64,000 nt of DNA. Source: Novosphingopyxis baekryungensis DSM 16222 (lineage in GTDB: Bacteria; Pseudomonadota; Alphaproteobacteria; Sphingomonadales; Sphingomonadaceae). The first letter of the stretch is position 1; the number at the start of each line of letters is the position of its first letter. The stretch lies in contig NZ_ATUR01000002.1 of assembly GCF_000420305.1 (NCBI RefSeq), positions 1 to 64,000 of the forward strand, written 5' to 3'. Shown here in pieces: positions 1-64,000 of the stretch. Under the pieces are notes generated by a model. The model saw only the letters and a program-made list of their open reading frames with translations. It did not search any database and was not told the origin of the DNA. The position numbers and the translations under genes are program-made.

Positions 1-237
1 GTCATTGAGGGCATCGAGCACCAACTCCCACAGCCCTAACAAGGTCCAGCGCCGAAACTGGCGATAGACGCTCGACCACTTGCCGAACTCTTCAGGCAGA
101 TCACGCCAGGCAGCACCAGTGCGAGCAATCCAGAAAATGCCATCCAGAACAAGCCGGTGGTTGGAGGCAGGCCGACCGCCTTGCCCACGCACCGCCATCA
201 AAAAGGGTTCAAAGAATGCCCACTCCGCATCCTCCAT
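1..237 (-). CDS. IS5-family transposase, N-terminal part (partial)
   Basis: Read leftward from ATG at 237, this gives 79 residues beginning MEDAEWAFFEPFL and running off the window. It has the N-terminal domain of IS5-type transposases (formerly DUF4096): a GGRPASNHR stretch, then LDGIFWIARTGAAWRDLPEEFG and YRQFRRW. The catalytic DDE part would lie outside the window. Many IS of this group split the transposase over two frames, so the fragment could be orfA alone. The open frame extends a few codons upstream (FAEVILARLL), and a TTG start there cannot be excluded. Confidence 0.75.
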   Translation of the reverse strand, partial: MEDAEWAFFEPFLMAVRGQGGRPASNHRLVLDGIFWIARTGAAWRDLPEEFGKWSSVYRQFRRWTLLGLWELVLDALND

Positions 238-323
238 CAGCAACCGCGCCAAGATAACCTCCGCAAAAGCTATCTTGAATCACAACTCAGCCCGTTTGTG
301 AATCCAGTTTGTCAACAGGGCCT
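1..323 (-). mobile_element. IS5-family insertion sequence, one end only (cut by window edge)
   Basis: The transposase fragment reads leftward out of the window. Its upstream end is marked by the sequence reading CAGGGCC at 316-322 on the plus strand, which I take as the outer edge of the terminal inverted repeat (on the minus strand it begins GGCCCTGTTGACAAA). The dinucleotide TA follows at 323-324, which would fit the TA target preference of the IS427 group. The other end and any target duplication lie outside the window, so the element's completeness cannot be judged. Confidence 0.6.
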
Positions 324-439
324 AGTCTCCCCCAGCACAGATTTCAGCAATGTGACATCAGAGAGTATATTCCGGGCGACCGTCAACATAAAATTAACGT
401 AGAAGCATTGATGCGTTTAGCGCTCTTGCGAACTGGCTC

Positions 440-665
440 ACTCCCAAGGCCCCGTCGTTACCGGTTTCCATACATCGCATGCACCGGAACTATTTGGGGC
501 CGAGTTCCAAGGTGGGCGAGCAGCCTTTTTGCGGAAAGTCTTCCAGACGGCTCGGCTGCTGAGGGCGTTGCGGTGGCTGCAGGCGCAGGTCCGCTCGATA
601 TCGAAGCGGTGGCGGACGAAATCGGACAGGGTTCTGATGCGCTTGCTACCCTTGCGGATCGCCAT
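440..665 (-). pseudogene. Broken small zinc-ribbon protein gene
   Basis: From ATG 665 leftward the frame reads MAIRKGSKRIRTLSDFVRH then RFDIERTCACSHRNALSSRAVWKTF. This resembles short sphingomonad proteins with a paired-cysteine ribbon. After about codon 44 the same frame loses all family character. The third frame continues as KGCSPTLELGPK, a stop codon (TAG), then FRCMRC, the expected second cysteine pair. So at least one frameshift and one nonsense change separate the two halves of the ribbon. The family assignment is from memory of similar proteins and no function is known. Sequencing error is possible but would need two independent events. Confidence 0.45.
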
Positions 666-742
666 GAACGAAGCGGAAAATAAGTAGGACAGTGGTTTTG
701 TCGGCGCCGGGGTGATCGCTGGGGCGGGTGTGGCGGTTTTTG

Positions 743-773
743 TTTCGCGCGAAGACGCAAAGGCGCGAAGGGG
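743..773 (+). repeat. Palindromic repeat, copy 1 of an inverted pair
   Basis: The core TTCGCGCGAAGACGCAAAGG is followed by CGCGAAGGGG. The element contains an internal TTCGCGCGAA palindrome, and its inverted counterpart lies at 895-924. Sequences of this CGCGAAGACGC type are scattered as intergenic repeats in many alphaproteobacterial genomes. Here the pair brackets about 120 bases of non-coding DNA. Confidence 0.6.
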
Positions 774-894
774 TTGGGTTTCGGGGCGGCCTTGCGGGTT
801 GATCGGACCTTTCGATATTGCTGCCCCGGCCTTGCCAGGGCGGGCCTTTTTTGAACCCTCCCGCTGTCCGCACACCGCCTGAATGCGGGCGCAC

Positions 895-924
895 CCTCTT
901 CGCGCCTTCGCGTCCTCGCGCGAA
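895..924 (-). repeat. Palindromic repeat, copy 2 of an inverted pair
   Basis: Reverse-complemented, this reads TTCGCGCGAGGACGCGAAGG then CGCGAAGAGG and matches copy 1 at 743-773 with about three differences over 30 bases. Together the two copies could form a long stem enclosing 774-894. Apart from this pair, I see no gene in 666-1001. Confidence 0.6.
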
Positions 925-1001
925 TCCCCCCCCATCTGTAGGAAATCCCCAACAGCGCCAACAACTTGACGCTGTCCTACATCGGTTGGATTGTGGCAGA
1001 C

Positions 1002-2078
1002 ATGGTCATGACAGACCAATCCAACATGCCCGCCCCGCCGCTCGCCGAGCCTGCGGAACATCACAATCCAGACCATATCGCGGCCATGGCGCGCGGGATC
1101 GATCCGGTGCCGGTGCGCACACGGCTCGATGGCTGGACGCCGGAGCGACAGCGCGATTTCATCGCGGCGCTGGCGGCGTGCGGGGTGGTGGCCGAGGCGG
1201 CGGCGCGGGTGGGGATGAGCGCCCGCAGCGCATACAAGCTGCGCGCCCGCCCCGGTGCCCGCAGCTTTCGCGAGGCATGGGAGGTGGCGGTGGACAGCGC
1301 GATGGAGCGGCTGGCCGATGCCGTCTTCGCGCGCGCGCTGCACGGCGTCTCTCGCCCCATTTTCTATCAGGGCGAACAGGTGGGCGAGCGCCGCCATTAT
1401 GACGAGCGGCTGGCGATGTTTTTGCTCAGCCGCCGCGCGCCGGACCGGTTCGGCTGCTGGATCGACCGGCGCGAGGTGCGCTGCGACGCGGACGAGCATG
1501 GCGCCGCGCTGGCCGAGGCGCTGGACCGGGTGACAGCGGATGCACTGGCGCAGGACGCGGCCGAAGCGCGGGCGATGGCCGGTGATGCCCCGGACCGGGC
1601 CGCGGCTGCGACCGCGGGCGCGGGTCCGGGTCCGGCTGTGGCGGGCGAAGCGGCGGGCGATCCGCCATATGATCCGCCATGCGATCCAGAAGAGGATGTG
1701 GACGATCTCGGCACATGGTGGCTGGAGGAGGGCGAGGATGAGGGTGATGCCGCCGTGCCCGAACGCCCGCCGCTCCCGCGCCCGGCCTATTATACCGATC
1801 GGCAGGTTGAGGAACGGCGCGAAATCCGCGAGCGCGTGCCCACGGCGGAGGAAGTCGACGCGCAGCTGGAGCGCAAGCTGGAAGCCTATGCCCGTGCGCA
1901 GCGGATGGCCGCCGAGCGCAGGGCTGCGCGGGACCAGGCGGCAGGCGACCAGAGCGAATCCGCGCCGACATATCGCGACCAATGCGAACTTCCGGACGGG
2001 GCGGATGGCTGGCCGGGTAGGTCGTGCGGCGGCGGGGCGTCCGGCAGCGCGCCTGCTGCTTGGGCCGCTCCGGGCTAG
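1002..2078 (+). CDS. HTH-domain hypothetical protein (sphingomonad family)
   Basis: The protein has 358 residues from ATG 1002; ATG 1008 and an upstream TTG at 966 are alternatives, and none has a convincing ribosome site. Residues about 30-100 form a helix-turn-helix-like region: DGWTPERQRDFIAALAACG, then VVAEAAARVGMSARSAYKLR, then FREAWEVAVD. This matches a recurrent sphingomonad family that resembles phage-terminase small-subunit or transposase-like DNA-binding modules. The later half is acidic and then charged and helical (around residues 265-315, rich in E and R), with a low-complexity Gly/Ala end. It is likely a DNA-binding protein; no target is known. The antisense open frame is an artefact of GC-rich codon use. 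Confidence 0.7.
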   Translation: MVMTDQSNMPAPPLAEPAEHHNPDHIAAMARGIDPVPVRTRLDGWTPERQRDFIAALAACGVVAEAAARVGMSARSAYKLRARPGARSFREAWEVAVDSAMERLADAVFARALHGVSRPIFYQGEQVGERRHYDERLAMFLLSRRAPDRFGCWIDRREVRCDADEHGAALAEALDRVTADALAQDAAEARAMAGDAPDRAAAATAGAGPGPAVAGEAAGDPPYDPPCDPEEDVDDLGTWWLEEGEDEGDAAVPERPPLPRPAYYTDRQVEERREIRERVPTAEEVDAQLERKLEAYARAQRMAAERRAARDQAAGDQSESAPTYRDQCELPDGADGWPGRSCGGGASGSAPAAWAAPG

Positions 2079-2111
2079 GCGCGGCGGCGGGGTGGGTATA
2101 GTCTGGGCGGC

Positions 2112-2540
2112 ATGACCCGATTGTTCGCTCTGCTCGCCCCGTTGTTCCTGCTGGCCGCCTGCCAGAATGGCATGGCGGGGTCGCAAGAGGAGGATGTGCG
2201 GCCCTTCGCCGGGATCGATGCGGCGGAGACGGTGCGCTTTTCCGGCACCGAGCCCTTCTGGGGCGGCGAAGTGACGGCCAGCCAGCTGCGCTACACCACG
2301 CCGGACGATCCGGACGGGGCGGCGATAGCGGTGGACCGGTTTGCGGGGCGCAACGGCGTGTCGTGGATCGGCACGCTGGACGGGGCGGACTTCGTGCTGG
2401 CGGTGACGCCGGAGCAGTGCCGCGACGGCATGTCGGACCGGACCTATCCCTATGCCGCGCTGCTGAAGATCGGCGCGGACCAGCGGGAGGGCTGCGCCTG
2501 GACGGACGCACAACCGTTCACCGGGCCGGACGCGCCATGA
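2112..2540 (+). CDS. COG3650-family lipoprotein
   Basis: This protein of 142 residues has a lipoprotein signal: MTRLFALLAPLFLLAAC places the lipobox LLAAC at residues 13-17. The mature part carries the FSGTEPFWGGEV motif and a later CRDGMSDRTYPY motif. This pair typifies the COG3650 (uncharacterised, META-like) periplasmic family. The stop overlaps the start of the DUF427 gene by 4 bases (ATGA at 2537-2540), so the two are translationally coupled. The protein is probably anchored in the cell envelope. Its biochemical role is unknown. Confidence 0.85.
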   Translation: MTRLFALLAPLFLLAACQNGMAGSQEEDVRPFAGIDAAETVRFSGTEPFWGGEVTASQLRYTTPDDPDGAAIAVDRFAGRNGVSWIGTLDGADFVLAVTPEQCRDGMSDRTYPYAALLKIGADQREGCAWTDAQPFTGPDAP

Positions 2541-3142
2541 GCGGCGGTATGAAGGGCTTGGCGGACAATTTGCCGGAGAAGGCGGCGCTGCTGCGGCGGG
2601 TGAAGGCGTCGCGCGGCGGCTGGAACCCGGATTTCCGCCCGCCCGGTCTGGAGCCGACGGGGCCGGGCGAGGAATCGGTATGGGACTATCCGCGCCCGCC
2701 GCTGATGGCGCCCGCCCCCGCGCCGATCCGCGTGCTGCATGGCGACAGGCTGGTGGCCGCCAGCGATCGGGCGGTGGAGGTGAAGGAGACGGCGGGCGCG
2801 CCGGTGCCCTATGTGCGCCCCGCCGATGTGCGGACCGACTGGCTGGTGCCCAATGGGCGCCTGTCCGTCTGCGAGTGGAAAGGCGTGGCGGTCGGTTTCG
2901 ATCTGGTGGTGCCCGGCGCAGCGCCGGTGGCGGACGCGGCCTGGTGCTATCCCGATCCGTTCGACGATCTGGCCGAGGGCTATGCGGGGCTTGCCGGCTG
3001 GTTCGCCTTCTATCCCGGCAAGCTGGCATGCTTTGTGGGGGAGGAACGGGCGCGGCCGCAGCCCGGCGGCTTTTACGGCGGCTGGGTGACCGACCGGATC
3101 AAGGGGCCGATCAAGGGCGCGCCAGGGTCCCAGGGCTGGTGA
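2537..3142 (+). CDS. DUF427 domain-containing protein
   Basis: The start ATG 2537 was chosen because it overlaps the preceding stop (ATGA); an upstream in-frame Met at 2363 would lie deep in the lipoprotein gene. The 201-residue protein has a proline-rich N-terminal 60 residues and then the DUF427 beta fold: IRVLHGDRLVAASDRAVEV, YVRPADVRTDWLVPNGRLSVC, EWKGVAVGFDL, WCYPDPFDDLAEGYAGLAGWFAFYPGKLACFVG. DUF427 proteins are widespread small enzymes or ligand binders of unknown function. The C-terminal tail (about 30 residues, basic) is extra. Confidence 0.85.
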   Translation: MSGGMKGLADNLPEKAALLRRVKASRGGWNPDFRPPGLEPTGPGEESVWDYPRPPLMAPAPAPIRVLHGDRLVAASDRAVEVKETAGAPVPYVRPADVRTDWLVPNGRLSVCEWKGVAVGFDLVVPGAAPVADAAWCYPDPFDDLAEGYAGLAGWFAFYPGKLACFVGEERARPQPGGFYGGWVTDRIKGPIKGAPGSQGW

Positions 3143-3161
3143 AGGAACGAAGGAGGGCATG

Positions 3162-3192
3162 AAAAAGGCCCGCGGGGCGAACCCGCGAGCCT
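3162..3192 (-). terminator. Rho-independent terminator of the fasciclin gene
   Basis: On the minus strand, GGCTCGCGGG pairs with CCGCGGGCC across a short loop and is followed by TTTTT. It lies 25 bases past the stop of the minus-strand fasciclin gene. It also falls just after the convergent DUF427 gene. Confidence 0.8.
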
Positions 3193-3217
3193 TGATAATT
3201 CAAATGGGATCAGCCGA

Positions 3218-3802
3218 TCAGGACGGCATCAGCACCGTGTCAATCGCGTGGATCACGCCATTGGTGGCGGGCACGTCCGTCGCGGTGACGGTGGAGGTGT
3301 TGCCGGCCGCATCGGTCAGCGTCACGGTGCCGCCATCGGCCTTGGCCGTGAGCATCTCGCCATTGACCGTGGTCAGCTCTGCGGTGCCGCCATTATCGGC
3401 GATCATCTTGGTCAGCGCCGCGGCATCCACATTGCCGGACACGACATGATAGGTCAGGATACCAGCCAGCTTTTCCTTGTTGGCCGGTTCCATCAAGCTG
3501 CCGAGCGTGGCGGAATCGACCTTTTCAAAGGCCGCGTTGGTCGGCGCGAACACGGTGAAGGGGCCGGGGCCGCTCAGCGTTTCGCCAAGACCGGCGGCGG
3601 TGACGGCCGAGACGAGGGTAGAAAACTGCGGATCGCTCTGGGCGACTTCGACGATGGTGCCGGCGGCTTCCGGCGTGGCCATGCTGTCCATGTCGGTCGT
3701 GGCCATATCGGCGGTTTCGGTGTCGGTCGTGGCTTCCTGCGCACAGGCGCCGGTCATGCCCACAAGAAGGGCAGCGGCAGAAATCTGGATGAGGCTTTTC
3801 AT
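3218..3802 (-). CDS. Fasciclin-domain lipoprotein
   Basis: The protein has 194 residues. A lipoprotein signal (residues 1-20, lipobox MTGAC) is followed by a Thr/Asp/Met-rich linker of about 30 residues and one FAS1 domain: TIVEVAQSDPQFSTLVSAVTAAGL, GPGPFTVFAPTNAAFEKV, LAGILTYHVVSG, TVNGEMLTA, NGVIHAIDTVLMP. FAS1 domains mediate adhesion or matrix contacts at the cell surface. The gene stands alone with its own terminator. Confidence 0.93.
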   Translation of the reverse strand: MKSLIQISAAALLVGMTGACAQEATTDTETADMATTDMDSMATPEAAGTIVEVAQSDPQFSTLVSAVTAAGLGETLSGPGPFTVFAPTNAAFEKVDSATLGSLMEPANKEKLAGILTYHVVSGNVDAAALTKMIADNGGTAELTTVNGEMLTAKADGGTVTLTDAAGNTSTVTATDVPATNGVIHAIDTVLMPS

Positions 3803-3881
3803 GCGATAGTCTCCATTTATAATCTATGTAGGAAACAGGTGGGCTTATCCTTTGTTCCAACAAGCGACAGAATATCGCGGA

Positions 3882-4346
3882 TTACATCTTCGGGCTGCGC
3901 GCAATCCGTACCAGTTCGCGGTCCAGCGCCTGCAGGAAATTGGATCGGTCTGCCTTGCTGAACGGGGCAGGGCCGCCGGTTATGCCGTCGGCCCCGGCGC
4001 GCAGGTCCGCCATGATGGCGCGGGTGGCGATGGCGGGGCCGATCGATGCGCTGGTGAACGGTTTGCCGGTGGGGGCCAGCACGGTGGCGCCGGCTTTCAG
4101 GCAGCGATCCGCCAGCAGTATATCGGCGGTAATGACGATGCTGCGCGGCGCGGCCTGCTCGGCAATCCAGTCGTCCGCCGCGTCGAAGCCGTCGGAGACG
4201 ACCACCCGTTCGATCAGGGGATGGTCCGGCACGCGCAAATGGCTATTTGCCACGATGCGCACCGGTACCTCGTGGCGCCAGGCCACGCGGTAGATCTCGT
4301 CCTTCACCGGGCAGGCATCGGCGTCCACCAGGATCATCGCAGACAT
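3882..4346 (-). CDS. UPF0178 / DUF188 (YaiI/YqxD) family protein
   Basis: This protein of 154 residues opens with [21 protein letters not shown] conserved [45 protein letters not shown] and [20 protein letters not shown] follow. These are the signature blocks of the YaiI/YqxD family, a NYN/PIN-like fold with conserved aspartates that suggest a nuclease, though no activity is established. The start lies one base before the stop of the upstream DoxX gene, so both are probably co-transcribed. Confidence 0.92.
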
Positions 4347-4347
4347 T

Positions 4348-4797
4348 TCAGCGCCTCCTGCCGAAGGGCCAGTCGATCACGCCGCCGACCCACAGCGCGA
4401 GCCAGATGAGCACCGGCTGCAGCAGCATGCGCGGCGCATGATAGGTCCAGCCAAGCATGGGTTCGGGGGAGGACATGTCGATCACCATATGGTGGATATT
4501 CGCCGGAAACACGCAGACGGCATAGAGCGCCAGGCCGATGCCGGCGGCGCGGCGGAGTGGGCGGGAAAGTGGCTGCAGCAGGCCCGCCGCGCCCAGCAGT
4601 TCGGCCACGCCGGTCAGCGCAATGACGGCGTGCGGGGCTGGAACCCAGGCCGGTGTAATCGACAGAAAGGGTGCAGGGGACAGGATGTGCAGCACGCCGG
4701 CGGCCAGATAGGCCATGGCCAGCAGCCAGCGCCAGATGGTCCGCGCACGACTTTCCGGCGCCCTGGCGGATTGTGTGGAAGCAAGGGACTTGGGCAA
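4348..4797 (-). CDS. DoxX-like membrane protein
   Basis: The protein has 149 residues with four hydrophobic segments at about 22-40, 57-77, 83-103 and 122-140. The segment order and [12 protein letters not shown] after helix 2 fit the DoxX/DoxD-like family. DoxX proteins are small inner-membrane proteins linked to redox or quinone chemistry; the exact role here is unknown. It is followed directly by the DUF188 gene. Confidence 0.8.
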
Positions 4798-4881
4798 GAT
4801 GGCGGCACTCCAGCAAAGGTCTTGCCCTGCTTTGCGCAGCGCCGCGCGCCAGGCAAGGGGCCCGGCACGCGATCGAGTGGA

Positions 4882-5013
4882 TCAGTCGTTCTTCATATTG
4901 TCGAGGCCGCGCACCACGCCGGACTTCAGCGATGGCTGGGAGGCGTTGGTTTTCTTCTTTTCCGCCTTGGGTTTGCGAATTTCCTTGCTGGATTTCTTCT
5001 GGCTCTTGGCCAT
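4882..5013 (-). CDS. Small basic conserved protein (43 aa)
   Basis: The frame from ATG 5013 gives 43 residues: MAKSQKKSSKEIRKPKAEKK, then KTNASQPSLKSGVVRGL, then DNMKND. About a third of the residues are Lys or Arg and there is no hydrophobic core. Many alphaproteobacteria carry similar very small Lys-rich proteins with the MAK-x-Q...KKPK pattern, of unknown function. It precedes the DoxX gene on the same strand by 84 bases. Its composition suggests nucleic-acid binding or disorder, which is inference. Confidence 0.6.
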   Translation of the reverse strand: MAKSQKKSSKEIRKPKAEKKKTNASQPSLKSGVVRGLDNMKND

Positions 5014-5174
5014 GCCTGGTTCCGATCGGGGCGGGATGCCCTGGCGAGAGCCTACACTGGATCAAGGCCGGCAGCGTCATGAAATACGGAAGTTGGAGAG
5101 GCGGGGGCGCTCACCGCCTGGAAAAGCCGCGCGATAGCGGGGAAGCTCTTTGCCGCCTGCTGCGTTGGGCGGGC

Positions 5175-5945
5175 ATGCCGAATTTGATCGACCATATTGC
5201 GCACCGTAGATCCGCAGGAGGCGCATGGTCGGCAAAGCCTGCCAAGGCGCGCTGGCTTGCCGCCGGGATAGGCCTGCTGCTCATCGGCACGCTGTTTGTA
5301 GCGATCTTAGGTCATGCCATCGCCGACGGGGCCAATTTCGCGTTCGACCGGGCGATACTGCTGATGATGCGCGAGGGCGCCGGCCAGGGTGCTCCCATGG
5401 TGCCCGAAGGCCCTGCCTGGCTGCAAAAGGCGATGATCGCCATCACGGCGATGGGCAGCGGCACCATATTGACGCTTGTCGTTTTGGCCAGCGCCGGGTT
5501 TCTGCTGGTGCAGCGCCATCTGCTCACCGCCGCGCTGGTGGTGATCGGCGGTTCGACCGGCCCGGTCGCTGTCGCCATCGCCAAAGCTGTTTTCGGCCGG
5601 GTGCGGCCTGATGTCATCAACCATCTGGTGGAGGAAGGATCGGCCAGCTTCCCGAGCGGCCACGCCGCCAACAGCGCGGCGGTGTATCTCACCTTGGCGC
5701 TGGTGCTGGTACAGATCGTGGAGCGCAGGCGTGAGCGCACCTATATCATTGCCGTGGCGGCGGCGCTGGTTTTGGCGATCGGGTGCAGCCGGGTCTATCT
5801 TGGCGTGCATTGGCCCAGTGACGTGCTCGCAGGCTGGACCTTCGGGGCGCTCTGGGCTGCTGGCTGGTGGGCGATCGCGCATTGGTTGCGGGCCCGTTTT
5901 GCCCCGGATCATGGAATCGGCGTGACGCCGGACCAATCCGCTTGA
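5175..5945 (+). CDS. PAP2-family membrane phosphatase
   Basis: The protein has 256 residues from ATG 5175; an in-frame ATG at 5080 would add a basic, non-conserved leader. It has about five or six membrane helices and the three PAP2/lipid-phosphatase motifs: KAVFGRVRP (KX6RP type), PSGH, and SRVYLGVHWPSD (SRX5HX3D). The histidines in motifs 2 and 3 form the catalytic pair. Members dephosphorylate undecaprenyl pyrophosphate, phosphatidylglycerol phosphate or similar lipids at the periplasmic face. The substrate here cannot be told from sequence. Confidence 0.92.
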   Translation: MPNLIDHIAHRRSAGGAWSAKPAKARWLAAGIGLLLIGTLFVAILGHAIADGANFAFDRAILLMMREGAGQGAPMVPEGPAWLQKAMIAITAMGSGTILTLVVLASAGFLLVQRHLLTAALVVIGGSTGPVAVAIAKAVFGRVRPDVINHLVEEGSASFPSGHAANSAAVYLTLALVLVQIVERRRERTYIIAVAAALVLAIGCSRVYLGVHWPSDVLAGWTFGALWAAGWWAIAHWLRARFAPDHGIGVTPDQSA

Positions 5946-6079
5946 TCGCGCTTTGCCACGCTCCGCCCTTGATTTTCCGGGCAAAGGCGTGAACGCTCGA
6001 ACCTCCCCCCATTTGGGGAAAGGATTTCTCGCCGTGCAAACGGCAGTCCGTAGACAGGCATAATAAAGGAAAGCGCAGC

Positions 6080-6343
6080 ATGGCTGACAAAAAACCCGCA
6101 AAATCGAATGCGCTGCAGCGCGAGGTGACGGTGACACCCGAACTGGCCGATATCACCGGTGAAGGCCCGCTGACGCGCGCTTCGGTGACCAGCAAGGTCT
6201 GGGATTACATCAAGAAGCATGATCTGCAGGCTGCAGACGACAAGCGCCAGATCGAGCCTGACGACAAGCTGGGCAAGGTGATCGGCAAGGAGCGGATCTC
6301 GATGTTCAAGATGACCGCCGCGATCTCCAAGCACATCAAATAA
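6080..6343 (+). CDS. SWIB/MDM2-domain protein
   Basis: These 87 residues are almost entirely one SWIB domain: LADITGEGPLTRASVTSKVWDYIKKHDLQ, then IEPDDKLGKVIGKERISMFKMTAAISKHI. SWIB domains occur in eukaryotic chromatin remodellers, in Chlamydia (fused to topoisomerase I) and as stand-alone proteins in some alphaproteobacteria. A nucleoid-associated or topology role is inferred. The start has AAAGGAAAG 6-14 bases upstream. The gene is monocistronic, with a strong terminator directly after it. Confidence 0.93.
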   Translation: MADKKPAKSNALQREVTVTPELADITGEGPLTRASVTSKVWDYIKKHDLQAADDKRQIEPDDKLGKVIGKERISMFKMTAAISKHIK

Positions 6344-6348
6344 GATAA

Positions 6349-6373
6349 GGGGCGCTTCGGCGCCCCTTTTTTT
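6349..6373 (+). terminator. Rho-independent terminator after the SWIB gene
   Basis: GGGGCGC pairs with GCGCCCC across TTCG, an exceptionally stable tetraloop, and the stem runs into seven T. It starts 5 bases past the SWIB stop codon. Confidence 0.93.
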
Positions 6374-6385
6374 CGGTTCCCAAAT

Positions 6386-6826
6386 ATGGCGCAAGGCAAG
6401 ACCGAACCTGTCGATAGGATGCTGCGCAGGGGGCAGTGCCTGTGCGGCGCGACCAGCTATCATGTCCTCGGTGCGCTCGACGAGGCAGCGATTTGTCATT
6501 GCACCATGTGCCGCCGCGCAACTGGATCTGCGCTCAACGTCGCTGTGCCCGTGACGACCGATCGCGTGGAATGGACGGGGCGTGAAAAGCTGACGGAGTT
6601 CGAGAGCAGCCCCGGCAAGATGCGCGCCTTCTGCGGTGGGTGCGGCGCGGCCGTTTACAGCCGGCGCACGGACAAGCCGCACAGCATCCGGCTACGCATC
6701 GGACTGCTCGAGCAGATGGATGAAATCACCGACCTCTATCACATCTACTGGGCCAGCCGGATTGGCTGGATCGACCGTTTCGACGCGCTGCCGAAGAACG
6801 ACGGCGAGGAGCCGGGCCGCGACTAG
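6386..6826 (+). CDS. GFA-family (glutathione-dependent formaldehyde-activating-like) protein
   Basis: This protein of 146 residues carries the zinc-binding motifs of the GFA/CENP-V fold: GQCLCG near residue 16, CHCTMCRRATGS near residue 37, and FCGGCGAAVY near residue 81. The fold is a compact beta zinc protein. The family name comes from Paracoccus Gfa, but most members have unknown substrates. The last 4 bases overlap the convergent lipoprotein gene. A second GFA gene lies at 35399-35830. Confidence 0.9.
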   Translation: MAQGKTEPVDRMLRRGQCLCGATSYHVLGALDEAAICHCTMCRRATGSALNVAVPVTTDRVEWTGREKLTEFESSPGKMRAFCGGCGAAVYSRRTDKPHSIRLRIGLLEQMDEITDLYHIYWASRIGWIDRFDALPKNDGEEPGRD

Positions 6827-7431
6827 CCGCCCTCGGCCCCCCACGCTGCGGGCGGCGCGGCAATACGGTCGCTATAGTCGAACGTCACAGTGAAGCCTTG
6901 CTGCTCGCCGACATCGGGGACGGTCAGCGTTGCCGCTGCACTTCCCATATCGATGATGAGCGGCGTATCCGCACCAGCGATGGCGAAGCGCTGCTGCGTG
7001 GTGCTGCTGTCACCGTCGCTCGTGGCGGTCGTGCCATTCAACGCTCCCGGTGTGCCATCTTCGGCCTGTTTTGCGATATTCAGCGTCAGACCATTATCGG
7101 CGCGCATCAGGCTAAAGCGACGAGAACGATCCCAGACTTCCTCCGAGGGGCTGACCTGCAACGGGCCGATATTGGCGTGCAACGCCATGGTGACAGGGCC
7201 GCCGGCCGCGCAATCGCCGATGGACAGCACCAGTTCCTTGCCAGCGAGCTGCGCGTTGCCGCCGGCCACGCTGCCGCGGAAAGCGCGGCCACATTTGCTT
7301 TCCACATTCTGCATGAAAGCCGTCTGCGGACCGGTTGCAGCCTGCTCTCTGGCGGCGCTGTCATCGGCCGTGCCGCATCCTGCCAGTGCCAGACAAGCCG
7401 CCGTTCCGGCCGCGATCAGTGCTTTGCGCAT
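6823..7431 (-). CDS. Hypothetical lipoprotein
   Basis: The protein has 202 residues with a clear lipoprotein signal (MRKALIAAGTAACLALAGC, lipobox LAGC at residues 16-19). The mature part has a conserved-looking core, MQNVESKCGRAFRGSV then GKELVLSIGDCA then HANIGPLQVSPSEEVWDRSRRFSLMR, with two cysteines that could form a disulfide. I recognise it as a sphingomonad periplasmic protein of unknown function, not as a named family. It is divergent from cspA across a 242-base gap. Confidence 0.8.
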   Translation of the reverse strand: MRKALIAAGTAACLALAGCGTADDSAAREQAATGPQTAFMQNVESKCGRAFRGSVAGGNAQLAGKELVLSIGDCAAGGPVTMALHANIGPLQVSPSEEVWDRSRRFSLMRADNGLTLNIAKQAEDGTPGALNGTTATSDGDSSTTQQRFAIAGADTPLIIDMGSAAATLTVPDVGEQQGFTVTFDYSDRIAAPPAAWGAEGG

Positions 7432-7673
7432 ATCCTCATCCCTTCCCCTGTGCTAAGCGGAGATCATGGCATAATCTGCTGCGCTTCCCAAGGATGTAGA
7501 TAGCTGCTATACCGCACCCGCTATCGTCGCCCACCGACGGAACTTGGCGTCTTGGCGCGTGCGCAAGCATCTGCCGCTACACTGCTTTCCTTCCAGAATC
7601 GACTTCCGGCGAATGAGGCGCCGCAACACGTGCGGCGTCGGCCAAATATGTTTCTGTACGAAAGGAAACGCAT
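7432..7673. promoter_or_regulatory. Divergent intergenic region / probable cspA leader
   Basis: These 242 bases separate the lipoprotein gene (minus) from cspA (plus). Cold-shock genes of this type usually have long 5' leaders, and the length here would allow one. AAAGGAAAC precedes the cspA ATG and is a good ribosome site. I see no defined cold-box and no stable hairpin by eye. The leader role is therefore inference from position and length. Confidence 0.35.
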
Positions 7674-7880
7674 ATGCCTACCGGCACCGTAAAATTCTTC
7701 AATTCCGACAAGGGCTATGGCTTCATCCAGCCCGAAGACGGCGGCGAAGACAGCTTCGTTCACATCAGCGCCGTTCAGGCTGCTGGCATGGACACCCTGC
7801 AGAAAGAGCAGCGCGTGAGCTACGAAATCGAGCAGGGCCGCAATGGCAAGAAATCTGCCGTGAACCTGCAGTCTGCCTGA
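7674..7880 (+). CDS. cspA: Cold-shock protein, CspA family
   Basis: The protein has 68 residues, one complete OB-fold cold-shock domain. RNP1 is KGYGFIQP (residues 13-20) and RNP2 is DSFVHISAV (25-33), both with the aromatic residues that stack on single-stranded nucleic acid. It works as an RNA chaperone, and CspA-type genes may be cold-, growth- or stress-induced. Which paralogue this is cannot be decided, so the symbol denotes the family. Confidence 0.95.
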   Translation: MPTGTVKFFNSDKGYGFIQPEDGGEDSFVHISAVQAAGMDTLQKEQRVSYEIEQGRNGKKSAVNLQSA

Positions 7881-7936
7881 ATCCATTCGGATTTGACGTA
7901 TGATTGATTAACCGAGGCCCGTTCGAGAGCAAAGCA

Positions 7937-8140
7937 ATGCAAAAAGAAGCGAAGTTTTTTCTCGAGCGGGCCGAGGCCGATGCTGCCCTCGCGGCTTCCA
8001 CCAGTCTGGACAATGTGCGCGACCGTGCGTTGCGCAGCGAAAAGGCCTGGCGTGCCATGGCTGACCGGGCTGAGCGGACAGCCGTGGAACGCAAGACGCG
8101 GGAAGCCGAAGCGGAAGAACGGCGCATCGCCGCCGCCTGA
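7937..8140 (+). CDS. Small charged helical protein downstream of cspA
   Basis: The protein has 67 residues from ATG 7937 (MQKEAKFFLERAEADAALAA); an earlier in-frame ATG at 7904 overlaps no ribosome site. It is almost all helix, with heptad-like Ala/Leu spacing and dense Glu/Arg pairs (RDRALRSEKAWRAMADRAERT). This is consistent with a short coiled coil. Similar small proteins follow csp genes in sphingomonads and have no assigned function. The gap to cspA is 56 bases without a terminator, so read-through from cspA is likely. Confidence 0.65.
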   Translation: MQKEAKFFLERAEADAALAASTSLDNVRDRALRSEKAWRAMADRAERTAVERKTREAEAEERRIAAA

Positions 8141-8349
8141 CACGGCGGAAGACCAGGAGTTAGACTCTGTTTTAACCGTGAGGCGTTTGGCCAGCTGGCC
8201 GGACATGTCATGCTCGTAGCGTTGCTGCGGGCATTTTTTGTGCCGAAAGCGCGCGATCAACATGCCGTCCGGAAACCACATTGTAAAATCAGCAGTTTAG
8301 CTCGAAAGCTACAGTTCAGTGACAAAATGCTTGCGCTGATGTGACATGG

Positions 8350-8367
8350 CTGTCATTCTTCTGTCAT
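8350..8367 (+). promoter_or_regulatory. Pho box (PhoB binding site)
   Basis: CTGTCATTCTTCTGTCAT is a perfect double CTGTCAT direct repeat with 4-base spacing, the consensus target of the phosphate regulator PhoB. The repeats point rightward, towards the TPR gene at 8384. The box ends only 16 bases before that start codon, closer than usual for an activating site (the -10 would fall near 8378-8383). The true start may therefore be downstream, or the site may act differently. Confidence 0.65.
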
Positions 8368-8383
8368 AAAGAAACAGGAGAAG

Positions 8384-8782
8384 ATGATGTTGCTGCCCCT
8401 ATTGCTAGCTGGCTCGATTTCCATCCTGCCGCCGACGGGCGCGGCGACGGCAAACGACAGCCTCGAAATCAATTACGATCAAGAGCAGCTTGGTTTTGCC
8501 GCCATGCAGGCTGGCGATACGATGACGGCAATCCAGCAGTTGGAACGGGCATCGGCGGAGCTTCCCGATGACCCGGGGCGCCTCATCAATCTCGGCACGG
8601 CCTACGCACGTATGGGGCGTCTTATCGATGCGCGCGCTGCCTTCAGCCGCGCCGCTGCATCCCGCACCCATTTCGATCTGATTTTGGCTGATGGCAGCGT
8701 GGTCGACAGCCGCCGGGCAGCATCCTATGCGCTACGGAAACTCGACGACCGACCAAGCCTCATGATCGCAAGCGGTAACTGA
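8384..8782 (+). CDS. Secreted TPR-repeat protein, putative Pho regulon
   Basis: The protein has 132 residues. An N-terminal hydrophobic signal (MMLLPLLLAGSISILPPTGA, probable cleavage near residue 21) is followed by two tetratricopeptide-like repeats: LGFAAMQAGDTMTAIQQLERASAELPDD and LINLGTAYARMGRLIDARAAFSRAAAS. ACAGGAGAAG gives a ribosome site for ATG 8384 (8387 is also ATG). The perfect Pho box just upstream suggests phosphate control. Binding partners are unknown. It is monocistronic. Confidence 0.8.
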   Translation: MMLLPLLLAGSISILPPTGAATANDSLEINYDQEQLGFAAMQAGDTMTAIQQLERASAELPDDPGRLINLGTAYARMGRLIDARAAFSRAAASRTHFDLILADGSVVDSRRAASYALRKLDDRPSLMIASGN

Positions 8783-8849
8783 CTGCCCTGACGATCCGTT
8801 TCTGGCGATCTGGAAAATCTGGATAAGACCAGCATGACGCGCCTGTCGA

Positions 8850-9464
8850 TCAATCCGGATCGACGGCGCGCCATTGTTTGTGCTTGATCATGATCGCGGA
8901 AAATAGCTCGGATCCGATCAGGCGCTGAAGCCAGTCCTGCACATTGGGCAGAGCCTGCCGGGCAAACCAGTCCCGATCCGTTGCCGCAAACTGCCGCACG
9001 AACGGAAAAATCGCGATGTCGGTCAGCCGTCTATGCGCGCCACCAAGATAGGCAGCGCTTTCCAGCCGTTCCTCCAGCCTCTGCAGCAAGGCCAGACCCT
9101 CGGCCCGGTGTTCTTTTGGATCGCTGTCATGGCGGGTGTCATATTTGTAGCGATCGAGATGATGTTTGAACGGGCCATCATTGGCCGCGATCAGCGTCGC
9201 ATCGTCGCCATCCAGCCACTGTTCCGGATCGTTGGAACGCAGCGCCCAGTGCATGATGCCCAGGCTTTCCTCGATTACCGTGCCATCTGAAAGAACCAGC
9301 ACCGGCACCGTCGCTTTGGGCGATGCTTCGCGCAGTTCGGGCGGTTTGTCGCGAAGCACCACTTCGCGATGTTCATAGTCCGCGCCGCTGACGCGCAGCG
9401 CCATGCGCGCGCGCATGGCATAGGGGCAGCGCCGGAAGCTGTAGAGGACAGGCCTATCCGTCAT
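8850..9464 (-). CDS. Glutathione S-transferase
   Basis: The protein has 204 residues from ATG 9464, which overlaps the end of trhO by 11 bases; a longer frame to 9668 would lie inside trhO. The N-terminal thioredoxin fold has a glutaredoxin-like CPYAMRARMAL active site at residues 13-23 and the conserved cis-Pro/ESL block (TVPVLVLSDGTVIEESLGIMHW). A helical C-terminal domain follows (LTDIAIFPFVRQFAATDRDWF). It probably conjugates or reduces with glutathione in the cytoplasm. It is the last gene of a four-gene minus-strand run. Confidence 0.92.
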   Translation of the reverse strand: MTDRPVLYSFRRCPYAMRARMALRVSGADYEHREVVLRDKPPELREASPKATVPVLVLSDGTVIEESLGIMHWALRSNDPEQWLDGDDATLIAANDGPFKHHLDRYKYDTRHDSDPKEHRAEGLALLQRLEERLESAAYLGGAHRRLTDIAIFPFVRQFAATDRDWFARQALPNVQDWLQRLIGSELFSAIMIKHKQWRAVDPD

Positions 9465-10413
9465 CACGGCCGCCCGGCTGTTTCGCGCCGACATGCGGTT
9501 CGCCGCGGGCCGCCGCCAGCGCAGCCTGCCGGTGCCGTTCCGCATAGCGCGCGCGCTGGTCATCGCTGCGGCTTTCATGGCAGGCGGGGCAGCTGACGCC
9601 GCGTTCGAACTTCGGGTCTGCGCGTTCGGCATCGCCCACCGGCATGCGGCAAGCGCGGCACAGTTCATGATCGCCCGGCGTCAGGCCGTGGCCCACGCTC
9701 ACCCGTTCATCGAACACGAAACACTGGCCATCCCAGCGGCTTTCCGCCTGCGGCACCTGCTCAAGATAGGACAGGATGCCGCCTTCCAAATGATAGACCT
9801 CGTCCAGGCCCTGCTGCTTCAGATAGGCGGTGGATTTCTCGCATCGGATGCCGCCGGTGCAGAACATGGCGATCCGGGGCGCCCGATCACCTGCGGTCAA
9901 TGCATCGCGATTATCCTCGAACCATTGCGGGAAATCGCGAAAGCTCTTGGTGCGCGGATCTATGGCCCCCCGAAAGCTGCCGATCGCCACCTCATAATCA
10001 TTGCGCGTATCGATCAGGATCGTGTCCGGATCGTCGACCAGAGCGTTCCATTCCGCGGGCGGCACATAGCGCCCCACCGCACCGACCGGATCGATATCCG
10101 GCTGTCCCATGGTCACGATCTCTTTCTTGATCCGAACCTTCATTCTGTAAAAAGGCATGGCCGCGGCGCGCGAATCCTTGGTCGACAGATCGGCGCAGCC
10201 GGGCAGCGCGCGAATATGCCGCAGCACCGTTTCGATGCCATCGTCGGTCCCGGCGATCGTCCCGTTGATCCCCTCAGGTGCCAGCAGCAGCGTGCCTTTC
10301 ACCGCGGCATCGCGGCAGCATTGCTCCAGCGCCGCACGCAAGCCGGCAAGATCGCCAAACGGCGTGAACTTGTAAAGCGCGGCAACGCGGATCGGCATAT
10401 CGTCTTGAGTCAT
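9454..10413 (-). CDS. trhO: tRNA uridine(34) hydroxylase / rhodanese-like TrhO
   Basis: The protein has 319 residues and is the YceA/TrhO type. The N-terminal acylphosphatase-like domain contains GTLLLAPEGINGTIAG, and the central rhodanese domain has the active loop CTGGIRCEKSTAYL. A C-terminal cysteine-rich zinc part follows (CRACRMP then CPACHE). TrhO family proteins hydroxylate uridine 34 of certain tRNAs. It sits 21 bases after the molybdenum oxidoreductase gene and overlaps the GST start. Confidence 0.93.
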   Translation of the reverse strand: MTQDDMPIRVAALYKFTPFGDLAGLRAALEQCCRDAAVKGTLLLAPEGINGTIAGTDDGIETVLRHIRALPGCADLSTKDSRAAAMPFYRMKVRIKKEIVTMGQPDIDPVGAVGRYVPPAEWNALVDDPDTILIDTRNDYEVAIGSFRGAIDPRTKSFRDFPQWFEDNRDALTAGDRAPRIAMFCTGGIRCEKSTAYLKQQGLDEVYHLEGGILSYLEQVPQAESRWDGQCFVFDERVSVGHGLTPGDHELCRACRMPVGDAERADPKFERGVSCPACHESRSDDQRARYAERHRQAALAAARGEPHVGAKQPGGRDDG

Positions 10414-10434
10414 GGTGGCAGTCTCGGTTCAGGT

Positions 10435-11205
10435 TCAGATGCCGGCATACCATGCATAATTGGCGACATCTTCCCAATATCCGCCCTTGCCCTGGCCAAT
10501 GTCCTCCAGACTTGCCACCGCCTCGATAGCCTGCAGATATTTGGCCTGCTTATAGCCCAACTGTGTTTCCACCCGCAGGCGCAGCGGCGCGCCATTGCGC
10601 ACGGGCAGCGGTTCCTCGTTCAGCCGATGCGCGATGATCGTTTGGGGATGGCGTGCATCGATCATGTCGATGCTCTCATAATAGGGAATGCCGCCGCCCA
10701 TCACATCAGCGCAGCGGAACACGATATAGCGCGCGTCCCGGCGGATCCCCGCCTGATCGAGCAGCATGTGCAGCGGCACGCCTGTCCAGGTGCCGATGGC
10801 GCTCCAGCCTTCCACGCAGTCATGCCTTGTGGTCTGCGTGCGCTGGGGCATCGCGCGCAGCTGATCGAGCGTCCAGCGGCCGGGGCGATCGAACAGGCCG
10901 CGCGCTTCCAGCGTCCAACCGGCAAAATCGCTGGCGATGGCGGCTTGATAGGCCGGATTGTCCGGCGCCTGCGTTCCATTGCCCCGAAAGAAGGGGGATC
11001 GTTCCGATATCGGAAATTCGCGGGCCAGGGCAGCGCGGCTGCCAAGCGACCGGTGCACCGCAAAGTTGAGATCGGTGGCCGAGCGCAGAACGCCGCGAAA
11101 CGCCTCATTTTCATTCAGCATGTCGCAGCCGGATAAGAACAGGCCCGATCCGACGGCGGCTGTCGAACCGAGCAGCTTGCGGCGGGTAATCGGCTGATCG
11201 CTCAT
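10435..11205 (-). CDS. Molybdopterin-dependent oxidoreductase (sulfite-oxidase/MsrP fold), Tat-exported
   Basis: The protein has 256 residues from ATG 11205, which overlaps the cytochrome gene stop by 4 bases. Residues 1-30 hold a Tat motif (TRRKLLG) and a possible lipobox (LSGC). The SUOX/MsrP catalytic domain follows, with the molybdenum-binding cysteine in TRHDCVEGWSAIGTWTGVPL and a later LRLRVETQLGYKQAKYL block. The electron partner is probably the cytochrome b encoded just upstream. Whether it is a true protein-methionine-sulfoxide reductase (MsrP) is uncertain, since the partner is larger than MsrQ. Confidence 0.85.
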   Translation of the reverse strand: MSDQPITRRKLLGSTAAVGSGLFLSGCDMLNENEAFRGVLRSATDLNFAVHRSLGSRAALAREFPISERSPFFRGNGTQAPDNPAYQAAIASDFAGWTLEARGLFDRPGRWTLDQLRAMPQRTQTTRHDCVEGWSAIGTWTGVPLHMLLDQAGIRRDARYIVFRCADVMGGGIPYYESIDMIDARHPQTIIAHRLNEEPLPVRNGAPLRLRVETQLGYKQAKYLQAIEAVASLEDIGQGKGGYWEDVANYAWYAGI

Positions 11206-11951
11206 GCGCGTTCCTCCACCGGTTTCCGGCCACCGCTGATCATGCCGCGGAGCTGCATAAGGGGGCGTGTCAGCAGCACGAGCGCGACGTGCACCAGAAA
11301 AAACGCGAAGAGCGACCAGGCGAAGATGAAGTGCAGCGATCGTGCGCTCTGCCGCCCGCCGAACACGTCCAGCAGCCATGTCCAGTTCGCATCCATCGCC
11401 GGAGACATGGCGATGCCGGTAAAGATCATGCCGGGGATGAGAATGAAGATGGTGAGGATATAGCTGATCTTCTGCAGCCAGTTATATCCCTTGCGGGGGG
11501 TCTCACCGACAAATTCGAAACGCGCATGGCGCGCGAGATCACGCTTGATGTTCTGCGCCGCCCATTCGCTTTTGCGGATATGCAGATCGCGCTGGACATG
11601 GCGGTTGATGAGCGAGGCGATCATGAAGGCGAGCAGGGTAAAGGCCAAAAGGCTGGCAAAGAAGAAATGCCACAGACGCGCATCGGCCAGGCTGTAATAG
11701 CCGGGGATGGTCGCCCAGTGCGGAAACCGTTCGAGCACCAGCCAGGGCTGATCATAATTGGCGCCATAGCTTCCCCAATATAACATGGGGTGGGCGTTGA
11801 AGATATTGAGGCCGCTCATGAACAGGATGGCCAGGCTGAGCACGGTCAGCCAATGCCAAAGCCGGGTGGTCCATGCATGCTTGACGCGCATGGCCGCAGG
11901 CGGGGGCTGCTGATCCGCCGAAGCGGGGGGATGGATCTCGGTTCGGCTCAT
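11202..11951 (-). CDS. Cytochrome b561-like membrane protein, partner of the Mo oxidoreductase
   Basis: The protein has 249 residues. The first helix contains TRLWHWLTVLSLAILFMSGLNIF, whose WHW histidine is a usual haem ligand. Further helices hold LWHFFFASLLAFTLLAFMIASL, KISYILTIFILIPGMIFTGIAMSP and SLHFIFAWSLFAFFLVHVALVLL, giving the paired histidines of prokaryotic cytochrome b561/hydrogenase-type cytochromes. It likely carries electrons from quinol to the exported molybdoenzyme (ATGA overlap). It is divergent from the MFS gene across 198 bases. Confidence 0.87.
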   Translation of the reverse strand: MSRTEIHPPASADQQPPPAAMRVKHAWTTRLWHWLTVLSLAILFMSGLNIFNAHPMLYWGSYGANYDQPWLVLERFPHWATIPGYYSLADARLWHFFFASLLAFTLLAFMIASLINRHVQRDLHIRKSEWAAQNIKRDLARHARFEFVGETPRKGYNWLQKISYILTIFILIPGMIFTGIAMSPAMDANWTWLLDVFGGRQSARSLHFIFAWSLFAFFLVHVALVLLTRPLMQLRGMISGGRKPVEERA

Positions 11952-12149
11952 CTATTCAGCCCTTGCTTTAGCAGGCGTGTCTGCAAGCTGCCAGCGTTGA
12001 GGTGGGGCATGTGCGACCGCCACAGCGTGCCCGCCGGCACCGCGCATGTCATACGTCGCGCGGCTTGCCTTGGACGCGATATGTCTGTTCCTTTTGCGCC
12101 AATGGCGTGGCAGACAGCTCAAAACCATAACATTTGCAGAGGAAGCGTC

Positions 12150-13448
12150 ATGGCTCTGGCCCCCGATGTATCGTCGAGTACCGATCCGCACAAAATCGAA
12201 AAGCCAGGCGAGCATATTCACGCACCGGGCCTGCAGGGTTTCGTTTTCGCGCTGTTCCTGATCTTCGGTGGCATCACGTCGCTCAACGATGTGATCATTC
12301 CCAAGCTCAAAGAGCTGTTCACGCTCAATTTCACGCAGGCCATGCTGGTGCAGTTCTGCTTTTTCACGGCGTATCTGGTGATCGGCATTCCCGGCGCGAA
12401 GCTGGTTAAGCGGATCGGCTATATGCGCGGCGCCGTGGCCGGTCTGCTCACCATGCTGGCAGGCTGCCTGCTGTTCATTCCAGCATCGCAGACCGCCACT
12501 TATGCGTTGTTCCTGTTCGCGCTGTTCGTGCTGGCAAGCGGTGTGGTGATCGTGCAGGTGGTCGCCAATCCCCTGATCTCGCTGCTTGGCCCGGCCAAGA
12601 CATCGCATAGCCGCCTGACCTTTGCGCAGGCGTTCAATTCCCTTGGCACCACCATCTTCCCCATCATCGGCGCTGCCTTGATCCTCGGCAGTCTCGCCGA
12701 TCTCAGTGCGTCCGAACTTACGGGGCCGGAGCTCAGCGCCTACCGTACGGCGGAAAGCCAGGCGATCGTCGGTGGATATCTGGCGATTGCGGTGATGCTT
12801 GCCATCGTCGCCGCCGTGGTGTGGATGTTCCGTAACAAGCTGGAGGGCGAAAAGCATGAGCCCAGCTCCGGCCTCGGCGGGCTCGATCTGCTCAAGCGCA
12901 AGCGGTTCGGTTTCGGCGCGCTATGCATCTTCCTTTATGTTGGCGCGGAAGTTTCGATCGGTTCGCTCATCGTCAGCTATCTGGAGCTGCCCGGCGTCAT
13001 GGCGCTGAGCCAGGCGAAGGCCGGTTCGATGATCGCGCTTTATTGGGGCGGGGCAATGATCGGGCGGTTCATCGGCTCGGCCGTTCTGCGGATCCTGAGC
13101 CCCGGCAAGGTTCTGGCATTCGTTGCGCTGGGCGCCATCACGCTGCTGCTGATTTCCACCAACACCACCGGCGCGGTGTCCGGATACAGCCTGCTGGCGA
13201 TCGGCCTGATGAACGCCATCATGTTCCCGACCATCTTCAGCCTGGCCTGCGAAAAACTCGGCAGCCGGGCGGCAGACGGCTCGGGCATCATCAATGTGGC
13301 GATCTTCGGCGGCGCGGTTGTTCCGCTGCTGACCGGGGTCGTCGCCGATGTGGGCGGGAGCCTGTATCTGGCGCTGATTATTCCCGCGATCTGCTACGGC
13401 ATCATCGCGTCCTTCGGATGGTATGCGCGCCGGCCTGCCGTCGCCTGA
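12150..13448 (+). CDS. FHS-family sugar:H+ symporter (MFS)
   Basis: The protein has 432 residues from ATG 12150, chosen for the GAGGAAG ribosome site; longer frames have no such site. It has twelve membrane helices. The opening FALFLIFGGITSLNDVIIPKLKELF and QFCFFTAYLVIGIPGAKLVKRIGY, plus FAQAFNSLGTTIFPIIGAALIL, are typical of the fucose/glucose/N-acetylglucosamine permease (FucP/GluP/NagP) group. It would import a monosaccharide by proton symport. The exact sugar is not readable. Confidence 0.9.
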   Translation: MALAPDVSSSTDPHKIEKPGEHIHAPGLQGFVFALFLIFGGITSLNDVIIPKLKELFTLNFTQAMLVQFCFFTAYLVIGIPGAKLVKRIGYMRGAVAGLLTMLAGCLLFIPASQTATYALFLFALFVLASGVVIVQVVANPLISLLGPAKTSHSRLTFAQAFNSLGTTIFPIIGAALILGSLADLSASELTGPELSAYRTAESQAIVGGYLAIAVMLAIVAAVVWMFRNKLEGEKHEPSSGLGGLDLLKRKRFGFGALCIFLYVGAEVSIGSLIVSYLELPGVMALSQAKAGSMIALYWGGAMIGRFIGSAVLRILSPGKVLAFVALGAITLLLISTNTTGAVSGYSLLAIGLMNAIMFPTIFSLACEKLGSRAADGSGIINVAIFGGAVVPLLTGVVADVGGSLYLALIIPAICYGIIASFGWYARRPAVA

Positions 13449-13471
13449 CCGTCATGTGCAGGCCGTCCCGG

Positions 13472-14878
13472 TCACTCGATCGGGCGGTCGTGATCCAGCA
13501 TGTCTTCTTCCTGGCTGTGCTGGCGTTCCTGCTGCACCTTTTCGCCGATCTCGTCGTCCGCCGATACATCTTCGTGGACGTCTGGGTCGGCGGGGTCTGG
13601 CAAGGTCTTCTTGTCCATGGCAGCGCTGCCATCACCGGCTGAACCGGGCTTGGTGTTGCGGGCAATCTCCAGCGGGCTGCCGCTGTCGAAACGCAGGCGA
13701 TAGATTGGCTCGGGCAGACCGAACCCCTGTTCTTCCAGCGTGATCTTCACCGCGCGGATGGCGGCGCTGCGTGCCTTGAACCAGTCCGTCTGGGTCTGAT
13801 CGATCCAGCCCAGGAACCGCAGCATGATGTTGCTGTCGCCCACTTCCTCAAGCCGTCCATTGGGGGCGGGATCGGCAAGCACGAAGGGCAGGGACTTCAG
13901 CCGGTCGATACCGGACGTGATCGCCTTGCCGGGGTCATCATCGGCATCCACGCCCAGAACGAAGTCGAAACGGCGTTCCGGATTGCGGGTGAAGTTCAGG
14001 ATTTCGGCCATGAACACGGTGTTGTTCGGGATACGTAGATGGTTGCCGTCCAGCGTCATCAATATGGTGGCGCGGCTGGTGAGACGAATGACGCGGCCTT
14101 CGCGATCCCCGATCACCACATGGTCATTGGCGCGGAATGGCTGGCGGATGGAGAGCATCAGCGAACTGACATAATTGTCGACCGTGTCCTTCACCGCGAA
14201 ACCGATGGCGAGCCCGACCACACCGGCGGAACCGAGGATCGCGCCCAGCAGCGTGGTTGCCCCCAACAGATCGAGCGCGATGATCAGGCCGATGAGGATG
14301 ACCACCAGCCGAACGGTGGTGGCGATCAGATCGGCCAGAAAGCTGTTGGGGGAAATGCGTTTCCACAACGGTTTGGCACGGGCCAGCGCGCTTCCAGCAA
14401 ACCAGAACAGGGCAATGATGACGAGCGCGATCGCCAGCAGCGGCAACAGCTGGACGATTTGCTGCACACGCGCCGTCAGCCGCTCCATCACCGGTGCCAC
14501 GCTTTGCGACACATCTCCGTTGCGCGTGATGTTGTTCTGCACCGCCACCACGCCAGTGACGCGCAGGGCAATCTGGCGGGCGCGGTCGATATCCGAAGCC
14601 TCGCTCACTGCGCCAGACAAGGTCACCACGCCGGATTCCACCGACACCCTGGTCGGCTCCAGCCCGTCCAGTTCGCTATAGATGGCGCGCAGCCTGCTGG
14701 TGATGGCCTGGTCCTGATCGGCAGATTCGCTGATCGAGATCGCGCTGCTGCTGTCGGGACTTTCAGGCTCGGATGCGGGGGCCGACGATCCGCCGCCAAG
14801 GCCGGGCAGGGCCTGCGCGCCCAGCGGCGCGGCGGCCAGACACCAAAGCAGCGCGATGGCGGTCAAGATGGTTTTCAT
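13472..14878 (-). CDS. Mechanosensitive channel (MscS) with N-terminal BON-like domain
   Basis: The protein has 468 residues from ATG 14878; upstream Mets lack a signal. A signal peptide (residues 1-21) leads to a periplasmic BON-like module (about 47-112: ITSRLRAIYSELDGLEPTRVSVESGVVTLSGAV). Three membrane helices follow, and then the MscS pore/beta domain: LGSAGVVGLAIGFAVKDTVDNYVSSLMLSIRQPF, then HVVIGDREGRVIRL and IPNNTVF. The C-terminal 60 residues are acidic and Gln/Glu-rich. MscS channels release solutes on hypo-osmotic shock, and the BON module may tether it to the envelope. Confidence 0.9.
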   Translation of the reverse strand: MKTILTAIALLWCLAAAPLGAQALPGLGGGSSAPASEPESPDSSSAISISESADQDQAITSRLRAIYSELDGLEPTRVSVESGVVTLSGAVSEASDIDRARQIALRVTGVVAVQNNITRNGDVSQSVAPVMERLTARVQQIVQLLPLLAIALVIIALFWFAGSALARAKPLWKRISPNSFLADLIATTVRLVVILIGLIIALDLLGATTLLGAILGSAGVVGLAIGFAVKDTVDNYVSSLMLSIRQPFRANDHVVIGDREGRVIRLTSRATILMTLDGNHLRIPNNTVFMAEILNFTRNPERRFDFVLGVDADDDPGKAITSGIDRLKSLPFVLADPAPNGRLEEVGDSNIMLRFLGWIDQTQTDWFKARSAAIRAVKITLEEQGFGLPEPIYRLRFDSGSPLEIARNTKPGSAGDGSAAMDKKTLPDPADPDVHEDVSADDEIGEKVQQERQHSQEEDMLDHDRPIE

Positions 14879-15060
14879 GCGTCTGCTTCCCGTGGCCGAA
14901 ACTGGCGCGCAGCCGCGATCGGCGCTGCGGGCTATCCGGCGCACGGTATCGCGCACGGATGCCGCGGGCAAATGATTGATTTAGGACGGATTGGCCGTTG
15001 CGGCAGCGGCGCAGAGGCTCGCCAGATGATGCGCCAAGGCTCCGCCCTGGCTGCCGGTGC

Positions 15061-15405
15061 TCAATCCGCTTCGGGCGCGGTCTCGGTCTCGGTTGCGGGC
15101 GCGGCACCGGGCGATGTCGCCGCGCGCAGCCGCGCTGCCATGCCTTCCAGCGTCACCAGCGCGATCCGCTCCTCGGTAGAGGCGTCAGAACGAAGCATCT
15201 CGGCTACCGCGATCTGCATCTGCGTGATGTTGTCGATCGACTGCAGGCTGGCCATGTGTCGGCGCAGCGTCTCCGGGTGGCTGCCAAGATCATAGGCCAG
15301 ATCGGCCAGGATCTGGGTCATGCGCAGCAGCTCGTCGGCCAGCGCGAGGTTCAGCGGATCGACCTGCTGGCTATCCTGCTCCTGTAAATGCGACATCATG
15401 TTCAT
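15061..15405 (-). CDS. Small hypothetical protein at the end of the chemotaxis operon
   Basis: The protein has 114 residues, mostly helical (LNLALADELLRMTQILADLAYDL, LQSIDNITQMQIAVAEML), with an Ala/Pro/Thr/Glu-rich tail. The start overlaps the stop of the cheB-like gene by 4 bases, so it is the last member of the che operon. I recognise no named family. Its size and helix content would suit a binding partner or a phosphatase-like accessory, but nothing in the sequence shows this. Confidence 0.7.
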   Translation of the reverse strand: MNMMSHLQEQDSQQVDPLNLALADELLRMTQILADLAYDLGSHPETLRRHMASLQSIDNITQMQIAVAEMLRSDASTEERIALVTLEGMAARLRAATSPGAAPATETETAPEAD

Positions 15406-16409
15406 TTGGACAGCAATCCGATCAGTGTTTTTCCAAGGTCTTCGGCCTTCACCGGCTGCGAGGCATAGCCGCGCTCCATGGTAAAACCGCCGTCGCTGCT
15501 TGGCAGCAGGCAGTGGCCGCGCACCCCGGCAATGGCGTTGGCCGCGCCTTTGCCGTCTTCATTATCGGACAGCAGGAGCAGACCGACCACATCCACCGTG
15601 GCGGCCTTGGCCGAGGATGCAAACAGCAGCGAGATCGAGGGGCGTTCGCCCGCCACGGGATCGCGCGGCAACAGCTTCAGTTTGCCGTCCGGCCACGCCG
15701 TCACCACGAGATGCGCCTCGCCCTGCGGGGCGAAATAGATCGTGCCCTTTTCGATCGCCATGTCGTCTTCGGCCACGACCACGCGCGGCGCGACCTGTGC
15801 GTCCATCTTTTCCGCCATGCCCTTGACCACGCCGGGTTCCAGATGCTGCACCACGATCATCGGCGGACAATCGGCCGGCAGCTGCCCGAACAGGCTGAAC
15901 ATGGACGATGTGCAGGAAGCGTCCGCGCCGATCACGGTCAGACGGCCGTTCCAGTCGATCGCGGCGCCGCCGCCCGAAGGGCCAGCCTCGCCGCCCGGTA
16001 CGGGCATGCGGGCATTCTTTGCGGTCGCGATCGTCTTGCCCAGCTTGCCGATGATCGCATCCAGCTCCGCCGGGGCTGCCACCTTGGGTTTGGGAAGACA
16101 ATCGACGGCACCAAGCCGCAGAGCCTCCACGGAATCGGCTGCGCCGTCGGTGGTCCGGGTGGAGAACATGATCACCGGCATGGGATCATTTTCCATGATC
16201 TCGGCCAGATATTCGATCCCGCTCATGCCGGGCATTTCGATATCGAGCGTCATCACATGAGGACGGTGTGTTTTCACCATCTCGCGCGCCTCGGCTGCGC
16301 CATTGGCCAGCCCCACTACCTCCACATCCTTGACGCGCTCCAGCGCACCGCAAAGCAGCGCGCGCATCGTCATGGAATCGTCAACAACAAGAACCTTGGT
16401 CTTTGACAT
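15402..16409 (-). CDS. CheB-like response regulator with degenerate methylesterase domain
   Basis: The protein has 335 residues. The receiver domain (1-120) is intact: VLVVDDS, phospho-acceptor D56 in TLDIEMPG, and K107 in LPKPKV. A linker leads to a CheB-type esterase domain whose catalytic His is kept (VVQH, H189) and whose Asp seems kept (D285). The nucleophile motif GASTGG is replaced by GADASC (161-166), so the serine position is Asp163. It is probably not an active receptor methylesterase. It lies 3 bases after cheW. A canonical cheB is at 17818-18837 in the same operon. Confidence 0.9.
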   Translation of the reverse strand: MSKTKVLVVDDSMTMRALLCGALERVKDVEVVGLANGAAEAREMVKTHRPHVMTLDIEMPGMSGIEYLAEIMENDPMPVIMFSTRTTDGAADSVEALRLGAVDCLPKPKVAAPAELDAIIGKLGKTIATAKNARMPVPGGEAGPSGGGAAIDWNGRLTVIGADASCTSSMFSLFGQLPADCPPMIVVQHLEPGVVKGMAEKMDAQVAPRVVVAEDDMAIEKGTIYFAPQGEAHLVVTAWPDGKLKLLPRDPVAGERPSISLLFASSAKAATVDVVGLLLLSDNEDGKGAANAIAGVRGHCLLPSSDGGFTMERGYASQPVKAEDLGKTLIGLLSK

Positions 16410-16412
16410 GTC

Positions 16413-16862
16413 TTACTCCTGCGCGAGTGCCGCAACCGATGGCACGCCATCCACCAGCCGCTCTAGTGAGAGAACGAGGATGAGCCGTTCGTCGATCGTG
16501 GCCAGGCCATCCAGGAAATTGGAGGCCACGGAATCGCCCATGTCCGGCAGGGGCTGCATGGCATCGGGACTGACCGTCACGATGTCGTTCACGGCATCGA
16601 CGATGATGCCCTGCATCTGTTCGCCGATCTGGACCACGATGATCACGTGCCGCGCCGTGGGATCGGTCTCACCCCAGCCGAGGCGATGGCGCAGATCCAG
16701 GATCGGCAGCACGGATCCGCGCAAATTGACCACACCGCGCACATAGTCCGGTACGTTCGGCAGCGGCGTGGCCGGTGCCCAGGCCCGGATTTCGCGGATT
16801 GCCATGATGTCGATTCCCAGCACCTGATCGCTCAGCTGGAATGTGATAAGTTGACGGCCCAT
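16413..16862 (-). CDS. cheW: Chemotaxis coupling protein CheW
   Basis: The protein has 149 residues and is a single CheW domain: LITFQLSDQVLGIDIMAIREI, then VRGVVNLRGSVLPILDLRHRLG, and IIVDAVNDIVTV. CheW scaffolds the receptor-CheA array. It follows cheY by 17 bases in the che operon and precedes the degenerate cheB-like gene. The length is typical. Confidence 0.95.
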   Translation of the reverse strand: MGRQLITFQLSDQVLGIDIMAIREIRAWAPATPLPNVPDYVRGVVNLRGSVLPILDLRHRLGWGETDPTARHVIIVVQIGEQMQGIIVDAVNDIVTVSPDAMQPLPDMGDSVASNFLDGLATIDERLILVLSLERLVDGVPSVAALAQE

Positions 16863-16879
16863 CTGTTTATCCCTTCAAA

Positions 16880-17242
16880 TCAATGCAGAACGCGGCGAAT
16901 GGCCGTGGCCAGCTTTTCCGGATCGAACGGCTTGGTGATCCAGCCGGTCGCTCCGGCGGCGCGCGCGCGCTGCTTCTTCTCGTCCGAACTTTCCGTGGTG
17001 AGCACCAGAATGGGCAGCGTCCGCTCCCCTTCGCCGCGCACACGTTCGATCAGGCCAAACCCGTCGAGGCGAGGCATGTTGATATCCGTGATCATCAGAT
17101 CGGGCTTACCATGGGACAGGACTTCCAATGCATCGATGCCGTCCTCGGCTTCGGACACCTCATAGCCGAGGTCGCACAGCGCTGCCCGAAGCAGCATCCG
17201 CATGCTCGGCGAGTCATCGACGGTAAGAATGGATTTGGACAT
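16880..17242 (-). CDS. cheY: Chemotaxis response regulator CheY
   Basis: The protein has 120 residues, a lone receiver domain. It has the acidic pair D9-D10, phospho-acceptor D53 (MITDINMP), T82 and K104 (ITKPF). Phosphorylated by CheA, it would bind the flagellar switch. No DNA-binding output domain is present. It sits between cheD and cheW. No flagellar genes are in the window. Confidence 0.94.
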   Translation of the reverse strand: MSKSILTVDDSPSMRMLLRAALCDLGYEVSEAEDGIDALEVLSHGKPDLMITDINMPRLDGFGLIERVRGEGERTLPILVLTTESSDEKKQRARAAGATGWITKPFDPEKLATAIRRVLH

Positions 17243-17263
17243 TTCAGGCTCCTTGCCGAGAAT

Positions 17264-17821
17264 TCAAAATAGTTCGACGTCGCCGGTGGATACGGGCGGC
17301 ATGATGGGGGTGGATTTCTTAACTGGCGGCGCCATGGCGGCGGTGTTCTGCACCGACCGGCAGCGCGCCAGACCAAGCGCTGCACGAAACTGGACGCGGC
17401 GTGCGCAATTATCGCCGACATCTTCGCCGACCAGAGGAATGCCCTCCGCCCGCAGGAATTGCCGCGCAAAGGCTATATTCTCGCCGCCGATATCGCGGAA
17501 GCTGCTGCGCATCGTGGCACCGCCATAGATCCGCGCCTTCATCCGTTTGCGCATCGCCCCTTGCGCCATCATGTTGTTGATCAGCAACTCCATCGCATAC
17601 ACGCCGTAGCGTTGCAGCGACGCGCTATCGGTCGCGGTGCCGCTGGCGAGGAGATAGTGGTTGATGCCGCCCACCTTGGCGACCGGATCGAACAGGCAAG
17701 CGGCCACGCAGCTGCCCAGCACGGTAACCAGCACGACTTCGGGATCGCTCGAAACGCGCGTCTCCCCCTGGGCCACGGTGACATTGCGAAAACCAGCGCT
17801 GGGTTTGGCCATCATGTTCAT
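17264..17821 (-). CDS. cheD: Receptor deamidase CheD
   Basis: The protein has 185 residues from ATG 17821, which overlaps the cheB stop (ATGA). The thiol active site is VTVLGSCVAACLFD (Cys38) with His55 in GGINHYLLA, the catalytic pair of CheD. The C-terminal NCARRVQFRAALGLARCRSV is the usual family end, extended by about 20 residues rich in Pro and Lys. CheD deamidates glutamines on chemoreceptors and in some species interacts with CheC/CheY. No cheC is present in the window. Confidence 0.93.
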   Translation of the reverse strand: MNMMAKPSAGFRNVTVAQGETRVSSDPEVVLVTVLGSCVAACLFDPVAKVGGINHYLLASGTATDSASLQRYGVYAMELLINNMMAQGAMRKRMKARIYGGATMRSSFRDIGGENIAFARQFLRAEGIPLVGEDVGDNCARRVQFRAALGLARCRSVQNTAAMAPPVKKSTPIMPPVSTGDVELF

Positions 17822-18837
17822 GCTGCACACGCCTTCATGATTTCTCCTCCCATTCGGGACAACGGAATTTCCTTTTCGACGCCGCCCAGCTTGTAGGCTT
17901 GCGCCGACATGCCATAGACGACGCAACTGGCCTTATCCTGGCCGAGCGTCTTGGCACCTGCGTCACGCATGGCTTTCAGGCCAAGTGCACCATCGCTGCC
18001 CATGCCGGTCATGATGGCACCCACGGCGGCGCTTCCGGCCACACGCGCCACCGAATGGAACAATTGATCGACCGAGGGGCAGTGGCCGCTGACGCGATTT
18101 CCAGAGGCTACCCGGCAATATAATTTGCCAGGTACGCCGCCGAGCTCGAGGTGGGTCGGGCCTCCCGGTGCCAGATAGACCGTGCCCTGTTGCAGCGGCG
18201 CGCCGGGACGTGCCTCGACCACCTTGGGCTTGGAATGCCTATCGAGCCGGGCGGCAAAGCTGGATGTGAACGCGTCGAGCATATGCTGCACGACGAGGGT
18301 GGGCGGGCAATTTTCCGGAAAGGTGCTGAGCAGGTGCAAAAGCGCCTCGACCCCGCCGGTGGATGCGCCGATGGCGATAATCGCATCGGCGCGGGGTTTG
18401 ACGGCCAGCACATGTGCCGCCGCCTTGGGCAGGGCAGCATGGGCCGAGCGCTTGCCATGCTTGGCCGCCGCTTTCACGGTGGTTGCCAGCGTGGCGCTTT
18501 CCGGGCTGGAAAGAATGGATTTGTTCACGCATTCGAACGCGCCCAGCGCCAGCGCATTCACGCTGGCTGTGGCTCCGGCGGCCGTCAGCGTGGACAGCAT
18601 GACGACCGGCATCGGGCGCAAACGCATCAGGCGTTCCAGAAAGTCGAGCCCGTCGATCCCCGGCATTTCCACATCAAGGGTAACCACATCGGGATTGAGC
18701 GATTTGATCAGCTCCCGCGCGGCATAGGCATCCGCAGCGGTGCCCACCACTTCGATATCCGGATCCTTTTTCAGCAGGTTGGACACCGCAGCGCGCATCG
18801 CCAGCGAATCGTCCACGATCAGGACGCGCACGGTCAT
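17818..18837 (-). CDS. cheB: Protein-glutamate methylesterase CheB (canonical)
   Basis: The protein has 339 residues from ATG 18837 (ATGA overlap with the cheR stop). The receiver domain has D55 in TLDVEMPG. The esterase domain keeps the full triad: Ser159 in IGASTGG, His185 in VVQH and Asp282 in TGMGSDG. It demethylates receptors and so resets adaptation. It serves as the built-in comparison for the altered paralogue at 15402-16409. Confidence 0.95.
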   Translation of the reverse strand: MTVRVLIVDDSLAMRAAVSNLLKKDPDIEVVGTAADAYAARELIKSLNPDVVTLDVEMPGIDGLDFLERLMRLRPMPVVMLSTLTAAGATASVNALALGAFECVNKSILSSPESATLATTVKAAAKHGKRSAHAALPKAAAHVLAVKPRADAIIAIGASTGGVEALLHLLSTFPENCPPTLVVQHMLDAFTSSFAARLDRHSKPKVVEARPGAPLQQGTVYLAPGGPTHLELGGVPGKLYCRVASGNRVSGHCPSVDQLFHSVARVAGSAAVGAIMTGMGSDGALGLKAMRDAGAKTLGQDKASCVVYGMSAQAYKLGGVEKEIPLSRMGGEIMKACAA

Positions 18838-19700
18838 GCCGCGATCTTCCGAAAGGCGGTGCGGCCGATCATTTCGAAGCGCTTGGCCACCGGGCCTTCC
18901 AGCCGTTCGGAATGGCCGATATACATCATACCGCCCGTCACCAGCTGGTCGGCTAGGCGGGATTGCAGACGCTCTTTGCTGGGGCCATCGAAATAGATCA
19001 TCACATTGCGGCAGCAGATGGCATCGAACTGCCCACGCATCGGCCAGTCGTTGAGCAAATTGAGCGGCAGGAACGAAATGGCGGCGCGCAAGGCTGGGTC
19101 GACGACCAGGCTCTGTTCGTCCTTCCGGGTCCATGTACGGCGCAGCTCGTGCGGCACGGTCTCCATGGTTTGCGCCGGATAGATGCCGGTGCGTGCCGTG
19201 GCCAGCACGGTTGGCGAGAGATCTGTGGCCAGCATTTTGAAGTTTTGCTTCAACAAGCGTGCTGCTTCATCACGCTTGCTGCCGAGCGCGGACATCAACC
19301 AGGTATAGGGCTCTTCACCGCTCGAGCATGCGGCGGACCACAGGCGCACCTTGCCGCCCTTGGTCAGGCGCTGGGCCAGACCCGGCCAGACTTCTGCCGT
19401 GAAATGATCGAAATGATGGCTTTCGCGAAAGAAACTGGTGTGATTGGTGGTGAGCGCATCGATCGCGCGTTCGCGTTCCGCTGCGTCCTGATCGATCAGC
19501 TTGAGATATTCCGCCACCGATTTCAGGCCGCGCTCGCGCACGCGCGGGGCCAGACGGCCATAGACCATCTGCGTCTTGCTGTCCGGCAGCAGAATGCCGG
19601 CGGTCGAATAAGCGATTTTCGCGATGATACGGTGATCGTCCATCGTGAAATCGAACTCGCGCCTGCCGGGCGGCATCTGCATGGCGGTGGCAGCGCTCAC
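18834..19700 (-). CDS. cheR: Chemoreceptor methyltransferase CheR
   Basis: The protein has 288 residues. The N-terminal helical domain contains RLAPRVRERGLKSVAEYL, and the SAM-binding domain has TSFFRE, LWSAACSSGEEPYTW, MLATDLSPTVLATARTGIY and CRNVMIYFD, all CheR hallmarks. It methylates receptor glutamates. The transducer encoded upstream ends in a CheR-tether-like pentapeptide. It overlaps both cheA (19697) and cheB (18837) by 4 bases. Confidence 0.95.
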   Translation of the reverse strand: MSAATAMQMPPGRREFDFTMDDHRIIAKIAYSTAGILLPDSKTQMVYGRLAPRVRERGLKSVAEYLKLIDQDAAERERAIDALTTNHTSFFRESHHFDHFTAEVWPGLAQRLTKGGKVRLWSAACSSGEEPYTWLMSALGSKRDEAARLLKQNFKMLATDLSPTVLATARTGIYPAQTMETVPHELRRTWTRKDEQSLVVDPALRAAISFLPLNLLNDWPMRGQFDAICCRNVMIYFDGPSKERLQSRLADQLVTGGMMYIGHSERLEGPVAKRFEMIGRTAFRKIAA

Positions 19701-21880
19701 GCGGCCATCTCCAGCGTCTGCGCGGGCGCTGCGCCGGCAAAACGGCGCGCGGTCAACATGTCGACGTCAAGGATCAGGGCTACCTGCCCGTCGCCCAGGA
19801 TGGTGGCACCCGCAAGCCCGTTGATGGCGCGGTAATTCGCCTCCAGGCTCTTGACCACCACCTGTCTCTGGTCCTCGATGGAATCGACCATCAACGCGGC
19901 CAGTCCATGGTCTCCATCGACCACGATCAGCACCGCCTCACGCGGGTTGGTTTCCGCATTATCGATATTCAGCTGACTGGCGATCCGGTGCAAGGGGACA
20001 TAGGAGCCGCGCACGTCCAGCATGGCCGCGCCATCGCCCAGTTCGCTCACATTATGCTCGTTCGGTCGCAGGCTTTCCACGATATGGCTGAGCGGAATGA
20101 CATAGGTCTGTTTGCCCACGGTCACGATCATGCCGTCCAGAACGGCCAGCGTCAGCGGCAGGCTGAGCGAAAAGCTCGATCCGACTCCCTCGCGGGACTG
20201 AATGCCGATACGGCCGCCCAAGGCCTGAATATTGCGTCGCACCACGTCCATGCCGACCCCGCGACCGGACACGCTCGACACCTGCTCCGCCGTGGAGAAG
20301 CCAGGTGCAAAAATCAGATTGTCGATCTCTTCATCGCTCATTGCCGCATCGGGCTGAATGATGCCGCGCTCGACGGCCCGTTCCCGGACGCGCTTGCGGT
20401 TGATGCCGCCGCCATCGTCCGACACCGTGATGACGATGCGGCCGGAATGGTGCGCGGCGGACAGTTTGACGACGCCCTCTTCAGGCTTGCCGGCGGCCAC
20501 CCGTCGTTCCGTGCTTTCCAACCCGTGATCGACGGCGTTGCGGATAAGATGGGTCAGCGGTTCGCCGATGCGCTCGACGACCGTTTTGTCGACTTCGGTC
20601 ATCTCGCCCTCGACCTCCAGGCGCACACGCTTGCCGGTTTCGCCTTCAAGCTCGCGGATGATGCGCGGCACGCGGCTGAACACGGTGTTCATCGGCTGGG
20701 CGCGGATCGCCATAGTGGATTCCTGCAGATCGCGCGTCAGCAGATCGAGGTCGCCAAGCTCCGGAATGCCGGCCAGATCATGGTCGGAAAGCTGCTGCGC
20801 CAGCATGGCCTGGGTAATGACCAACTCGCCGACCAGATTGACCAGCTTGTCCAGCTTGTCGAGATCGACCCGAATGGTCTGGTTGGCGGCCACCAACTTA
20901 GTGGGCTTGGCCGGCGCGCTTTTGGCCGGCTCGCTTTTCGGCGGTGTCGGCGCAGTTGGGGCGCTGTCGATCTCGGCTTCCGGTGCGGAAGCGGGCTGGC
21001 TGGCGCTTGGCTGCGGCTTGTCGTCTGACTCTTGCGCTGCCGGGTGCGATTCCGCGGTCGGCAGGTCTTCTTCCTGCGCTGACGGCGCATCTGCGCCACG
21101 CGTCAGTTCCAGCGTATAGCCATCGGTGAATTCGAAGACCGAGCGAATATCGTCTTCCTCAACGGATTCCGGTACGCTGATCGTCCACGTCAGATAGCTG
21201 CATTCCGCATCGAGAGAGGCCAGTGGCGGCAGATCGTCGAGATCGACTTGCTGCGTCGTTGCGCCGAGACGCGCCAGTTCGCGCAGCAGAAGAAGCGGTT
21301 CCGATCCATTGTCGAAGGCATTGCGGGCCGGGCGCACGCGCAGATTCCAGTCGGCCGGTGCCGTTTCGGCCACAGGCTCGGGCGCTTCGGCAGGACCGCC
21401 CAGCATGGCCATCAGGTCGTCAAACCCGTCATCCCCTGCTGGCGCTGCTTGTGCTTCGGGCACAGCGATGTCGGCCGGTTCGGCGGCGTCTGCGGCATTC
21501 TGGTCCACAACCGCAGCCTGCTTCAGCCGTTCGAGCATGTCGACATCGGCCGGGGCCTCTTCCGTGTCCCGCGCCGCTGCCACATGGTCGGCAAGCATGT
21601 CGAACGCTGCCAAAATGGTGTCCAGCAATGGCTGGTCCAGAGTCAGCGTCTCGTTGCGCACCAGATCGAGCAGCGTTTCATATTCATGCGTATAGGCTTG
21701 CAGGCGTTCGTGGCCGAATGCGCCCGCGCCGCCCTTGATCGAATGAACGCAGCGGAAGATGGTGTTGATAGTCTCCGGGTCGTGGCTTTCGTCACGGATG
21801 GTGGCGAACGCCTGCTCCATGCCGGCCAGGCCTTCTTCGCATTCCTGAAAGAAAAGGATTTGAATTTCATCTGTATTCAC
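19697..21880 (-). CDS. cheA: Chemotaxis histidine kinase CheA
   Basis: The protein has 727 residues. The Hpt domain has phospho-accepting His46 in CVHSIKGGAGAFG. A response-regulator-binding region and a long Pro/Ala/Lys-rich linker (about 270-325) follow. The dimerisation/H-box region is LVNLVGELVITQAML, and the ATPase is LTHLIRNAVDHGLE, DDGGGINRKRVRERA, FAPGFSTAEQVSSVSGRGVGMDVVR. The CheW-like regulatory domain contains VIPLSHIVESL. It phosphorylates CheY and the CheB proteins. It follows the STAS gene by 15 bases. Confidence 0.95.
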   Translation of the reverse strand: MNTDEIQILFFQECEEGLAGMEQAFATIRDESHDPETINTIFRCVHSIKGGAGAFGHERLQAYTHEYETLLDLVRNETLTLDQPLLDTILAAFDMLADHVAAARDTEEAPADVDMLERLKQAAVVDQNAADAAEPADIAVPEAQAAPAGDDGFDDLMAMLGGPAEAPEPVAETAPADWNLRVRPARNAFDNGSEPLLLLRELARLGATTQQVDLDDLPPLASLDAECSYLTWTISVPESVEEDDIRSVFEFTDGYTLELTRGADAPSAQEEDLPTAESHPAAQESDDKPQPSASQPASAPEAEIDSAPTAPTPPKSEPAKSAPAKPTKLVAANQTIRVDLDKLDKLVNLVGELVITQAMLAQQLSDHDLAGIPELGDLDLLTRDLQESTMAIRAQPMNTVFSRVPRIIRELEGETGKRVRLEVEGEMTEVDKTVVERIGEPLTHLIRNAVDHGLESTERRVAAGKPEEGVVKLSAAHHSGRIVITVSDDGGGINRKRVRERAVERGIIQPDAAMSDEEIDNLIFAPGFSTAEQVSSVSGRGVGMDVVRRNIQALGGRIGIQSREGVGSSFSLSLPLTLAVLDGMIVTVGKQTYVIPLSHIVESLRPNEHNVSELGDGAAMLDVRGSYVPLHRIASQLNIDNAETNPREAVLIVVDGDHGLAALMVDSIEDQRQVVVKSLEANYRAINGLAGATILGDGQVALILDVDMLTARRFAGAAPAQTLEMAA

Positions 21881-21895
21881 GGTCCGTATCCTTTT

Positions 21896-22162
21896 CTATG
21901 CGGGCTGCAGCAGCAGATCGAGACCGGCAAGTTGCGCCATGCCGGTCAGGGCATCGCTGGGATCCTCGATACGGAAAACCAGCTTTGCCTCTTTGGCGGC
22001 CTGTTGCGCAGAGACGAGAACCTGAAGACATGCCTGCCCAACCTGCTCGACATCCCCGCCATTGAGCAGCACGGATTCACCGCGATCGATGGTGTTTTTG
22101 AGGTTCGTTCGCAGCGTGCCAGCGGCAAGCGTGTCGAGAGAGGCTGGTAAGATAATAGGCAT
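21896..22162 (-). CDS. STAS-domain protein in the che operon
   Basis: The 88 residues match a small STAS domain (MlaB/SpoIIAA-like): MPIILPASLDTLAAGTLRTNLKN then GESVLLNGGDVEQVGQACLQVLVSAQQAAKE. The Ser phosphorylation site of true anti-anti-sigma factors is not obvious at the usual DSSG position, where GGDVEQVG stands. Such STAS genes are found in some che operons and may form a small interaction module with CheA or the transducer. It lies between mcp and cheA. Confidence 0.75.
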   Translation of the reverse strand: MPIILPASLDTLAAGTLRTNLKNTIDRGESVLLNGGDVEQVGQACLQVLVSAQQAAKEAKLVFRIEDPSDALTGMAQLAGLDLLLQPA

Positions 22163-22204
22163 GAAATACAGGTCCTGTAGTGCCGAAAACGAAGGGTCAG
22201 TGGA

Positions 22205-23626
22205 TCAGAATTCCGACCAGTCATCGTCGGCCAGCGCCGCATTGCCGACGCTGCGCGCAGCGGGCGCGGGCCGGGAAAGCTGACGGGCGGCATTGGCGGC
22301 GCGGGCCTGCAGCTGATGGACAGGGGGCGACTGCGCCGCACGTGATCCCCGTCCGCCGATGGTAAAGCGCGACACCTGCTGTGCCAGTGCATTGGCTTCT
22401 TCGGAAAGGCTGCGGGCGGCGGCGGTGGCCTGCTCAACCATGGCGGCGTTCTGCTGGGTCACGCCATCCATTTCGGAGACGGCGGTGTTGACCTGCTGCA
22501 GACCATTGGCTTGCTGTTCGGCAGAGTCCGCAATGGTGGCGAACATGGTGCTGAGTTCACCGACACCAGCGATGATGCGCTGCAACGACTTGCCCGTCTC
22601 ACTGACCAGCTCGACGCCAGCATCGACCTGCTGGGACGAGGCCATGATCTTCGATTTGACGTCCTTCGCAGCGTCGGCAGAACGCTGTGCCAGTGCGCGC
22701 ACTTCGGAGGCGACCACGGCAAATCCCTTGCCGGCGTCGCCAGCGCGTGCCGCTTCCACACCGGCGTTGAGCGCCAGCAAATTGGTCTGGAACGCGATCC
22801 CGTCGATGACCGAGATGATCTCGCTGATCTCGCTGGATGCCCGCTCGATCCCGTTCATCGCACTGACGGCGCGCTCGACGATCTTGCCCGATTCCTCGGC
22901 TTCGCTGCGGGTCTGGCCGACCAGCTTGTTGGCATTGCTGGCGCCTTCGGCAGCCTGGCGCACCGTAGAGGTGATCTCATCCATGGCGGCTGCGGTTTCT
23001 TCCAGGCTGGCTGCCTGCTGCTCCGTGCGCTGCGATAGATCATCGGATGCCTGGCGGATGTCGCCTGCGCCGTTATTGATGCCGGAGGCCGCATCCACCA
23101 CGGCGGACATGACTTCAGACACGGATTCCAGCGCTTCGTTATAGTTGAGGCGCAGTTGCTCGTAATCGCTCGGGAACGCCTGATCGATGCGGAAGGTCAG
23201 ATCGCTGGAGGCCAGTTTCTGCAGACCTTCGCCAAGCGCGCTGACAATCTGTTGCTGCGCTGCGGCGGCGGTGTTCACCTTCTCGCCATTGGCCCGGAAC
23301 ACGTCCATGGCGGTGGTCATCCGGCCCACGCAATCTTGATTTTCGGTGTGCATGATCGGGCTGGTCAGGTCACCAGCTGCAAGCCCTTCCATCCGTACGA
23401 CCGTATCCACATAAGGGTCGCAGATCAGTTTCTTGGACACCAGAACAACGATGCTATGCGCCACCAGGCCGGCAACGGCGACGGCAAGCATGGTGCTGGC
23501 TGTCAGGCCGTCCGTCATGGCCATCAGGGCGGCAATGACAATGACGGCCGAGATGCCGGCATGAATAAATAGAAGCGCGTTGAACTTTGTTCGGATAGGT
23601 GCGTTTTTCTGAAACCAGTTGATCAT
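22205..23626 (-). CDS. Methyl-accepting chemotaxis protein, minimal periplasmic part
   Basis: The protein has 473 residues from ATG 23626. Two membrane helices (about 17-37 and 44-63) are separated by only about six residues, so there is no periplasmic ligand domain. A HAMP-like region follows (64-180), then the signalling domain with the conserved hairpin tip [44 protein letters not shown] flexible Ala/Gln/Arg linker ends in DWSEF (469-473), resembling the CheR/CheB-tethering pentapeptide NWETF. It is the first gene of the che operon. Confidence 0.93.
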
Positions 23627-24135
23627 TGCCTTAGCCTTTCGATCCAAATTTCGAAGAACCGTCCGGATGGAAGAGGGACAAGTTTTTCGGACAGAATGGC
23701 GCTTAGTGAAGAGTGGTTAAGCATCGGTTTATGCTACGGCTTCCTTCGCAAGGGATCGCCGATCGTGGGGCTGGGAAAAAGCCAAAAGGTCAAAGAGTTG
23801 CCCGCGATGATGCAGTGCACAATGCCGAGCATACCCTTTTGGGGTGATGCCCGGGAAGATGTCTTGGGCGCTCCTTGCGAATGAGTAATCCGAAGCCGCG
23901 GATCGCGGACCTAAGTTAGTCGAAACGGTTGAAATCAGCCGGTTGGCGGAAACGGCAGGTCATCTGATCGAGGCAGAGATCCAGCGCTCGGCGATCCGGA
24001 TTTTCCCCGATGCCGTCGTATAGATGTCGGCATGTAGCTGCTGATGGCAGGAACATGGCAATAGCCGAAAGACCCGTGATGGCCTGCGGGCACGCAATCG
24101 TTTTGTGGACCATAGGATCAGGCCGAATCGGCTGA
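23627..24135. other. Non-coding gap upstream of the che operon
   Basis: These 509 bases lie between the mcp start and the lacI stop, both minus strand, so they should hold the che promoter. Two short open frames (23696-23884 plus; 23916-24176 minus) show no family resemblance and are not called. A short direct repeat, ATCAGGCCGA, flanks the lacI stop (near 24116-24145) and forms a weak hairpin. No tRNA or strong terminator is visible. Confidence 0.5.
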
Positions 24136-25218
24136 TCAGGCCGATCCCGGCAATCCGTTGTCGCGCGCTTTGGCAAGCGGAGCGGTCGATTGCCGCTCGA
24201 TCAGCGCGGCGGGAACACGCACGGCTTCTGCCTGTTTTTCACCGGTTTTCAGCTCTCGTATAATATGCTCGACCGCCTGAGAGACCGTCTCGGCCACCGG
24301 CTGTTCGATCGCGGTCATGGGTGGCTGTGCATGGCGCACCGCCGCGCTGTTATCGAAACTGATGATCGAAAGGTCGCCGGGCACGCACAGCTTCCTCTTC
24401 TCGGCGACCGCAAGCACGGCTAGCGCCATCCGGTCATTGCTGGCGATGATGGCGGTTGGAGAATCATCCTGCGCCAGAAGCGCATGCGCGCTGGCCAGAC
24501 CGCTTTCATAGGTGAAGTCGCCGGGCGCAAAGAGGCCATCGGTGGAGAGCCCGGCCTGGGCCATCTCGGCGCGCCAACCGTCGGTCCGCCGCTGGCTGAG
24601 GCTATATTCCGAGGACCCGCCGATCAAGCCGATGCGCTGATGGCCCAGGCCGATCAGCAACTGCGTGGCGCGGCGGGCGGAGCCTTCATCATCCATCGTG
24701 ATGGGAACGCCCGGTCCAGCGTCGCGCGATCCGATGCGCGCAAAAGGAATGCCTTGCCGATCCAGAAAGGCGATGATGACCGGGTTTTCGGAATGCGGCG
24801 GAGTCAGGATCACGCCATCGGGCTGCAGCGCGGCGAACGCGGCGGCCAGTTCGCGTTCGACATGGTCTGCATGGGTATCGACCAACTCGACCATCATGCG
24901 ATAGCCATATCGGGCACAGGTCAGCATGCCGCCCAGCAGCATCTGGCCCACCCAGTCGGACCCCTCGCGCGATTGCCAGTCGGCGATGGTGCGCGCGCGA
25001 TCATTCAGCGCCAGAATAAGGTAGCTGCGCGATCCACTCATCCGTCGCGCCGCGATGGACGGCACATAACCGAGCCGGTCGATCGCCTCCTGCACCCGTT
25101 CGCGCATGGCGGGCCGCACATTGGGTTCGTCATTGATGACGCGGCTGACCGTTTGTAGAGAGACCCCCGCATCGGACGCCACATGCTTGATCGTTACCGC
25201 CTGTCGCCGCCGGGCCAT
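24136..25218 (-). CDS. LacI-family transcriptional regulator
   Basis: The protein has 360 residues from ATG 25218; a longer frame exists but would begin inside the cupin gene. The N-terminal LacI HTH is clear: VTIKHVASDAGVSLQTVSRVINDEPNVRPAMRERVQEAIDRLGYVPS (residues 8-54). A periplasmic-binding-protein-like ligand domain (about 65-340) follows: LILALNDRA, GVILTPPHSENP, RIGLIGGSSEYSLSQRRTDGWRAEM, AIIASNDRMALAVL. The ligand is probably a sugar or derivative. Its likely operators lie at 29657-29694. It is the last gene of the TBDT-cupin-lacI run. Confidence 0.95.
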   Translation of the reverse strand: MARRRQAVTIKHVASDAGVSLQTVSRVINDEPNVRPAMRERVQEAIDRLGYVPSIAARRMSGSRSYLILALNDRARTIADWQSREGSDWVGQMLLGGMLTCARYGYRMMVELVDTHADHVERELAAAFAALQPDGVILTPPHSENPVIIAFLDRQGIPFARIGSRDAGPGVPITMDDEGSARRATQLLIGLGHQRIGLIGGSSEYSLSQRRTDGWRAEMAQAGLSTDGLFAPGDFTYESGLASAHALLAQDDSPTAIIASNDRMALAVLAVAEKRKLCVPGDLSIISFDNSAAVRHAQPPMTAIEQPVAETVSQAVEHIIRELKTGEKQAEAVRVPAALIERQSTAPLAKARDNGLPGSA

Positions 25219-25219
25219 A

Positions 25220-26281
25220 TCAGTTGTCCGTTCTTCCGAATAATCGGTCCGCATGCTGGCTGAGCCGGGTGAACAGGGCATGCCATAATTGCTTGCGATG
25301 GCCACCGTCCAGGGTGCCGAGCCCGCCGCGCATGGCATCGGGCAAATGCCGTGCCGTCGGCCCGTTATCCAGAAATACAAATTCGTCGAACATGGCGCGC
25401 CAGGCATCGCGCATCGGTTCCGGCAGGTCGCGCAGCGTCAGGATGGCGTGCAACATGGCCTCCATGGGGGAGCCGAGATCCGCATGCTCGTTCCACCAAT
25501 AGTTCATCAGGATATTGAACGGGCCAAACGCCTGGGCGTGGTGCCACCACATATAGGGTATGAACAGCGCGTCCCCGGCCTCCAGCTCGGCGATCTGTGC
25601 ATGACGGCGCGCCTCGGCAAATAGGGGGAAGCGCGCCAGATCGGCGCCGTCCAGCGGCACCATGCTGACCGGCGTGCCGGAGGGTGTGCGCTCGATCGGG
25701 CCCATGTACAGATTGGCGGTCTGCTGGGGCGGGAAGAGCGTAAAGCGCCGCCGCCCGCTGAGCACGCAGGCGATATTTTGCGACAGGTCGAAATGCGTCT
25801 GGACGGTCGTCTCGTTGCCGATCCAGAGCATGGGGTCCACTTGCGGCGGCGCATGGGGCAGCCGTTGTTCGTATAGCAGGCCGGGCATGACGGTTGCCAC
25901 CGGCGTGGCTTCCATGAACAGTGCGCCGCTCTCGGCCGAACCGTCCCGCATGGGTGCGGCCAGCCTGTCGACCAGAGCCGCCAGCGTGGAGCGGTCGCGT
26001 ACGAAATTATAGCCGGACAGATCGCTGGAATAGAAGAAGCGTCCGCCGATGTCCGCCGGGGCGCGCAAGATATCGATGGGTGAGGACGCGCCATGTTGCC
26101 TGCAATAGGCCGCCAGATCCGAGCGGTTGCCGGACAGGCGAACGATGGGCCAGTCCTTCGCGACGCCGCGCAAAATAGCGGGCTGCGCTGCCGGATAAAT
26201 AGTCTCGCGAAATTGCTCGACGCTTGGCGCCATATATTCGGCGACCGGGGCACCATCGATCGGGGGCGGGGGAAAGGCCAT
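25220..26281 (-). CDS. Cupin-8 (JmjC-like) protein
   Basis: The protein has 353 residues from ATG 26281; ATG 26332 is possible but falls inside the hairpin at 26306-26337. It matches the cupin-like (Pass1/JmjC-fold) family: PAILRGVAKDWPIVR, IDILRAP, DPMLWIGNETTVQTHFDLSQNIACVLSGRRRFTLFPP, ELEAGDALFIPYMWWHHAQA. HFD and the later His give an HxD...H iron site, so a 2-oxoglutarate hydroxylase is likely. It is recurrently adjacent to tryptophan-halogenase-like genes in sphingomonads and Caulobacter. Its substrate is unknown. Confidence 0.88.
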   Translation of the reverse strand: MAFPPPPIDGAPVAEYMAPSVEQFRETIYPAAQPAILRGVAKDWPIVRLSGNRSDLAAYCRQHGASSPIDILRAPADIGGRFFYSSDLSGYNFVRDRSTLAALVDRLAAPMRDGSAESGALFMEATPVATVMPGLLYEQRLPHAPPQVDPMLWIGNETTVQTHFDLSQNIACVLSGRRRFTLFPPQQTANLYMGPIERTPSGTPVSMVPLDGADLARFPLFAEARRHAQIAELEAGDALFIPYMWWHHAQAFGPFNILMNYWWNEHADLGSPMEAMLHAILTLRDLPEPMRDAWRAMFDEFVFLDNGPTARHLPDAMRGGLGTLDGGHRKQLWHALFTRLSQHADRLFGRTDN

Positions 26282-26305
26282 GTCGTCGCGATAGCGGAAA
26301 GGGGG

Positions 26306-26337
26306 GCCTGATGACCATCCTGCGATGGTCATCAGGC
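26306..26337. terminator. Perfect inverted repeat between TonB receptor and cupin genes
   Basis: GCCTGATGACCATC (26306-26319) pairs perfectly with GATGGTCATCAGGC (26324-26337) across a 4-base loop CTGC. On the minus strand the stem is followed by CCCCCCTTT, a weak terminator tail. Because it sits 26 bases past the receptor stop and 25 bases before the cupin start, it may attenuate read-through or protect the receptor mRNA end. Confidence 0.7.
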
Positions 26338-26362
26338 TTGCAACGGGGCGATCAAGCCACGT

Positions 26363-29300
26363 TCAGAAATCGAAGCGCGCGATCAGCGTGTAGCGGCGAT
26401 CGTTGCGGAAGGCCGAGCGCGTGACGCGTGTGCCGTCGAAATCGACCTGCTGCGTGGTCCGTGTAATCTCGTCGAGCAGGTTCACGCCCTGCACGCCGAT
26501 CTTGATCTCGTCTGTCAGCGAGAAGAAGATCGATGCATCGAGCTGTCCCGTCGATTCCCCATAAATGGGCGAGAAGGGGAAGATCACGTCGCGCGGGGTC
26601 TGCAGATATTCCGACCGCCAATTATAGGCCGCGCGGGCGGACAAGGGCCCCTTTTCGTAAAAGACCGTCGCGTTCGCGGTGTGCTTGGACACGCCGGCCA
26701 GCGGGATATTGCCGGCAAACAGACTGCGATTGCCATCCAGATCCGGATTGGTGAAATCGCCGGCATCGACATAGGTATAGGTCAGCTGCGTACCCAGGCC
26801 ATCCAGCGGGCCGGGCAGGAAATCGAAGGTGTGCTGATAGGCCAGCTCGACGCCCTTCAGGATACCGCCGCTCGTATTGTCCGGCCGGTCGACCCTGACA
26901 TCGAAATTGCTTCCATCCTGTGCCGTGAAGGATCGGATTTCAAACCCGCTGTTCACGATTCCCTTGATGTCCTTCAGGAATGCGGAAACCGTGAGCGAGC
27001 CAACCTGACTGAAATAATATTCCACTGACAGATCGTAATTCCAGCTCTCGGTAGCCGTCAGCAGGCGATTGCCGCTGCTGTAGGAAAAGAGCGGACCGGT
27101 CGCCAAAGTCCCTTCCTGGGCCAGGGTATTGGTGTTGTCACCAAGCGTACCGCCAGTGGCGTAGAGCGCCAGATCGGGCCGGAAGATGCCCTTCGACACG
27201 CCCACCCGGAAAAGCAGACCGCCGCCGATGTCCAGCTTTGCATTGAAACTGGGCAGCCAATAATCGAACGTGCTGGTGGCCGGTTCGAGGAAGCTCGGGG
27301 TGTTGAACACCGCTGCAAATTGGGCCTGGCGCGTCGGCGACAACAGACAATATCCCGGGATACCGCCGGGTGCGCCGACGGCACGCGCACAATTAGTCGC
27401 GAAATCGATTTGGCCGCCCGGCGTCAATACGAAACCGTCCGTGGTTGGAAAACCAACCGTCCCGCCCGAACGCACGCTGGTGCGCACATAGCGCAGACCG
27501 ATATTGCCGTTGAGAGACCAGCCATTATCGAAAATATTGTCCGATCCGAAATCAAGACGCCCGTACGCTGCGAAGCTTTCCTCGCTGACATCGGATATCT
27601 CTGAGGCCCGATAGGGCGTTCCTGCCACCAGGTCAGAGCGCGCATAGATCGGGATCCATGGGTTGAAAGTTAAAGACTTAGTATTGATAGCTTTCGCCTG
27701 CTCCTCGGTCAGGCCGCTCAGATACTCATCGACCAGATTGTCACCGCCGAAGAAGAAGGCGGAACCATCGCCAGCAGGGACCGGCGAATTGCCGCGCTGG
27801 AAATTGCCGAACGGATTGCGCAGCTGCGACGCAGGATATCCATTCGCGTAAACAGCGCCGCCGATCGTAGCGGGCTCGCCTGGTTGCCCAGCATTGGGGT
27901 TAGGTCGCTCCTGCCACGGCGCGGAGAGATTGCCCCAGTTCGAAAAGTTCGTGTTGCGCGTCACGCGATTGCGATCGGACCAGCGGGCGCCGAAGCGCAC
28001 CGTCTTGAAGAAGCCTGGGCCGCCATCGGCGATGTCATAATCGACATCGGCGCGCATGCTCCACAGCTCACCTTCATTGCGCACCTGATTGTCGATCAGG
28101 AACCAGTAATAGCTCTGGTTCGGGTCGGTGAAATAGGAGGCCGGAGACGCGGACGTGCCGGGTTGCAGGAACTGCACCGCCGGGACGGTGCCCGAATTGT
28201 CGAGGAAGATATCGGACGATGTCTGCATCGCGCCGATCAAACCATTTTCGTCCCGGGTCGACGTGATGTTCTGCACTTCGATATTGAAATGCAGGCGGTC
28301 GGTCGGCTGCAGCTGCAGATCGAAGGAATAATCCTCGGTCTTCGCTTCGTCTTCCCGTTGAAAACGCAGCGCTTCGGTGGGAATGCCGCCGCCTTGCGTC
28401 AGCGTTCCGCTCTCGAAAATTCCGTCGTCATTGAAGGTGAAGTTCGTGCCTGCCGCAGGGACAGGAAACAGATCGTCGTTATTGACCAGCGCGAGCAGCG
28501 AATATTCGTCGATCGTCGCTTCGGTCTTGGCGCGCAGATATTCCAGCGTCAGCACGGCGCGCCCATCGGGGCTCTCCCACTGGCCGATTGCCGAAATGGC
28601 GTTGCGATCGCGCGTCAGATCGGTGGTGCGAACGCCGGCACCCTTGGGCACGACGACCGTCCCTGCTGGCGGGAAATTCTCCGGACCGAATTGGGGATCG
28701 CCACTGAAACCGCCCGATCCGACGGCCTGCACGCGGATACAGGGCGCGTCGAGAGACGGTGCGCGGTAGCAAGGATCCGTCACCTGAGAGGCATCGGTTC
28801 TCGTCTTCAGTTTCGACTGGGCATAGCCAAGCTGCACGCCAAAGGTGCCGACGCCGGTATCGAAGCTGTGCGCCCCGAGCACGGAGAAACCGGGCGCCCA
28901 TTTTTCGGCAAAATCGCCGTAATTGGCTTCGACCGTACCGGCAATGCGCGTGCCGGGCTTGTCGAGCGGTTTGCGCGTGACGAGGTTCACCGTGCCCGAG
29001 ATGGTGCCTTCGATCATGTCGGCGGTGTTGTTCTTGAACACCTCGACGCGGCCCAGCAGCTCTGGCGAGACATCGTTGAAGCTGAGTGTGCGGCCGCCAT
29101 TGGCGGAAAAGATGTCGCGCCCGTTCAGCTCGGACCGCACGAAGGGCAGCCCGCGGATGATCACGCCAGACCCCTCGACCGAGAACCGGTCCGGATCGTT
29201 CGCCTGCTCGAAACGGCTGATGTTCACGCCGGGCACGCGCTGCAGCGCTTCGGCCACCGAACGATCGGGCAGCGCGCCGATATCCTCTGCGGTGATCACG

Positions 29301-29563
29301 TCGACAAATGTATCGGCGTCACGCTTCAGATTCTGCGCGCTTTCCAGCGAAGCGCGGAAGCCGCTTACGATGATGACGTCGTCATTGTTGACCGTGCCGC
29401 TGAGATCGTCGCTGGGGCCATCGATCTGGCCTTCTTCGGGCGGGGCGGCGGCAGGCGCTTGCTGGGCATGGGCGCCGGAGGCCGCCAGAATGGCGAGGCT
29501 GGAAGCGGTGCTCCAGTTGAGGATGTGCCGCGTAATATCACCACGGCCTGCTGCTTTGGTCAT
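26363..29563 (-). CDS. TonB-dependent outer-membrane receptor
   Basis: The protein has 1066 residues. The signal peptide has ASSLAILAASGAHAQ (cleavage near residue 34), and the likely TonB box is DDVIIVSG (about 61-68). The plug domain includes DVITAEDIGALPDRSVAEALQRVPGV and VIIRGLPFVRSELNGRDIFSANGGR, and a beta-barrel ends in YTLIARFDF. The long plug and barrel resemble carbohydrate-type receptors (TonB-dep. transporters of Caulobacter/Xanthomonas CUT loci). AGGAGGGG precedes the start. The expression is probably set by the LacI operators upstream. Confidence 0.94.
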   Translation of the reverse strand: MTKAAGRGDITRHILNWSTASSLAILAASGAHAQQAPAAAPPEEGQIDGPSDDLSGTVNNDDVIIVSGFRASLESAQNLKRDADTFVDVITAEDIGALPDRSVAEALQRVPGVNISRFEQANDPDRFSVEGSGVIIRGLPFVRSELNGRDIFSANGGRTLSFNDVSPELLGRVEVFKNNTADMIEGTISGTVNLVTRKPLDKPGTRIAGTVEANYGDFAEKWAPGFSVLGAHSFDTGVGTFGVQLGYAQSKLKTRTDASQVTDPCYRAPSLDAPCIRVQAVGSGGFSGDPQFGPENFPPAGTVVVPKGAGVRTTDLTRDRNAISAIGQWESPDGRAVLTLEYLRAKTEATIDEYSLLALVNNDDLFPVPAAGTNFTFNDDGIFESGTLTQGGGIPTEALRFQREDEAKTEDYSFDLQLQPTDRLHFNIEVQNITSTRDENGLIGAMQTSSDIFLDNSGTVPAVQFLQPGTSASPASYFTDPNQSYYWFLIDNQVRNEGELWSMRADVDYDIADGGPGFFKTVRFGARWSDRNRVTRNTNFSNWGNLSAPWQERPNPNAGQPGEPATIGGAVYANGYPASQLRNPFGNFQRGNSPVPAGDGSAFFFGGDNLVDEYLSGLTEEQAKAINTKSLTFNPWIPIYARSDLVAGTPYRASEISDVSEESFAAYGRLDFGSDNIFDNGWSLNGNIGLRYVRTSVRSGGTVGFPTTDGFVLTPGGQIDFATNCARAVGAPGGIPGYCLLSPTRQAQFAAVFNTPSFLEPATSTFDYWLPSFNAKLDIGGGLLFRVGVSKGIFRPDLALYATGGTLGDNTNTLAQEGTLATGPLFSYSSGNRLLTATESWNYDLSVEYYFSQVGSLTVSAFLKDIKGIVNSGFEIRSFTAQDGSNFDVRVDRPDNTSGGILKGVELAYQHTFDFLPGPLDGLGTQLTYTYVDAGDFTNPDLDGNRSLFAGNIPLAGVSKHTANATVFYEKGPLSARAAYNWRSEYLQTPRDVIFPFSPIYGESTGQLDASIFFSLTDEIKIGVQGVNLLDEITRTTQQVDFDGTRVTRSAFRNDRRYTLIARFDF

Positions 29564-29656
29564 GAAATGCCCCTCCTGAAATGCTCGCGCGCCGATGACG
29601 GGCGCGAATCTTCTGGCCCTGATTGGCCTTTCTATTAGTTCCAGCCTAACCGCCCA

Positions 29657-29670
29657 TGTGAGCGTTCACA
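29657..29670. promoter_or_regulatory. Putative LacI-family operator 1
   Basis: TGTGAGCGTTCACA matches the palindrome TGTGAACGTTCACA with one change in the left half. It lies in the divergent promoter between the receptor and halogenase-like genes, 94 bases upstream of the receptor start. Central CG palindromes of this type are typical for LacI-family proteins. Confidence 0.7.
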
Positions 29671-29680
29671 ACAGCGAGGA

Positions 29681-29694
29681 ATGAACGTTCACAT
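29681..29694. promoter_or_regulatory. Putative LacI-family operator 2
   Basis: ATGAACGTTCACAT contains the perfect 10-base palindrome TGAACGTTCA (29682-29691) and shares the right half CGTTCACA with operator 1. The two centres are 23 bases apart, close to two helical turns, which suits cooperative binding. It lies 90 bases before the halogenase-like start. Confidence 0.7.
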
Positions 29695-29783
29695 ATTGCG
29701 CTCTGCCTGTTACCTGCTTGCAACAATTTGCCGTTGGCGTCCAAGATGGCGATCGCGGCATGAAGGCCGGAGAGGGTGTGATT

Positions 29784-31280
29784 ATGGCTATCAGTTCGAT
29801 CATTATCGTGGGCGGCGGCACGGCCGGCTGGATGACCGCGGCGGCCCTTTCCAAGCTGGTCGGTAAACGCGGCCTGTCGGTCACGCTGATCGAATCCGAA
29901 CAGATCGGCACCGTCGGCGTGGGCGAGGCGACCATTCCGCCTTTCATCAATTTCAATCAGCTGATCGGCGTCGAGGAATCCGATATGCTGGCGGCGGCCA
30001 AGGGCAGCTTCAAACTGGGTATTCAGTTTTCCAACTGGGGGCAGCAGGGCGACAGCTATTTCCATCCTTTCGGCACCTATGGCTATGAAATCGACGGCGT
30101 GTCCTTTCACGCCATCTGGCAGCGCATGCAGGCGGCGGGGGATAAGCGCCCGCTGGCCTATTTCAGCCCGGAAACCATGGCCGCGCAATTCGGCCGTTTC
30201 GCCAAGACCGAAGGCGAGACGCGTGGCGATCTGCCCCCCATCAATTATGCCTATCATCTGGACGCCGGGCTCTATGCTGCTTTCCTGCGCAAGCTGGCCG
30301 AGGGGCGGGGCGTCCTGCGCCGGGAGGGCAAGGTGGCCGATGTCTCCTTGCATGGCGAGAACGGCCATGTCCGTTCCGTCACGCTGACCGACGGCAGCGT
30401 GATTGCGGGCGATCTGTTCGTGGATTGCTCCGGCTTTCGCGGCCTGCTGATCGAACAGGCGCTGGAGACAGGCTATGAGGACTGGAGCCACTGGCTGCCA
30501 TGCGACCGGGCCGTCGCCATTCCCTCCGCCGGCACTGGCACGGTTGCGCCCTATACCAGGGCCACCGCTAGGTCTGCGGGCTGGCAATGGGAGGTGCCGT
30601 TGCAGCATCGCAACGGCAACGGCCATGTCTATTGCTCGGCGCATATGCAGGATGACGAAGCGCTGCGCATCCTGACCGATAATATTCAGGGCGCGGCGCT
30701 GGCCGATCCCAATTTCCTGCGTTTCACCACCGGTCGCCGCAAGAAATTCTGGAACAGGAATGTGGTGGCGCTGGGGCTGTCGGCCGGCTTCATGGAGCCG
30801 CTGGAATCGACATCGATCCATCTCATCAACACCGGGATTTCGAAGCTGATCGCCTTGCTGTCGGTCGATGACATCACCCCGGCGCAGGCCGATGCGTTCA
30901 ACCGCCTGACCGGCAAGGAATATGCCCGTATCCGCGATTTCCTGATCCTGCATTATTGCGCTACCAAGCGCGATGACAGCGCGTTCTGGACCTATTGCCG
31001 CACCATGAGCATCCCGGACAGCCTGTCCGAAAAGATCGAGCTGTTCCGCCTCAACGGGCAGATATTCCGGGAAGAGGACGAACTGTTCGCCGCGACCAGC
31101 TGGGTCGCCGTGATGATGGGCCAGGGCATCTTCCCGCGCGGCTACAGTCCCATGGCCGATGCGCTGGAAGATACGAACCTGCCCAACGAATATAACGAGA
31201 TCGACAAGTCGATCCGCCACCTTATCGCCAGCATGCCGGAACACCGCGCCTTCATCGACCGGTTTCTGGAAAAGCGATAA
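29784..31280 (+). CDS. Flavin-dependent tryptophan-halogenase-like protein
   Basis: The protein has 498 residues from ATG 29784 (GGAGAGGG ribosome site). The FAD-binding motif GGGTAGW is at residues 10-16. A Lys (K77, SFKLGI) stands where halogenases have their catalytic lysine, and WQWEVP (267-272) is the WxWxIP halogenase signature. MEPLESTS (337-344) supplies the catalytic Glu-Ser pair. All key residues are kept, so halogenase activity is possible. Such genes in sphingomonad TonB-receptor loci have no known substrate. It is divergent from the receptor and shares its operators. Confidence 0.88.
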   Translation: MAISSIIIVGGGTAGWMTAAALSKLVGKRGLSVTLIESEQIGTVGVGEATIPPFINFNQLIGVEESDMLAAAKGSFKLGIQFSNWGQQGDSYFHPFGTYGYEIDGVSFHAIWQRMQAAGDKRPLAYFSPETMAAQFGRFAKTEGETRGDLPPINYAYHLDAGLYAAFLRKLAEGRGVLRREGKVADVSLHGENGHVRSVTLTDGSVIAGDLFVDCSGFRGLLIEQALETGYEDWSHWLPCDRAVAIPSAGTGTVAPYTRATARSAGWQWEVPLQHRNGNGHVYCSAHMQDDEALRILTDNIQGAALADPNFLRFTTGRRKKFWNRNVVALGLSAGFMEPLESTSIHLINTGISKLIALLSVDDITPAQADAFNRLTGKEYARIRDFLILHYCATKRDDSAFWTYCRTMSIPDSLSEKIELFRLNGQIFREEDELFAATSWVAVMMGQGIFPRGYSPMADALEDTNLPNEYNEIDKSIRHLIASMPEHRAFIDRFLEKR

Positions 31281-31500
31281 GGCCGATCAGGATCCGCCAT
31301 GGATGGCTGAATGGCAGATATTCCCCTGCGATCGACCCAAGGGCCAAGGATTGGAGCCTCTACGGCGTTGAGAATTGGGCTTGCCAGACGCAGCTTTGCC
31401 GAGAGCTGCGGTCGCAGGTGATCGTGCCCGGTTTATGGCTGCTTGTACGGGGTTGGCATCTGCCGCATGTGTTTGCGCACATCGTACCAATACACCGCGC

Positions 31501-31520
31501 AAAAAATGGCTATTTTGCCA
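31501..31520 (-). terminator. Probable terminator of tRNA-Glu
   Basis: On the minus strand, TGGC-AAAATA-GCCA is followed by six T, 24 bases after the tRNA 3' end. A small GGGA/TCCC hairpin precedes it. The stem is short, so the call is moderate. Confidence 0.5.
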
Positions 31521-31543
31521 ATTGTTGCGGGATAATGTCCCGG

Positions 31544-31619
31544 TGGTGACCCCTACGGGAATCGAACCCGTGTTTCAGCCGTGAAAGGGCCGCGTCCTGG
31601 ACCGCTAGACGAAGGGGCC
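31544..31619 (-). tRNA. tRNA-Glu (anticodon UUC)
   Basis: Read on the minus strand, the 76-base gene starts GGCCCCT and ends AGGGGTC-A-CCA, with the 3' CCA encoded. The acceptor stem pairs over 7 positions with one G-U. The anticodon loop CTTTCAC gives UUC, and the T arm ACGGG-TTCGAAT-CCCGT is perfect. The encoded CCA and the promoter just upstream indicate a functional gene. Confidence 0.96.
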
Positions 31620-31637
31620 TCCGCCGGGAAGATGCGC

Positions 31638-31665
31638 GTTTAAGGAACAGAATCGCCGCGGTCAA
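31638..31665 (-). promoter_or_regulatory. Sigma-70-type promoter of tRNA-Glu
   Basis: On the minus strand, TTGACC (31665-31660) is followed by a 16-base spacer and TTAAAC (31643-31638), 18 bases before the tRNA 5' end. The -35 hexamer overlaps the recJ stop codon, so the tRNA promoter is embedded in the end of recJ. Confidence 0.65.
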
Positions 31666-33446
31666 CCCGCTATGGCAGCATCTTCCAAATGGAGTTCGGC
31701 GGCGGGGCGTGCGCCCCAGTCATCGATCTTCGCGCGGCCCGCCAGCCAGTATTTCGCGCCGGGGCCGCCGTGAAGCAGGGTTTGGCCCAGAACGCTGTCC
31801 GCGGCGCGGAAGGCCATGGCCTTGAAACGGCCGCCATCATCGCCCTGCACGATGGCCCGGACATGGCCATTGCCCACGATATCGCATTTCACGATTCGCA
31901 CCGGCCCGGCCACCACGCGCGGCGCGGGCCAGCCCATGCCATAGGGTCCGCCGCGCTCCACGGCGCCGACAAATTGGGGGTTCAGCCCGCGCGGGGAGAG
32001 CAGGGCATCGATCATCATCGCGCGCTCATCCCCGGCGCGGGCGATATCGCCGGCCAGTCGCTCGTCGAGAAAATCGGCGAGCGCGGCAACCTGATCGGCC
32101 TTCACCGTCAGCCCTGCCGCCATGGCATGGCCTCCGCCCGCCACCAGCAGGCCCTGATCGCGCGCGGCAATGATGGCCGCGCCCAGATCCACGCCGCTGA
32201 CGGAGCGGCCCGATCCCTTGCCGATGCCGTCTGCATCGATGGCGATGACGATGGCGGGTTTGCCGGTCTTTTCCTTGATGCGCCCGGCGACGATGCCGAT
32301 GACGCCCGGATGCCAGCCCTCGCCGGCGAGTAGGGCGACGGAGCGGTTGTGCTGGCCGGGCAGCATCTCCTCTGCCGCAGTCTGCACCGCGCCTTCGATG
32401 GCCCGGCGCTCTTCATTCAGCATGTCGAGCGTTTGCGCGATGTCGCGCGCTTCGTTCGGGTCTTCGGTCGTGAGCAGGCGTACGCCGAGATCGGACTTGC
32501 CGACGCGCCCGCCTGCGTTGATGCGCGGGCCAAGCGCAAAGCCCAGATCGCTGCAAATGGGCGCACGGCTGAGGCGGCTGGCGTCGATCAGCGCGTTGAG
32601 CCCCACATTGCGGCGGGCGGCCATGACCTTCAGCCCCTGCGCCACGAAGGCGCGGTTCAATCCCTTGAGCTGTGCGACATCGGCCACGGTGCCCAGCGCC
32701 ACCAGATCGAGCAGATCGAGCAGCTGCGGCTTGGTGCGGGTCTTGAAATAGCCGCGCTGCGACAGGACACGGCGAATTTCGACGGCCAGCAGAAAGGCCA
32801 CGCCCACGGCGGCGAGATGACCATGGCTGGCCGCCTCGTCGCATTCGTCCAGCCTATTGGGGTTCACCAGCGCCAGCGCCTGTGGCAGCTCCACGCCGCA
32901 TTTGTGATGATCGACCACGATCACCTCGACGCCGGCTGCCTTGGCCTCCGACAGGGCGTCATAGGCCATCGCGCCGCAATCCACGGTGACGACGAGGTCC
33001 GATCCCTGCTGGCCGAGCCGCACCAGCGCTTCGCCGGACGGGCCATAGCCCTCCATCAGCCGGTCGGGGATATAGGCGTCTGCGGTCAGGCCGAGCTGGC
33101 CGAGGAACCGGATCAGCAGCGCGGCGCTGGTGGCGCCATCGACATCATAATCGCCGAACACCGTGACGCGCTGCTGCTTTTCCACCGCATCGGCCAGGCG
33201 TTCGGCAGCAAGCGTCATGTCGCGGAAAATGGCGGGATCGGGCAGGAAGCCCGTGATCGACGGGTTGAGATTGGCCTCCAGCGTCTCGCGCGAACAGCCG
33301 CGGGCGAGCATCAATTGCGTCAGCAGATCGTCCGGACGGAAGCCGGGATCGCGCGCATCCGCCCCGTTGCCACGCCAGCGCCATGGCTGGCCGGACAAAG
33401 ACCGCTCGATATCGCACACATATTGCATGCGGGCAGGGTAGCGCAT
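31662..33446 (-). CDS. recJ: Single-stranded-DNA exonuclease RecJ
   Basis: The protein has 594 residues (ATG 33446; ATG 33428 also possible). DHH-phosphoesterase motifs: VFGDYDVDGATSAALL, VTVDCGAMAYDAL, VIVVDHHKCGVELP. The DHHA1 domain has LLAGEGWHPGVIGIVAGRIKEKTGKP and GSGRSVSGVDLGAAI then GGGHAMAAGL, and a C-terminal OB-like region follows. RecJ degrades 5' single strands in recombination and repair. The gene is followed by tRNA-Glu. Length matches the family. Confidence 0.96.
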   Translation of the reverse strand: MRYPARMQYVCDIERSLSGQPWRWRGNGADARDPGFRPDDLLTQLMLARGCSRETLEANLNPSITGFLPDPAIFRDMTLAAERLADAVEKQQRVTVFGDYDVDGATSAALLIRFLGQLGLTADAYIPDRLMEGYGPSGEALVRLGQQGSDLVVTVDCGAMAYDALSEAKAAGVEVIVVDHHKCGVELPQALALVNPNRLDECDEAASHGHLAAVGVAFLLAVEIRRVLSQRGYFKTRTKPQLLDLLDLVALGTVADVAQLKGLNRAFVAQGLKVMAARRNVGLNALIDASRLSRAPICSDLGFALGPRINAGGRVGKSDLGVRLLTTEDPNEARDIAQTLDMLNEERRAIEGAVQTAAEEMLPGQHNRSVALLAGEGWHPGVIGIVAGRIKEKTGKPAIVIAIDADGIGKGSGRSVSGVDLGAAIIAARDQGLLVAGGGHAMAAGLTVKADQVAALADFLDERLAGDIARAGDERAMMIDALLSPRGLNPQFVGAVERGGPYGMGWPAPRVVAGPVRIVKCDIVGNGHVRAIVQGDDGGRFKAMAFRAADSVLGQTLLHGGPGAKYWLAGRAKIDDWGARPAAELHLEDAAIAG

Positions 33447-33529
33447 GCGGGTGGCCGCGTGAATCGAAATAACGATGGCCCGGCGATCAATGGGACGCGC
33501 GCGCCTTCGCAGGCGCGACGGGCAATGCT

Positions 33530-34033
33530 ATGTCTACGGTCATGACTAGTCTGCTCATCGTGCATTTCAGCCGCACCGGGGGTTCGCGCCAGCTGGCGGA
33601 GGCGGCACGCGATGGCGCTGCCGAGGCGAGTGACGTGACGATCCATTATCTGGACGCGGGAGAGGCCGGGCCGGACGATCTTTTATCCGCCGATGGCTAT
33701 CTGTTCGCCTGCCCGGAAAATCTGGCGGCGATCGCCGGCGGGATGAAGGAGTTTTTCGATTCGACCTATTATCCGGTACTCGGCCGCATCGAGGGGCGGC
33801 CCTATGCGGCGATCATCTGCGCCGGATCGGACGGCGAGAATGCAAAAAAGCAGCTCGAACGGATCTGCACCGGCTGGCGGCTCAAACGCATCGCCGATAC
33901 GCAAGTGGTGAACGTGGCAGCGCAGACGCCCGAAGAGATTCTGGGCGAAAAGACGATCGGCAAGACGGCGTTGGACGCCGCCCATGAACTTGGCGGCGCG
34001 CTGGCGGCAGGTCTGGAACTAGGGGTGTTTTAG
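33530..34033 (+). CDS. Flavodoxin-like NAD(P)H-dependent reductase
   Basis: The protein has 167 residues (ATG 33530; ATG 33542 also possible). The flavodoxin fold begins SLLIVHFSRTGGSRQLAEAARDGA with an FMN-phosphate loop, then GYLFACPENLAAIAGGMKEFFDSTYYPVLGRIEGRPYAAIICAGSDGENAKKQLERIC. It probably binds FMN and reduces quinones or similar. It is divergent from recJ across 83 bases. The physiological substrate is unknown. Confidence 0.85.
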   Translation: MSTVMTSLLIVHFSRTGGSRQLAEAARDGAAEASDVTIHYLDAGEAGPDDLLSADGYLFACPENLAAIAGGMKEFFDSTYYPVLGRIEGRPYAAIICAGSDGENAKKQLERICTGWRLKRIADTQVVNVAAQTPEEILGEKTIGKTALDAAHELGGALAAGLELGVF

Positions 34034-34092
34034 GCGCGACACCCGCACGCATGGCTTACCGTGTGTCTTGGCCGACAGCACGGATCATTGGT

Positions 34093-34263
34093 TCACCAGC
34101 CACCGGTATAGGCCCAGATTCCGATGACGGTAATCAAGGCCATAGCCACAAAGAAGATGATCTGGTTGCGGCGTTTTTTGAGGATGATTTCCGCGCCGCG
34201 CGCATCGACGGCGTCGATATCCGGGCCGGTTTCAGGGTGGGAGTGGTCATTGCGCTGGGCCAT
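34093..34263 (-). CDS. Small single-pass membrane protein downstream of glpX
   Basis: A 56-residue frame from ATG 34263 begins MAQRNDHSHPETGPDIDAVD, continues ARGAEIILKKRRNQ and ends in the hydrophobic IIFFVAMALITVIGIWAYTG. The KKRR before the helix predicts the N-terminus inside. It lies 41 bases after glpX on the same strand, so co-transcription is likely. I recognise no named family. Confidence 0.7.
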   Translation of the reverse strand: MAQRNDHSHPETGPDIDAVDARGAEIILKKRRNQIIFFVAMALITVIGIWAYTGGW

Positions 34264-34304
34264 GCGGAGTCAATCCGCCAGCCCGCGCAACGTTCCGCCG
34301 CCCG

Positions 34305-35276
34305 TCAGTCCTTCTGATGTTCGCTCTTCACCCAGCGCACGGTGCCGCTGCTGGCGCGCATGACCACGCTTTCGGTGGTGATGACGCCGCGGCGCAGCGA
34401 TTTGACGCCTTCGAGCAGCGATCCGTCGGTCACGCCGGTGGCGGCAAAGATGCAGTCGCCCTTGGCCAGTTCCTTCAGATCATATTGCTTGTTGAGATCG
34501 GTGATGCCCCATTTGGCGGCGCGGCCCCGCTCGTCATCGTTGCGGAACAGCAGTCGGCCCTTGAACTGCCCACCCACACAGCGCAGCGCGGCGGCGGCCA
34601 GCACGCCCTCGGGCGCGCCGCCGGAGCCCATATACATGTCGATCGTGGTGTCTTCGTCCGTGGTGGCGATCACGCCGGCCACATCGCCGTCGGGGATCAG
34701 CTGGATGCCGCAGCCAATGGCGCGCAGCTCGGCAATCAGCGTCTCGTGGCGCGGGCGATCGAGCACGCAGACGATGATCTCGTCCGGGGCCACGCCCTTG
34801 GCCTTGGCCACGGCCTCCACATTCTCGCGCACCGACTTGTCGAGATCGATCACGCCATCGGGATAGCCGGGGCCCACGGCCAGCTTGTCCATATAGACGT
34901 CCGGCGCATTGAGCAGGCAGCCTTCCTCGGCAGCGGCCAGCACGGCCAGCGCGTTCGGCCCGGCCTTGGCGGTGATGGTGGTGCCTTCCAGCGGATCGAG
35001 CGCGATGTCGATCTTTGGTCCGGTGCCGGGCGCACCGCCCACCTTTTCGCCGATGAACAGCATGGGCGCCTCATCACGCTCGCCTTCGCCGATGACGACT
35101 GTGCCGTCCATCTGCAGCGTGTCGAACGCCCGGCGCATCGCTTCGACGGCGGCGGCATCGGCCGCCTTTTCATCGCCCCGGCCGATCAGCTTGGCCGCGG
35201 CCATGGCGGCCGCCTCGGTGACACGCACCATTTCCAGAACGAGAACGCGGTCGAGAATATCGCTGGGCTTGGGCAT
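34305..35276 (-). CDS. glpX: Fructose-1,6-bisphosphatase, class II
   Basis: The protein has 323 residues from ATG 35276 (CAGGAGCC ribosome site). Class II motifs: VIGEGERDEAPMLFIGEKVG, IDIALDPLEGTT (metal and phosphate binding), DVYMDKLAVGPGYP, YMGSGGAPEGVLAAAALRCVGG and DCIFAATGVTDGSLL. It removes the 1-phosphate of fructose-1,6-bisphosphate in gluconeogenesis. It lies between hom and recJ on the minus strand, an order common in this group, but two genes (GFA and hexapeptide protein) separate it from hom. Confidence 0.96.
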   Translation of the reverse strand: MPKPSDILDRVLVLEMVRVTEAAAMAAAKLIGRGDEKAADAAAVEAMRRAFDTLQMDGTVVIGEGERDEAPMLFIGEKVGGAPGTGPKIDIALDPLEGTTITAKAGPNALAVLAAAEEGCLLNAPDVYMDKLAVGPGYPDGVIDLDKSVRENVEAVAKAKGVAPDEIIVCVLDRPRHETLIAELRAIGCGIQLIPDGDVAGVIATTDEDTTIDMYMGSGGAPEGVLAAAALRCVGGQFKGRLLFRNDDERGRAAKWGITDLNKQYDLKELAKGDCIFAATGVTDGSLLEGVKSLRRGVITTESVVMRASSGTVRWVKSEHQKD

Positions 35277-35398
35277 CGAAGGCTCCTGTTTCACTATCGC
35301 CTGAACCGGCTTGGTTGCGAACCCGATAAGCGAGGCCTGTTGCAATGTCGAGAATGGCGCGCGACCATGGCGGGCGGGCCCGGCGAAAGGATGGTGCG

Positions 35399-35830
35399 AT
35401 GGCGAACGAAGAGGTGAGGGCAGGGCGCTGCCATTGCGGCGCGGTGCGGTTCAATGTGCGGCTGGCGGATGGCCTTACAAGCGCGCGCCGGTGCGACTGT
35501 TCCTATTGCGCGGCCCGCGGCGCGGTGGCGGTGACCGCGATGCGCGGCGATCTGAAGGTGACGGACGGCGCGGACAGGTTGACCCTGTACCAGTTCGGCA
35601 CAGGCACCGCGGAGCATTATTTTTGTGCGGTCTGCGGCATCTACACCCATCACCGCCGCCGATCGAACCCGGACGAGCTCGGCGTCAATGTCGCCTGCCT
35701 GGAGGGGCTGAGCCCGTTCGATTTCGACCACGTGGTGGTGAACGACGGCCAGACCCATCCGAACGACCGCCCGCCGGGCGCCGGCACACGGCAGGCGGGC
35801 GTGCTGATCTACAAGCGCCATCAGCGCTGA
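35399..35830 (+). CDS. GFA-family zinc protein (second copy)
   Basis: The protein has 143 residues from ATG 35399; longer starts exist without a ribosome site. Zinc motifs are GRCHCGAVRF, CDCSYCAARGA and FCAVCGIYTHH, the GFA fold. It is only distantly like the protein at 6386-6826: here the central motif is CDC-xx-C and a YTHHRRRSNPDELG stretch follows. It is convergent with the hexapeptide gene and points away from glpX. The function is unknown. Confidence 0.88.
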   Translation: MANEEVRAGRCHCGAVRFNVRLADGLTSARRCDCSYCAARGAVAVTAMRGDLKVTDGADRLTLYQFGTGTAEHYFCAVCGIYTHHRRRSNPDELGVNVACLEGLSPFDFDHVVVNDGQTHPNDRPPGAGTRQAGVLIYKRHQR

Positions 35831-35839
35831 GGCGCCGGG

Positions 35840-36466
35840 TCAGGCCGTTTCCTTCGGCCATTGGTCGATAAGCGTCAGGCGCGGAACGATCGCGCCGGGA
35901 GCGATCAGCGCACCGGGCGCGATCACCGCATTGGCACCGACACGGGCTCCATCGCCAAGCAGAGCGCCGAACTTGGTGGCGCCCGTTTCGATAACGCCTT
36001 CGTCCGTTGCGATCCTGATCGCCGCGCCGCCGCGCTCGTTCCGGTAATTGGCGACGATCGCCCCCGCCTCGACATTGCTGCCGCTCCCCAGAATTGAATC
36101 GCCGACGAAGCTCAGATGGGCGATCTTGGCACCGCCGAACAGGAAGCTCGTCTTCACCTCGCACTGCGGGCCGACGATACAACCGGGGCCAAGATAAACG
36201 CCGCCACGGATATAGACGCCGGATGCGACGAAGGCGTTCGCCTCCAGCAGCACCGGCCCTTTCAGGATGGTGCCGGGTTCGATCACGGCGCTGCGGTGAC
36301 GCGCGACCGTACCTTCGCGGATGTAATCGTCATCCAGCCCGGCAATGGCCTGCTCGATCAACTCTTCCGCCCTCGCGGTGGCTTCCCAGGGCACCGAAAC
36401 GTCAGGGCCTTGCGCAAAGTCCCGCCAGGCCGAAACATAGTCCGCTATGGCCGGGGCCGCGCTCAT
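35840..36466 (-). CDS. Hexapeptide-repeat (LpxA-like) protein
   Basis: The protein has 208 residues. Residues about 60-200 form left-handed beta-helix hexapeptide repeats: VIEPGTILKGPVLLEANAFVASGVYIRGGVYLGPGCIVG, LFGGAKIAHLSFVGDSILGSG, GAIVANYRNERGG, LLGDGARVGANAVIAPGALIAPGAIV. The layout resembles the C-terminal half of GlmU (acetyl-CoA acetyltransferase) without the uridyltransferase half. The start overlaps the hom stop by 4 bases. A sugar or amino-group acyltransferase is likely. Confidence 0.8.
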   Translation of the reverse strand: MSAAPAIADYVSAWRDFAQGPDVSVPWEATARAEELIEQAIAGLDDDYIREGTVARHRSAVIEPGTILKGPVLLEANAFVASGVYIRGGVYLGPGCIVGPQCEVKTSFLFGGAKIAHLSFVGDSILGSGSNVEAGAIVANYRNERGGAAIRIATDEGVIETGATKFGALLGDGARVGANAVIAPGALIAPGAIVPRLTLIDQWPKETA

Positions 36467-37755
36467 GCGTTCAGAATATGCATGACCATCGGCTCGGCCT
36501 GCAGACTGTCCGAACCGGCGAGTTTCTGGAGCGCCTGGTCGATGCAGCGTTCCTCCACCTCATGCGTCACGATGGCGATGAGCGCGCTGTCGCCGCCTGC
36601 CAGCGCAGGCTGGATCAGGCTTTCCACCGATACGCCTGCATCGCGCATGGCTGCGGCGATCTCCGCCAGCACGCCGACCTTGTCGGCCACTTCGAAGCGC
36701 AGATAGACCTTGCCGGAGCGATGGCCGGTTTCCGCCGTTTCGGCGGGTTCCAGCGCGCTGGCCGGCATGGCGAAGCTGTGGCCCACCTGGCCGCGCGCCA
36801 GATCGACCAGATCGGCCACGACGGCACTGGCGGTGGGGCCATCGCCCGCGCCCGCGCCCTGAAACAATAGCCGCCCGGAATAATTGCCCTCGGCCACCAC
36901 CGCATTGGTGGCACCATCGATGCGCGCCAGCGGATGGGCGAGGGGCAGCAGGCAGGGGTGCACGCGCTGGAACAGCTTGCCTTCATCCAGTTCGGCAAAA
37001 CCGATCAGGCGGATCACATAGCCCAGCGCGCGGGCCTGCGCGATATCCTCGGCCCGCACCTGCGTGATGCCGCGCGTCTCGACGCCTGCGAAATCGAGCC
37101 GGGTGCCGAAGCAGAGTGAGGCGAGAATCGACAGCTTGTGCGCGGCATCCGTGCCCTCGATATCGAAGGCCGGATCCGCCTCGGCATAGCCGATGGCCTG
37201 CGCGGCGGAGAGCACCTCGTCAAAGTCGCGCCCGTCCGCTTCCATCGCGCTGAGCACATAATTGCAGGTGCCGTTGAGGATGCCATAGACGCGCTCGATC
37301 CGGTTGGCCGCCGCGCCTTCGCGCAGGCCCTTGAGCACGGGGATCGCGCCGGCCACCGCCGCCTCGAACAGCAAGGGCGCGCCGGTTCGTTCCGCGATAT
37401 CGGCCAGTTCCAGCCCGTGATGCGCGATCAGTGCCTTGTTGGCCGTCACCAGCGCCTTGCCCGCGCCCAGCGCATCGCGCGCAAGAGCGAGGGCGGGGCC
37501 ATCGGAACCGCCGACCAGCTCGCACACCACATCGATATCTTCGGCCTGCGCAAAGGCGGCCATGTCGTCCGCCCAGCGATAGCCGGACAGATCGACGCCG
37601 CGGTCGCGGCTCCGGTCGCGCGCGCTGACCGCGACGATCTCGACCGGGCGACCAGCCCGCCGGGCGATCAGCTCGCGATTCTCCTCGATCAGCCGCACCA
37701 CGCCGGTGCCCACGGTTCCAAGGCCTGCCAGGGCCACACGCAATGCTTCGGTCAT
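36463..37755 (-). CDS. hom: Homoserine dehydrogenase
   Basis: The protein has 430 residues. The NAD(P) domain begins VALAGLGTVGTGVVRLIEEN. The catalytic domain has ANKALIAHHG, GILNGTCNYVLSAM and GYAEADPAFDIEGTDAAHKLSILA (homoserine-dehydrogenase signature). A C-terminal ACT domain (about 350-428: KVYLRFEVADKVGVLAEIAAAMRDAGVSVESLIQ) suggests threonine feedback. It converts aspartate semialdehyde to homoserine for Thr and Met. Confidence 0.96.
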   Translation of the reverse strand: MTEALRVALAGLGTVGTGVVRLIEENRELIARRAGRPVEIVAVSARDRSRDRGVDLSGYRWADDMAAFAQAEDIDVVCELVGGSDGPALALARDALGAGKALVTANKALIAHHGLELADIAERTGAPLLFEAAVAGAIPVLKGLREGAAANRIERVYGILNGTCNYVLSAMEADGRDFDEVLSAAQAIGYAEADPAFDIEGTDAAHKLSILASLCFGTRLDFAGVETRGITQVRAEDIAQARALGYVIRLIGFAELDEGKLFQRVHPCLLPLAHPLARIDGATNAVVAEGNYSGRLLFQGAGAGDGPTASAVVADLVDLARGQVGHSFAMPASALEPAETAETGHRSGKVYLRFEVADKVGVLAEIAAAMRDAGVSVESLIQPALAGGDSALIAIVTHEVEERCIDQALQKLAGSDSLQAEPMVMHILNA

Positions 37756-37899
37756 GATTTCGGCCCTTTGTCAGCTCTGTAACGGCGCGACGGGTAATCG
37801 CGCGATGCGGTTATCCTCTTGGCCACGCCCTGGCTAGCCCATCGCGCTCCGACGCTTCGGGCCGCCTATACTTGTCGCGGGCATTGAACGTGCGCGCGC

Positions 37900-38763
37900 T
37901 TAGCGGTTCATGATCAGCGGGGCATCGCTGACCGGCGGCCTGCCGGTGCAGGTGCCGATCGACCGGCGGACAAACTGATAATCCTCGCGCGCACGCCCAT
38001 TGTTGACCGCATCGCTGCTGGACAGCGCGCTATTGGGCAGCCGCTCGGGCAGGCCGCCACAGGCCAGGCGATACCACAGCAGGCTGTCGCGCGTGGGGGC
38101 CGAGGCGGCTTCATCGACGATTTCGGATAGCGAGACGGACCAGCGGCGCTCCTGCCCCGGCCGGCTCAGAATGCTGATCGCGATCGGGCGCTGATCGGCG
38201 GTCGAAAGAAAGATCTGCGTTTCGCCTTCACCGGGAATATTGCCGGGCACGTGCACGGCGTTGTCGACTCCCGTAATCGCGGGCGGCGCGTCGATCGCCA
38301 CGGCTTCGCGCGTGACCGATCGCACCAGCGCATCGGTCTGCACGCCATAGGGCAGGAGCGCATCCTGCCCGGACAGCTGCAGCGTGCCGTCTCCTGAAAT
38401 GCGGCCAAAGGCAAAATAGCGGGCCCCTTTCGGACGCGCCATCCGGCCGCGCGAATCCTGCTGGATGTCGGCCAGAAAACGCAGCTCCGGCGGCACGCTG
38501 GTGGAGCCGCGGATCAGGCTGTTCACGGTGGCCTCTATATAGAAGCGCGTGACGCCCACGGGCAGGGGGCCGCTGCGTTCCGGCTCTACCGGTGTGGCGC
38601 GGGTGACGATCAGGTCGACGATGGCCGGTGCGTTGACGACGCGCTGCGCCACGCTGGCATAGGCAGGCACCTGTTCGGTATAACTGGTCTGACTGGTCGC
38701 AGCGCATCCACCCAGCGCCAGCGATGCCAACGCGGTGATATGATAGACTTTCCTGCAACGCAT
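37900..38763 (-). CDS. Hypothetical sphingomonad lipoprotein
   Basis: The protein has 287 residues from the Met at 38763, which opens a lipoprotein signal (MRCRKVYHITALASLALGGC). Conserved-looking blocks are VDLIVTRATPVEPERSGPLPVGVTRFYIEATVNSLIRG, ARYFAFGRIS and PITGVDNAVHVP-like GVDNAVHVPGNIPGEGETQIFLST. The C-terminus has paired Cys residues. I recognise it as a family conserved in sphingomonads but with no known function. It is the only gene between hom and the tonB operon. Confidence 0.75.
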   Translation of the reverse strand: MRCRKVYHITALASLALGGCAATSQTSYTEQVPAYASVAQRVVNAPAIVDLIVTRATPVEPERSGPLPVGVTRFYIEATVNSLIRGSTSVPPELRFLADIQQDSRGRMARPKGARYFAFGRISGDGTLQLSGQDALLPYGVQTDALVRSVTREAVAIDAPPAITGVDNAVHVPGNIPGEGETQIFLSTADQRPIAISILSRPGQERRWSVSLSEIVDEAASAPTRDSLLWYRLACGGLPERLPNSALSSSDAVNNGRAREDYQFVRRSIGTCTGRPPVSDAPLIMNR

Positions 38764-39040
38764 CGACGCGGTCCTTTTATTGTCTGATTCATCAGCTGCC
38801 GGTGCGGGCATGCCGCGCCTGCCCTGTCGCTGGCGTTAACCATAGGGCATCTGATTTGGCCCTGGCGGCGTATAACCCTTTCTAACAAGACCGGTCGACC
38901 GCAATAATCGCATTGCCCATCCCGGTTATGCCGGTTAAGACCGGGGAGAAGTAGGAGAAAGCCGTTGCGCATGGCCCTGTCGCTGCCCTAGCAGTGGTGG
39001 AGCCAGCCCAGCGAGGGAATATAAGGAGCAACGCAGCCGA

Positions 39041-39739
39041 ATGGCCTATGCAGACCAGGGAATGAGCAACACGAAGCTCGTTTCAATCGTAATCGTTGTC
39101 ATCATTCATGCGCTGATCGGGTACGCTTTCGTGACCGGTCTGGCTTATAGTGCTGTGAAGAAAGTGGCAGAGGATCTCAACGTCATCGATGTGACGGAGG
39201 AAGAGCCACCGCCACCGCCGGATGAACCGCCGCCGCCTGAGCCCGATCCGCAGCCGCAAGTCGACCCTCCCGTAGTGTCGCCGCCGCCGATCGTGAAGAC
39301 GCCGCCGCGGCCCAATCCTGTGCAGACGGTGCGGGACATTCCGCCGGCAGCTCCGGTCACGCCGGTCTTCAACAAGATCGGCCCGGTGCCCAAGCTTGCG
39401 CCGCCACCGCCACCGCCGCCACCTCCGCCGCCGCCGCCACCGCAGCGCGCCAATCCGGAGCCACGTGGCAATCCGGGGCGTTGGGTGACGAACGCCGACT
39501 ATCCATCACGCGCTCTGCGTGAAGGGGCTGAGGGCACCACGCGCTTTACCCTAACGGTGGGTGCGAATGGCCGGGCCACGTCCTGTCAGGTGACCGGATC
39601 GAGCGGGAACAGCGAGCTGGATCAGTCGACTTGCCGCAACATGGAGCGGAGGGCGCGTTTCGATCCCAAGCTCGATGCGCAAGGCAATCCGACGACAGGT
39701 ACCTGGTCCAACGCGGTCCGATGGGAGATCCCGGAATAA
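39041..39739 (+). CDS. tonB: Energy-transducing protein TonB
   Basis: The protein has 232 residues. The N-terminal membrane helix is LVSIVIVVIIHALIGYAFVTGLAY. A long proline-rich spacer (about 50-135) includes fourteen consecutive prolines, and a C-terminal TonB domain (about 148-232: NADYPSRALREGAEGTTRFTLTVGANGRATSC) follows. TonB links inner-membrane proton flow to outer-membrane receptors, such as the one at 26363. AAGGAGC precedes the start. It leads tonB-exbB-exbD-exbD. Confidence 0.93.
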   Translation: MAYADQGMSNTKLVSIVIVVIIHALIGYAFVTGLAYSAVKKVAEDLNVIDVTEEEPPPPPDEPPPPEPDPQPQVDPPVVSPPPIVKTPPRPNPVQTVRDIPPAAPVTPVFNKIGPVPKLAPPPPPPPPPPPPPPQRANPEPRGNPGRWVTNADYPSRALREGAEGTTRFTLTVGANGRATSCQVTGSSGNSELDQSTCRNMERRARFDPKLDAQGNPTTGTWSNAVRWEIPE

Positions 39740-39799
39740 GCGCAGCGTTCAACGCCGCCCGGGTTTCAAGAGTAAATATTCGAAGAGGAAAGTCACACC

Positions 39800-40630
39800 A
39801 TGTCCATTGAACTTCTCAGCGCTGCAGCCGGTGGCTCGCAGAATAAATTCGGTCTCCTGGAGGCCCTTAATGAAGGCGGCGTCATCAGCTGGTCGATCTT
39901 CGTGGTCCTCGTGATCATGTCGGTCGGTTCCTTCTACATTCTGTTCACCAAGCTGTTCGAGCAGCAGAAGGTGATCAATCAGGGCAAGAAGGCCCGCGCC
40001 GGCTTCTGGCGTGCGTCGAGCCTGAAGGAAGGTTCGTCCAAGCTGGAGAAGAACAGCGCCTACAAGCAGCTCGTCGACGATGGTCTGCACGCCCAGGGTC
40101 GTCACGGCCAGATGGTCGATCAGCAGGAAGCCCATGACTATCTGCACGGTTCGCTGGCGCGTTCGGAAGCCTCGATCAACACCAAGCTGAACAGCGGCCT
40201 GGCGTTCCTCGCCACCGTGGGTGCGACCGCACCGTTCGTCGGTCTGCTCGGTACGGTTATCGGCATCTACTCGGCGCTCATCAAGATCGGCATCGCCGGT
40301 CAGGCATCGATCGACGCCGTGGCCGGCCCGGTTGGTGAAGCCCTGATCATGACCGCGCTCGGTCTGTTCGTGGCCGTTCCTGCCGTGCTTGCGTACAACT
40401 GGCTGCAGAGCCGCAACAAGTACATCCTGCGTGATCTGAACGCCTTCTCCAACGACCTGCTCGCTTACATGGGTTCGGACGGCAAGGTGAAGCCGGAATA
40501 TGTGACCGCATCGACGGCCGCCAAGCCAATCACCAAAACGTCCGGTCAGGCCGGTGGCGTGCAGTCGCCTGCCGTGAAGCCCGGCACGACCGGCGCGGCA
40601 ACGACCACGACCACGACGCCCAAGCGTTGA
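39800..40630 (+). CDS. exbB: TonB-system proton channel ExbB
   Basis: The protein has 276 residues with three membrane helices: VISWSIFVVLVIMSVGSFYILFT, LAFLATVGATAPFVGLLGTVIGIY (the conserved MotA/TolQ/ExbB block) and AVAGPVGEALIMTALGLFVAVPAVLAYNW. The C-terminal 40 residues are Thr/Ala-rich and low in complexity (ending in a run of Thr). It follows tonB by 60 bases and supplies the proton-driven motor with ExbD. Confidence 0.93.
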   Translation: MSIELLSAAAGGSQNKFGLLEALNEGGVISWSIFVVLVIMSVGSFYILFTKLFEQQKVINQGKKARAGFWRASSLKEGSSKLEKNSAYKQLVDDGLHAQGRHGQMVDQQEAHDYLHGSLARSEASINTKLNSGLAFLATVGATAPFVGLLGTVIGIYSALIKIGIAGQASIDAVAGPVGEALIMTALGLFVAVPAVLAYNWLQSRNKYILRDLNAFSNDLLAYMGSDGKVKPEYVTASTAAKPITKTSGQAGGVQSPAVKPGTTGAATTTTTTPKR

Positions 40631-40722
40631 TGATACGGGCGGGTGACGGCCAGCGCGCCGTCGCCCGCCACTCAAAAATATTCCAAGGCCTTCATGGCCG
40701 CGAAGATTAGAGGATTTAATCC

Positions 40723-41265
40723 ATGGCCATCAGTTCGGGAGGCGGCGGTGCAGACGCCCCGATGTCCGACATCAACACGACTCCGCTGGTGGATGTCATG
40801 CTGGTGCTACTCATCATCTTCCTCATCGCCATTCCGGTGGTGATCCAGACGGTGGACCTCGATTTGCCGGTGGTTCGCTTCGAACCCACGATCACCAAGC
40901 CGGAGAATGTTCTTCTGGCCGTGAGCGCGACCGATGTGAACGGCCTGAGCCCGGGCGAGGACGGCTTTGCCGGTGCATCGCCCAATGGCGAATGCCGCGT
41001 CTACTGGAACACGACGCCAATCGATTCGACCGAGCTGGTCGATCGTGCGGTGGACAAGCTGGAAGCCGAGATCGAGGCGCTGGGTGGCCCCGCGGCCATT
41101 CAGTCTGGTAGCGTCGATCCAGATGATCTTCCAGAAGTCCATATCCGCGGTGACATCAACACGCCTTATCGCTGCATTGGCGGTGCCATCTATCAGATGC
41201 AGTCGGCCGGTTTCTCGAAGGTCGGTTTCATCTCGACCCCCGTCGACATCCAGTCCGCCATCTGA
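40723..41265 (+). CDS. exbD: ExbD-family protein 1
   Basis: The protein has 180 residues. The membrane helix with the proton-carrying aspartate is NTTPLVDVMLVLLIIFLIAIPVVIQT. The periplasmic domain is about 30 residues longer than its neighbour's and includes CRVYWNTTPI and a second Cys (PYRCIGGAIYQMQSAGF), which could form a disulfide. ATG 40723 begins MAISSGGGGADAPMSDI. Confidence 0.92.
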   Translation: MAISSGGGGADAPMSDINTTPLVDVMLVLLIIFLIAIPVVIQTVDLDLPVVRFEPTITKPENVLLAVSATDVNGLSPGEDGFAGASPNGECRVYWNTTPIDSTELVDRAVDKLEAEIEALGGPAAIQSGSVDPDDLPEVHIRGDINTPYRCIGGAIYQMQSAGFSKVGFISTPVDIQSAI

Positions 41266-41313
41266 ATACGGCGCTGGTCTGGCGTCCTTGAACGAGCTTA
41301 GGAGAAAATAATC

Positions 41314-41760
41314 ATGGCAATGAGCGGAGGCAATGACGACGGCTCCCCCATGATGGAGATGAATACGACGCCGCTGATTGACGTCATGCTCGTGCTTCTC
41401 ATCATGTTCATCATCACCATCCCCGTGCAGACGCACGCGGTGAAGATCGATCTGCCGGTGGACAGCGAAAGCACGACACCGCCAGTGGACCCGATCGTCA
41501 ACAAGGTGATCATCACGCCGGAAAACGTCATCCAGTGGAATGGTGAGCCGATCTCCCTGCAGCAGTTCGACCAGCTGTTGCAGCAGTCGCTGCAGTTGCC
41601 GGTGGAGCCCGAGCTGCAGTTCCAGCCTTCCCCGACGACGCGGTATCTGATCGTCGATGAGGCGCTGGCCTCCATCAAGCGGTCGGGCATCACCAAGTTC
41701 GGATTTGTCGGAAATGAACAGTTCCGTCAGTTCAACAAGGCTGCGGTCGCACCGCGCTAA
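41314..41760 (+). CDS. exbD: ExbD-family protein 2
   Basis: The protein has 148 residues. The helix is NTTPLIDVMLVLLIMFIITIPVQT, with the conserved Asp. The periplasmic part lacks the cysteines of the first ExbD and contains the usual TRYLIVDEALASIKRSGITKFGFVG end. Start AGGAGAAAAT is a good ribosome site. It is 48 bases after exbD 1 and is followed by a strong terminator. The two ExbD proteins may form a mixed dimer. Confidence 0.92.
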   Translation: MAMSGGNDDGSPMMEMNTTPLIDVMLVLLIMFIITIPVQTHAVKIDLPVDSESTTPPVDPIVNKVIITPENVIQWNGEPISLQQFDQLLQQSLQLPVEPELQFQPSPTTRYLIVDEALASIKRSGITKFGFVGNEQFRQFNKAAVAPR

Positions 41761-41786
41761 ACAGGGATCACTCTTCGGATCTCGAA

Positions 41787-41815
41787 GGGCGGCGCTTAAC
41801 AGCGCCGCCCTTTTT
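41787..41815 (+). terminator. Rho-independent terminator of the tonB-exb operon
   Basis: GGGCGGCGCT (41787-41796) pairs perfectly with AGCGCCGCCC (41801-41810) across TAAC, followed by TTTTT. It starts 26 bases after the second exbD stop and ends the operon. Confidence 0.95.
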
Positions 41816-42253
41816 CGTTGTTGGTCCATGACGCGTGCGCTGGTCCGCGCCGCTGACCGCGCTGGTGCGGCAAAGATGGGGGTCTGCACGCTCGGCTGAA
41901 AACCCGTCCGCCTGCTTTATCTCACGACGGCCGACTTGGCCCGGAACGGCAGCTTGCAGGAAGCGCAAAGGCCTAGCCCAGTAGTACCGCACGCGATTTG
42001 GCTGGGCTTCGCCGGTGAAGCGTGATGGCGCCTTCAATGCGTCTGCCCAACGCGACAGATCGGTCAGCCCTCGATGGTGCTGCCTGAGATCGCTGCTGGA
42101 GGAGCCTAGGTCGCTCGGATGGCGTCGTCAAAATCTGCCCGACGCGCTTGTCACAGCATCCACCGCTGGGTCTGCTAATGCCGTTCCCCGACTGACCACG
42201 CACGTGATGCGCGCTCTGCCGTCCCCTGCGCGCCTCAGACGCAACCAGGAAGC
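41816..42253. other. Gap without a gene
   Basis: These 438 bases lie between the exb terminator and the response-regulator stop. The short frames here (for example 42015-42257 plus, 41768-42037 minus) have no family resemblance and unusual composition. No RNA gene, hairpin with T tail, or repeat stands out. Confidence 0.5.
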
Positions 42254-42655
42254 TTAGTCCGCGTCGCCAATTAGCATGGTGGCCAGCTTGGTGATCATGG
42301 TATCGTTGGAGGCAGGCTTCGCGACGACGGGCGCGCCGAGACGCCGGATCAGCTCGCCCTGACGATCCAGATCGCCGGAATGCAGCAGGAACGGCACCGA
42401 TAGATCCAGCAGCCGCCGGGCAATGGGCTCGCAATTGGTCGTGCGCCCCAATGTGACGTCCAATATGGCCGCATCCGGGGTTTGCGCATCGATGTGCGCA
42501 TCCGCCCGCGTCACGGTGCGTGCGGTGATGACGGAGGCGCCGCACCTTTCAAGGGCGTGCTGCAGATCGAGCGCAATGAGCGGCTCGTCTTCCAGCACCA
42601 GGATGCATTTTCCGGCCAGCGCCGCCCGCGCGGTTTCGCTGGCCTTAATCGGCAT
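42254..42655 (-). CDS. Single-domain response regulator, partner of the LOV kinase
   Basis: The protein has 133 residues, a lone receiver domain: ILVLEDEPLIALDLQHALE (acidic Glu22-Asp23), phospho-acceptor D66 (AAILDVTLG), Ser/Thr switch in FLLHSGD and a Lys-Pro pair in VVAKPAS. There is no output domain. The start overlaps the kinase stop region by 11 bases, so both are made together. It would receive phosphate from the kinase or act as a phosphate sink. Confidence 0.9.
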   Translation of the reverse strand: MPIKASETARAALAGKCILVLEDEPLIALDLQHALERCGASVITARTVTRADAHIDAQTPDAAILDVTLGRTTNCEPIARRLLDLSVPFLLHSGDLDRQGELIRRLGAPVVAKPASNDTMITKLATMLIGDAD

Positions 42656-43700
42656 CGATCGGCACCCTGATCCGCACTTCGAGACCCATGGGCTTCCAGC
42701 TATGTTCGATGGTGCCTTCTGCCGCCGCCAGCAGGCGCGTCACAATGGCCACGCCGGTGCCTTGGTCCTGCGGCGGTTGATCGACCGGTGGCCCGCCCGT
42801 TTCCTTCCAGTCGAGCAGTATATCGTCCCCGTCACGGAGCCAGCTGATCGCCACCTCTCCATGTTCGGCACCGAGCGCACCATATTTGATGGCGTTGGTG
42901 GCCAGCTCATGCAGGGTCAGGCCAAGCATCGAGACGATATTGGTATCGAGCCGAATGCGATCGCCATGATAGCTGATCTTCTTGCCCCCGCCATCATAGG
43001 GGCCGAGCACCGCCTTGGTCATCTGCCCGATATCGGTGCTGCCGGATTTGGCCTCATCCAGCGTGCTTTCATAGGCCCGGCCCAGCGCCTGAATGCGCGA
43101 GGTGATCCAGTCGGCCATCGCCGGCTGCTGCCGTTCCCGCCCGGCCATGTTGACGATGGCCGAAATGACGGAAAACATGTTCTTGATGCGATGGCTCAGT
43201 TCCCGCGCCATCATCCGCGCATGCTGTTCGTCCGCCCGCGCGGCGTTGACGTCGGTCACGTCCCACTGGCTGCCGAACAGATATTTCAGCTCGTTCTTGT
43301 CATCGTAGATCGGGCCGATGTGCAGGGCATTCCAGAAGGGCGTGCCGTCCTTCTTGTAATTGAGGATTTCCACCACGGCGACCGCGCGGGCTTCCACCGC
43401 ATCGCGCAGCTTGTTCACGGTTTGCCGGTCGGTATCGACGCCCTGCAGAAAACGGCAATTATGGCCGAGAATTTCCTCCTCGTCATAACCGGTCAGCTCC
43501 CGGAAGGCGCGATTGCAGAAGACGATCGGATCGTCCTCCTGATTCGGATCGGTCAGACAGATCGCCATGCGGGTCTGCGCCATGGCCTGTTCGAACAGAA
43601 GCCCGGACGCGCCGGAAAACCGGCCTTCATTCTCCACGCTGCGGAACCGCCCAGGCGAATTGTCGAACGCCGTGTGCGACTGATCATATTTGTCGGCCAT
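42645..43700 (-). CDS. LOV-domain histidine kinase (blue-light sensor)
   Basis: The protein has 351 residues. The PAS/LOV domain (about 35-150) contains GHNCRFLQG at 79-87, whose Cys82 is the flavin-adduct cysteine of LOV photoreceptors. The kinase part is of the HWE/HisKA2 class: His170 in ELSHRIKNMFSVISAIV, and the ATPase LTLHELATNAIKYGALG with later GTGVAIVTRLL. No membrane helix is present, so it is cytoplasmic. Blue light would trigger phosphorylation of the overlapping response regulator. Confidence 0.93.
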   Translation of the reverse strand: MADKYDQSHTAFDNSPGRFRSVENEGRFSGASGLLFEQAMAQTRMAICLTDPNQEDDPIVFCNRAFRELTGYDEEEILGHNCRFLQGVDTDRQTVNKLRDAVEARAVAVVEILNYKKDGTPFWNALHIGPIYDDKNELKYLFGSQWDVTDVNAARADEQHARMMARELSHRIKNMFSVISAIVNMAGRERQQPAMADWITSRIQALGRAYESTLDEAKSGSTDIGQMTKAVLGPYDGGGKKISYHGDRIRLDTNIVSMLGLTLHELATNAIKYGALGAEHGEVAISWLRDGDDILLDWKETGGPPVDQPPQDQGTGVAIVTRLLAAAEGTIEHSWKPMGLEVRIRVPIDAD

Positions 43701-43765
43701 GCCGCAGAATTAGCAGAAAAAAGCCGGTGCACCAGCCCCCAGAACGGCCGCCCTGATCCTGCGGG

Positions 43766-45544
43766 TTACGCGCCTTCGAACTGCAATTTGGCGAGGCGCG
43801 CATACAGGCCCCCGCCGGCCTCCAGCGCATCATGGCTGCCCTGCTCCACGATCCGGCCCTGGTCCATCACGATGATGCGATTGGCCGAACGGACGGTGGC
43901 CAGGCGGTGGGCGATGACCACGGTGGTGCGGTCCACCATCAGCCGTTCGAGCGCATCCTGCACCAGCCGCTCGCTTTCGGCATCCAGCGCGCTGGTGGCC
44001 TCGTCCAGCAGCAGGATCGGCGCGGTGCGCAGCATGGCACGCGCGATGGCGATGCGCTGGCGCTGCCCGCCCGAAAGGCGCGCGCCGCCTTCGCCCAGAT
44101 AGGTGTCGAGCCCTTCCGGAAGCCCGCGCAGGAACGTCTCCGCATTGGCCAGCCGCGCCGTTTCCCATAGCTCTTCATCGGCGGCGTCCCACCGGCCATA
44201 GCGCAGATTGTCGCGCGCGCTGGCGGCGAAGAGCACGGTTTCCTGCGGCACATAGGCGATGCGCTGCCGCAGCTCCGCCGGATCGGCGCTGGACAGCGGC
44301 ACGCCATCGATGCGCACCGTGCCGCGCTGCGGATCGTAAAAGCGTAAGGCCAGCTGGAACAGGGTGGATTTACCGGCGCCCGATGGGCCGACCACCGCCA
44401 CCGTTTCGCCCGGCTCCACGGTAAGGGTGAAATCGTCCAGCGCCCGGTCATCGGGCCGGGTGGGGTAGCGGAAGGTGACCGAATCGAACGACAGGCTGCC
44501 GCGCGGCGCGGGCATCGCCACCGCCTTGGGTCCACGGCTGATATCGGGCGCGGCCTGCAGCAGTTCGCCCAGCCGCCCGGCTGCGCCCGCGCCGCGCAGG
44601 ATATCGCCCCACACTTCGGTCAGCGCGCCAAAGCTGCTGGCGGTGAGCACGCCGGCAAAGATGAAGGCGGTGATGGTGCCGCCGGTTAGCCGCCCGGCCA
44701 CCACATCGGCCGCGCCCTCCCACATGATGCCGGTAATCGCGCTGAAGATCATGGTGATGACCACCAGCGTCAGCGCCGCGCGCCATGTGATGCGGCGGCA
44801 GGCGGTCTCGAAACTGGCTTCGACCGCCTGGGCAAACCGGCCACGCTCCCGCGCTTCCTGCCCGAAGGCCTGGACGATCTTCATCGCCCCCAGCGTTTCG
44901 GAGGTCATCGCGCCGACATCGGCAATGCGATCCTGGCTGGCGCGGGACACATCGCGCACCTTGCGGCCGATCAGCACGATCGGCACGATGATCAGCGGAA
45001 TGCCGATCACCAGCATGGTGGCTAGCCCCGGCGCCAGAACGAACAGATAGATGATGCCGCCGATGCCCAGCACCACATTGCGCAACGCGATCGACACGGT
45101 GGTGCCCACGGTCTGTTCGATCACCGAGGTATCGGCGGTGAGGCGCGAGGATATTTCGCTCGGGCGGTTTTCCTCGAAGAAGCGCGGCGCCTGGCCCAGC
45201 AGATTGGCGTGCACGTCGCGCCGCAGATCGGCCACCACCCGCTCGCCCAGCCAGCTGACGAAATAGAAACGCGCGGCGGTGGCGATCGCCAGCACGCCGA
45301 CGATCATGAACATGTAATGGAAATAGGGCGCGATATTGCCGGTCTGCGATCCGAAACCCTTGTCCACCATCTGCTGCAACTGGCGCGGGATGGCCAGCGT
45401 GGCCAGCGCGGCCAGCAGCAGCGCGATCGCCGCATAGGCCAACTGCTTGGGATATCGCAGCAGATAGCGGAACACGATTTTGAGGCTGCCGATATGGCGC
45501 ACCGCGCCCGGCTCGATCGCTGCTTTCGTGGGGGTTCTGGCCAT
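43766..45544 (-). CDS. ABC exporter (fused permease and ATPase)
   Basis: The protein has 592 residues. Six membrane helices (about 30-320) belong to the ABC-B type permease (VSIALRNVVLGIGGIIYLFVLAP; GKVRD-like RKVRDVSRASQDRIADVGAMTSETLGAMKIVQAFGQE). The ATPase has Walker A GPSGAGKST, signature LSGGQRQRIAIARA, Walker B ILLLDEATSALDAES and H-loop HRLATV. It is a half-transporter that dimerises. The substrate could be a lipid or drug; no neighbour tells. Confidence 0.93.
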   Translation of the reverse strand: MARTPTKAAIEPGAVRHIGSLKIVFRYLLRYPKQLAYAAIALLLAALATLAIPRQLQQMVDKGFGSQTGNIAPYFHYMFMIVGVLAIATAARFYFVSWLGERVVADLRRDVHANLLGQAPRFFEENRPSEISSRLTADTSVIEQTVGTTVSIALRNVVLGIGGIIYLFVLAPGLATMLVIGIPLIIVPIVLIGRKVRDVSRASQDRIADVGAMTSETLGAMKIVQAFGQEARERGRFAQAVEASFETACRRITWRAALTLVVITMIFSAITGIMWEGAADVVAGRLTGGTITAFIFAGVLTASSFGALTEVWGDILRGAGAAGRLGELLQAAPDISRGPKAVAMPAPRGSLSFDSVTFRYPTRPDDRALDDFTLTVEPGETVAVVGPSGAGKSTLFQLALRFYDPQRGTVRIDGVPLSSADPAELRQRIAYVPQETVLFAASARDNLRYGRWDAADEELWETARLANAETFLRGLPEGLDTYLGEGGARLSGGQRQRIAIARAMLRTAPILLLDEATSALDAESERLVQDALERLMVDRTTVVIAHRLATVRSANRIIVMDQGRIVEQGSHDALEAGGGLYARLAKLQFEGA

Positions 45545-45684
45545 GCCAGCGCGTTAGCAGGGGCGGGTGGACGTGGATAGTAGGGATGCAGCGCGGCCGG
45601 CGCGCGTCGCGGCCCGGCCCGGCCCGGACCTTGCCCCTGCGGCTCCGGCGGCCACCGGCATGCCGGTGCAGCATCGCCACGGCG

Positions 45685-45695
45685 CTGCATTGCAA
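45685..45695. promoter_or_regulatory. Possible PhaR-type site upstream of phaZ
   Basis: CTGCATTGCAA (45685-45695) fits the CTGC-N3-GCAG pattern described for alphaproteobacterial PhaR repressors except for the last base. It also contains the palindrome TGCA-T-TGCA. It lies 57 bases before the PHB depolymerase start. The link to PhaR is inference from pattern and gene function only. Confidence 0.3.
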
Positions 45696-45751
45696 CATTC
45701 ATCATTTTGTGCCTACATATGGGCAACATACCGATTATTCGAAGGACCAGC

Positions 45752-46969
45752 ATGCTCTACAGCAGCTATGAAATGCAGCGATCGCTCCTCGCCGGTGCCA
45801 GCGTTTTTGCCAATATGGGTGCCAACCTCCTTACCAACCCGCTGAATCCCATGTCTTATCTGGGTGGCGGACCGGTGCTGGCCTCGGCCCTCGATGTGTT
45901 CGCGCATGCGGCCAGCCCGCGCGGAAAACCGGCGTTCGGGATCGAATCCGTAGAGGTCGACGGGAAGACCGTGGCGGTGAAAGAGGAGATTGCGCTGCGC
46001 AAATCCTTCGGCCAGCTCAAGCATTTCGTGAAGGAAGGCGTGAGCGATCAGCCCCGCCTGCTGATCGTGGCGCCCATGTCCGGCCATTTCGCCACGCTGC
46101 TGCGCGGCACGGTGGAGCGCATGCTGCCCGGCCATGATGTCTATATCACCGACTGGCGCGACGCGAAGAACGTGCCCCTGAGCGAGGGGTCGTTCGATCT
46201 CGACGATTATATCGATTATGTGGTCGATTTCCTGGAGGAGATCGGCCCCGGCGCGCACATGCTGGCGGTGTGCCAGCCGTCGGTGCCCTGCTATGCCGCC
46301 ACCGCCTTCATGGCGCAGGACAAGAACCCCTGCGTGCCCAGAACGCTGACGCTGATGGGCGGCCCAGTCGATACGCGCGAGGCCCCGACGGCGGTGAATA
46401 CCCTGGCGACCGAGCGGCCGCATGCCTGGTTCCAGCAGAATGTGATTGCCACCATCCCGGCCATGTATCCGGGCGCGGGGCGCAAGGTTTATCCGGGCTT
46501 CCTGCAGCTGGCCGGCTTCATGTCGATGAACCTCGGCAGCCATCTCAACAGCCATTGGGAGATGTTCAAGCATCTGGTCAAAGGCGACGATGAAAGCGCC
46601 ACCGCCAGCAAGGATTTCTACGAGGAATATCGCTCGGTCTGCGACATGACCGCCGAATTCTATCTGCAGACGATCGAGATCGTGTTCCAGACCCATGCCC
46701 TGCCCAAGGGCGAGTGGCTGCACCGTGGCCGCCTGGTGGACCCCAGCGCGATCACCGAGACGGCGGTGCTGGCGATCGAAGGCGAGATGGACGATATCAG
46801 CGGCCTGGGCCAGACCAAGGCGTCGCTGACATTGGCGACCAAGCTGCCCGACGAGAACAAGCGCTATTATATGGCCGAAGGCGCGGGCCATTACGGCATC
46901 TTCAACGGCAGCAAGTGGCGCACCAAGGTGGCCCCGGTCGTGGAAGAATGGATTGCCAAGTTCGACTAG
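45752..46969 (+). CDS. phaZ: Intracellular poly(3-hydroxybutyrate) depolymerase PhaZ
   Basis: The protein has 405 residues from ATG 45752 (MLYSSYEMQRS, the usual family start). The alpha/beta-hydrolase core has the nucleophile Cys174 in AVCQPSVP, which replaces the lipase-box serine in this class. Other family blocks are LIVAPMSGHFATLLRGTVERMLPGHDVYITDWRDAKNVP and YMAEGAGHYGIFNGSKWR (catalytic His). It mobilises PHB granules. No phaC or phasin gene is in the window. Confidence 0.95.
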   Translation: MLYSSYEMQRSLLAGASVFANMGANLLTNPLNPMSYLGGGPVLASALDVFAHAASPRGKPAFGIESVEVDGKTVAVKEEIALRKSFGQLKHFVKEGVSDQPRLLIVAPMSGHFATLLRGTVERMLPGHDVYITDWRDAKNVPLSEGSFDLDDYIDYVVDFLEEIGPGAHMLAVCQPSVPCYAATAFMAQDKNPCVPRTLTLMGGPVDTREAPTAVNTLATERPHAWFQQNVIATIPAMYPGAGRKVYPGFLQLAGFMSMNLGSHLNSHWEMFKHLVKGDDESATASKDFYEEYRSVCDMTAEFYLQTIEIVFQTHALPKGEWLHRGRLVDPSAITETAVLAIEGEMDDISGLGQTKASLTLATKLPDENKRYYMAEGAGHYGIFNGSKWRTKVAPVVEEWIAKFD

Positions 46970-46985
46970 CGGGCAGGCGGGGCCG

Positions 46986-47525
46986 GTGACGGCCGCGCCC
47001 ACGCTGCTGACCGGGCGCCTGCGTCTGCGCGCCCATGAGCTGCGCGATTTCGAGCCCGTGCTGGCGATGTCCGCGGATCCGGCGGTGCACCGCTTCATCG
47101 GCGGCGCGCCGGCCGATCGTGCGCAGGTCTGGGAAAAATTCCTGCGCGGCCCCGGTTTCTGGCCGCTGCTCGGCTTTGGCCTGTGGGTGGTGGAAGAGCG
47201 GGCGGCGGGGGCCTTTGTCGGCCAGATCGGCTTCGGGCGGTTCGAACGCGCCATCGACCCGTCATTGCCCGACTGGCCGGAAGGTGCCTGGGTGCTGGCG
47301 TCCGAACATCATGGCAAGGGGTTTGCCAGCGAGGCGCTGGCGGCGGCGCTGGCCTGGGCGGATGACGCGCTTCGCAGCCCGCTATGCTGCATCATCGCGC
47401 CGGAAAATGGCGGGTCGCTCGCTCTGGCGCATCGGCACGGCTTTCGCGACGTCCGCCGCGCCGCCTATCATGGGGCGGACACCACGGTGCTGGAACGACC
47501 GGCGCCGCCTGCCGTGAGCGCCTGA
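46986..47525 (+). CDS. GNAT N-acetyltransferase (RimJ-like)
   Basis: The protein has 179 residues from GTG 46986; an ATG at 46953 would overlap phaZ by 17 bases. The fold follows RimJ-type enzymes: LLTGRLRLRAHELRDFEPVLAMSADPAVHRFIGG, FVGQIGFGRF, HHGKGFASEALAAALAWADD (acetyl-CoA loop) and IAPENGGSLALAHRHGFRDV. It may acetylate a protein N-terminus or small molecule. Start choice is uncertain. Confidence 0.85.
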   Translation: MTAAPTLLTGRLRLRAHELRDFEPVLAMSADPAVHRFIGGAPADRAQVWEKFLRGPGFWPLLGFGLWVVEERAAGAFVGQIGFGRFERAIDPSLPDWPEGAWVLASEHHGKGFASEALAAALAWADDALRSPLCCIIAPENGGSLALAHRHGFRDVRRAAYHGADTTVLERPAPPAVSA

Positions 47526-47555
47526 CCGTACCGGCGCCGCGTCCTCTCATGACAT

Positions 47556-47585
47556 AAAAAAGGCCCCGGACGAGGGGGCCTTTTT
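47556..47585. terminator. Bidirectional rho-independent terminator
   Basis: AAAAAAGGCCCC pairs with GGGGGCCTTTTT across a short loop. The A and T runs make it work on both strands. It sits between the GNAT gene (plus) and the stress-protein gene (minus) and ends both. Confidence 0.93.
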
Positions 47586-47607
47586 CATTGGGTAGAAGGC
47601 GCAAGCC

Positions 47608-48090
47608 TTACATGGTCGTTTCGATATGCTTCTGGTTCGGATCGCCATAATTGATGTCGCCGCCGAACAGCATTTTCAGCTTGTTGCCGACCGACAGGTC
47701 CGCTTCCCACATTTCCGCATTCTTCATGTCGAAGCGCAGCAGGGTAAGGTTCGGATCGTCCTTGCCGCCATCGAACCAGGATTCGATCGCGTTCGACCAG
47801 AATTTGTCGATCAGGCCGCGGTCGTCGCTGACCGACAGCATGCCGGAGATGCAGGCAAAGAAGTCATGGCCCTTGCCGGAAAACTGCACCATCGCTTCGG
47901 GATGGGACACGAGGCCGGTGGCCAGACGGTTGTCCTTGCGCGCGTAGAAGAACAGGCTGTTGGGGATATCGTCGTCGAACTGCGCGGTCATCGGTTCGGA
48001 ATGCGCGTTCTGGGCGGGAAGGCCGATCATGACGAAGGGGCTCTTGTCGAGCGCTTCCCAGAATTTCTTGATAATCTCTTTGTTGTCCAT
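47608..48090 (-). CDS. Pyridoxamine-phosphate-oxidase-fold general stress protein
   Basis: The protein has 160 residues from ATG 48090 (AAGGAGC ribosome site). A split-barrel flavin-binding fold is indicated by FVMIGLPAQNAHSEPMTAQFDDDIPNSLFFYARKDNRLATGLVSHPEAMVQFSGKGHDFFACISGMLSVSDD. The block DKFWSNAIESWFDGGKDDPNLTLLRFDMKNAEMWE completes the pattern of the general-stress-26 type. It is not PdxH; the substrate may be F420- or FMN-like. It shares the terminator above. Confidence 0.88.
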   Translation of the reverse strand: MDNKEIIKKFWEALDKSPFVMIGLPAQNAHSEPMTAQFDDDIPNSLFFYARKDNRLATGLVSHPEAMVQFSGKGHDFFACISGMLSVSDDRGLIDKFWSNAIESWFDGGKDDPNLTLLRFDMKNAEMWEADLSVGNKLKMLFGGDINYGDPNQKHIETTM

Positions 48091-48267
48091 TGTTGGGCTC
48101 CTTCTGTGTTTCATAGGTCCAAACGTGTGGCCCCTGCGGAACGTTCCCATCGCGCGGGTGCCCCATCACGCGGAGGCTGGCCCGATCGGCCCTTGAAAAT
48201 CATCGGCAAGGCGGCAAACAGGGGATGCAGCAGGCCAATCGACCATATCGGCACCAAAGGATTGATC

Positions 48268-48993
48268 ATGGGCACAGTAACGAGCAGCGTGACCACCGGC
48301 ACGCGCAAGCGCAAGCTGGACCCGGCGGCCAATCCCGCAAAGTTGAAGAAGATCGGCCAGATCACCACGCGCAAGCTGAACGCCAACCCCTATGTCCAGC
48401 ATGTCGATGTCGAAGGGGCGCAGGTCTATGTCTATCAGAACTTCCTGCCGGCGGCGGATTGCCAGCTGCTGATCGACCGGATCGATGCCGAGGCGGTGCC
48501 GTCCACCCTGTATGAAGGCACCGAAACCAAGAATTTCCGCACCAGCTACAGCTGCCATCTGAGCAGTTACGATGCCGATGTCTCGCGGATCGAGAACCGC
48601 ATGGCTGAGGTGCTGGGCATCGACAATCATTTCTCCGAAACCATGCAGGGCCAGCGCTATCAGATGGGCCAGGAGTTCAAGCCGCACCATGATTTCTTCC
48701 ATGTCGGCGAAGGCTATTGGCAGCAGGAGCGCAGCAAGGGCGGGCAGCGCAGCTGGACCGCGATGATCTTCCTGAACGAGGTGCCGGAGGGCGGGCAGAC
48801 CGAATTTCCGCAGCTCGGTATCGGGGTGGAGCCCAAGCAGGGCATGATGCTGATCTGGAACAATATGCGGCCCGACGGCCTGCCCAATATGAAGACGCTG
48901 CACGCCGGCACGCCGGTGAAGCTGGGCACCAAATATGTCATCACCAAATGGTTTCGCCAGAACAACTGGCTGAAGCTGGCGATGGCGGACTGA
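48268..48993 (+). CDS. Prolyl-4-hydroxylase-like 2OG-Fe(II) dioxygenase
   Basis: The protein has 241 residues from ATG 48268. The P4H domain has the HxD...H iron triad: PHHDFF (H and D), LHAGTPVKLGTKYVITKWFR (distal His and 2OG-binding Lys). Other blocks are RTSYSCHLSS, GQRYQMGQEF, WTAMIFLNEVPEGGQTEFPQLG. The first 40 residues are basic (KRKLD...KLKKIGQ). It would hydroxylate a protein proline or other residue. Confidence 0.9.
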   Translation: MGTVTSSVTTGTRKRKLDPAANPAKLKKIGQITTRKLNANPYVQHVDVEGAQVYVYQNFLPAADCQLLIDRIDAEAVPSTLYEGTETKNFRTSYSCHLSSYDADVSRIENRMAEVLGIDNHFSETMQGQRYQMGQEFKPHHDFFHVGEGYWQQERSKGGQRSWTAMIFLNEVPEGGQTEFPQLGIGVEPKQGMMLIWNNMRPDGLPNMKTLHAGTPVKLGTKYVITKWFRQNNWLKLAMAD

Positions 48994-49145
48994 CGATCGC
49001 TTTCTCTTGGGGCGGCGGACATGCTCGTCCCGCCAGGCGAGACGTTTATCGATGGCCGATTGCGTTCCCGGCGCACATGCTATTGCTGGTGGCCGCAACA
49101 TGGGGCCGCGCAGCAAGCGTGACCTCGCATAACGGGGATGATTCC

Positions 49146-50975
49146 ATGAAATCGATACTGCTCGCCAGCGCCGCCGCCCTTTGCCTCAGCGCCTGTGCCG
49201 CCATGCCGGACAATCGCCCGGCCGCCGCCGCCACCGCGCCGCAAGCCGTATCGACCGATCAGGCAGCGCATGAGGAATTGTTCGCGCTGTTTTCTGCGGC
49301 AGACGAGGCCAATCTGAAGCGTAACCCGCTCGAAGCGCTGTTCCGCGGCGACGATCGCTATGCCGACCGGCTGGGCGATTATCTGTCCGATGCCTATGAC
49401 GCCGCCGAAAAGAAGGCGGCCGAGGACAATCTCGCCGCGCTGAATGCCATCGACCGCGCCGCCCTCTCGCAGACCGACCGCATCGCCTATGATGTGTTCG
49501 CGCAGAACCAGAAGGCGATCCTGCGCGGCTTCGAGGCGGATGTGTACACCGCCAGCATCGTGCGGCCGATCAACCATTTCAGCGGCTTTCACACTTTCTA
49601 TCCCGGCTTTGCCAGCGGCAAGGGGGCGGCTCCGTTCAAGACGCTGGCCGATTATGAGAACAATCTGAAACGTCACGCGCAGTTCCTGGCCATCAGCGAC
49701 CGCGCGATCGACCGCTTTCGCCAGGGCATGGACGCGGGCATTTTCGAAACGAAACTGACCATCCGCAACGTGATCGACCAGCTCGATACGCAGCTGGCCA
49801 TTCCGGTGGAGGAATCGCCTTATTATGCGCCGGTGACCATGTTCCCGGACACGATAAGCGCGGCGGACCAGGCCCGTCTCCAGCGCGAATATCGCGCCAT
49901 GGTGGTGGACGGCATCTACCCGTCCTATCGGCGAACGCGCGATTTTCTGGAAAACGAATATCTGCCGCTGGCCCGCGAAGAGGTGGGCCTGTCCGCGATG
50001 AAGGGCGGCGCGGCCTATTATGACTATCTGCTGCAGCAGACGACCACGCTGGACGATGTGACCGCCGATGGCATCCACCAGCTGGGCCTGAGCGAAGTGG
50101 CGCGCATTCGCGGCGAAATGGAAAAGGTGAAGGACGAAGTCGGCTTCGAGGGCACGCTGGCCGAGTTCTTCGAATTCATCCGCACCGATCCGCAGTTCAA
50201 GCCGGAAAGCCGCGAGGCGCTGACCGCCAGTTATTACGCCATCGAGAAAAAGGTGCAGGCGCAGATCCCCAGCCAGTTCGCCACGCTGCCCGAGGCGCCG
50301 CTCGAAATCCGGCCCTATGAGGAATATCGGGAGAAATATGAGGCTGGTGGCAGCTATCAGTCCGGCACGCCGGATGGATCGCGACCCGGCATCTTCTATT
50401 TCAACGCCTATGATCTGCCCAGCCGCACCACGCCGGGCGAAACCACGCTGTTCCTGCACGAAGGCGCCCCGGGCCATCATTTCCAGATCAGCCTGGCGCA
50501 GGAGAATGAGGCGCTGCCCAATTTCATGCGCTTCGGCGGCAACACGGCCTATGTCGAAGGCTGGGCGCTCTATGCCGAATCGCTCGGCTATCCGATGGGC
50601 CTGCTGAACGATCCCTATCAGCGCTTCGGCTCGCTGGACGACGAGATGCTGCGCGCCATGCGGCTGGTGGTCGATACCGGCCTGCATTCCAAGGGCTGGG
50701 GCCGCGACAAGGCGATCGCCTATATGCTGGCCAATAGCGGTATGGGCAAAACCGATGCCACGGCGGAGGTGGAGCGCTATATCGCCATTCCCAGCCAGGC
50801 GGTGGCCTACAAGATCGGCGCGCTGACCATCCAGCGGTTGAAGAAGCAGGCTGAGGCTGCGCTGGGCGACCGGTTCGATCCGCGTGAATTCCACGATCAG
50901 GTGCTGGGCACCGGCGCGCTGCCGCTCAGCGTGCTGGACGCGAAAATTCAGGACTGGATCGCCGCCAAGGGCTGA
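49146..50975 (+). CDS. DUF885 lipoprotein (putative metallo-peptidase-like)
   Basis: The protein has 609 residues. A lipoprotein signal (MKSILLASAAALCLSAC, lipobox LSAC) is followed by the DUF885 domain. It contains the zinc-type motif HEGAPGHHFQ (about residue 438) and NTAYVEGWALYAESLGY with a conserved Glu. The fold resembles M32/M3-like peptidases but activity is unproved. The mature protein is expected in the periplasm or outer membrane. Confidence 0.93.
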   Translation: MKSILLASAAALCLSACAAMPDNRPAAAATAPQAVSTDQAAHEELFALFSAADEANLKRNPLEALFRGDDRYADRLGDYLSDAYDAAEKKAAEDNLAALNAIDRAALSQTDRIAYDVFAQNQKAILRGFEADVYTASIVRPINHFSGFHTFYPGFASGKGAAPFKTLADYENNLKRHAQFLAISDRAIDRFRQGMDAGIFETKLTIRNVIDQLDTQLAIPVEESPYYAPVTMFPDTISAADQARLQREYRAMVVDGIYPSYRRTRDFLENEYLPLAREEVGLSAMKGGAAYYDYLLQQTTTLDDVTADGIHQLGLSEVARIRGEMEKVKDEVGFEGTLAEFFEFIRTDPQFKPESREALTASYYAIEKKVQAQIPSQFATLPEAPLEIRPYEEYREKYEAGGSYQSGTPDGSRPGIFYFNAYDLPSRTTPGETTLFLHEGAPGHHFQISLAQENEALPNFMRFGGNTAYVEGWALYAESLGYPMGLLNDPYQRFGSLDDEMLRAMRLVVDTGLHSKGWGRDKAIAYMLANSGMGKTDATAEVERYIAIPSQAVAYKIGALTIQRLKKQAEAALGDRFDPREFHDQVLGTGALPLSVLDAKIQDWIAAKG

Positions 50976-51044
50976 TCGCCGCCTCTTCTTCTGCGGTCCA
51001 GGCGGCGTGCGGATCCACGCGGCGCGCGGCGGCGTTACAGGTCG

Positions 51045-51578
51045 ATGACCCATCGACGCTTCCCGCGCCTCGGCGCGCTTGCCCTGGCGCTCGCCGCCCC
51101 ACTGGCTCTGGCCGGCTGCATGGGTCAGGTGACAGCGCCGGAGCTGGCGGCGCCCACCCCGCGCTTCGACGCGCTGGCCTTTTTCGAGGGCGAGAGCACG
51201 GGGCTGGGCACGCTGGACAAGATCGTCGGCAAGACGGTGACCACCCGCGTCAGCAGCACCGGCACGCGCCAGCCGGACGGATCGCTGCGGCTCGTGCAGC
51301 GCGTGACCGAAGGCAGCAAGCCGCAGCGCACACGCAGCTGGGTGATCCGCGAAACCGCGTCTGGCCGATATCAAGGCACGCTGACCGATGCCACCGGCCC
51401 CGTCACCGGTGAAAGCAACGGCAACCGCCTGCACCTCGCCTACCGCATGAAGGGCGGCTTCGACGTCGACCAGTGGCTGTATCTCGAACCCGGTGGCCGC
51501 GTGGCGCAAAACCGCATGAAGGTCAGCAAGCTGGGCGTGGCCGTCGCCAGGCTGGACGAGACCATCCGCAAACAGTGA
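51045..51578 (+). CDS. DUF3833-type lipoprotein
   Basis: The protein has 177 residues with a lipoprotein signal (lipobox LAGC, residues 22-25). The DUF3833 core is FFEGESTGLGTLDKIVGKTVTTRV, SWVIRE, GRYQGTLTDATGPVTGESNGNRLHLAYRMK, WLYLEPGGRVAQNRMKVSKLGVAVARLDETIRK. The family is envelope-associated and uncharacterised. It follows the DUF885 gene by 69 bases on the same strand. Confidence 0.9.
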   Translation: MTHRRFPRLGALALALAAPLALAGCMGQVTAPELAAPTPRFDALAFFEGESTGLGTLDKIVGKTVTTRVSSTGTRQPDGSLRLVQRVTEGSKPQRTRSWVIRETASGRYQGTLTDATGPVTGESNGNRLHLAYRMKGGFDVDQWLYLEPGGRVAQNRMKVSKLGVAVARLDETIRKQ

Positions 51579-51759
51579 GCGCCCGCAAGCCGTAATTAAG
51601 CGCTGTCCTACTGGGGGCGGGGTGGGGTATGCTGATGGTTATGATGTTTGCGTCTGCCCCTGATCCGTTCCGCTTTTCCGCGTGCGGCGGGGTGGGAGAT
51701 TTTGTCGCTCTGGACAGTGTGACCTGTGTGAACCTGGCGTGCGCGCCGGGGGTGTTTGC

Positions 51760-52737
51760 ATGGCGCAGGTGAAGGCCGCGCGGCCGCTGGAGCTGTTCTC
51801 GCGCGCCGAGTGGAGCGCCTTGACGCAGGTGTCGCGATGGCGGGGCGCTTGGCTGGTGGTGCATGGCTGGGCGGTGATCGCGCTGGCCATCGGCGGCGCG
51901 CTTTGGACATGGGAGGTTGCCGGGCCGCTGGCCGGGGTGCCCGCCGTGCTGCTCGCGATCGTGATCGTCGGCGGGCGGCAACTGGGCCTGGCCATCCTGA
52001 TGCATGACGCGGCGCATGGGCTGCTGAGCCCGAACCGGCGCTGGAACAACCGGCTGGGCGAATGGCTCACCGGCGCGCCCGTGGGCAGCGATTTGCAGGC
52101 CTACCGCGCCTATCACCTGACCCATCACCGTTACACGCAGCAGGAGGAGGACCCGGACCTGATCCTGTCCAAGCCTTTCCCGACCAGCCGGGCCAGCCTG
52201 CGCCGCAAGATGTGGCGCGATCTCACCGGCCGCACCTTCCTCAAGACGCGGGCTGCGCAGGTGCTGGGCGGCTGGCGGGCGCTGACGAAAGCGCGCGCAG
52301 AGGGGGCGGGGAAGGGCGAAGTGCGCTCCTTTGCCGGAAACGCCGTGCTGCGCTTCCTGCTGGTGAACGCGCTATTGCTGATCGTGCCATGGGCGCTTGG
52401 CGCCGGGCCGTGGCCGTTCCTGATCTGGCTGGCCGCGCTGGCCACCACGTTCCAGCTGTTTCTGCGCATCCGCAACATTGCCGAGCATGCCTGCACCGCC
52501 ACCGGATCGGACGATCCGTTCACCCATGCGCGCACCACGCATGCCAACTGGATCGAGCGGGCTACCGTCGCGCCCTATTGGGTCAACTTCCATTCGGAGC
52601 ATCATCTGTTCATGGCCGTCCCCTGCTATCGCCTGCCGTCGGCGCACCGCGCGCTTGTTGCCAAGGGCTATGCCGAGCGCATGACCATCGCGCCGGGCTA
52701 TGCCCATGTGCTGCGCATGGCAGCGGGCGCGGCATGA
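51760..52737 (+). CDS. Fatty-acid desaturase
   Basis: The protein has 325 residues from ATG 51760. The three histidine boxes are HDAAH (about 89-93), HLTHH and HSEHH, which bind the di-iron centre. Helices around residues 35-75 and 205-240 anchor it in the inner membrane. It oxidises acyl chains, and the exact lipid is unknown. The stop overlaps the deacetylase start by 4 bases. Confidence 0.92.
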   Translation: MAQVKAARPLELFSRAEWSALTQVSRWRGAWLVVHGWAVIALAIGGALWTWEVAGPLAGVPAVLLAIVIVGGRQLGLAILMHDAAHGLLSPNRRWNNRLGEWLTGAPVGSDLQAYRAYHLTHHRYTQQEEDPDLILSKPFPTSRASLRRKMWRDLTGRTFLKTRAAQVLGGWRALTKARAEGAGKGEVRSFAGNAVLRFLLVNALLLIVPWALGAGPWPFLIWLAALATTFQLFLRIRNIAEHACTATGSDDPFTHARTTHANWIERATVAPYWVNFHSEHHLFMAVPCYRLPSAHRALVAKGYAERMTIAPGYAHVLRMAAGAA

Positions 52738-53921
52738 GCGCCGAGATCGCCACGAAGGGCCGCGCGATCCTGGAGACGCTGGTGGCGTTCGACACCACCT
52801 CGCGCCTCAGCAATCTGGCGCTGATCGAATGGGTCGAGGCCTATCTGGCGAACTTCGGTATCGCCGGGCGGCGGGTGCCGAATGCGGCAGGCGACAAGGC
52901 CAATTTCTACGCCACCATCGGTCCTGATGTGGCGGGCGGGGTGATCCTGTCCGGCCATAGCGATGTCGTGCCGATCGACGGGCAGGACTGGTCGAGCGAT
53001 CCGTGGGTGGTGACCGAGCGCGAAGGCAAGCTGCACGGGCGCGGGACCAGCGACATGAAGGCGTTCATCGCGCTCGCGCTGGCCGCGGTGCCGCTGTTCC
53101 AGCAGGGGCGGCGGCCCGTGCACATTGCGCTGAGCTATGACGAGGAGGTCGGCTGCAAGGGCGCGCCGGACATGATCGCCAGCATCGCCCGGCATGTGCC
53201 CGCACCGATGCTCGCCGTGGTGGGTGAGCCGACCAGCATGGCGGTGGTGACGGGGCATAAGGGCATCGCCCTGCACGAGGTGCGCGTGCGCGGGCATGAG
53301 GCGCATAGCAGCCTGACGCATCTGGGTGTCTCGGCCAACAATGTCGCCATCGGCCTGATGCACGAACTGATGGAACTGGCCGAGGCGCTGAAGGCGCAGG
53401 CCGATCCGGACAGTCCGTTCACCCCGCCGCACGCCACGCTGACCGTCGGCATCATGCAGGGCGGCACGGCGAGCAACATCCTGGCGCGCGATTGCCGCTT
53501 CCAGTTCGATCTGCGCTGCCCGCCCGGGCAGGACCCGCTGGCGATCCTTGCGCCGTTCATGGAGCGGGTGGCCGCGGTGGATGCCGAGATAAAGTCGCGG
53601 TTTGAGGAATGCGGCGTGACCATCGAGCGCTTGTCGCACACGCCGCCGCTGACGCCGGTTGCGGACGGCGCGGCAGAGGCGTTCGTGCGCTCGCTCACTG
53701 GCGATAACGGCCCGGCGCTGGCGGTGTCCTACGCCGCCGAGGCGGGGCAGTTCGCCCGCGCCGGCTTCGCCACCGTGCTGTGCGGCCCCGGCTCGATCGA
53801 ACAGGCGCATCAGCCGGACGAGTGGATCGCGCTCGACCAGATCGACAAGGGCGCCGCCTTCATGGTGCGGCTGGCCGAGCGATTGGCTGAGCGCCCGGCT
53901 GATCGCCCGGAAGAGCGGTAG
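52734..53921 (+). CDS. argE: Acetylornithine deacetylase (ArgE-like M20 peptidase)
   Basis: The protein has 395 residues from ATG 52734 (ATGA overlap). M20 metallo-hydrolase motifs: VILSGHSDVVPIDGQDWSSDPW, HGRGTSDMKAFIALAL, YDEEVGCKGAPDMI (catalytic Glu), VVGEPTSMAVVTGHKG, and AEAGQFARAGFATVLCGPGSIEQAHQPDEW. The ArgE assignment over other M20 members (DapE, carboxypeptidase) rests on the GEPTSMAVVTGHKG and GSIEQAHQPDEW blocks. Confidence 0.87.
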   Translation: MSAEIATKGRAILETLVAFDTTSRLSNLALIEWVEAYLANFGIAGRRVPNAAGDKANFYATIGPDVAGGVILSGHSDVVPIDGQDWSSDPWVVTEREGKLHGRGTSDMKAFIALALAAVPLFQQGRRPVHIALSYDEEVGCKGAPDMIASIARHVPAPMLAVVGEPTSMAVVTGHKGIALHEVRVRGHEAHSSLTHLGVSANNVAIGLMHELMELAEALKAQADPDSPFTPPHATLTVGIMQGGTASNILARDCRFQFDLRCPPGQDPLAILAPFMERVAAVDAEIKSRFEECGVTIERLSHTPPLTPVADGAAEAFVRSLTGDNGPALAVSYAAEAGQFARAGFATVLCGPGSIEQAHQPDEWIALDQIDKGAAFMVRLAERLAERPADRPEER

Positions 53922-53934
53922 AGGGGGAGGCGGT

Positions 53935-55506
53935 CTAGGCCAGCGCTTCGGCGATCAGCGTGCGCGTGTTGGCGACGCCGTAGAGCTGGATGAAGCTGCC
54001 CATACGCGGGCCTTGCGAGGAGCCGAGCAGCGTCTCGTACAGCGCCTTGAACCAGTCACGGAGGTTCTCAAAGCCATGCGCCTCATCCTTGCCGATGGTA
54101 TAGACGATGGTCTGAATGTCCTCCGCAGGGGCATCCTCGGGCAGCTCGGCGAGCGCCGCATCGAGCTGCCGCAGCGCCGCCACCTCGCCGGCCACCGGCT
54201 TGCGGCGGTTCAGCGTGGGGGCGATGTAGTCGCGGGCATAGGCCAGCGCGTTGTCGATCAGGCCGTCCAGCTCTGGATAGCGCTGCGCCGACGCATCGGG
54301 CACATAGTTGCGCAGATAGCTCCATACCGCGTCCTTGTCCGCATCGGCGCCCATCACGCCGACGAGGTTGAGGAGCAGGCCGAAGGTGACCGGCAGCTCG
54401 CCATCCGGCACGTCGCCGTTGTGCAGGTGATGCACCGGGTTGCCGAGCCGCTTGTTCGCATCCTGATCCTGCCAGTTGGCGCGGAACTGGTAGTAGTCGT
54501 CCACCGCACGCGGGATCACGCCGACATGCAGCTGCTTGGCGCTCTTGGGGTTGGGGAAGATGTAGAAGGCGAGCGAGGTGTCGCTGCCATAGGTCAGCCA
54601 CTGGTCGATCGACAGGCCGTTGCCCTTGGACTTCGAGATCTTCTCGCCCTTCTCGTCCAGGAACAGCTCGTAGATCAGTCCTTCCGGCTTGCGCCCGCCC
54701 AGCACCTTGGCGATTTTGCCGGACTGGATACCGCTGTCGGTCAGGTCCTTGCCGTACATCTCATAGTCCACGCCCAGCGCCACCCAGCGCATGGCCCAGT
54801 CGACCTTCCACTGCAGCTTGGCATGCCCGCCGAGGATCGACCGTTCGATGGTCTGTCCCTCATCCTCGAAGCGCACGATGCCCTCTTCGGCGTCGACCAC
54901 CTCGACCGGCACCTGCAGCACGACGCCGCTGGTCGGGCTCACCGGCATGACGGGCGAGTAGGTGCGGCGGCGTTCCTCGCGCAGCGTGGGCAGCATGATG
55001 TCCATGATCTGGTCGAACCGGCGCAGCACGTTCTTCAGCGCTTCGTCGAAATGACCGCCCTCATAGCGCTCGGTCGAGCTGATGAACTCGTACTCGAAGC
55101 CAAAGCGATCGAGGAAGCTGCGCAGCTGTGCGTTGTTGTGCGCAGCGAAGCTGTCATGCGTGCCGAACGGATCGGGGATGCGGCTCAGGGGCTTGCCCAG
55201 ATGTTCGGTCAGCATGGCGTGATTGGGCACATTGTCGGGCACCTTGCGCAGGCCGTCCATATCGTCGCTGAACGCCACCAGCCGGGTGGGCGCGCCGCCG
55301 GTGAGCGTCTCATAGGCCTGCCGGACCCAGGTGGTGCGCTGCACTTCCTGAAAGGTGCCGATATGGGGCAGGCCGGAGGGGCCGTAACCGGTCTCGAACA
55401 GCACGCCGCCGGGCTTGCCATCGGGGTATCGCTTGAGGAGCTTCTTCGCCTCCTCGAATACCCAGGTCTTGTTCTGCTTGGCGGCGGCTTGATAGTCCAC
55501 GGACAC
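53935..55506 (-). CDS. lysK: Lysyl-tRNA synthetase, class I
   Basis: The protein has 523 residues from GTG 55506 (GGAAAGGAAAC ribosome site); GTG 55500 is a second option, and ATGs further upstream sit in the neighbouring gene. Class I motifs: SGLPHIGTF (HIGH) and KISKSKGNG (KMSKS). Class I LysRS is archaeal-type but widespread in alphaproteobacteria. It lies head to head with the helicase, with only 20 bases between the starts. Confidence 0.95.
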   Translation of the reverse strand: MSVDYQAAAKQNKTWVFEEAKKLLKRYPDGKPGGVLFETGYGPSGLPHIGTFQEVQRTTWVRQAYETLTGGAPTRLVAFSDDMDGLRKVPDNVPNHAMLTEHLGKPLSRIPDPFGTHDSFAAHNNAQLRSFLDRFGFEYEFISSTERYEGGHFDEALKNVLRRFDQIMDIMLPTLREERRRTYSPVMPVSPTSGVVLQVPVEVVDAEEGIVRFEDEGQTIERSILGGHAKLQWKVDWAMRWVALGVDYEMYGKDLTDSGIQSGKIAKVLGGRKPEGLIYELFLDEKGEKISKSKGNGLSIDQWLTYGSDTSLAFYIFPNPKSAKQLHVGVIPRAVDDYYQFRANWQDQDANKRLGNPVHHLHNGDVPDGELPVTFGLLLNLVGVMGADADKDAVWSYLRNYVPDASAQRYPELDGLIDNALAYARDYIAPTLNRRKPVAGEVAALRQLDAALAELPEDAPAEDIQTIVYTIGKDEAHGFENLRDWFKALYETLLGSSQGPRMGSFIQLYGVANTRTLIAEALA

Positions 55507-55526
55507 TGTTTCCTTTCCGTTCCCAC

Positions 55527-58310
55527 ATGGCATATGCGGGGCGCGTGAACACTCACCTAGCTTTCCCCGCGCTGCATGCAAGCCATGCGGGCATCTGGCT
55601 GGCCGAGCCGGGTCAGCCGCCGCGTGCCATCTCGAAGGGCGATGCGATCGGCCGGGCGGCGGAAACACCGGTGATCCTGATGAATGCGCCGCTGGTCGGG
55701 CGGCGGCTGGGCTATCCCGATCTGTCGGGGCTGGATCTGCTGGAGATGTTCGCCTTCGTACACCCCGCGCGCTTCATGGTGCCCACGCCCATGGGGCTGG
55801 CGCGGGTGCTGGATATCCCGGTATCGACGCGGGCGGAAGACAATGGGATCGATGACGCGGCCATTCCGCTGCTCTATCTCGCTGCTGCCGAAAAGCTGCT
55901 GGCCACCCTCGCCGATCCCGACTGGGCCGAGCGCGAGGGCGCATGGAACAGCGCGCAGGCGCTGTTCCGCCTGCGATGGCCTTGGGCAGCGGAGGTCAGC
56001 AAGCGCATCAAGCGGCCCGATAAGGCCGAGCGCTGGCTGTTTGCCAAGCTACCCGAATGGGAGGAACGAGCCGCGCGTCCGCAGCCGAAACAGGTGCGGA
56101 TCGATGAGGATGAAGCGCTGAAAAGCCTGCACGATCTCACCGGCGATGGCGCGGAACGGCGCGAGGGCCAGCGGCGATACGCGGTGGAGGCGGCCAAAGC
56201 GTTCAATCCGCGCGCCGTGAAGGGCCAGCCCAATATGCTGCTTGCCGAGGCGGGGACCGGTATCGGCAAGACGCTGGGCTATCTTGCGCCCGCCGCGCGC
56301 TGGTCCGCCAAGTCCGGCGGAGGGGTCTGGATCAGTACCTACACCAAGAACCTGCAACGTCAGCTGGTCGGAGAAACGCAGCGGCTCTATCCCGATCCAT
56401 CCCTGTTCCGTGAGAAGGTGGTGGTGCGCAAGGGCCGCGAAAACTATCTCTGCCTGCTCAACCTGGAGGACGCGCTGCAGGGCGGCTTTCAGGGGCGTGC
56501 AGCGGTGCTGGCGCAGCTGGTGGCACGCTGGGCCGCGTTCACGCGGGATGGCGATATGATCGGCGGCGATCTGCCCGGCTGGCTGGTCACGCTGTTCCGG
56601 CGCAATGGCACCACCGCGCTGACCGACCGGCGCGGCGAGTGCGTCTATGCCGGCTGCCCGCATTACCGCAAATGCTTCATCGAACATGCCGCGCGGGCCA
56701 GCGCGGATGCCGATATCGTCATTGCCAATCATGCGCTCGTCATGGTCAATGCCGCACGCGGACGCGAGCAGGCGAGTGCGCCGACGCGCCTGATCTTCGA
56801 CGAGGGGCATCATCTGTTCGATGCGGCGGACTCGATGTTCGCCGCCGCGCTGACCGGGCAGGAGACGATCGAGCTCAGGCGCTGGATCATCGGCCCGGAA
56901 GGCAAATCGCGCGGACGCAGGCGCGGGTTGGCCGCGCGGCTGGCCGACGTTGCGAGCTATGACGAAGAGGGCGGCCGCGCCATCGAAGCAGCGCGCACGG
57001 CAGCGACAGGATTGCCGTCCGACGGCTGGCTGCAGCGCGTGGCGGAGGGCGATCCGTTCGGGCCGATCGAGCGATTGCTGTGGGCGGTGCGCGGTTTCGT
57101 CTATGCACGGGACGAGAGCAAATCGGCGGAGGCCGGATATGGGCTCGAGACCGAGATTGCCGATCTGGACGGGCCGACGGTGGATGCCATCGCCACGGCC
57201 ATCGAGGCGCTGGAGATGTTGCAACGCCCGCTGGTTGTTCTGGGACGGCGGCTGGAGGCCATTCTGGCCGATCCGCCGGACTGGATGGACGCGCAGGCCC
57301 GTGCGCGTATCGAAGGCGCGATGGCCAGTATGGTTTGGCGCGTGGACTTGCTTGGTGGCTGGATATCGCTGCTGTCCAACGCCGTGGGCACGGCAGACCC
57401 GGACTTTGTCGACTGGATGGCGGTGGACCGGTTCGAGGGGCGCGATTTCGATATCGGCCTGCATCGCCACTGGCTCGATCCGATGCGTCCGGTGGCCGAG
57501 ATCGTGCTGAAGCCGGCGCACGGCGTCATCGTGACCTCCGCCACGCTGCGTGGCGGCGGCGATTGGGATACCGCGCAGGCCCGGTCCGGTGCGGTGCATC
57601 TGGACAAGCCGGCGGACCAGTTCGCCGCGCTCAGCCCGTTCGATTATGCCAATCAGGCCGAGGTGCTGATCGTGACCGACATCAAGCGCGGCGACACCGC
57701 GGCGCTGGCGCAAGGCTTTGCCCGGCTGATCGAGGCGAGCCGAGGCGGCGCGCTGGGGCTGTTCACCGCCATCCGCCGTCTGCGCGCCGTCCATGCGCGG
57801 ATCGCGGACCGGCTCGCCCGGTCCGGCCTGCCGCTCTACGCCCAGCATGTCGATCCGATCGACACCGGCACGCTGGTCGATATTTTCCGGGACGACCCGC
57901 GGGCTTCGCTGCTGGGCACCGACGCGCTGCGCGATGGCGTGGATGTGCCCGGTCAGTCTCTGCGGCTGGTGGTGATGGAGGGCGTACCCTGGCCCAAGCC
58001 CAATATCCTGCACCGTGCGCGCAAGCTGGCGTCGGGCGGCAAGGATTATGACGATCGGATCATCCGCGCCCGGCTGGCACAGGCCTTTGGACGGTTGATC
58101 CGCCGGGCGGACGACCATGGACGGTTCGTCATGCTGTCCTCTGCCATGCCGTCGCGCTTCCTGGATGCCTTTCCGCCCGGCACACCGATCCGCCGGGTTA
58201 CGCTGGACGAAGCGATTTCCAGCATTGCCGGGCTTTCGCCAGCGGCTAAAAGCGGGCATGAGCGGGATGGACTGCAGAGCCTGCTGGGTGAGGACCTGAC
58301 CGACTTATGA
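55527..58310 (+). CDS. DinG/XPD-type DNA helicase
   Basis: The protein has 927 residues (ATG 55527; GTG 55545 is an alternative). The N-terminal about 200 residues are family-specific. Walker A is AEAGTGIGKTLGYL, and DEGHHLFDAADS gives the DEAH box. Cysteines in CLLN, ECVYAGCPHYRKCF are positioned for the 4Fe-4S cluster of XPD/DinG helicases. Motif VI appears as QAFGRLIRRADDHG. It unwinds DNA in repair or replication restart. Its start is 20 bases from lysK. Confidence 0.88.
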   Translation: MAYAGRVNTHLAFPALHASHAGIWLAEPGQPPRAISKGDAIGRAAETPVILMNAPLVGRRLGYPDLSGLDLLEMFAFVHPARFMVPTPMGLARVLDIPVSTRAEDNGIDDAAIPLLYLAAAEKLLATLADPDWAEREGAWNSAQALFRLRWPWAAEVSKRIKRPDKAERWLFAKLPEWEERAARPQPKQVRIDEDEALKSLHDLTGDGAERREGQRRYAVEAAKAFNPRAVKGQPNMLLAEAGTGIGKTLGYLAPAARWSAKSGGGVWISTYTKNLQRQLVGETQRLYPDPSLFREKVVVRKGRENYLCLLNLEDALQGGFQGRAAVLAQLVARWAAFTRDGDMIGGDLPGWLVTLFRRNGTTALTDRRGECVYAGCPHYRKCFIEHAARASADADIVIANHALVMVNAARGREQASAPTRLIFDEGHHLFDAADSMFAAALTGQETIELRRWIIGPEGKSRGRRRGLAARLADVASYDEEGGRAIEAARTAATGLPSDGWLQRVAEGDPFGPIERLLWAVRGFVYARDESKSAEAGYGLETEIADLDGPTVDAIATAIEALEMLQRPLVVLGRRLEAILADPPDWMDAQARARIEGAMASMVWRVDLLGGWISLLSNAVGTADPDFVDWMAVDRFEGRDFDIGLHRHWLDPMRPVAEIVLKPAHGVIVTSATLRGGGDWDTAQARSGAVHLDKPADQFAALSPFDYANQAEVLIVTDIKRGDTAALAQGFARLIEASRGGALGLFTAIRRLRAVHARIADRLARSGLPLYAQHVDPIDTGTLVDIFRDDPRASLLGTDALRDGVDVPGQSLRLVVMEGVPWPKPNILHRARKLASGGKDYDDRIIRARLAQAFGRLIRRADDHGRFVMLSSAMPSRFLDAFPPGTPIRRVTLDEAISSIAGLSPAAKSGHERDGLQSLLGEDLTDL

Positions 58311-58852
58311 AGAAACTCACGCTGATACGCCATGCCAAGTCGGACTGGTCGGACGATGGCCTGCGCGATGTCGACCGGGCACTGAATGACCGCGGCTGGC
58401 GTGCTGCGCGGGTGGTCGGCAAATGGATGGCCGATCAGCGGTTGCAGTTCGATCTGATCCTGGCCAGCCCCGCCGTGCGCGTGGCGGAAACGCTCAGCGG
58501 TCTGGCGGAGGGCTATGGCCGCAAGCTCGAAGGCAGGGTCGACAAGCGGATCTATCTCGCGTCATCGGTCACCCTGCTCGAGGTGTTGCGAGACCAGGGC
58601 GGCGATGCCGATCATGTCATGATGTGCGGGCATAATCCCGGCATGGAAGATCTGGTGCTGGACCTTGTGCCGGAAGCCGTCGGCGGGGGGCAGCGCGACG
58701 CCGTGGAAGAGAAATTCCCGACCGCGTCTGTGGCCGAGATCGTGCTGGAGATCGCCGAATGGCGCGAACTCGACGGTCGTTGCGGGCGTATCGAGCGCTT
58801 CACTCGTCCGCGTGATCTGGCTGAGGATCTGGGGCCCCAATATCTGCGTTGA
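58307..58852 (+). CDS. SixA-like histidine phosphatase
   Basis: The protein has 181 residues with the catalytic RHAKSDW motif (residues 8-14; SixA/RHG family) and CGHNPGMEDL supplying the second His. The start overlaps the helicase stop by 4 bases. SixA of E. coli removes phosphate from Hpt-type histidines, but family members act on varied substrates. Confidence 0.9.
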   Translation: MKKLTLIRHAKSDWSDDGLRDVDRALNDRGWRAARVVGKWMADQRLQFDLILASPAVRVAETLSGLAEGYGRKLEGRVDKRIYLASSVTLLEVLRDQGGDADHVMMCGHNPGMEDLVLDLVPEAVGGGQRDAVEEKFPTASVAEIVLEIAEWRELDGRCGRIERFTRPRDLAEDLGPQYLR

Positions 58853-58966
58853 AGCCGCGTAACCCGCCGCCCTGATTGAACTAATCCCCTGATTGGCCAT
58901 TTGGTCTTCAGGGATGGTTCAGCAGGTCCATTACATGCTGATCATTCGCGTAATGGGAGAGTTTCA

Positions 58967-59734
58967 ATGCCCTATCAGAAAATACGAAATCTAGTCATGC
59001 TCGCATCGGCCAGCGCAGTCCTAGGCGGATGCACGGGACTGTACGGCGACGGTCTCTATACTGGAGCATCGGTCGGCACCGGCTATTATGACGATGGTTA
59101 TTATGGCAACGGCTATTCCGGCTATAATAATTATGCCAATGTTGGTGACCCCTATTGGGGCTGGTATGGGGATTATTACTATCCCGGCAGCGGAGCCTTT
59201 GTTTACGATCAATATCGACGTCCCTATCGCTGGAACCGAGCGCAGCAACGCTATTGGGCGCAGCGCCGCCAGGGCTGGCGCGGCCAGTATCGCAATGACG
59301 GCAATTGGGGTGATTTCGATCGCAATGGACGAGATTATCGGCGGGATCGGAGAGATCGCGACTATCGCGGCGATGGGCGGCGATATGATGACCGGAATGA
59401 TAACCGTCGGCCGCGCTATCGCGATCAGCGGGACGGGCGTGGTGATGACAGGCCACGCAACCGGCGGCGGGATGACCGTGCCGGCGGCCGTGCAGCGGTC
59501 AACGGCCAGGTGCAGACGGATGTGGCAACCGCTCGTGCGCAGGCCGTTGCACAGAGGCGTGCGGCAGTGCAGGCGCGCCGCGATGCAGCCAACGCGCCCC
59601 GCCGTCCAGAAGCCAACCGTTCGCCTGCAGCGGTCGAGCGTCGTGCGCAGCGGGCGGCGACGCGGGCTGAGCGCGTTCGTGCCCGCGGCGAGGCGAACCG
59701 TCGCGGCAGATTGGAACGCACACAACCGCAATAA
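58967..59734 (+). CDS. Tyr-rich / Arg-rich lipoprotein
   Basis: The protein has 255 residues from ATG 58967 (GGGAGAG ribosome site). A lipoprotein signal with lipobox LGGC is followed by a Gly/Tyr/Asn-rich segment (about 26-85, repeated YDDGYYGNGYSGYNNY and DPYWGWYGDYYYPG). Residues 90-175 are Arg/Asp-rich (RRDRRDRDYRGDGRRYDDR) and the tail is Ala/Arg-rich (ATRAERVRARGEANRR). The bias suggests disorder or an adhesive or polyanion-binding surface. I know of no named family with this exact build. Confidence 0.75.
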   Translation: MPYQKIRNLVMLASASAVLGGCTGLYGDGLYTGASVGTGYYDDGYYGNGYSGYNNYANVGDPYWGWYGDYYYPGSGAFVYDQYRRPYRWNRAQQRYWAQRRQGWRGQYRNDGNWGDFDRNGRDYRRDRRDRDYRGDGRRYDDRNDNRRPRYRDQRDGRGDDRPRNRRRDDRAGGRAAVNGQVQTDVATARAQAVAQRRAAVQARRDAANAPRRPEANRSPAAVERRAQRAATRAERVRARGEANRRGRLERTQPQ

Positions 59735-59766
59735 TCAAATATCAGCGGCGATCGGGCGGGCCAGGT

Positions 59767-60135
59767 TCAGGCTTGTTCGATCGCCTTGGCCAAGCGGCTA
59801 CGGATCGATTGCAATTTCTCGTAAAGATTGCCGCTTCGGCCCGGCTCCTGTGCAATGTCTTTCGGCAGTGCAGCATGTTCATGCGCGTCCGCGTCATTGC
59901 TCTCGAGATGCTGGCGAGCACCTTTGATGGTAAACCCGCGATCTTGCAGTAGCGATCTGATCCGCCGCAACAGGGCGGCATCTTCCGGGCGGTAATGACG
60001 TCGTCCTCCGGCTCTTTTGAGCGGGGACAACATGGGAAACTGTTCTTCCCAATAGCGCAGAATATGCGGCTTCACGCCGATTTCCTGTGCCATCTCGCCG
60101 ATAGTACGAAACGCGTCGTCGGCTTTGTCTGTCAC
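59767..60135 (-). CDS. MerR-family transcriptional regulator
   Basis: The protein has 122 residues. The MerR HTH is clear (FRTIGEMAQEIGVKPHILRYWEEQFPMLSPLKRAGGRRHYRPEDAALLRRIRSLL). The C-terminal part (70-122) is short and helical and lacks the metal-binding cysteines, so no ligand is implied. It is the last gene of rpmF-plsX-fabH-ihfA-merR, an arrangement conserved in alphaproteobacteria; the target is unknown. Confidence 0.93.
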   Translation of the reverse strand: MTDKADDAFRTIGEMAQEIGVKPHILRYWEEQFPMLSPLKRAGGRRHYRPEDAALLRRIRSLLQDRGFTIKGARQHLESNDADAHEHAALPKDIAQEPGRSGNLYEKLQSIRSRLAKAIEQA

Positions 60136-60138
60136 GCG

Positions 60139-60450
60139 TCAGTCGCCTGCCATGACGCGTGAACGCATCTGCTGGCTGGGACGGAAGGTGAGCACGCGGC
60201 GTGGCGCGATGGGGACTTCCACCCCGGTCTTCGGATTGCGACCGATGCGCTCGCCCTTGTCACGCAAGACAAAAGTGCCAAAGCCCGAAATCTTTACATT
60301 CTCACCGTCGATCAGCGCGTGGGTGACGTGCCCGAGGATAGACTCGATCATGCCGGCGGAGTCGGAACGGGACAGGCCAACCTGACGATTGATCATATCG
60401 GCAAGATCGGCCCGGGTGAGGGTGCCCTCAGAACGCATTTCGGTCTCCAT
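60139..60450 (-). CDS. ihfA: Integration host factor alpha subunit
   Basis: The protein has 103 residues from ATG 60450 (ATG 60438 also possible). HU/IHF signature: [82 protein letters not shown], including the DNA-bending arm GRNPKTG. IHF bends DNA with IhfB. Three bases separate it from merR. Confidence 0.94.
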
Positions 60451-60523
60451 TTGATCAGCCTGCATTGGCAAAAAGCTATAGGATTGGGCGCGCTTACGCA
60501 AATCTGTAAAGAATTCGCAAGTT

Positions 60524-61486
60524 CTAGAAGCGGATGACGGCGGCGCCCCAGGTGAAGCCCCCGCCCATGGCTTCCAGCACGATCAGATCGCCGTGCTTGA
60601 TGCGGCCATCCTTTACCGCAACGTCCAGCGCCAGCGGAACGGATGCTGCCGACGTGTTGGCGTGCTGATCGACGGTCACGACCACCTTCTCTGCGGGAAG
60701 GCCGAGTTTGCGCACGGTGGCATCGATGATCCGCGCATTGGCCTGATGAGGCACCACCCAGTCCACGTCGTCGGCATGCACACCGGCAAGGTTTAGGGTT
60801 TCGGTCATTACTTCGGCAAGGTTGACGACGGCGTGACGAAAGACTTCCCGGCCCTTCATCCGCAATTTGCCGACGGTGCCGGTCGTCGATGGACCGCCGT
60901 CGACAAACAGCATGTCGTCATATTCGCCGTCCGCGTGGAGCTTGGTCGCCAGAATGCCCCGGTCGCCATCCTCTGCCTTGAGCACCAGCGCGCCCGCTCC
61001 ATCGCCGAACAGGACGCAAGTGGTGCGATCTTCCCAATCGAGAATGCGGCTGAATGTTTCCGATCCGATGACGAGCGCCTTGCTGGCCGACCCAGCCCGA
61101 ATCATGCTTTCGGCCACGGACAGGGCATAAAGGAAGCCGGAGCATACCGCCGCGACGTCAAACGCCGCGCAGCCGCGAATCCCCAGAAGCCTCTGGATCT
61201 TCGTGGCGCTGGCCGGGAAGGTGTTGTCCGGGGTGGCGGTTGCCAGAATGATGAGATCGATTTCGCCGGCGTCCATGCCGGCCGCCTCCAGCGCCTTGGC
61301 CGCGGCCGCGGCGCCCAGCGTGGCGGTCGTTTCATCCGGCTGTGCGATATGCCGAAACTTGATGCCGGTGCGGTCCGTGATCCATTCATCGGATGTGTCC
61401 ACCCGGTCGGACAGCTCCGCATTGGACACGCGCGTGCGGGGCAGCGCCGAGCCGGTTCCGGCGATAATAGCGCGTCTAGCGCTCAT
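60524..61486 (-). CDS. fabH: 3-oxoacyl-ACP synthase III
   Basis: The protein has 320 residues. The active site has Cys115 ([13 protein letters not shown]), VVPHQAN (His) and QHANTSAAS (Asn), the KAS III triad. It condenses acetyl-CoA with malonyl-ACP to begin fatty-acid synthesis. The start overlaps the plsX stop by 4 bases. Confidence 0.97.
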
Positions 61487-62532
61487 GCCGCTTTGCCATG
61501 ATGGGGCAGGACAGCAGCGATATCGGACAGGTTTTCGCTGATTCGGTCGATCAGCGCTTCCTCGACCAGGCGGGCGGCCACCGCAACGGCATTGGCCACG
61601 CCCTTGGCATCCGCGCTTCCGTGACTTTTCACGACCACGCCGTTGAGGCCGAGAAACACGCCGCCATTGTGATTGTTGGGATCGAGATGATGCTTAAGCA
61701 ACTCGGTGGCCGGGCGGCTGATCAGGAAACCGATCTTGGACCGAATCGAGCTGGAAAAGGCATCCCGCAGCAGATCGGTCACGAACCGCGCCGCGCCCTC
61801 GACCGCCTTCAGGGCAACATTGCCCGAGAAGCCGTCGCTCACGATCACGTCCGCTTCGCCGCGGCTGATCTTGTCCGCTTCGGTGAAGCCGAGAAATTCG
61901 AGCGGCAGATGTTCGGCCCGGTGGAGCGCAGCGGAGGCATCGCGCAGCTCTTCGGTGCCCTTCAGATCTTCGGTGCCGATGTTGAGCAGCTTCACGCGTG
62001 GGCGCTCATACCCATAGAGGATGCGGCTATAGGCCGCGCCCATGACGGCGAATTCCACCAGATTGCGGGCATCGGCCTGCGTGTTGGCCCCCAGATCGAG
62101 CATGACGAGGTCATTGTCTTCGATGGTCGGAAGCAAAGCGGCAAGAGCGGGCCGGTCGATCCCCGGAATGGTGCGCAGCGCGATCTTGCTCATGGCCATC
62201 AGCGCGCCGGTATTGCCAGAGCTGACAGCGGCGCTGGCCGCGCCGCTCTTCACCGCCTCGACCGCCAGTCCCATGGACGTGGTCTTGGCTTTGCGAATGG
62301 CCTGAGTCGGCTTTTCATCACCCTTGACCACGCCTTCGACATGCGTGATCTCCGACGCTGCGCGCAGCCCCGGATGATCGTCCAGGGCGCGTTCGATCTG
62401 CGCCTGATCCCCGACGAGGATAAAGCTGAAGCCTGGATGACGGTGACGTGCCAGGGCAGCGCCCGCAATCATTACGCGCACGCCCTCATCGCCGCCCATC
62501 GCATCGATAGCGATACGCGGCTTCATAGGCAC
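61483..62532 (-). CDS. plsX: Phosphate acyltransferase PlsX
   Basis: The protein has 349 residues. Family blocks are [77 protein letters not shown] and [16 protein letters not shown]. It makes acyl-phosphate from acyl-ACP for phospholipid synthesis and is peripheral to the inner membrane. It lies between rpmF and fabH. Confidence 0.97.
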
Positions 62533-62559
62533 ATTACCGTCCTTTCGACGTGGAACGGA

Positions 62560-62739
62560 TTACAGCGCCGGCGCGAGAATTTCGCGCCCGTTATAGTGAT
62601 TGCATTCGCCGCACATATGGTGCGGGCGCTTCAGTTCGCCGCAATTGGGGCATTCCTGATACGCCATTGGCTTCAGCGAGTCGTGCGAGCGACGCATGCC
62701 GCGCTTGGACGGGGACGTCTTTCTTTTTGGTACGGCCAT
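62560..62739 (-). CDS. rpmF: 50S ribosomal protein L32
   Basis: The protein has 59 residues from ATG 62739: [20 protein letters not shown], then [20 protein letters not shown], then [19 protein letters not shown]. The cysteine pairs C30-C33 and C43-C46 form the zinc ribbon of L32 (C+ type). It is the first gene of the plsX-fabH operon, 27 bases before plsX. Confidence 0.97.
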
Positions 62740-63135
62740 CTCGGCACCTGTTCTCTTTTAATCAAAAATATCTGTTACAAGCGCGATACGCCCGAAGCAC
62801 CCGGCTGGCAAGCGGCCCGCCGGACGGCGTTGGGTGTGTCAATCACGCAAGCGAATGCGCGCACATAACGAATATCGGGTGATTTGCAAGCGCGGCGTGG
62901 CCCGAGGGCGCGTGAAATCGAACGACAGATCCGGATGTGTGGAATTATGCTGCAGCCAAGTTTTGCCGCATGATCAGGTTTCGCCAATGGTGCCCATGGC
63001 CGGCGGATCGACGGTGCAGGCGTTGCGGGTTAGGCCATGCATCATGCCAATGATGCTTGGCGGCCGTGCCCAAAAACAATGACGTGGCGCGCGCCACAGG
63101 ATAGAGCGCCGCCAGATTTATCGAAGGACCATAAT
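62740..63135. other. Divergent gap with rpmF promoter region
   Basis: These 396 bases separate rpmF (minus) from the DUF3297 gene (plus). The part next to rpmF is AT-rich (AACAGATATTTTTGATTAAAA on the minus strand, split by me), suiting a promoter, but I cannot place hexamers with confidence. No tRNA, small RNA, repeat or conserved frame is visible; the short frames here look spurious. Confidence 0.4.
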
Positions 63136-63453
63136 ATGACCGACCATCAGACCGATCAGGACAAAGGCGCAGGCACCACCGGCGTGGACGTGCCGCCAGA
63201 TCATCTGGCCATTTCCCCAGCCAGCAAATTTCACGATGCCGAGAAGCTCGCGCGCGGGATCGGCATTCGATTCAAGGGTGAGACCAGAACGAATATCGAC
63301 GAATATTGCATTTCCGAAGGCTGGGTGCGGGTGCAGGCCGGCAAATCGCTCGATCGTCGCGGCCAGCCGCTCACCATCAAGCTCTCGGGCCCGGTCGAAG
63401 CCTGGTATGAAGATCTGGGTGATAATCCGCCGGTCGCAAAGAAAGGCGACTAA
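63136..63453 (+). CDS. DUF3297 family protein
   Basis: The protein has 105 residues from ATG 63136. Conserved core: DVPPDHLAISPASKFHDAEKLARGIGIRFKGETRTNIDEYCISEGWVRVQAGKSLDRRGQPLTIKLSGPVEAWYEDLG. DUF3297 is a small family of Proteobacteria often annotated as glutathione-peroxidase-like without proof. It stands alone and is convergent with the CHAP gene. Confidence 0.9.
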   Translation: MTDHQTDQDKGAGTTGVDVPPDHLAISPASKFHDAEKLARGIGIRFKGETRTNIDEYCISEGWVRVQAGKSLDRRGQPLTIKLSGPVEAWYEDLGDNPPVAKKGD

Positions 63454-63460
63454 TCGCGGA

Positions 63461-64000
63461 TCAGTTGGTGAGCGACCCGATCAAGTCACCGATCGGGTCG
63501 TCTCTCCGCACAGGCTCATGCGCGGTAAGCGGCGCAGGGCTTTTCGATCTGGGCGATGACGCGGCAGCTGTCTGGAAGACCGGCCGTTGCGGTTGCCTGG
63601 GTGCGCGGCCATTATAGATGAAGCCGTGCAGCGGGTAATGCGTGGTGCCCAGGCCGCCAATCGGCGTGTACCAGACCCGCACTTCGCTCCAGTCATTGGC
63701 GGGCGACACATCGACCACCGCGACATCGTCCTCGATCTGGCCACGTCGTCCATTGATGGTCGACCAATTGCTGTGCCGCACCAGCACGGTACGCGAATCG
63801 ACGATCCGGCTGACCGCGGCAACATGGCCCAGCCGCATGGCGCCATGCGGCTTGAACGCCATGACTGCGCCGACCTGCGGGATGCTGCCCCGTTCATAGC
63901 GCCCGGCGGCCTTGCCCCACCATGTGTGGGCATCGCCATAGATCCGCACGCCGGAAACGTCCCGCGCATAGGGAACGCATTGCAGGCCATCGCTGTCTTG
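63461..64000 (-). CDS. CHAP-domain protein (partial, cut by window end)
   Basis: The 179 codons read in from the right edge without a start, so the N-terminus is missing. CHAP (NlpC/P60-like) motifs: LQCVPYAR (catalytic Cys), GDAHTWWGKAAGRYERGS, GAVMAFKPHGAMRLGHVAAVSRIVDS (His) and RHSNWS (Asn). The last 60 residues are Pro/Arg/Ser-rich. Such proteins cleave peptidoglycan amide bonds or act as envelope enzymes; sphingomonads carry a typical form with this DAHTWW block. Confidence 0.92.
   Translation of the reverse strand, partial: QDSDGLQCVPYARDVSGVRIYGDAHTWWGKAAGRYERGSIPQVGAVMAFKPHGAMRLGHVAAVSRIVDSRTVLVRHSNWSTINGRRGQIEDDVAVVDVSPANDWSEVRVWYTPIGGLGTTHYPLHGFIYNGRAPRQPQRPVFQTAAASSPRSKSPAPLTAHEPVRRDDPIGDLIGSLTN

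Follow-up and report, generated by a model that had tools for sequence, protein, structure and literature searches.

A clade of triad-broken CheB proteins with a conserved receiver in the chemotaxis loci of Sphingomonadales

The che operon of Novosphingopyxis baekryungensis DSM 16222 encodes two CheB proteins, the second of which, CheB2, has kept the receiver and fold of a CheB while its methylesterase triad is broken. As far as sequence can tell, CheB2 is a CheB duplicate, seen here only in Sphingomonadales, that has lost methylesterase residues by different routes in different lineages. It could well be an old, selected pseudoenzyme that accepts phosphoryl groups, and its most likely role is that of a sink or switch for them on the CheY branch. 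Positions given below without a genome or locus label refer to the window, the 64,000-nucleotide stretch of contig NZ_ATUR01000002.1 that was analysed.

CheB2 has the CheB architecture and a degenerate active site

The cheB2 gene (15402..16409, reverse strand) encodes 335 residues, comprising a receiver followed by a degenerate CheB esterase domain. Pfam matched Response_reg at residues 6–109 with 78.8 bits and CheB_methylest at residues 159–300 with 76.2 bits (cut-off 24), as against 190.5 bits for the esterase domain of its partner, CheB1. The AlphaFold2 model is a confident two-domain structure with a mean pLDDT of 90.7. By Foldseek it matches chain 6ymz_B with a TM-score of 0.86, and the query TM-scores to the six full-length chains listed first lie between 0.81 and 0.86. 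In alignments with the solved CheB proteins 1a2o and 6ymz, the CheB2 sequence GADASC lies opposite GASTGG and QHL lies opposite QHM, and the aspartate of the xDG motif is retained. Asp163 thereby occupies the place of the catalytic serine, with His189 and Asp285 completing the site; the phospho-acceptor is Asp56. CheB1 has the complete triad, Ser159-His185-Asp282. Further changes surround the site: LLSDNEDGK stands in place of the TGMG part ahead of the catalytic aspartate, and CheB2 lacks a short segment that in CheB1 surrounds the GMP motif. The original prediction, made from the window alone, had described a CheB whose receiver is intact and whose catalytic serine is lost, a few genes away from an active CheB, with GASTGG changed to GADASC, Asp163 at the nucleophile position, and His189 and Asp285 kept. 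The Pfam matches, the alignments and the residue positions bear out this description in full.

A functional methylesterase is recognised by an intact Ser-His-Asp triad, in place of which CheB2 has Asp163-His189-Asp285. Its receiver residues, CheB_methylest domain and fold are those expected of a CheB. Against the NCBIfam CheB models CheB2 scored 214 bits (cut-off 293) and 179 bits (cut-off 342), both below cut-off; CheB1 passed the first with 374.9 bits and missed the second with 322.1. Because both the triad and the NCBIfam cut-offs fail, CheB2 should not be called a methylesterase, although it is a CheB by descent and fold, and we infer that it lacks methylesterase activity. Elsewhere in the genome, another che-like cluster contains a third, triad-intact CheB gene (G000:C2:701185-701724). 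This second cluster (L042:7294-12594, forward strand, within G000:C2:690000-709000) holds CheA, CheW, CheY, the triad-intact CheB and CheR.

CheB2 lies between CheW and a small helical protein

The operon is transcribed on the reverse strand and is headed by a chemoreceptor (MCP; 22205..23647), identified by reading its translation and with homologues at the same place in relatives. CheA follows (19697..21880), with Hpt, H-kinase_dim, HATPase_c and CheW domains, and then CheR (18834..19700; PF01739, 183.8 bits), CheB1 (17818..18837; PF01339, 190.5 bits), CheD (17264..17827; PF03975, 88.5 bits), a single-domain CheY (16880..17242; PF00072, 105 bits), CheW (16413..16862; PF01584, 133.2 bits), CheB2 and lastly a small open reading frame, ORF114 (15061..15405). 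Only 3 nt separate the CheW stop from the CheB2 start, and the ATG of ORF114 overlaps the CheB2 stop (AAATGA). The next gene downstream, at 13472-14971 on the same strand, reads like a small-conductance mechanosensitive channel.

ORF114 encodes a mostly helical protein without a Pfam or NCBIfam family at E 0.001. Its structure model (mean pLDDT 81.9) has helices at residues 14-38 and 48-69. A Q-x2-D-x3-Q motif is invariant, with the Gln, Asp and Gln identical in 99 of 99 distinct domains. Matches to ORF114 occur in 90 of 397 family genomes and at two Hyphomicrobium loci. The helix bearing the motif is reminiscent of CheZ, with its Asp143/Gln147 motif, and ORF114 is a candidate CheZ-like CheY phosphatase. 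This remains a lead, since a profile search with 41 ORF114 members returned no CheZ among the best 25 of 27 Pfam families (E up to 10) and a fold search gave no informative match (best E 3.3).

We compared gene order at 82 distinct loci over 5 kb, using the window's proteins as BLAST queries (E 1e-12) to label genes; at this threshold distant genes may be missed. CheB2 lies between CheW and ORF114 at 41 loci and is divergent from other che or MCP genes at 30. At three loci of a Zymomonas type it follows a CheA-like gene and precedes ORF114, four loci show other arrangements, and at the remaining four it is accompanied only by CheY and ORF114. The Zymomonas-type CheA-like protein (L159:5715-7388, forward strand; 558 aa) matched HATPase_c and CheW, whereas neither Hpt nor a dimerisation domain was found at E 0.001.

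At the four loci with CheY, CheB2 and ORF114 only (L096, L161, L164 and L165), BLAST with the window's proteins found no further operon-gene homologue within 15–19 kb. The CheY encoded there is of the operon type, with 60-66% identity to the window's CheY versus 34.5-39% to that of the other cluster. We searched for CheB, CheR and CheW domains in the three genomes to which L161, L164 and L165 belong (G232, G322 and G463) and in three others (G283, G353 and G427). Each of these six genomes, which share a genus code, has two CheW-domain matches, both in a separate cluster with CheB and CheR; flagellin matches were found in all six. The genomes searched retain another CheA/CheW/CheB/CheR cluster. 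The four loci tie CheB2 more closely to CheY than to CheB1, CheR or CheD, although another CheA, CheB and CheR persist in those genomes.

Across the family, CheB2 was counted by score rank (about 370 bits and more, with G165 excluded for its intact triad) in 50 of 397 genomes, and its sequence was read in all of these except G353, G427, G283 and G228. The other 347 genomes gave no CheB2 match at this score. A Pfam profile for CheZ, which divergent members can escape, had no match in 20 of 20 genomes. A non-flagellar role, considered for the four of 25 genomes that gave no FliM match, was dropped, as Flagellin_N matched in 20 of 20 genomes searched, those four included.

Triad-broken CheB proteins form one clade

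CheB-like proteins were taken from genomes of the order and the family and from named genomes, mostly relatives of Sphingomonas, Novosphingobium, Sphingobium and Erythrobacter, with one Zymomonas and a few Hyphomicrobiales and Paracoccus. The resulting 209 rows (208 distinct stretches plus the window's CheB1, re-entered as a reference) are skewed towards relatives of CheB2, because most loci were retrieved using it. The Ser-His-Asp triad is intact in 110 rows and broken in 99. Among the broken rows, 55 keep the serine and have lost the histidine, with Gln, Arg, Pro, Asn or Gly instead, 23 keep the histidine and have Asp or Glu in place of the serine, and 21 have lost both. The catalytic aspartate is retained in 98 of 99, the exception being a seemingly shortened copy. 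In that copy, from Sphingomonas beigongshangi (L151:8048-8824, forward strand), the reading frame seems truncated within the esterase domain.

Asp or Glu at the nucleophile place occurs in 26 of the 99 broken rows, of which 23 retain His and three have Gln or Asn. A same-genus genome, G187, has GADASG, and each of the 17 best named homologues has Asp or Glu at this place, which makes a private mutation or sequencing error a poor explanation of the window's CheB2. An alignment of sphingomonad homologues at positions 160-166 had been proposed at the outset. Close relatives have Asp or Glu at the nucleophile, but more distant members have the serine and lack the histidine, so replacement of serine by aspartate is one route of loss among several.

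For phylogenies, we removed the columns around the three triad sites and thinned near-identical rows. In a quick tree, 52 broken representatives formed one clade against 59 intact rows, with an SH-aLRT of 100. A careful tree, built after dropping the long row L002 and then alternate intact rows (L168 among them), again placed the 52 in one clade, against 29 intact rows, with support of 100/100 and in 200 of 200 bootstrap trees. The original prediction had allowed that homologues might be intact and this copy a unique mutation; with none of the 99 rows intact and the 52 representatives grouping together, that alternative fails. The 14 Asp/Glu representatives, the window's CheB2 among them, form one subclade (100/100). 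Its placement is unfirm, the remaining broken rows forming one group in 5% of bootstrap trees, so the tree does not decide between a single loss of the histidine with later regain and repeated losses. An intact CheB, L168, came out as sister to the broken clade in the quick tree (SH-aLRT 81). This protein (G165:C351) is encoded next to CheR and CheD; its operon also contains ORF114, and no CheB2 was seen there. Outside the order but within the class, where 51 of 385 genomes matched, the 18 best loci are all triad-intact.

The receiver is guarded and the esterase domain drifts under constraint

The receiver residues Asp, Asp, phospho-Asp, Ser and Lys are retained in 99 of 99 broken rows. Of the 110 intact rows, 11 have Glu for the first Asp and one lacks it. 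Mean pairwise receiver identity over 68 loci is 0.652 for CheB2 and 0.625 for CheB1, and mean esterase identity is 0.408 and 0.586, respectively. The 26 Asp/Glu loci give 0.782 for CheB2 versus 0.678 for CheB1 in the receiver, and 0.558 versus 0.682 in the esterase domain. For the esterase domain, all 36 close pairs gave dN/dS values from 0.02 to 0.38; these were computed for CheB2 pairs only, and many of the dS values are near or above 1. In every pair dN/dS is higher in the esterase domain than in the receiver. The two pairs from the loci with CheY, CheB2 and ORF114 only are on the high side, at 0.105 and 0.243 for the receiver and 0.286 and 0.354 for the esterase domain, which hints that selection is weaker at these loci. 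Together with the conservation of individual positions described below, these identities and dN/dS values indicate that the esterase domain is conserved as a folded part, with a variable catalytic neighbourhood.

Possible roles of CheB2

At the level of sequence, triad loss throughout the group, conservation of the receiver, purifying selection, linkage to the operon and persistence with CheY and ORF114 alone at four loci are established. Because a broken sister of CheB with a kept receiver is common to many relatives, CheB2 probably serves in signalling and need no longer be an enzyme. As a sink or switch, CheB2 would accept phosphoryl groups from CheA and would rival CheY and CheB1 for them, thus shortening the signal as a sink or buffer, and its folded esterase-like domain, no longer catalytic, would offer a binding surface gated by the receiver. 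The failure of CheZ profiles to match in the 20 genomes leaves room for such a sink. A pure sink, however, would have no use for the esterase-like domain, and yet this domain is under purifying selection; if ORF114 is perhaps a CheY phosphatase, a sink becomes less necessary. The rejection of a sink-only role for two R. sphaeroides CheY proteins, cited below, also speaks against it. We speculate, with reserve, that CheY, CheB2 and ORF114 could constitute a portable signal-termination module in Sphingomonadales, in which CheB2, as a phospho-accepting pseudoenzyme, would set the lifetime of CheY-P or gate its release, ORF114 would be an unrecognised CheZ-like phosphatase, and the trio could persist without adjacent CheA, CheW, CheR, CheB1 or CheD; we think this rather improbable as a whole.

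It is conceivable, though doubtful, that CheB2 is instead a phospho-switch whose esterase-like domain has acquired a new partner, be it ORF114, the motor or another protein. Some positions (CheB1 numbering) vary less in CheB2 than in CheB1, with Gly151 in 99 of 99 rows, Pro248 in 98 and Arg253 in 95; Pro248 and Arg253 are also the commonest residues at these positions in CheB1. ORF114 is present in all 50 genomes in which CheB2 was counted, and in the window its start overlaps the CheB2 stop, as would fit such a partnership. However, 24 of the 30 divergent loci have ORF114 at a place separate from CheB2, and among the 397 genomes another 40 have ORF114 and no counted CheB2, which argues that it is no dedicated partner of CheB2.

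The proposals made at the outset for an inactive CheB were competition for receptors, a phosphate sink, and regulation of CheR or CheD. The sink fits best, and the other two are weakened by the four loci at which CheY, CheB2 and ORF114 occur and the operon's CheB1, CheR and CheD were not found nearby. Receptor competition is possible but less favoured. In this reading, phospho-CheB2 would bind the receptor methylation region without hydrolysis and shield methyl groups from CheB1. The CheB fold and two-domain arrangement of the model, the intact CheB in the same locus at 67 of 82 loci and the purifying selection on the esterase domain are what a decoy of this kind would lead one to expect. Against it, besides those four loci, stand 33 esterase positions whose conservation, 95% or more among the partner CheB1 proteins, drops below 70% in CheB2; they include residues of the GxSTGG, QH, GMG and GMP stretches, around all three triad positions. 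On balance we consider the decoy unlikely.

That the Asp/Glu-His-Asp set of the Sphingomonas-type subclade supports another hydrolytic chemistry is very improbable: the coherence of this subclade and the histidine in 23 of its 26 rows speak for it, but the histidine is Gln or Asn in the other three, Asp and Glu interchange, and the GMG and GMP motifs near the site are lost. Scarcely credible is decay into a pseudogene, for which one could cite the faster drift of the esterase domain than in CheB1, its higher dN/dS than the receiver's in all 36 pairs and the apparently shortened S. beigongshangi copy, but which is at odds with receiver chemistry retained in 99 of 99 rows and dN/dS well under 1 in every pair.

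Implications and comparison with known systems

Should this view of CheB2 hold, receiver and fold would be reason enough for a CheB to be retained. With several routes of catalytic loss and a guarded phospho-switch, this old sister clade would then separate the two functions naturally and help to show what the phosphorylation of CheB achieves beyond activating the esterase. For annotation, PF01339 matches in sphingomonads should have their triad checked before they are counted as methylesterases. A search of titles and abstract openings, with most subscription papers outside its reach, found no paper on an inactive CheB clade of this kind.

The closest known relatives are the CheB methylesterases of Salmonella (1a2o) and Pectobacterium atrosepticum (6ymz), the latter with the triad S165-H191-D287 according to PMC7698151. 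CheB2 resembles them in its receiver and esterase architecture, fold, receiver residues and catalytic aspartate, and differs in that the triad is broken in all 99 CheB2-type rows. According to a survey (PMC10542144), chemosensory phosphatases are missing from 93% of genomes with a single receiver-bearing CheA. Sink-type functions have been put forward for other receivers. CheV, a CheW domain joined to a receiver, is proposed or described as a phosphate sink in PMC12691637 and, like CheB2, fuses a receiver to a non-catalytic chemotaxis domain; the fused domain of CheB2 is of CheB type and of separate origin. In Sinorhizobium meliloti the second CheY, described as a phosphate sink in PMC2783038, is likewise an extra CheA-fed receiver with no action on the motor, and the same source reports that modelling rejected a sink-only role for CheY3 and CheY4 of R. 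sphaeroides. Unlike the S. meliloti protein, CheB2 is two-domain and CheB-derived, and in comparison with both this CheY and CheV its part as a sink is one that we infer.
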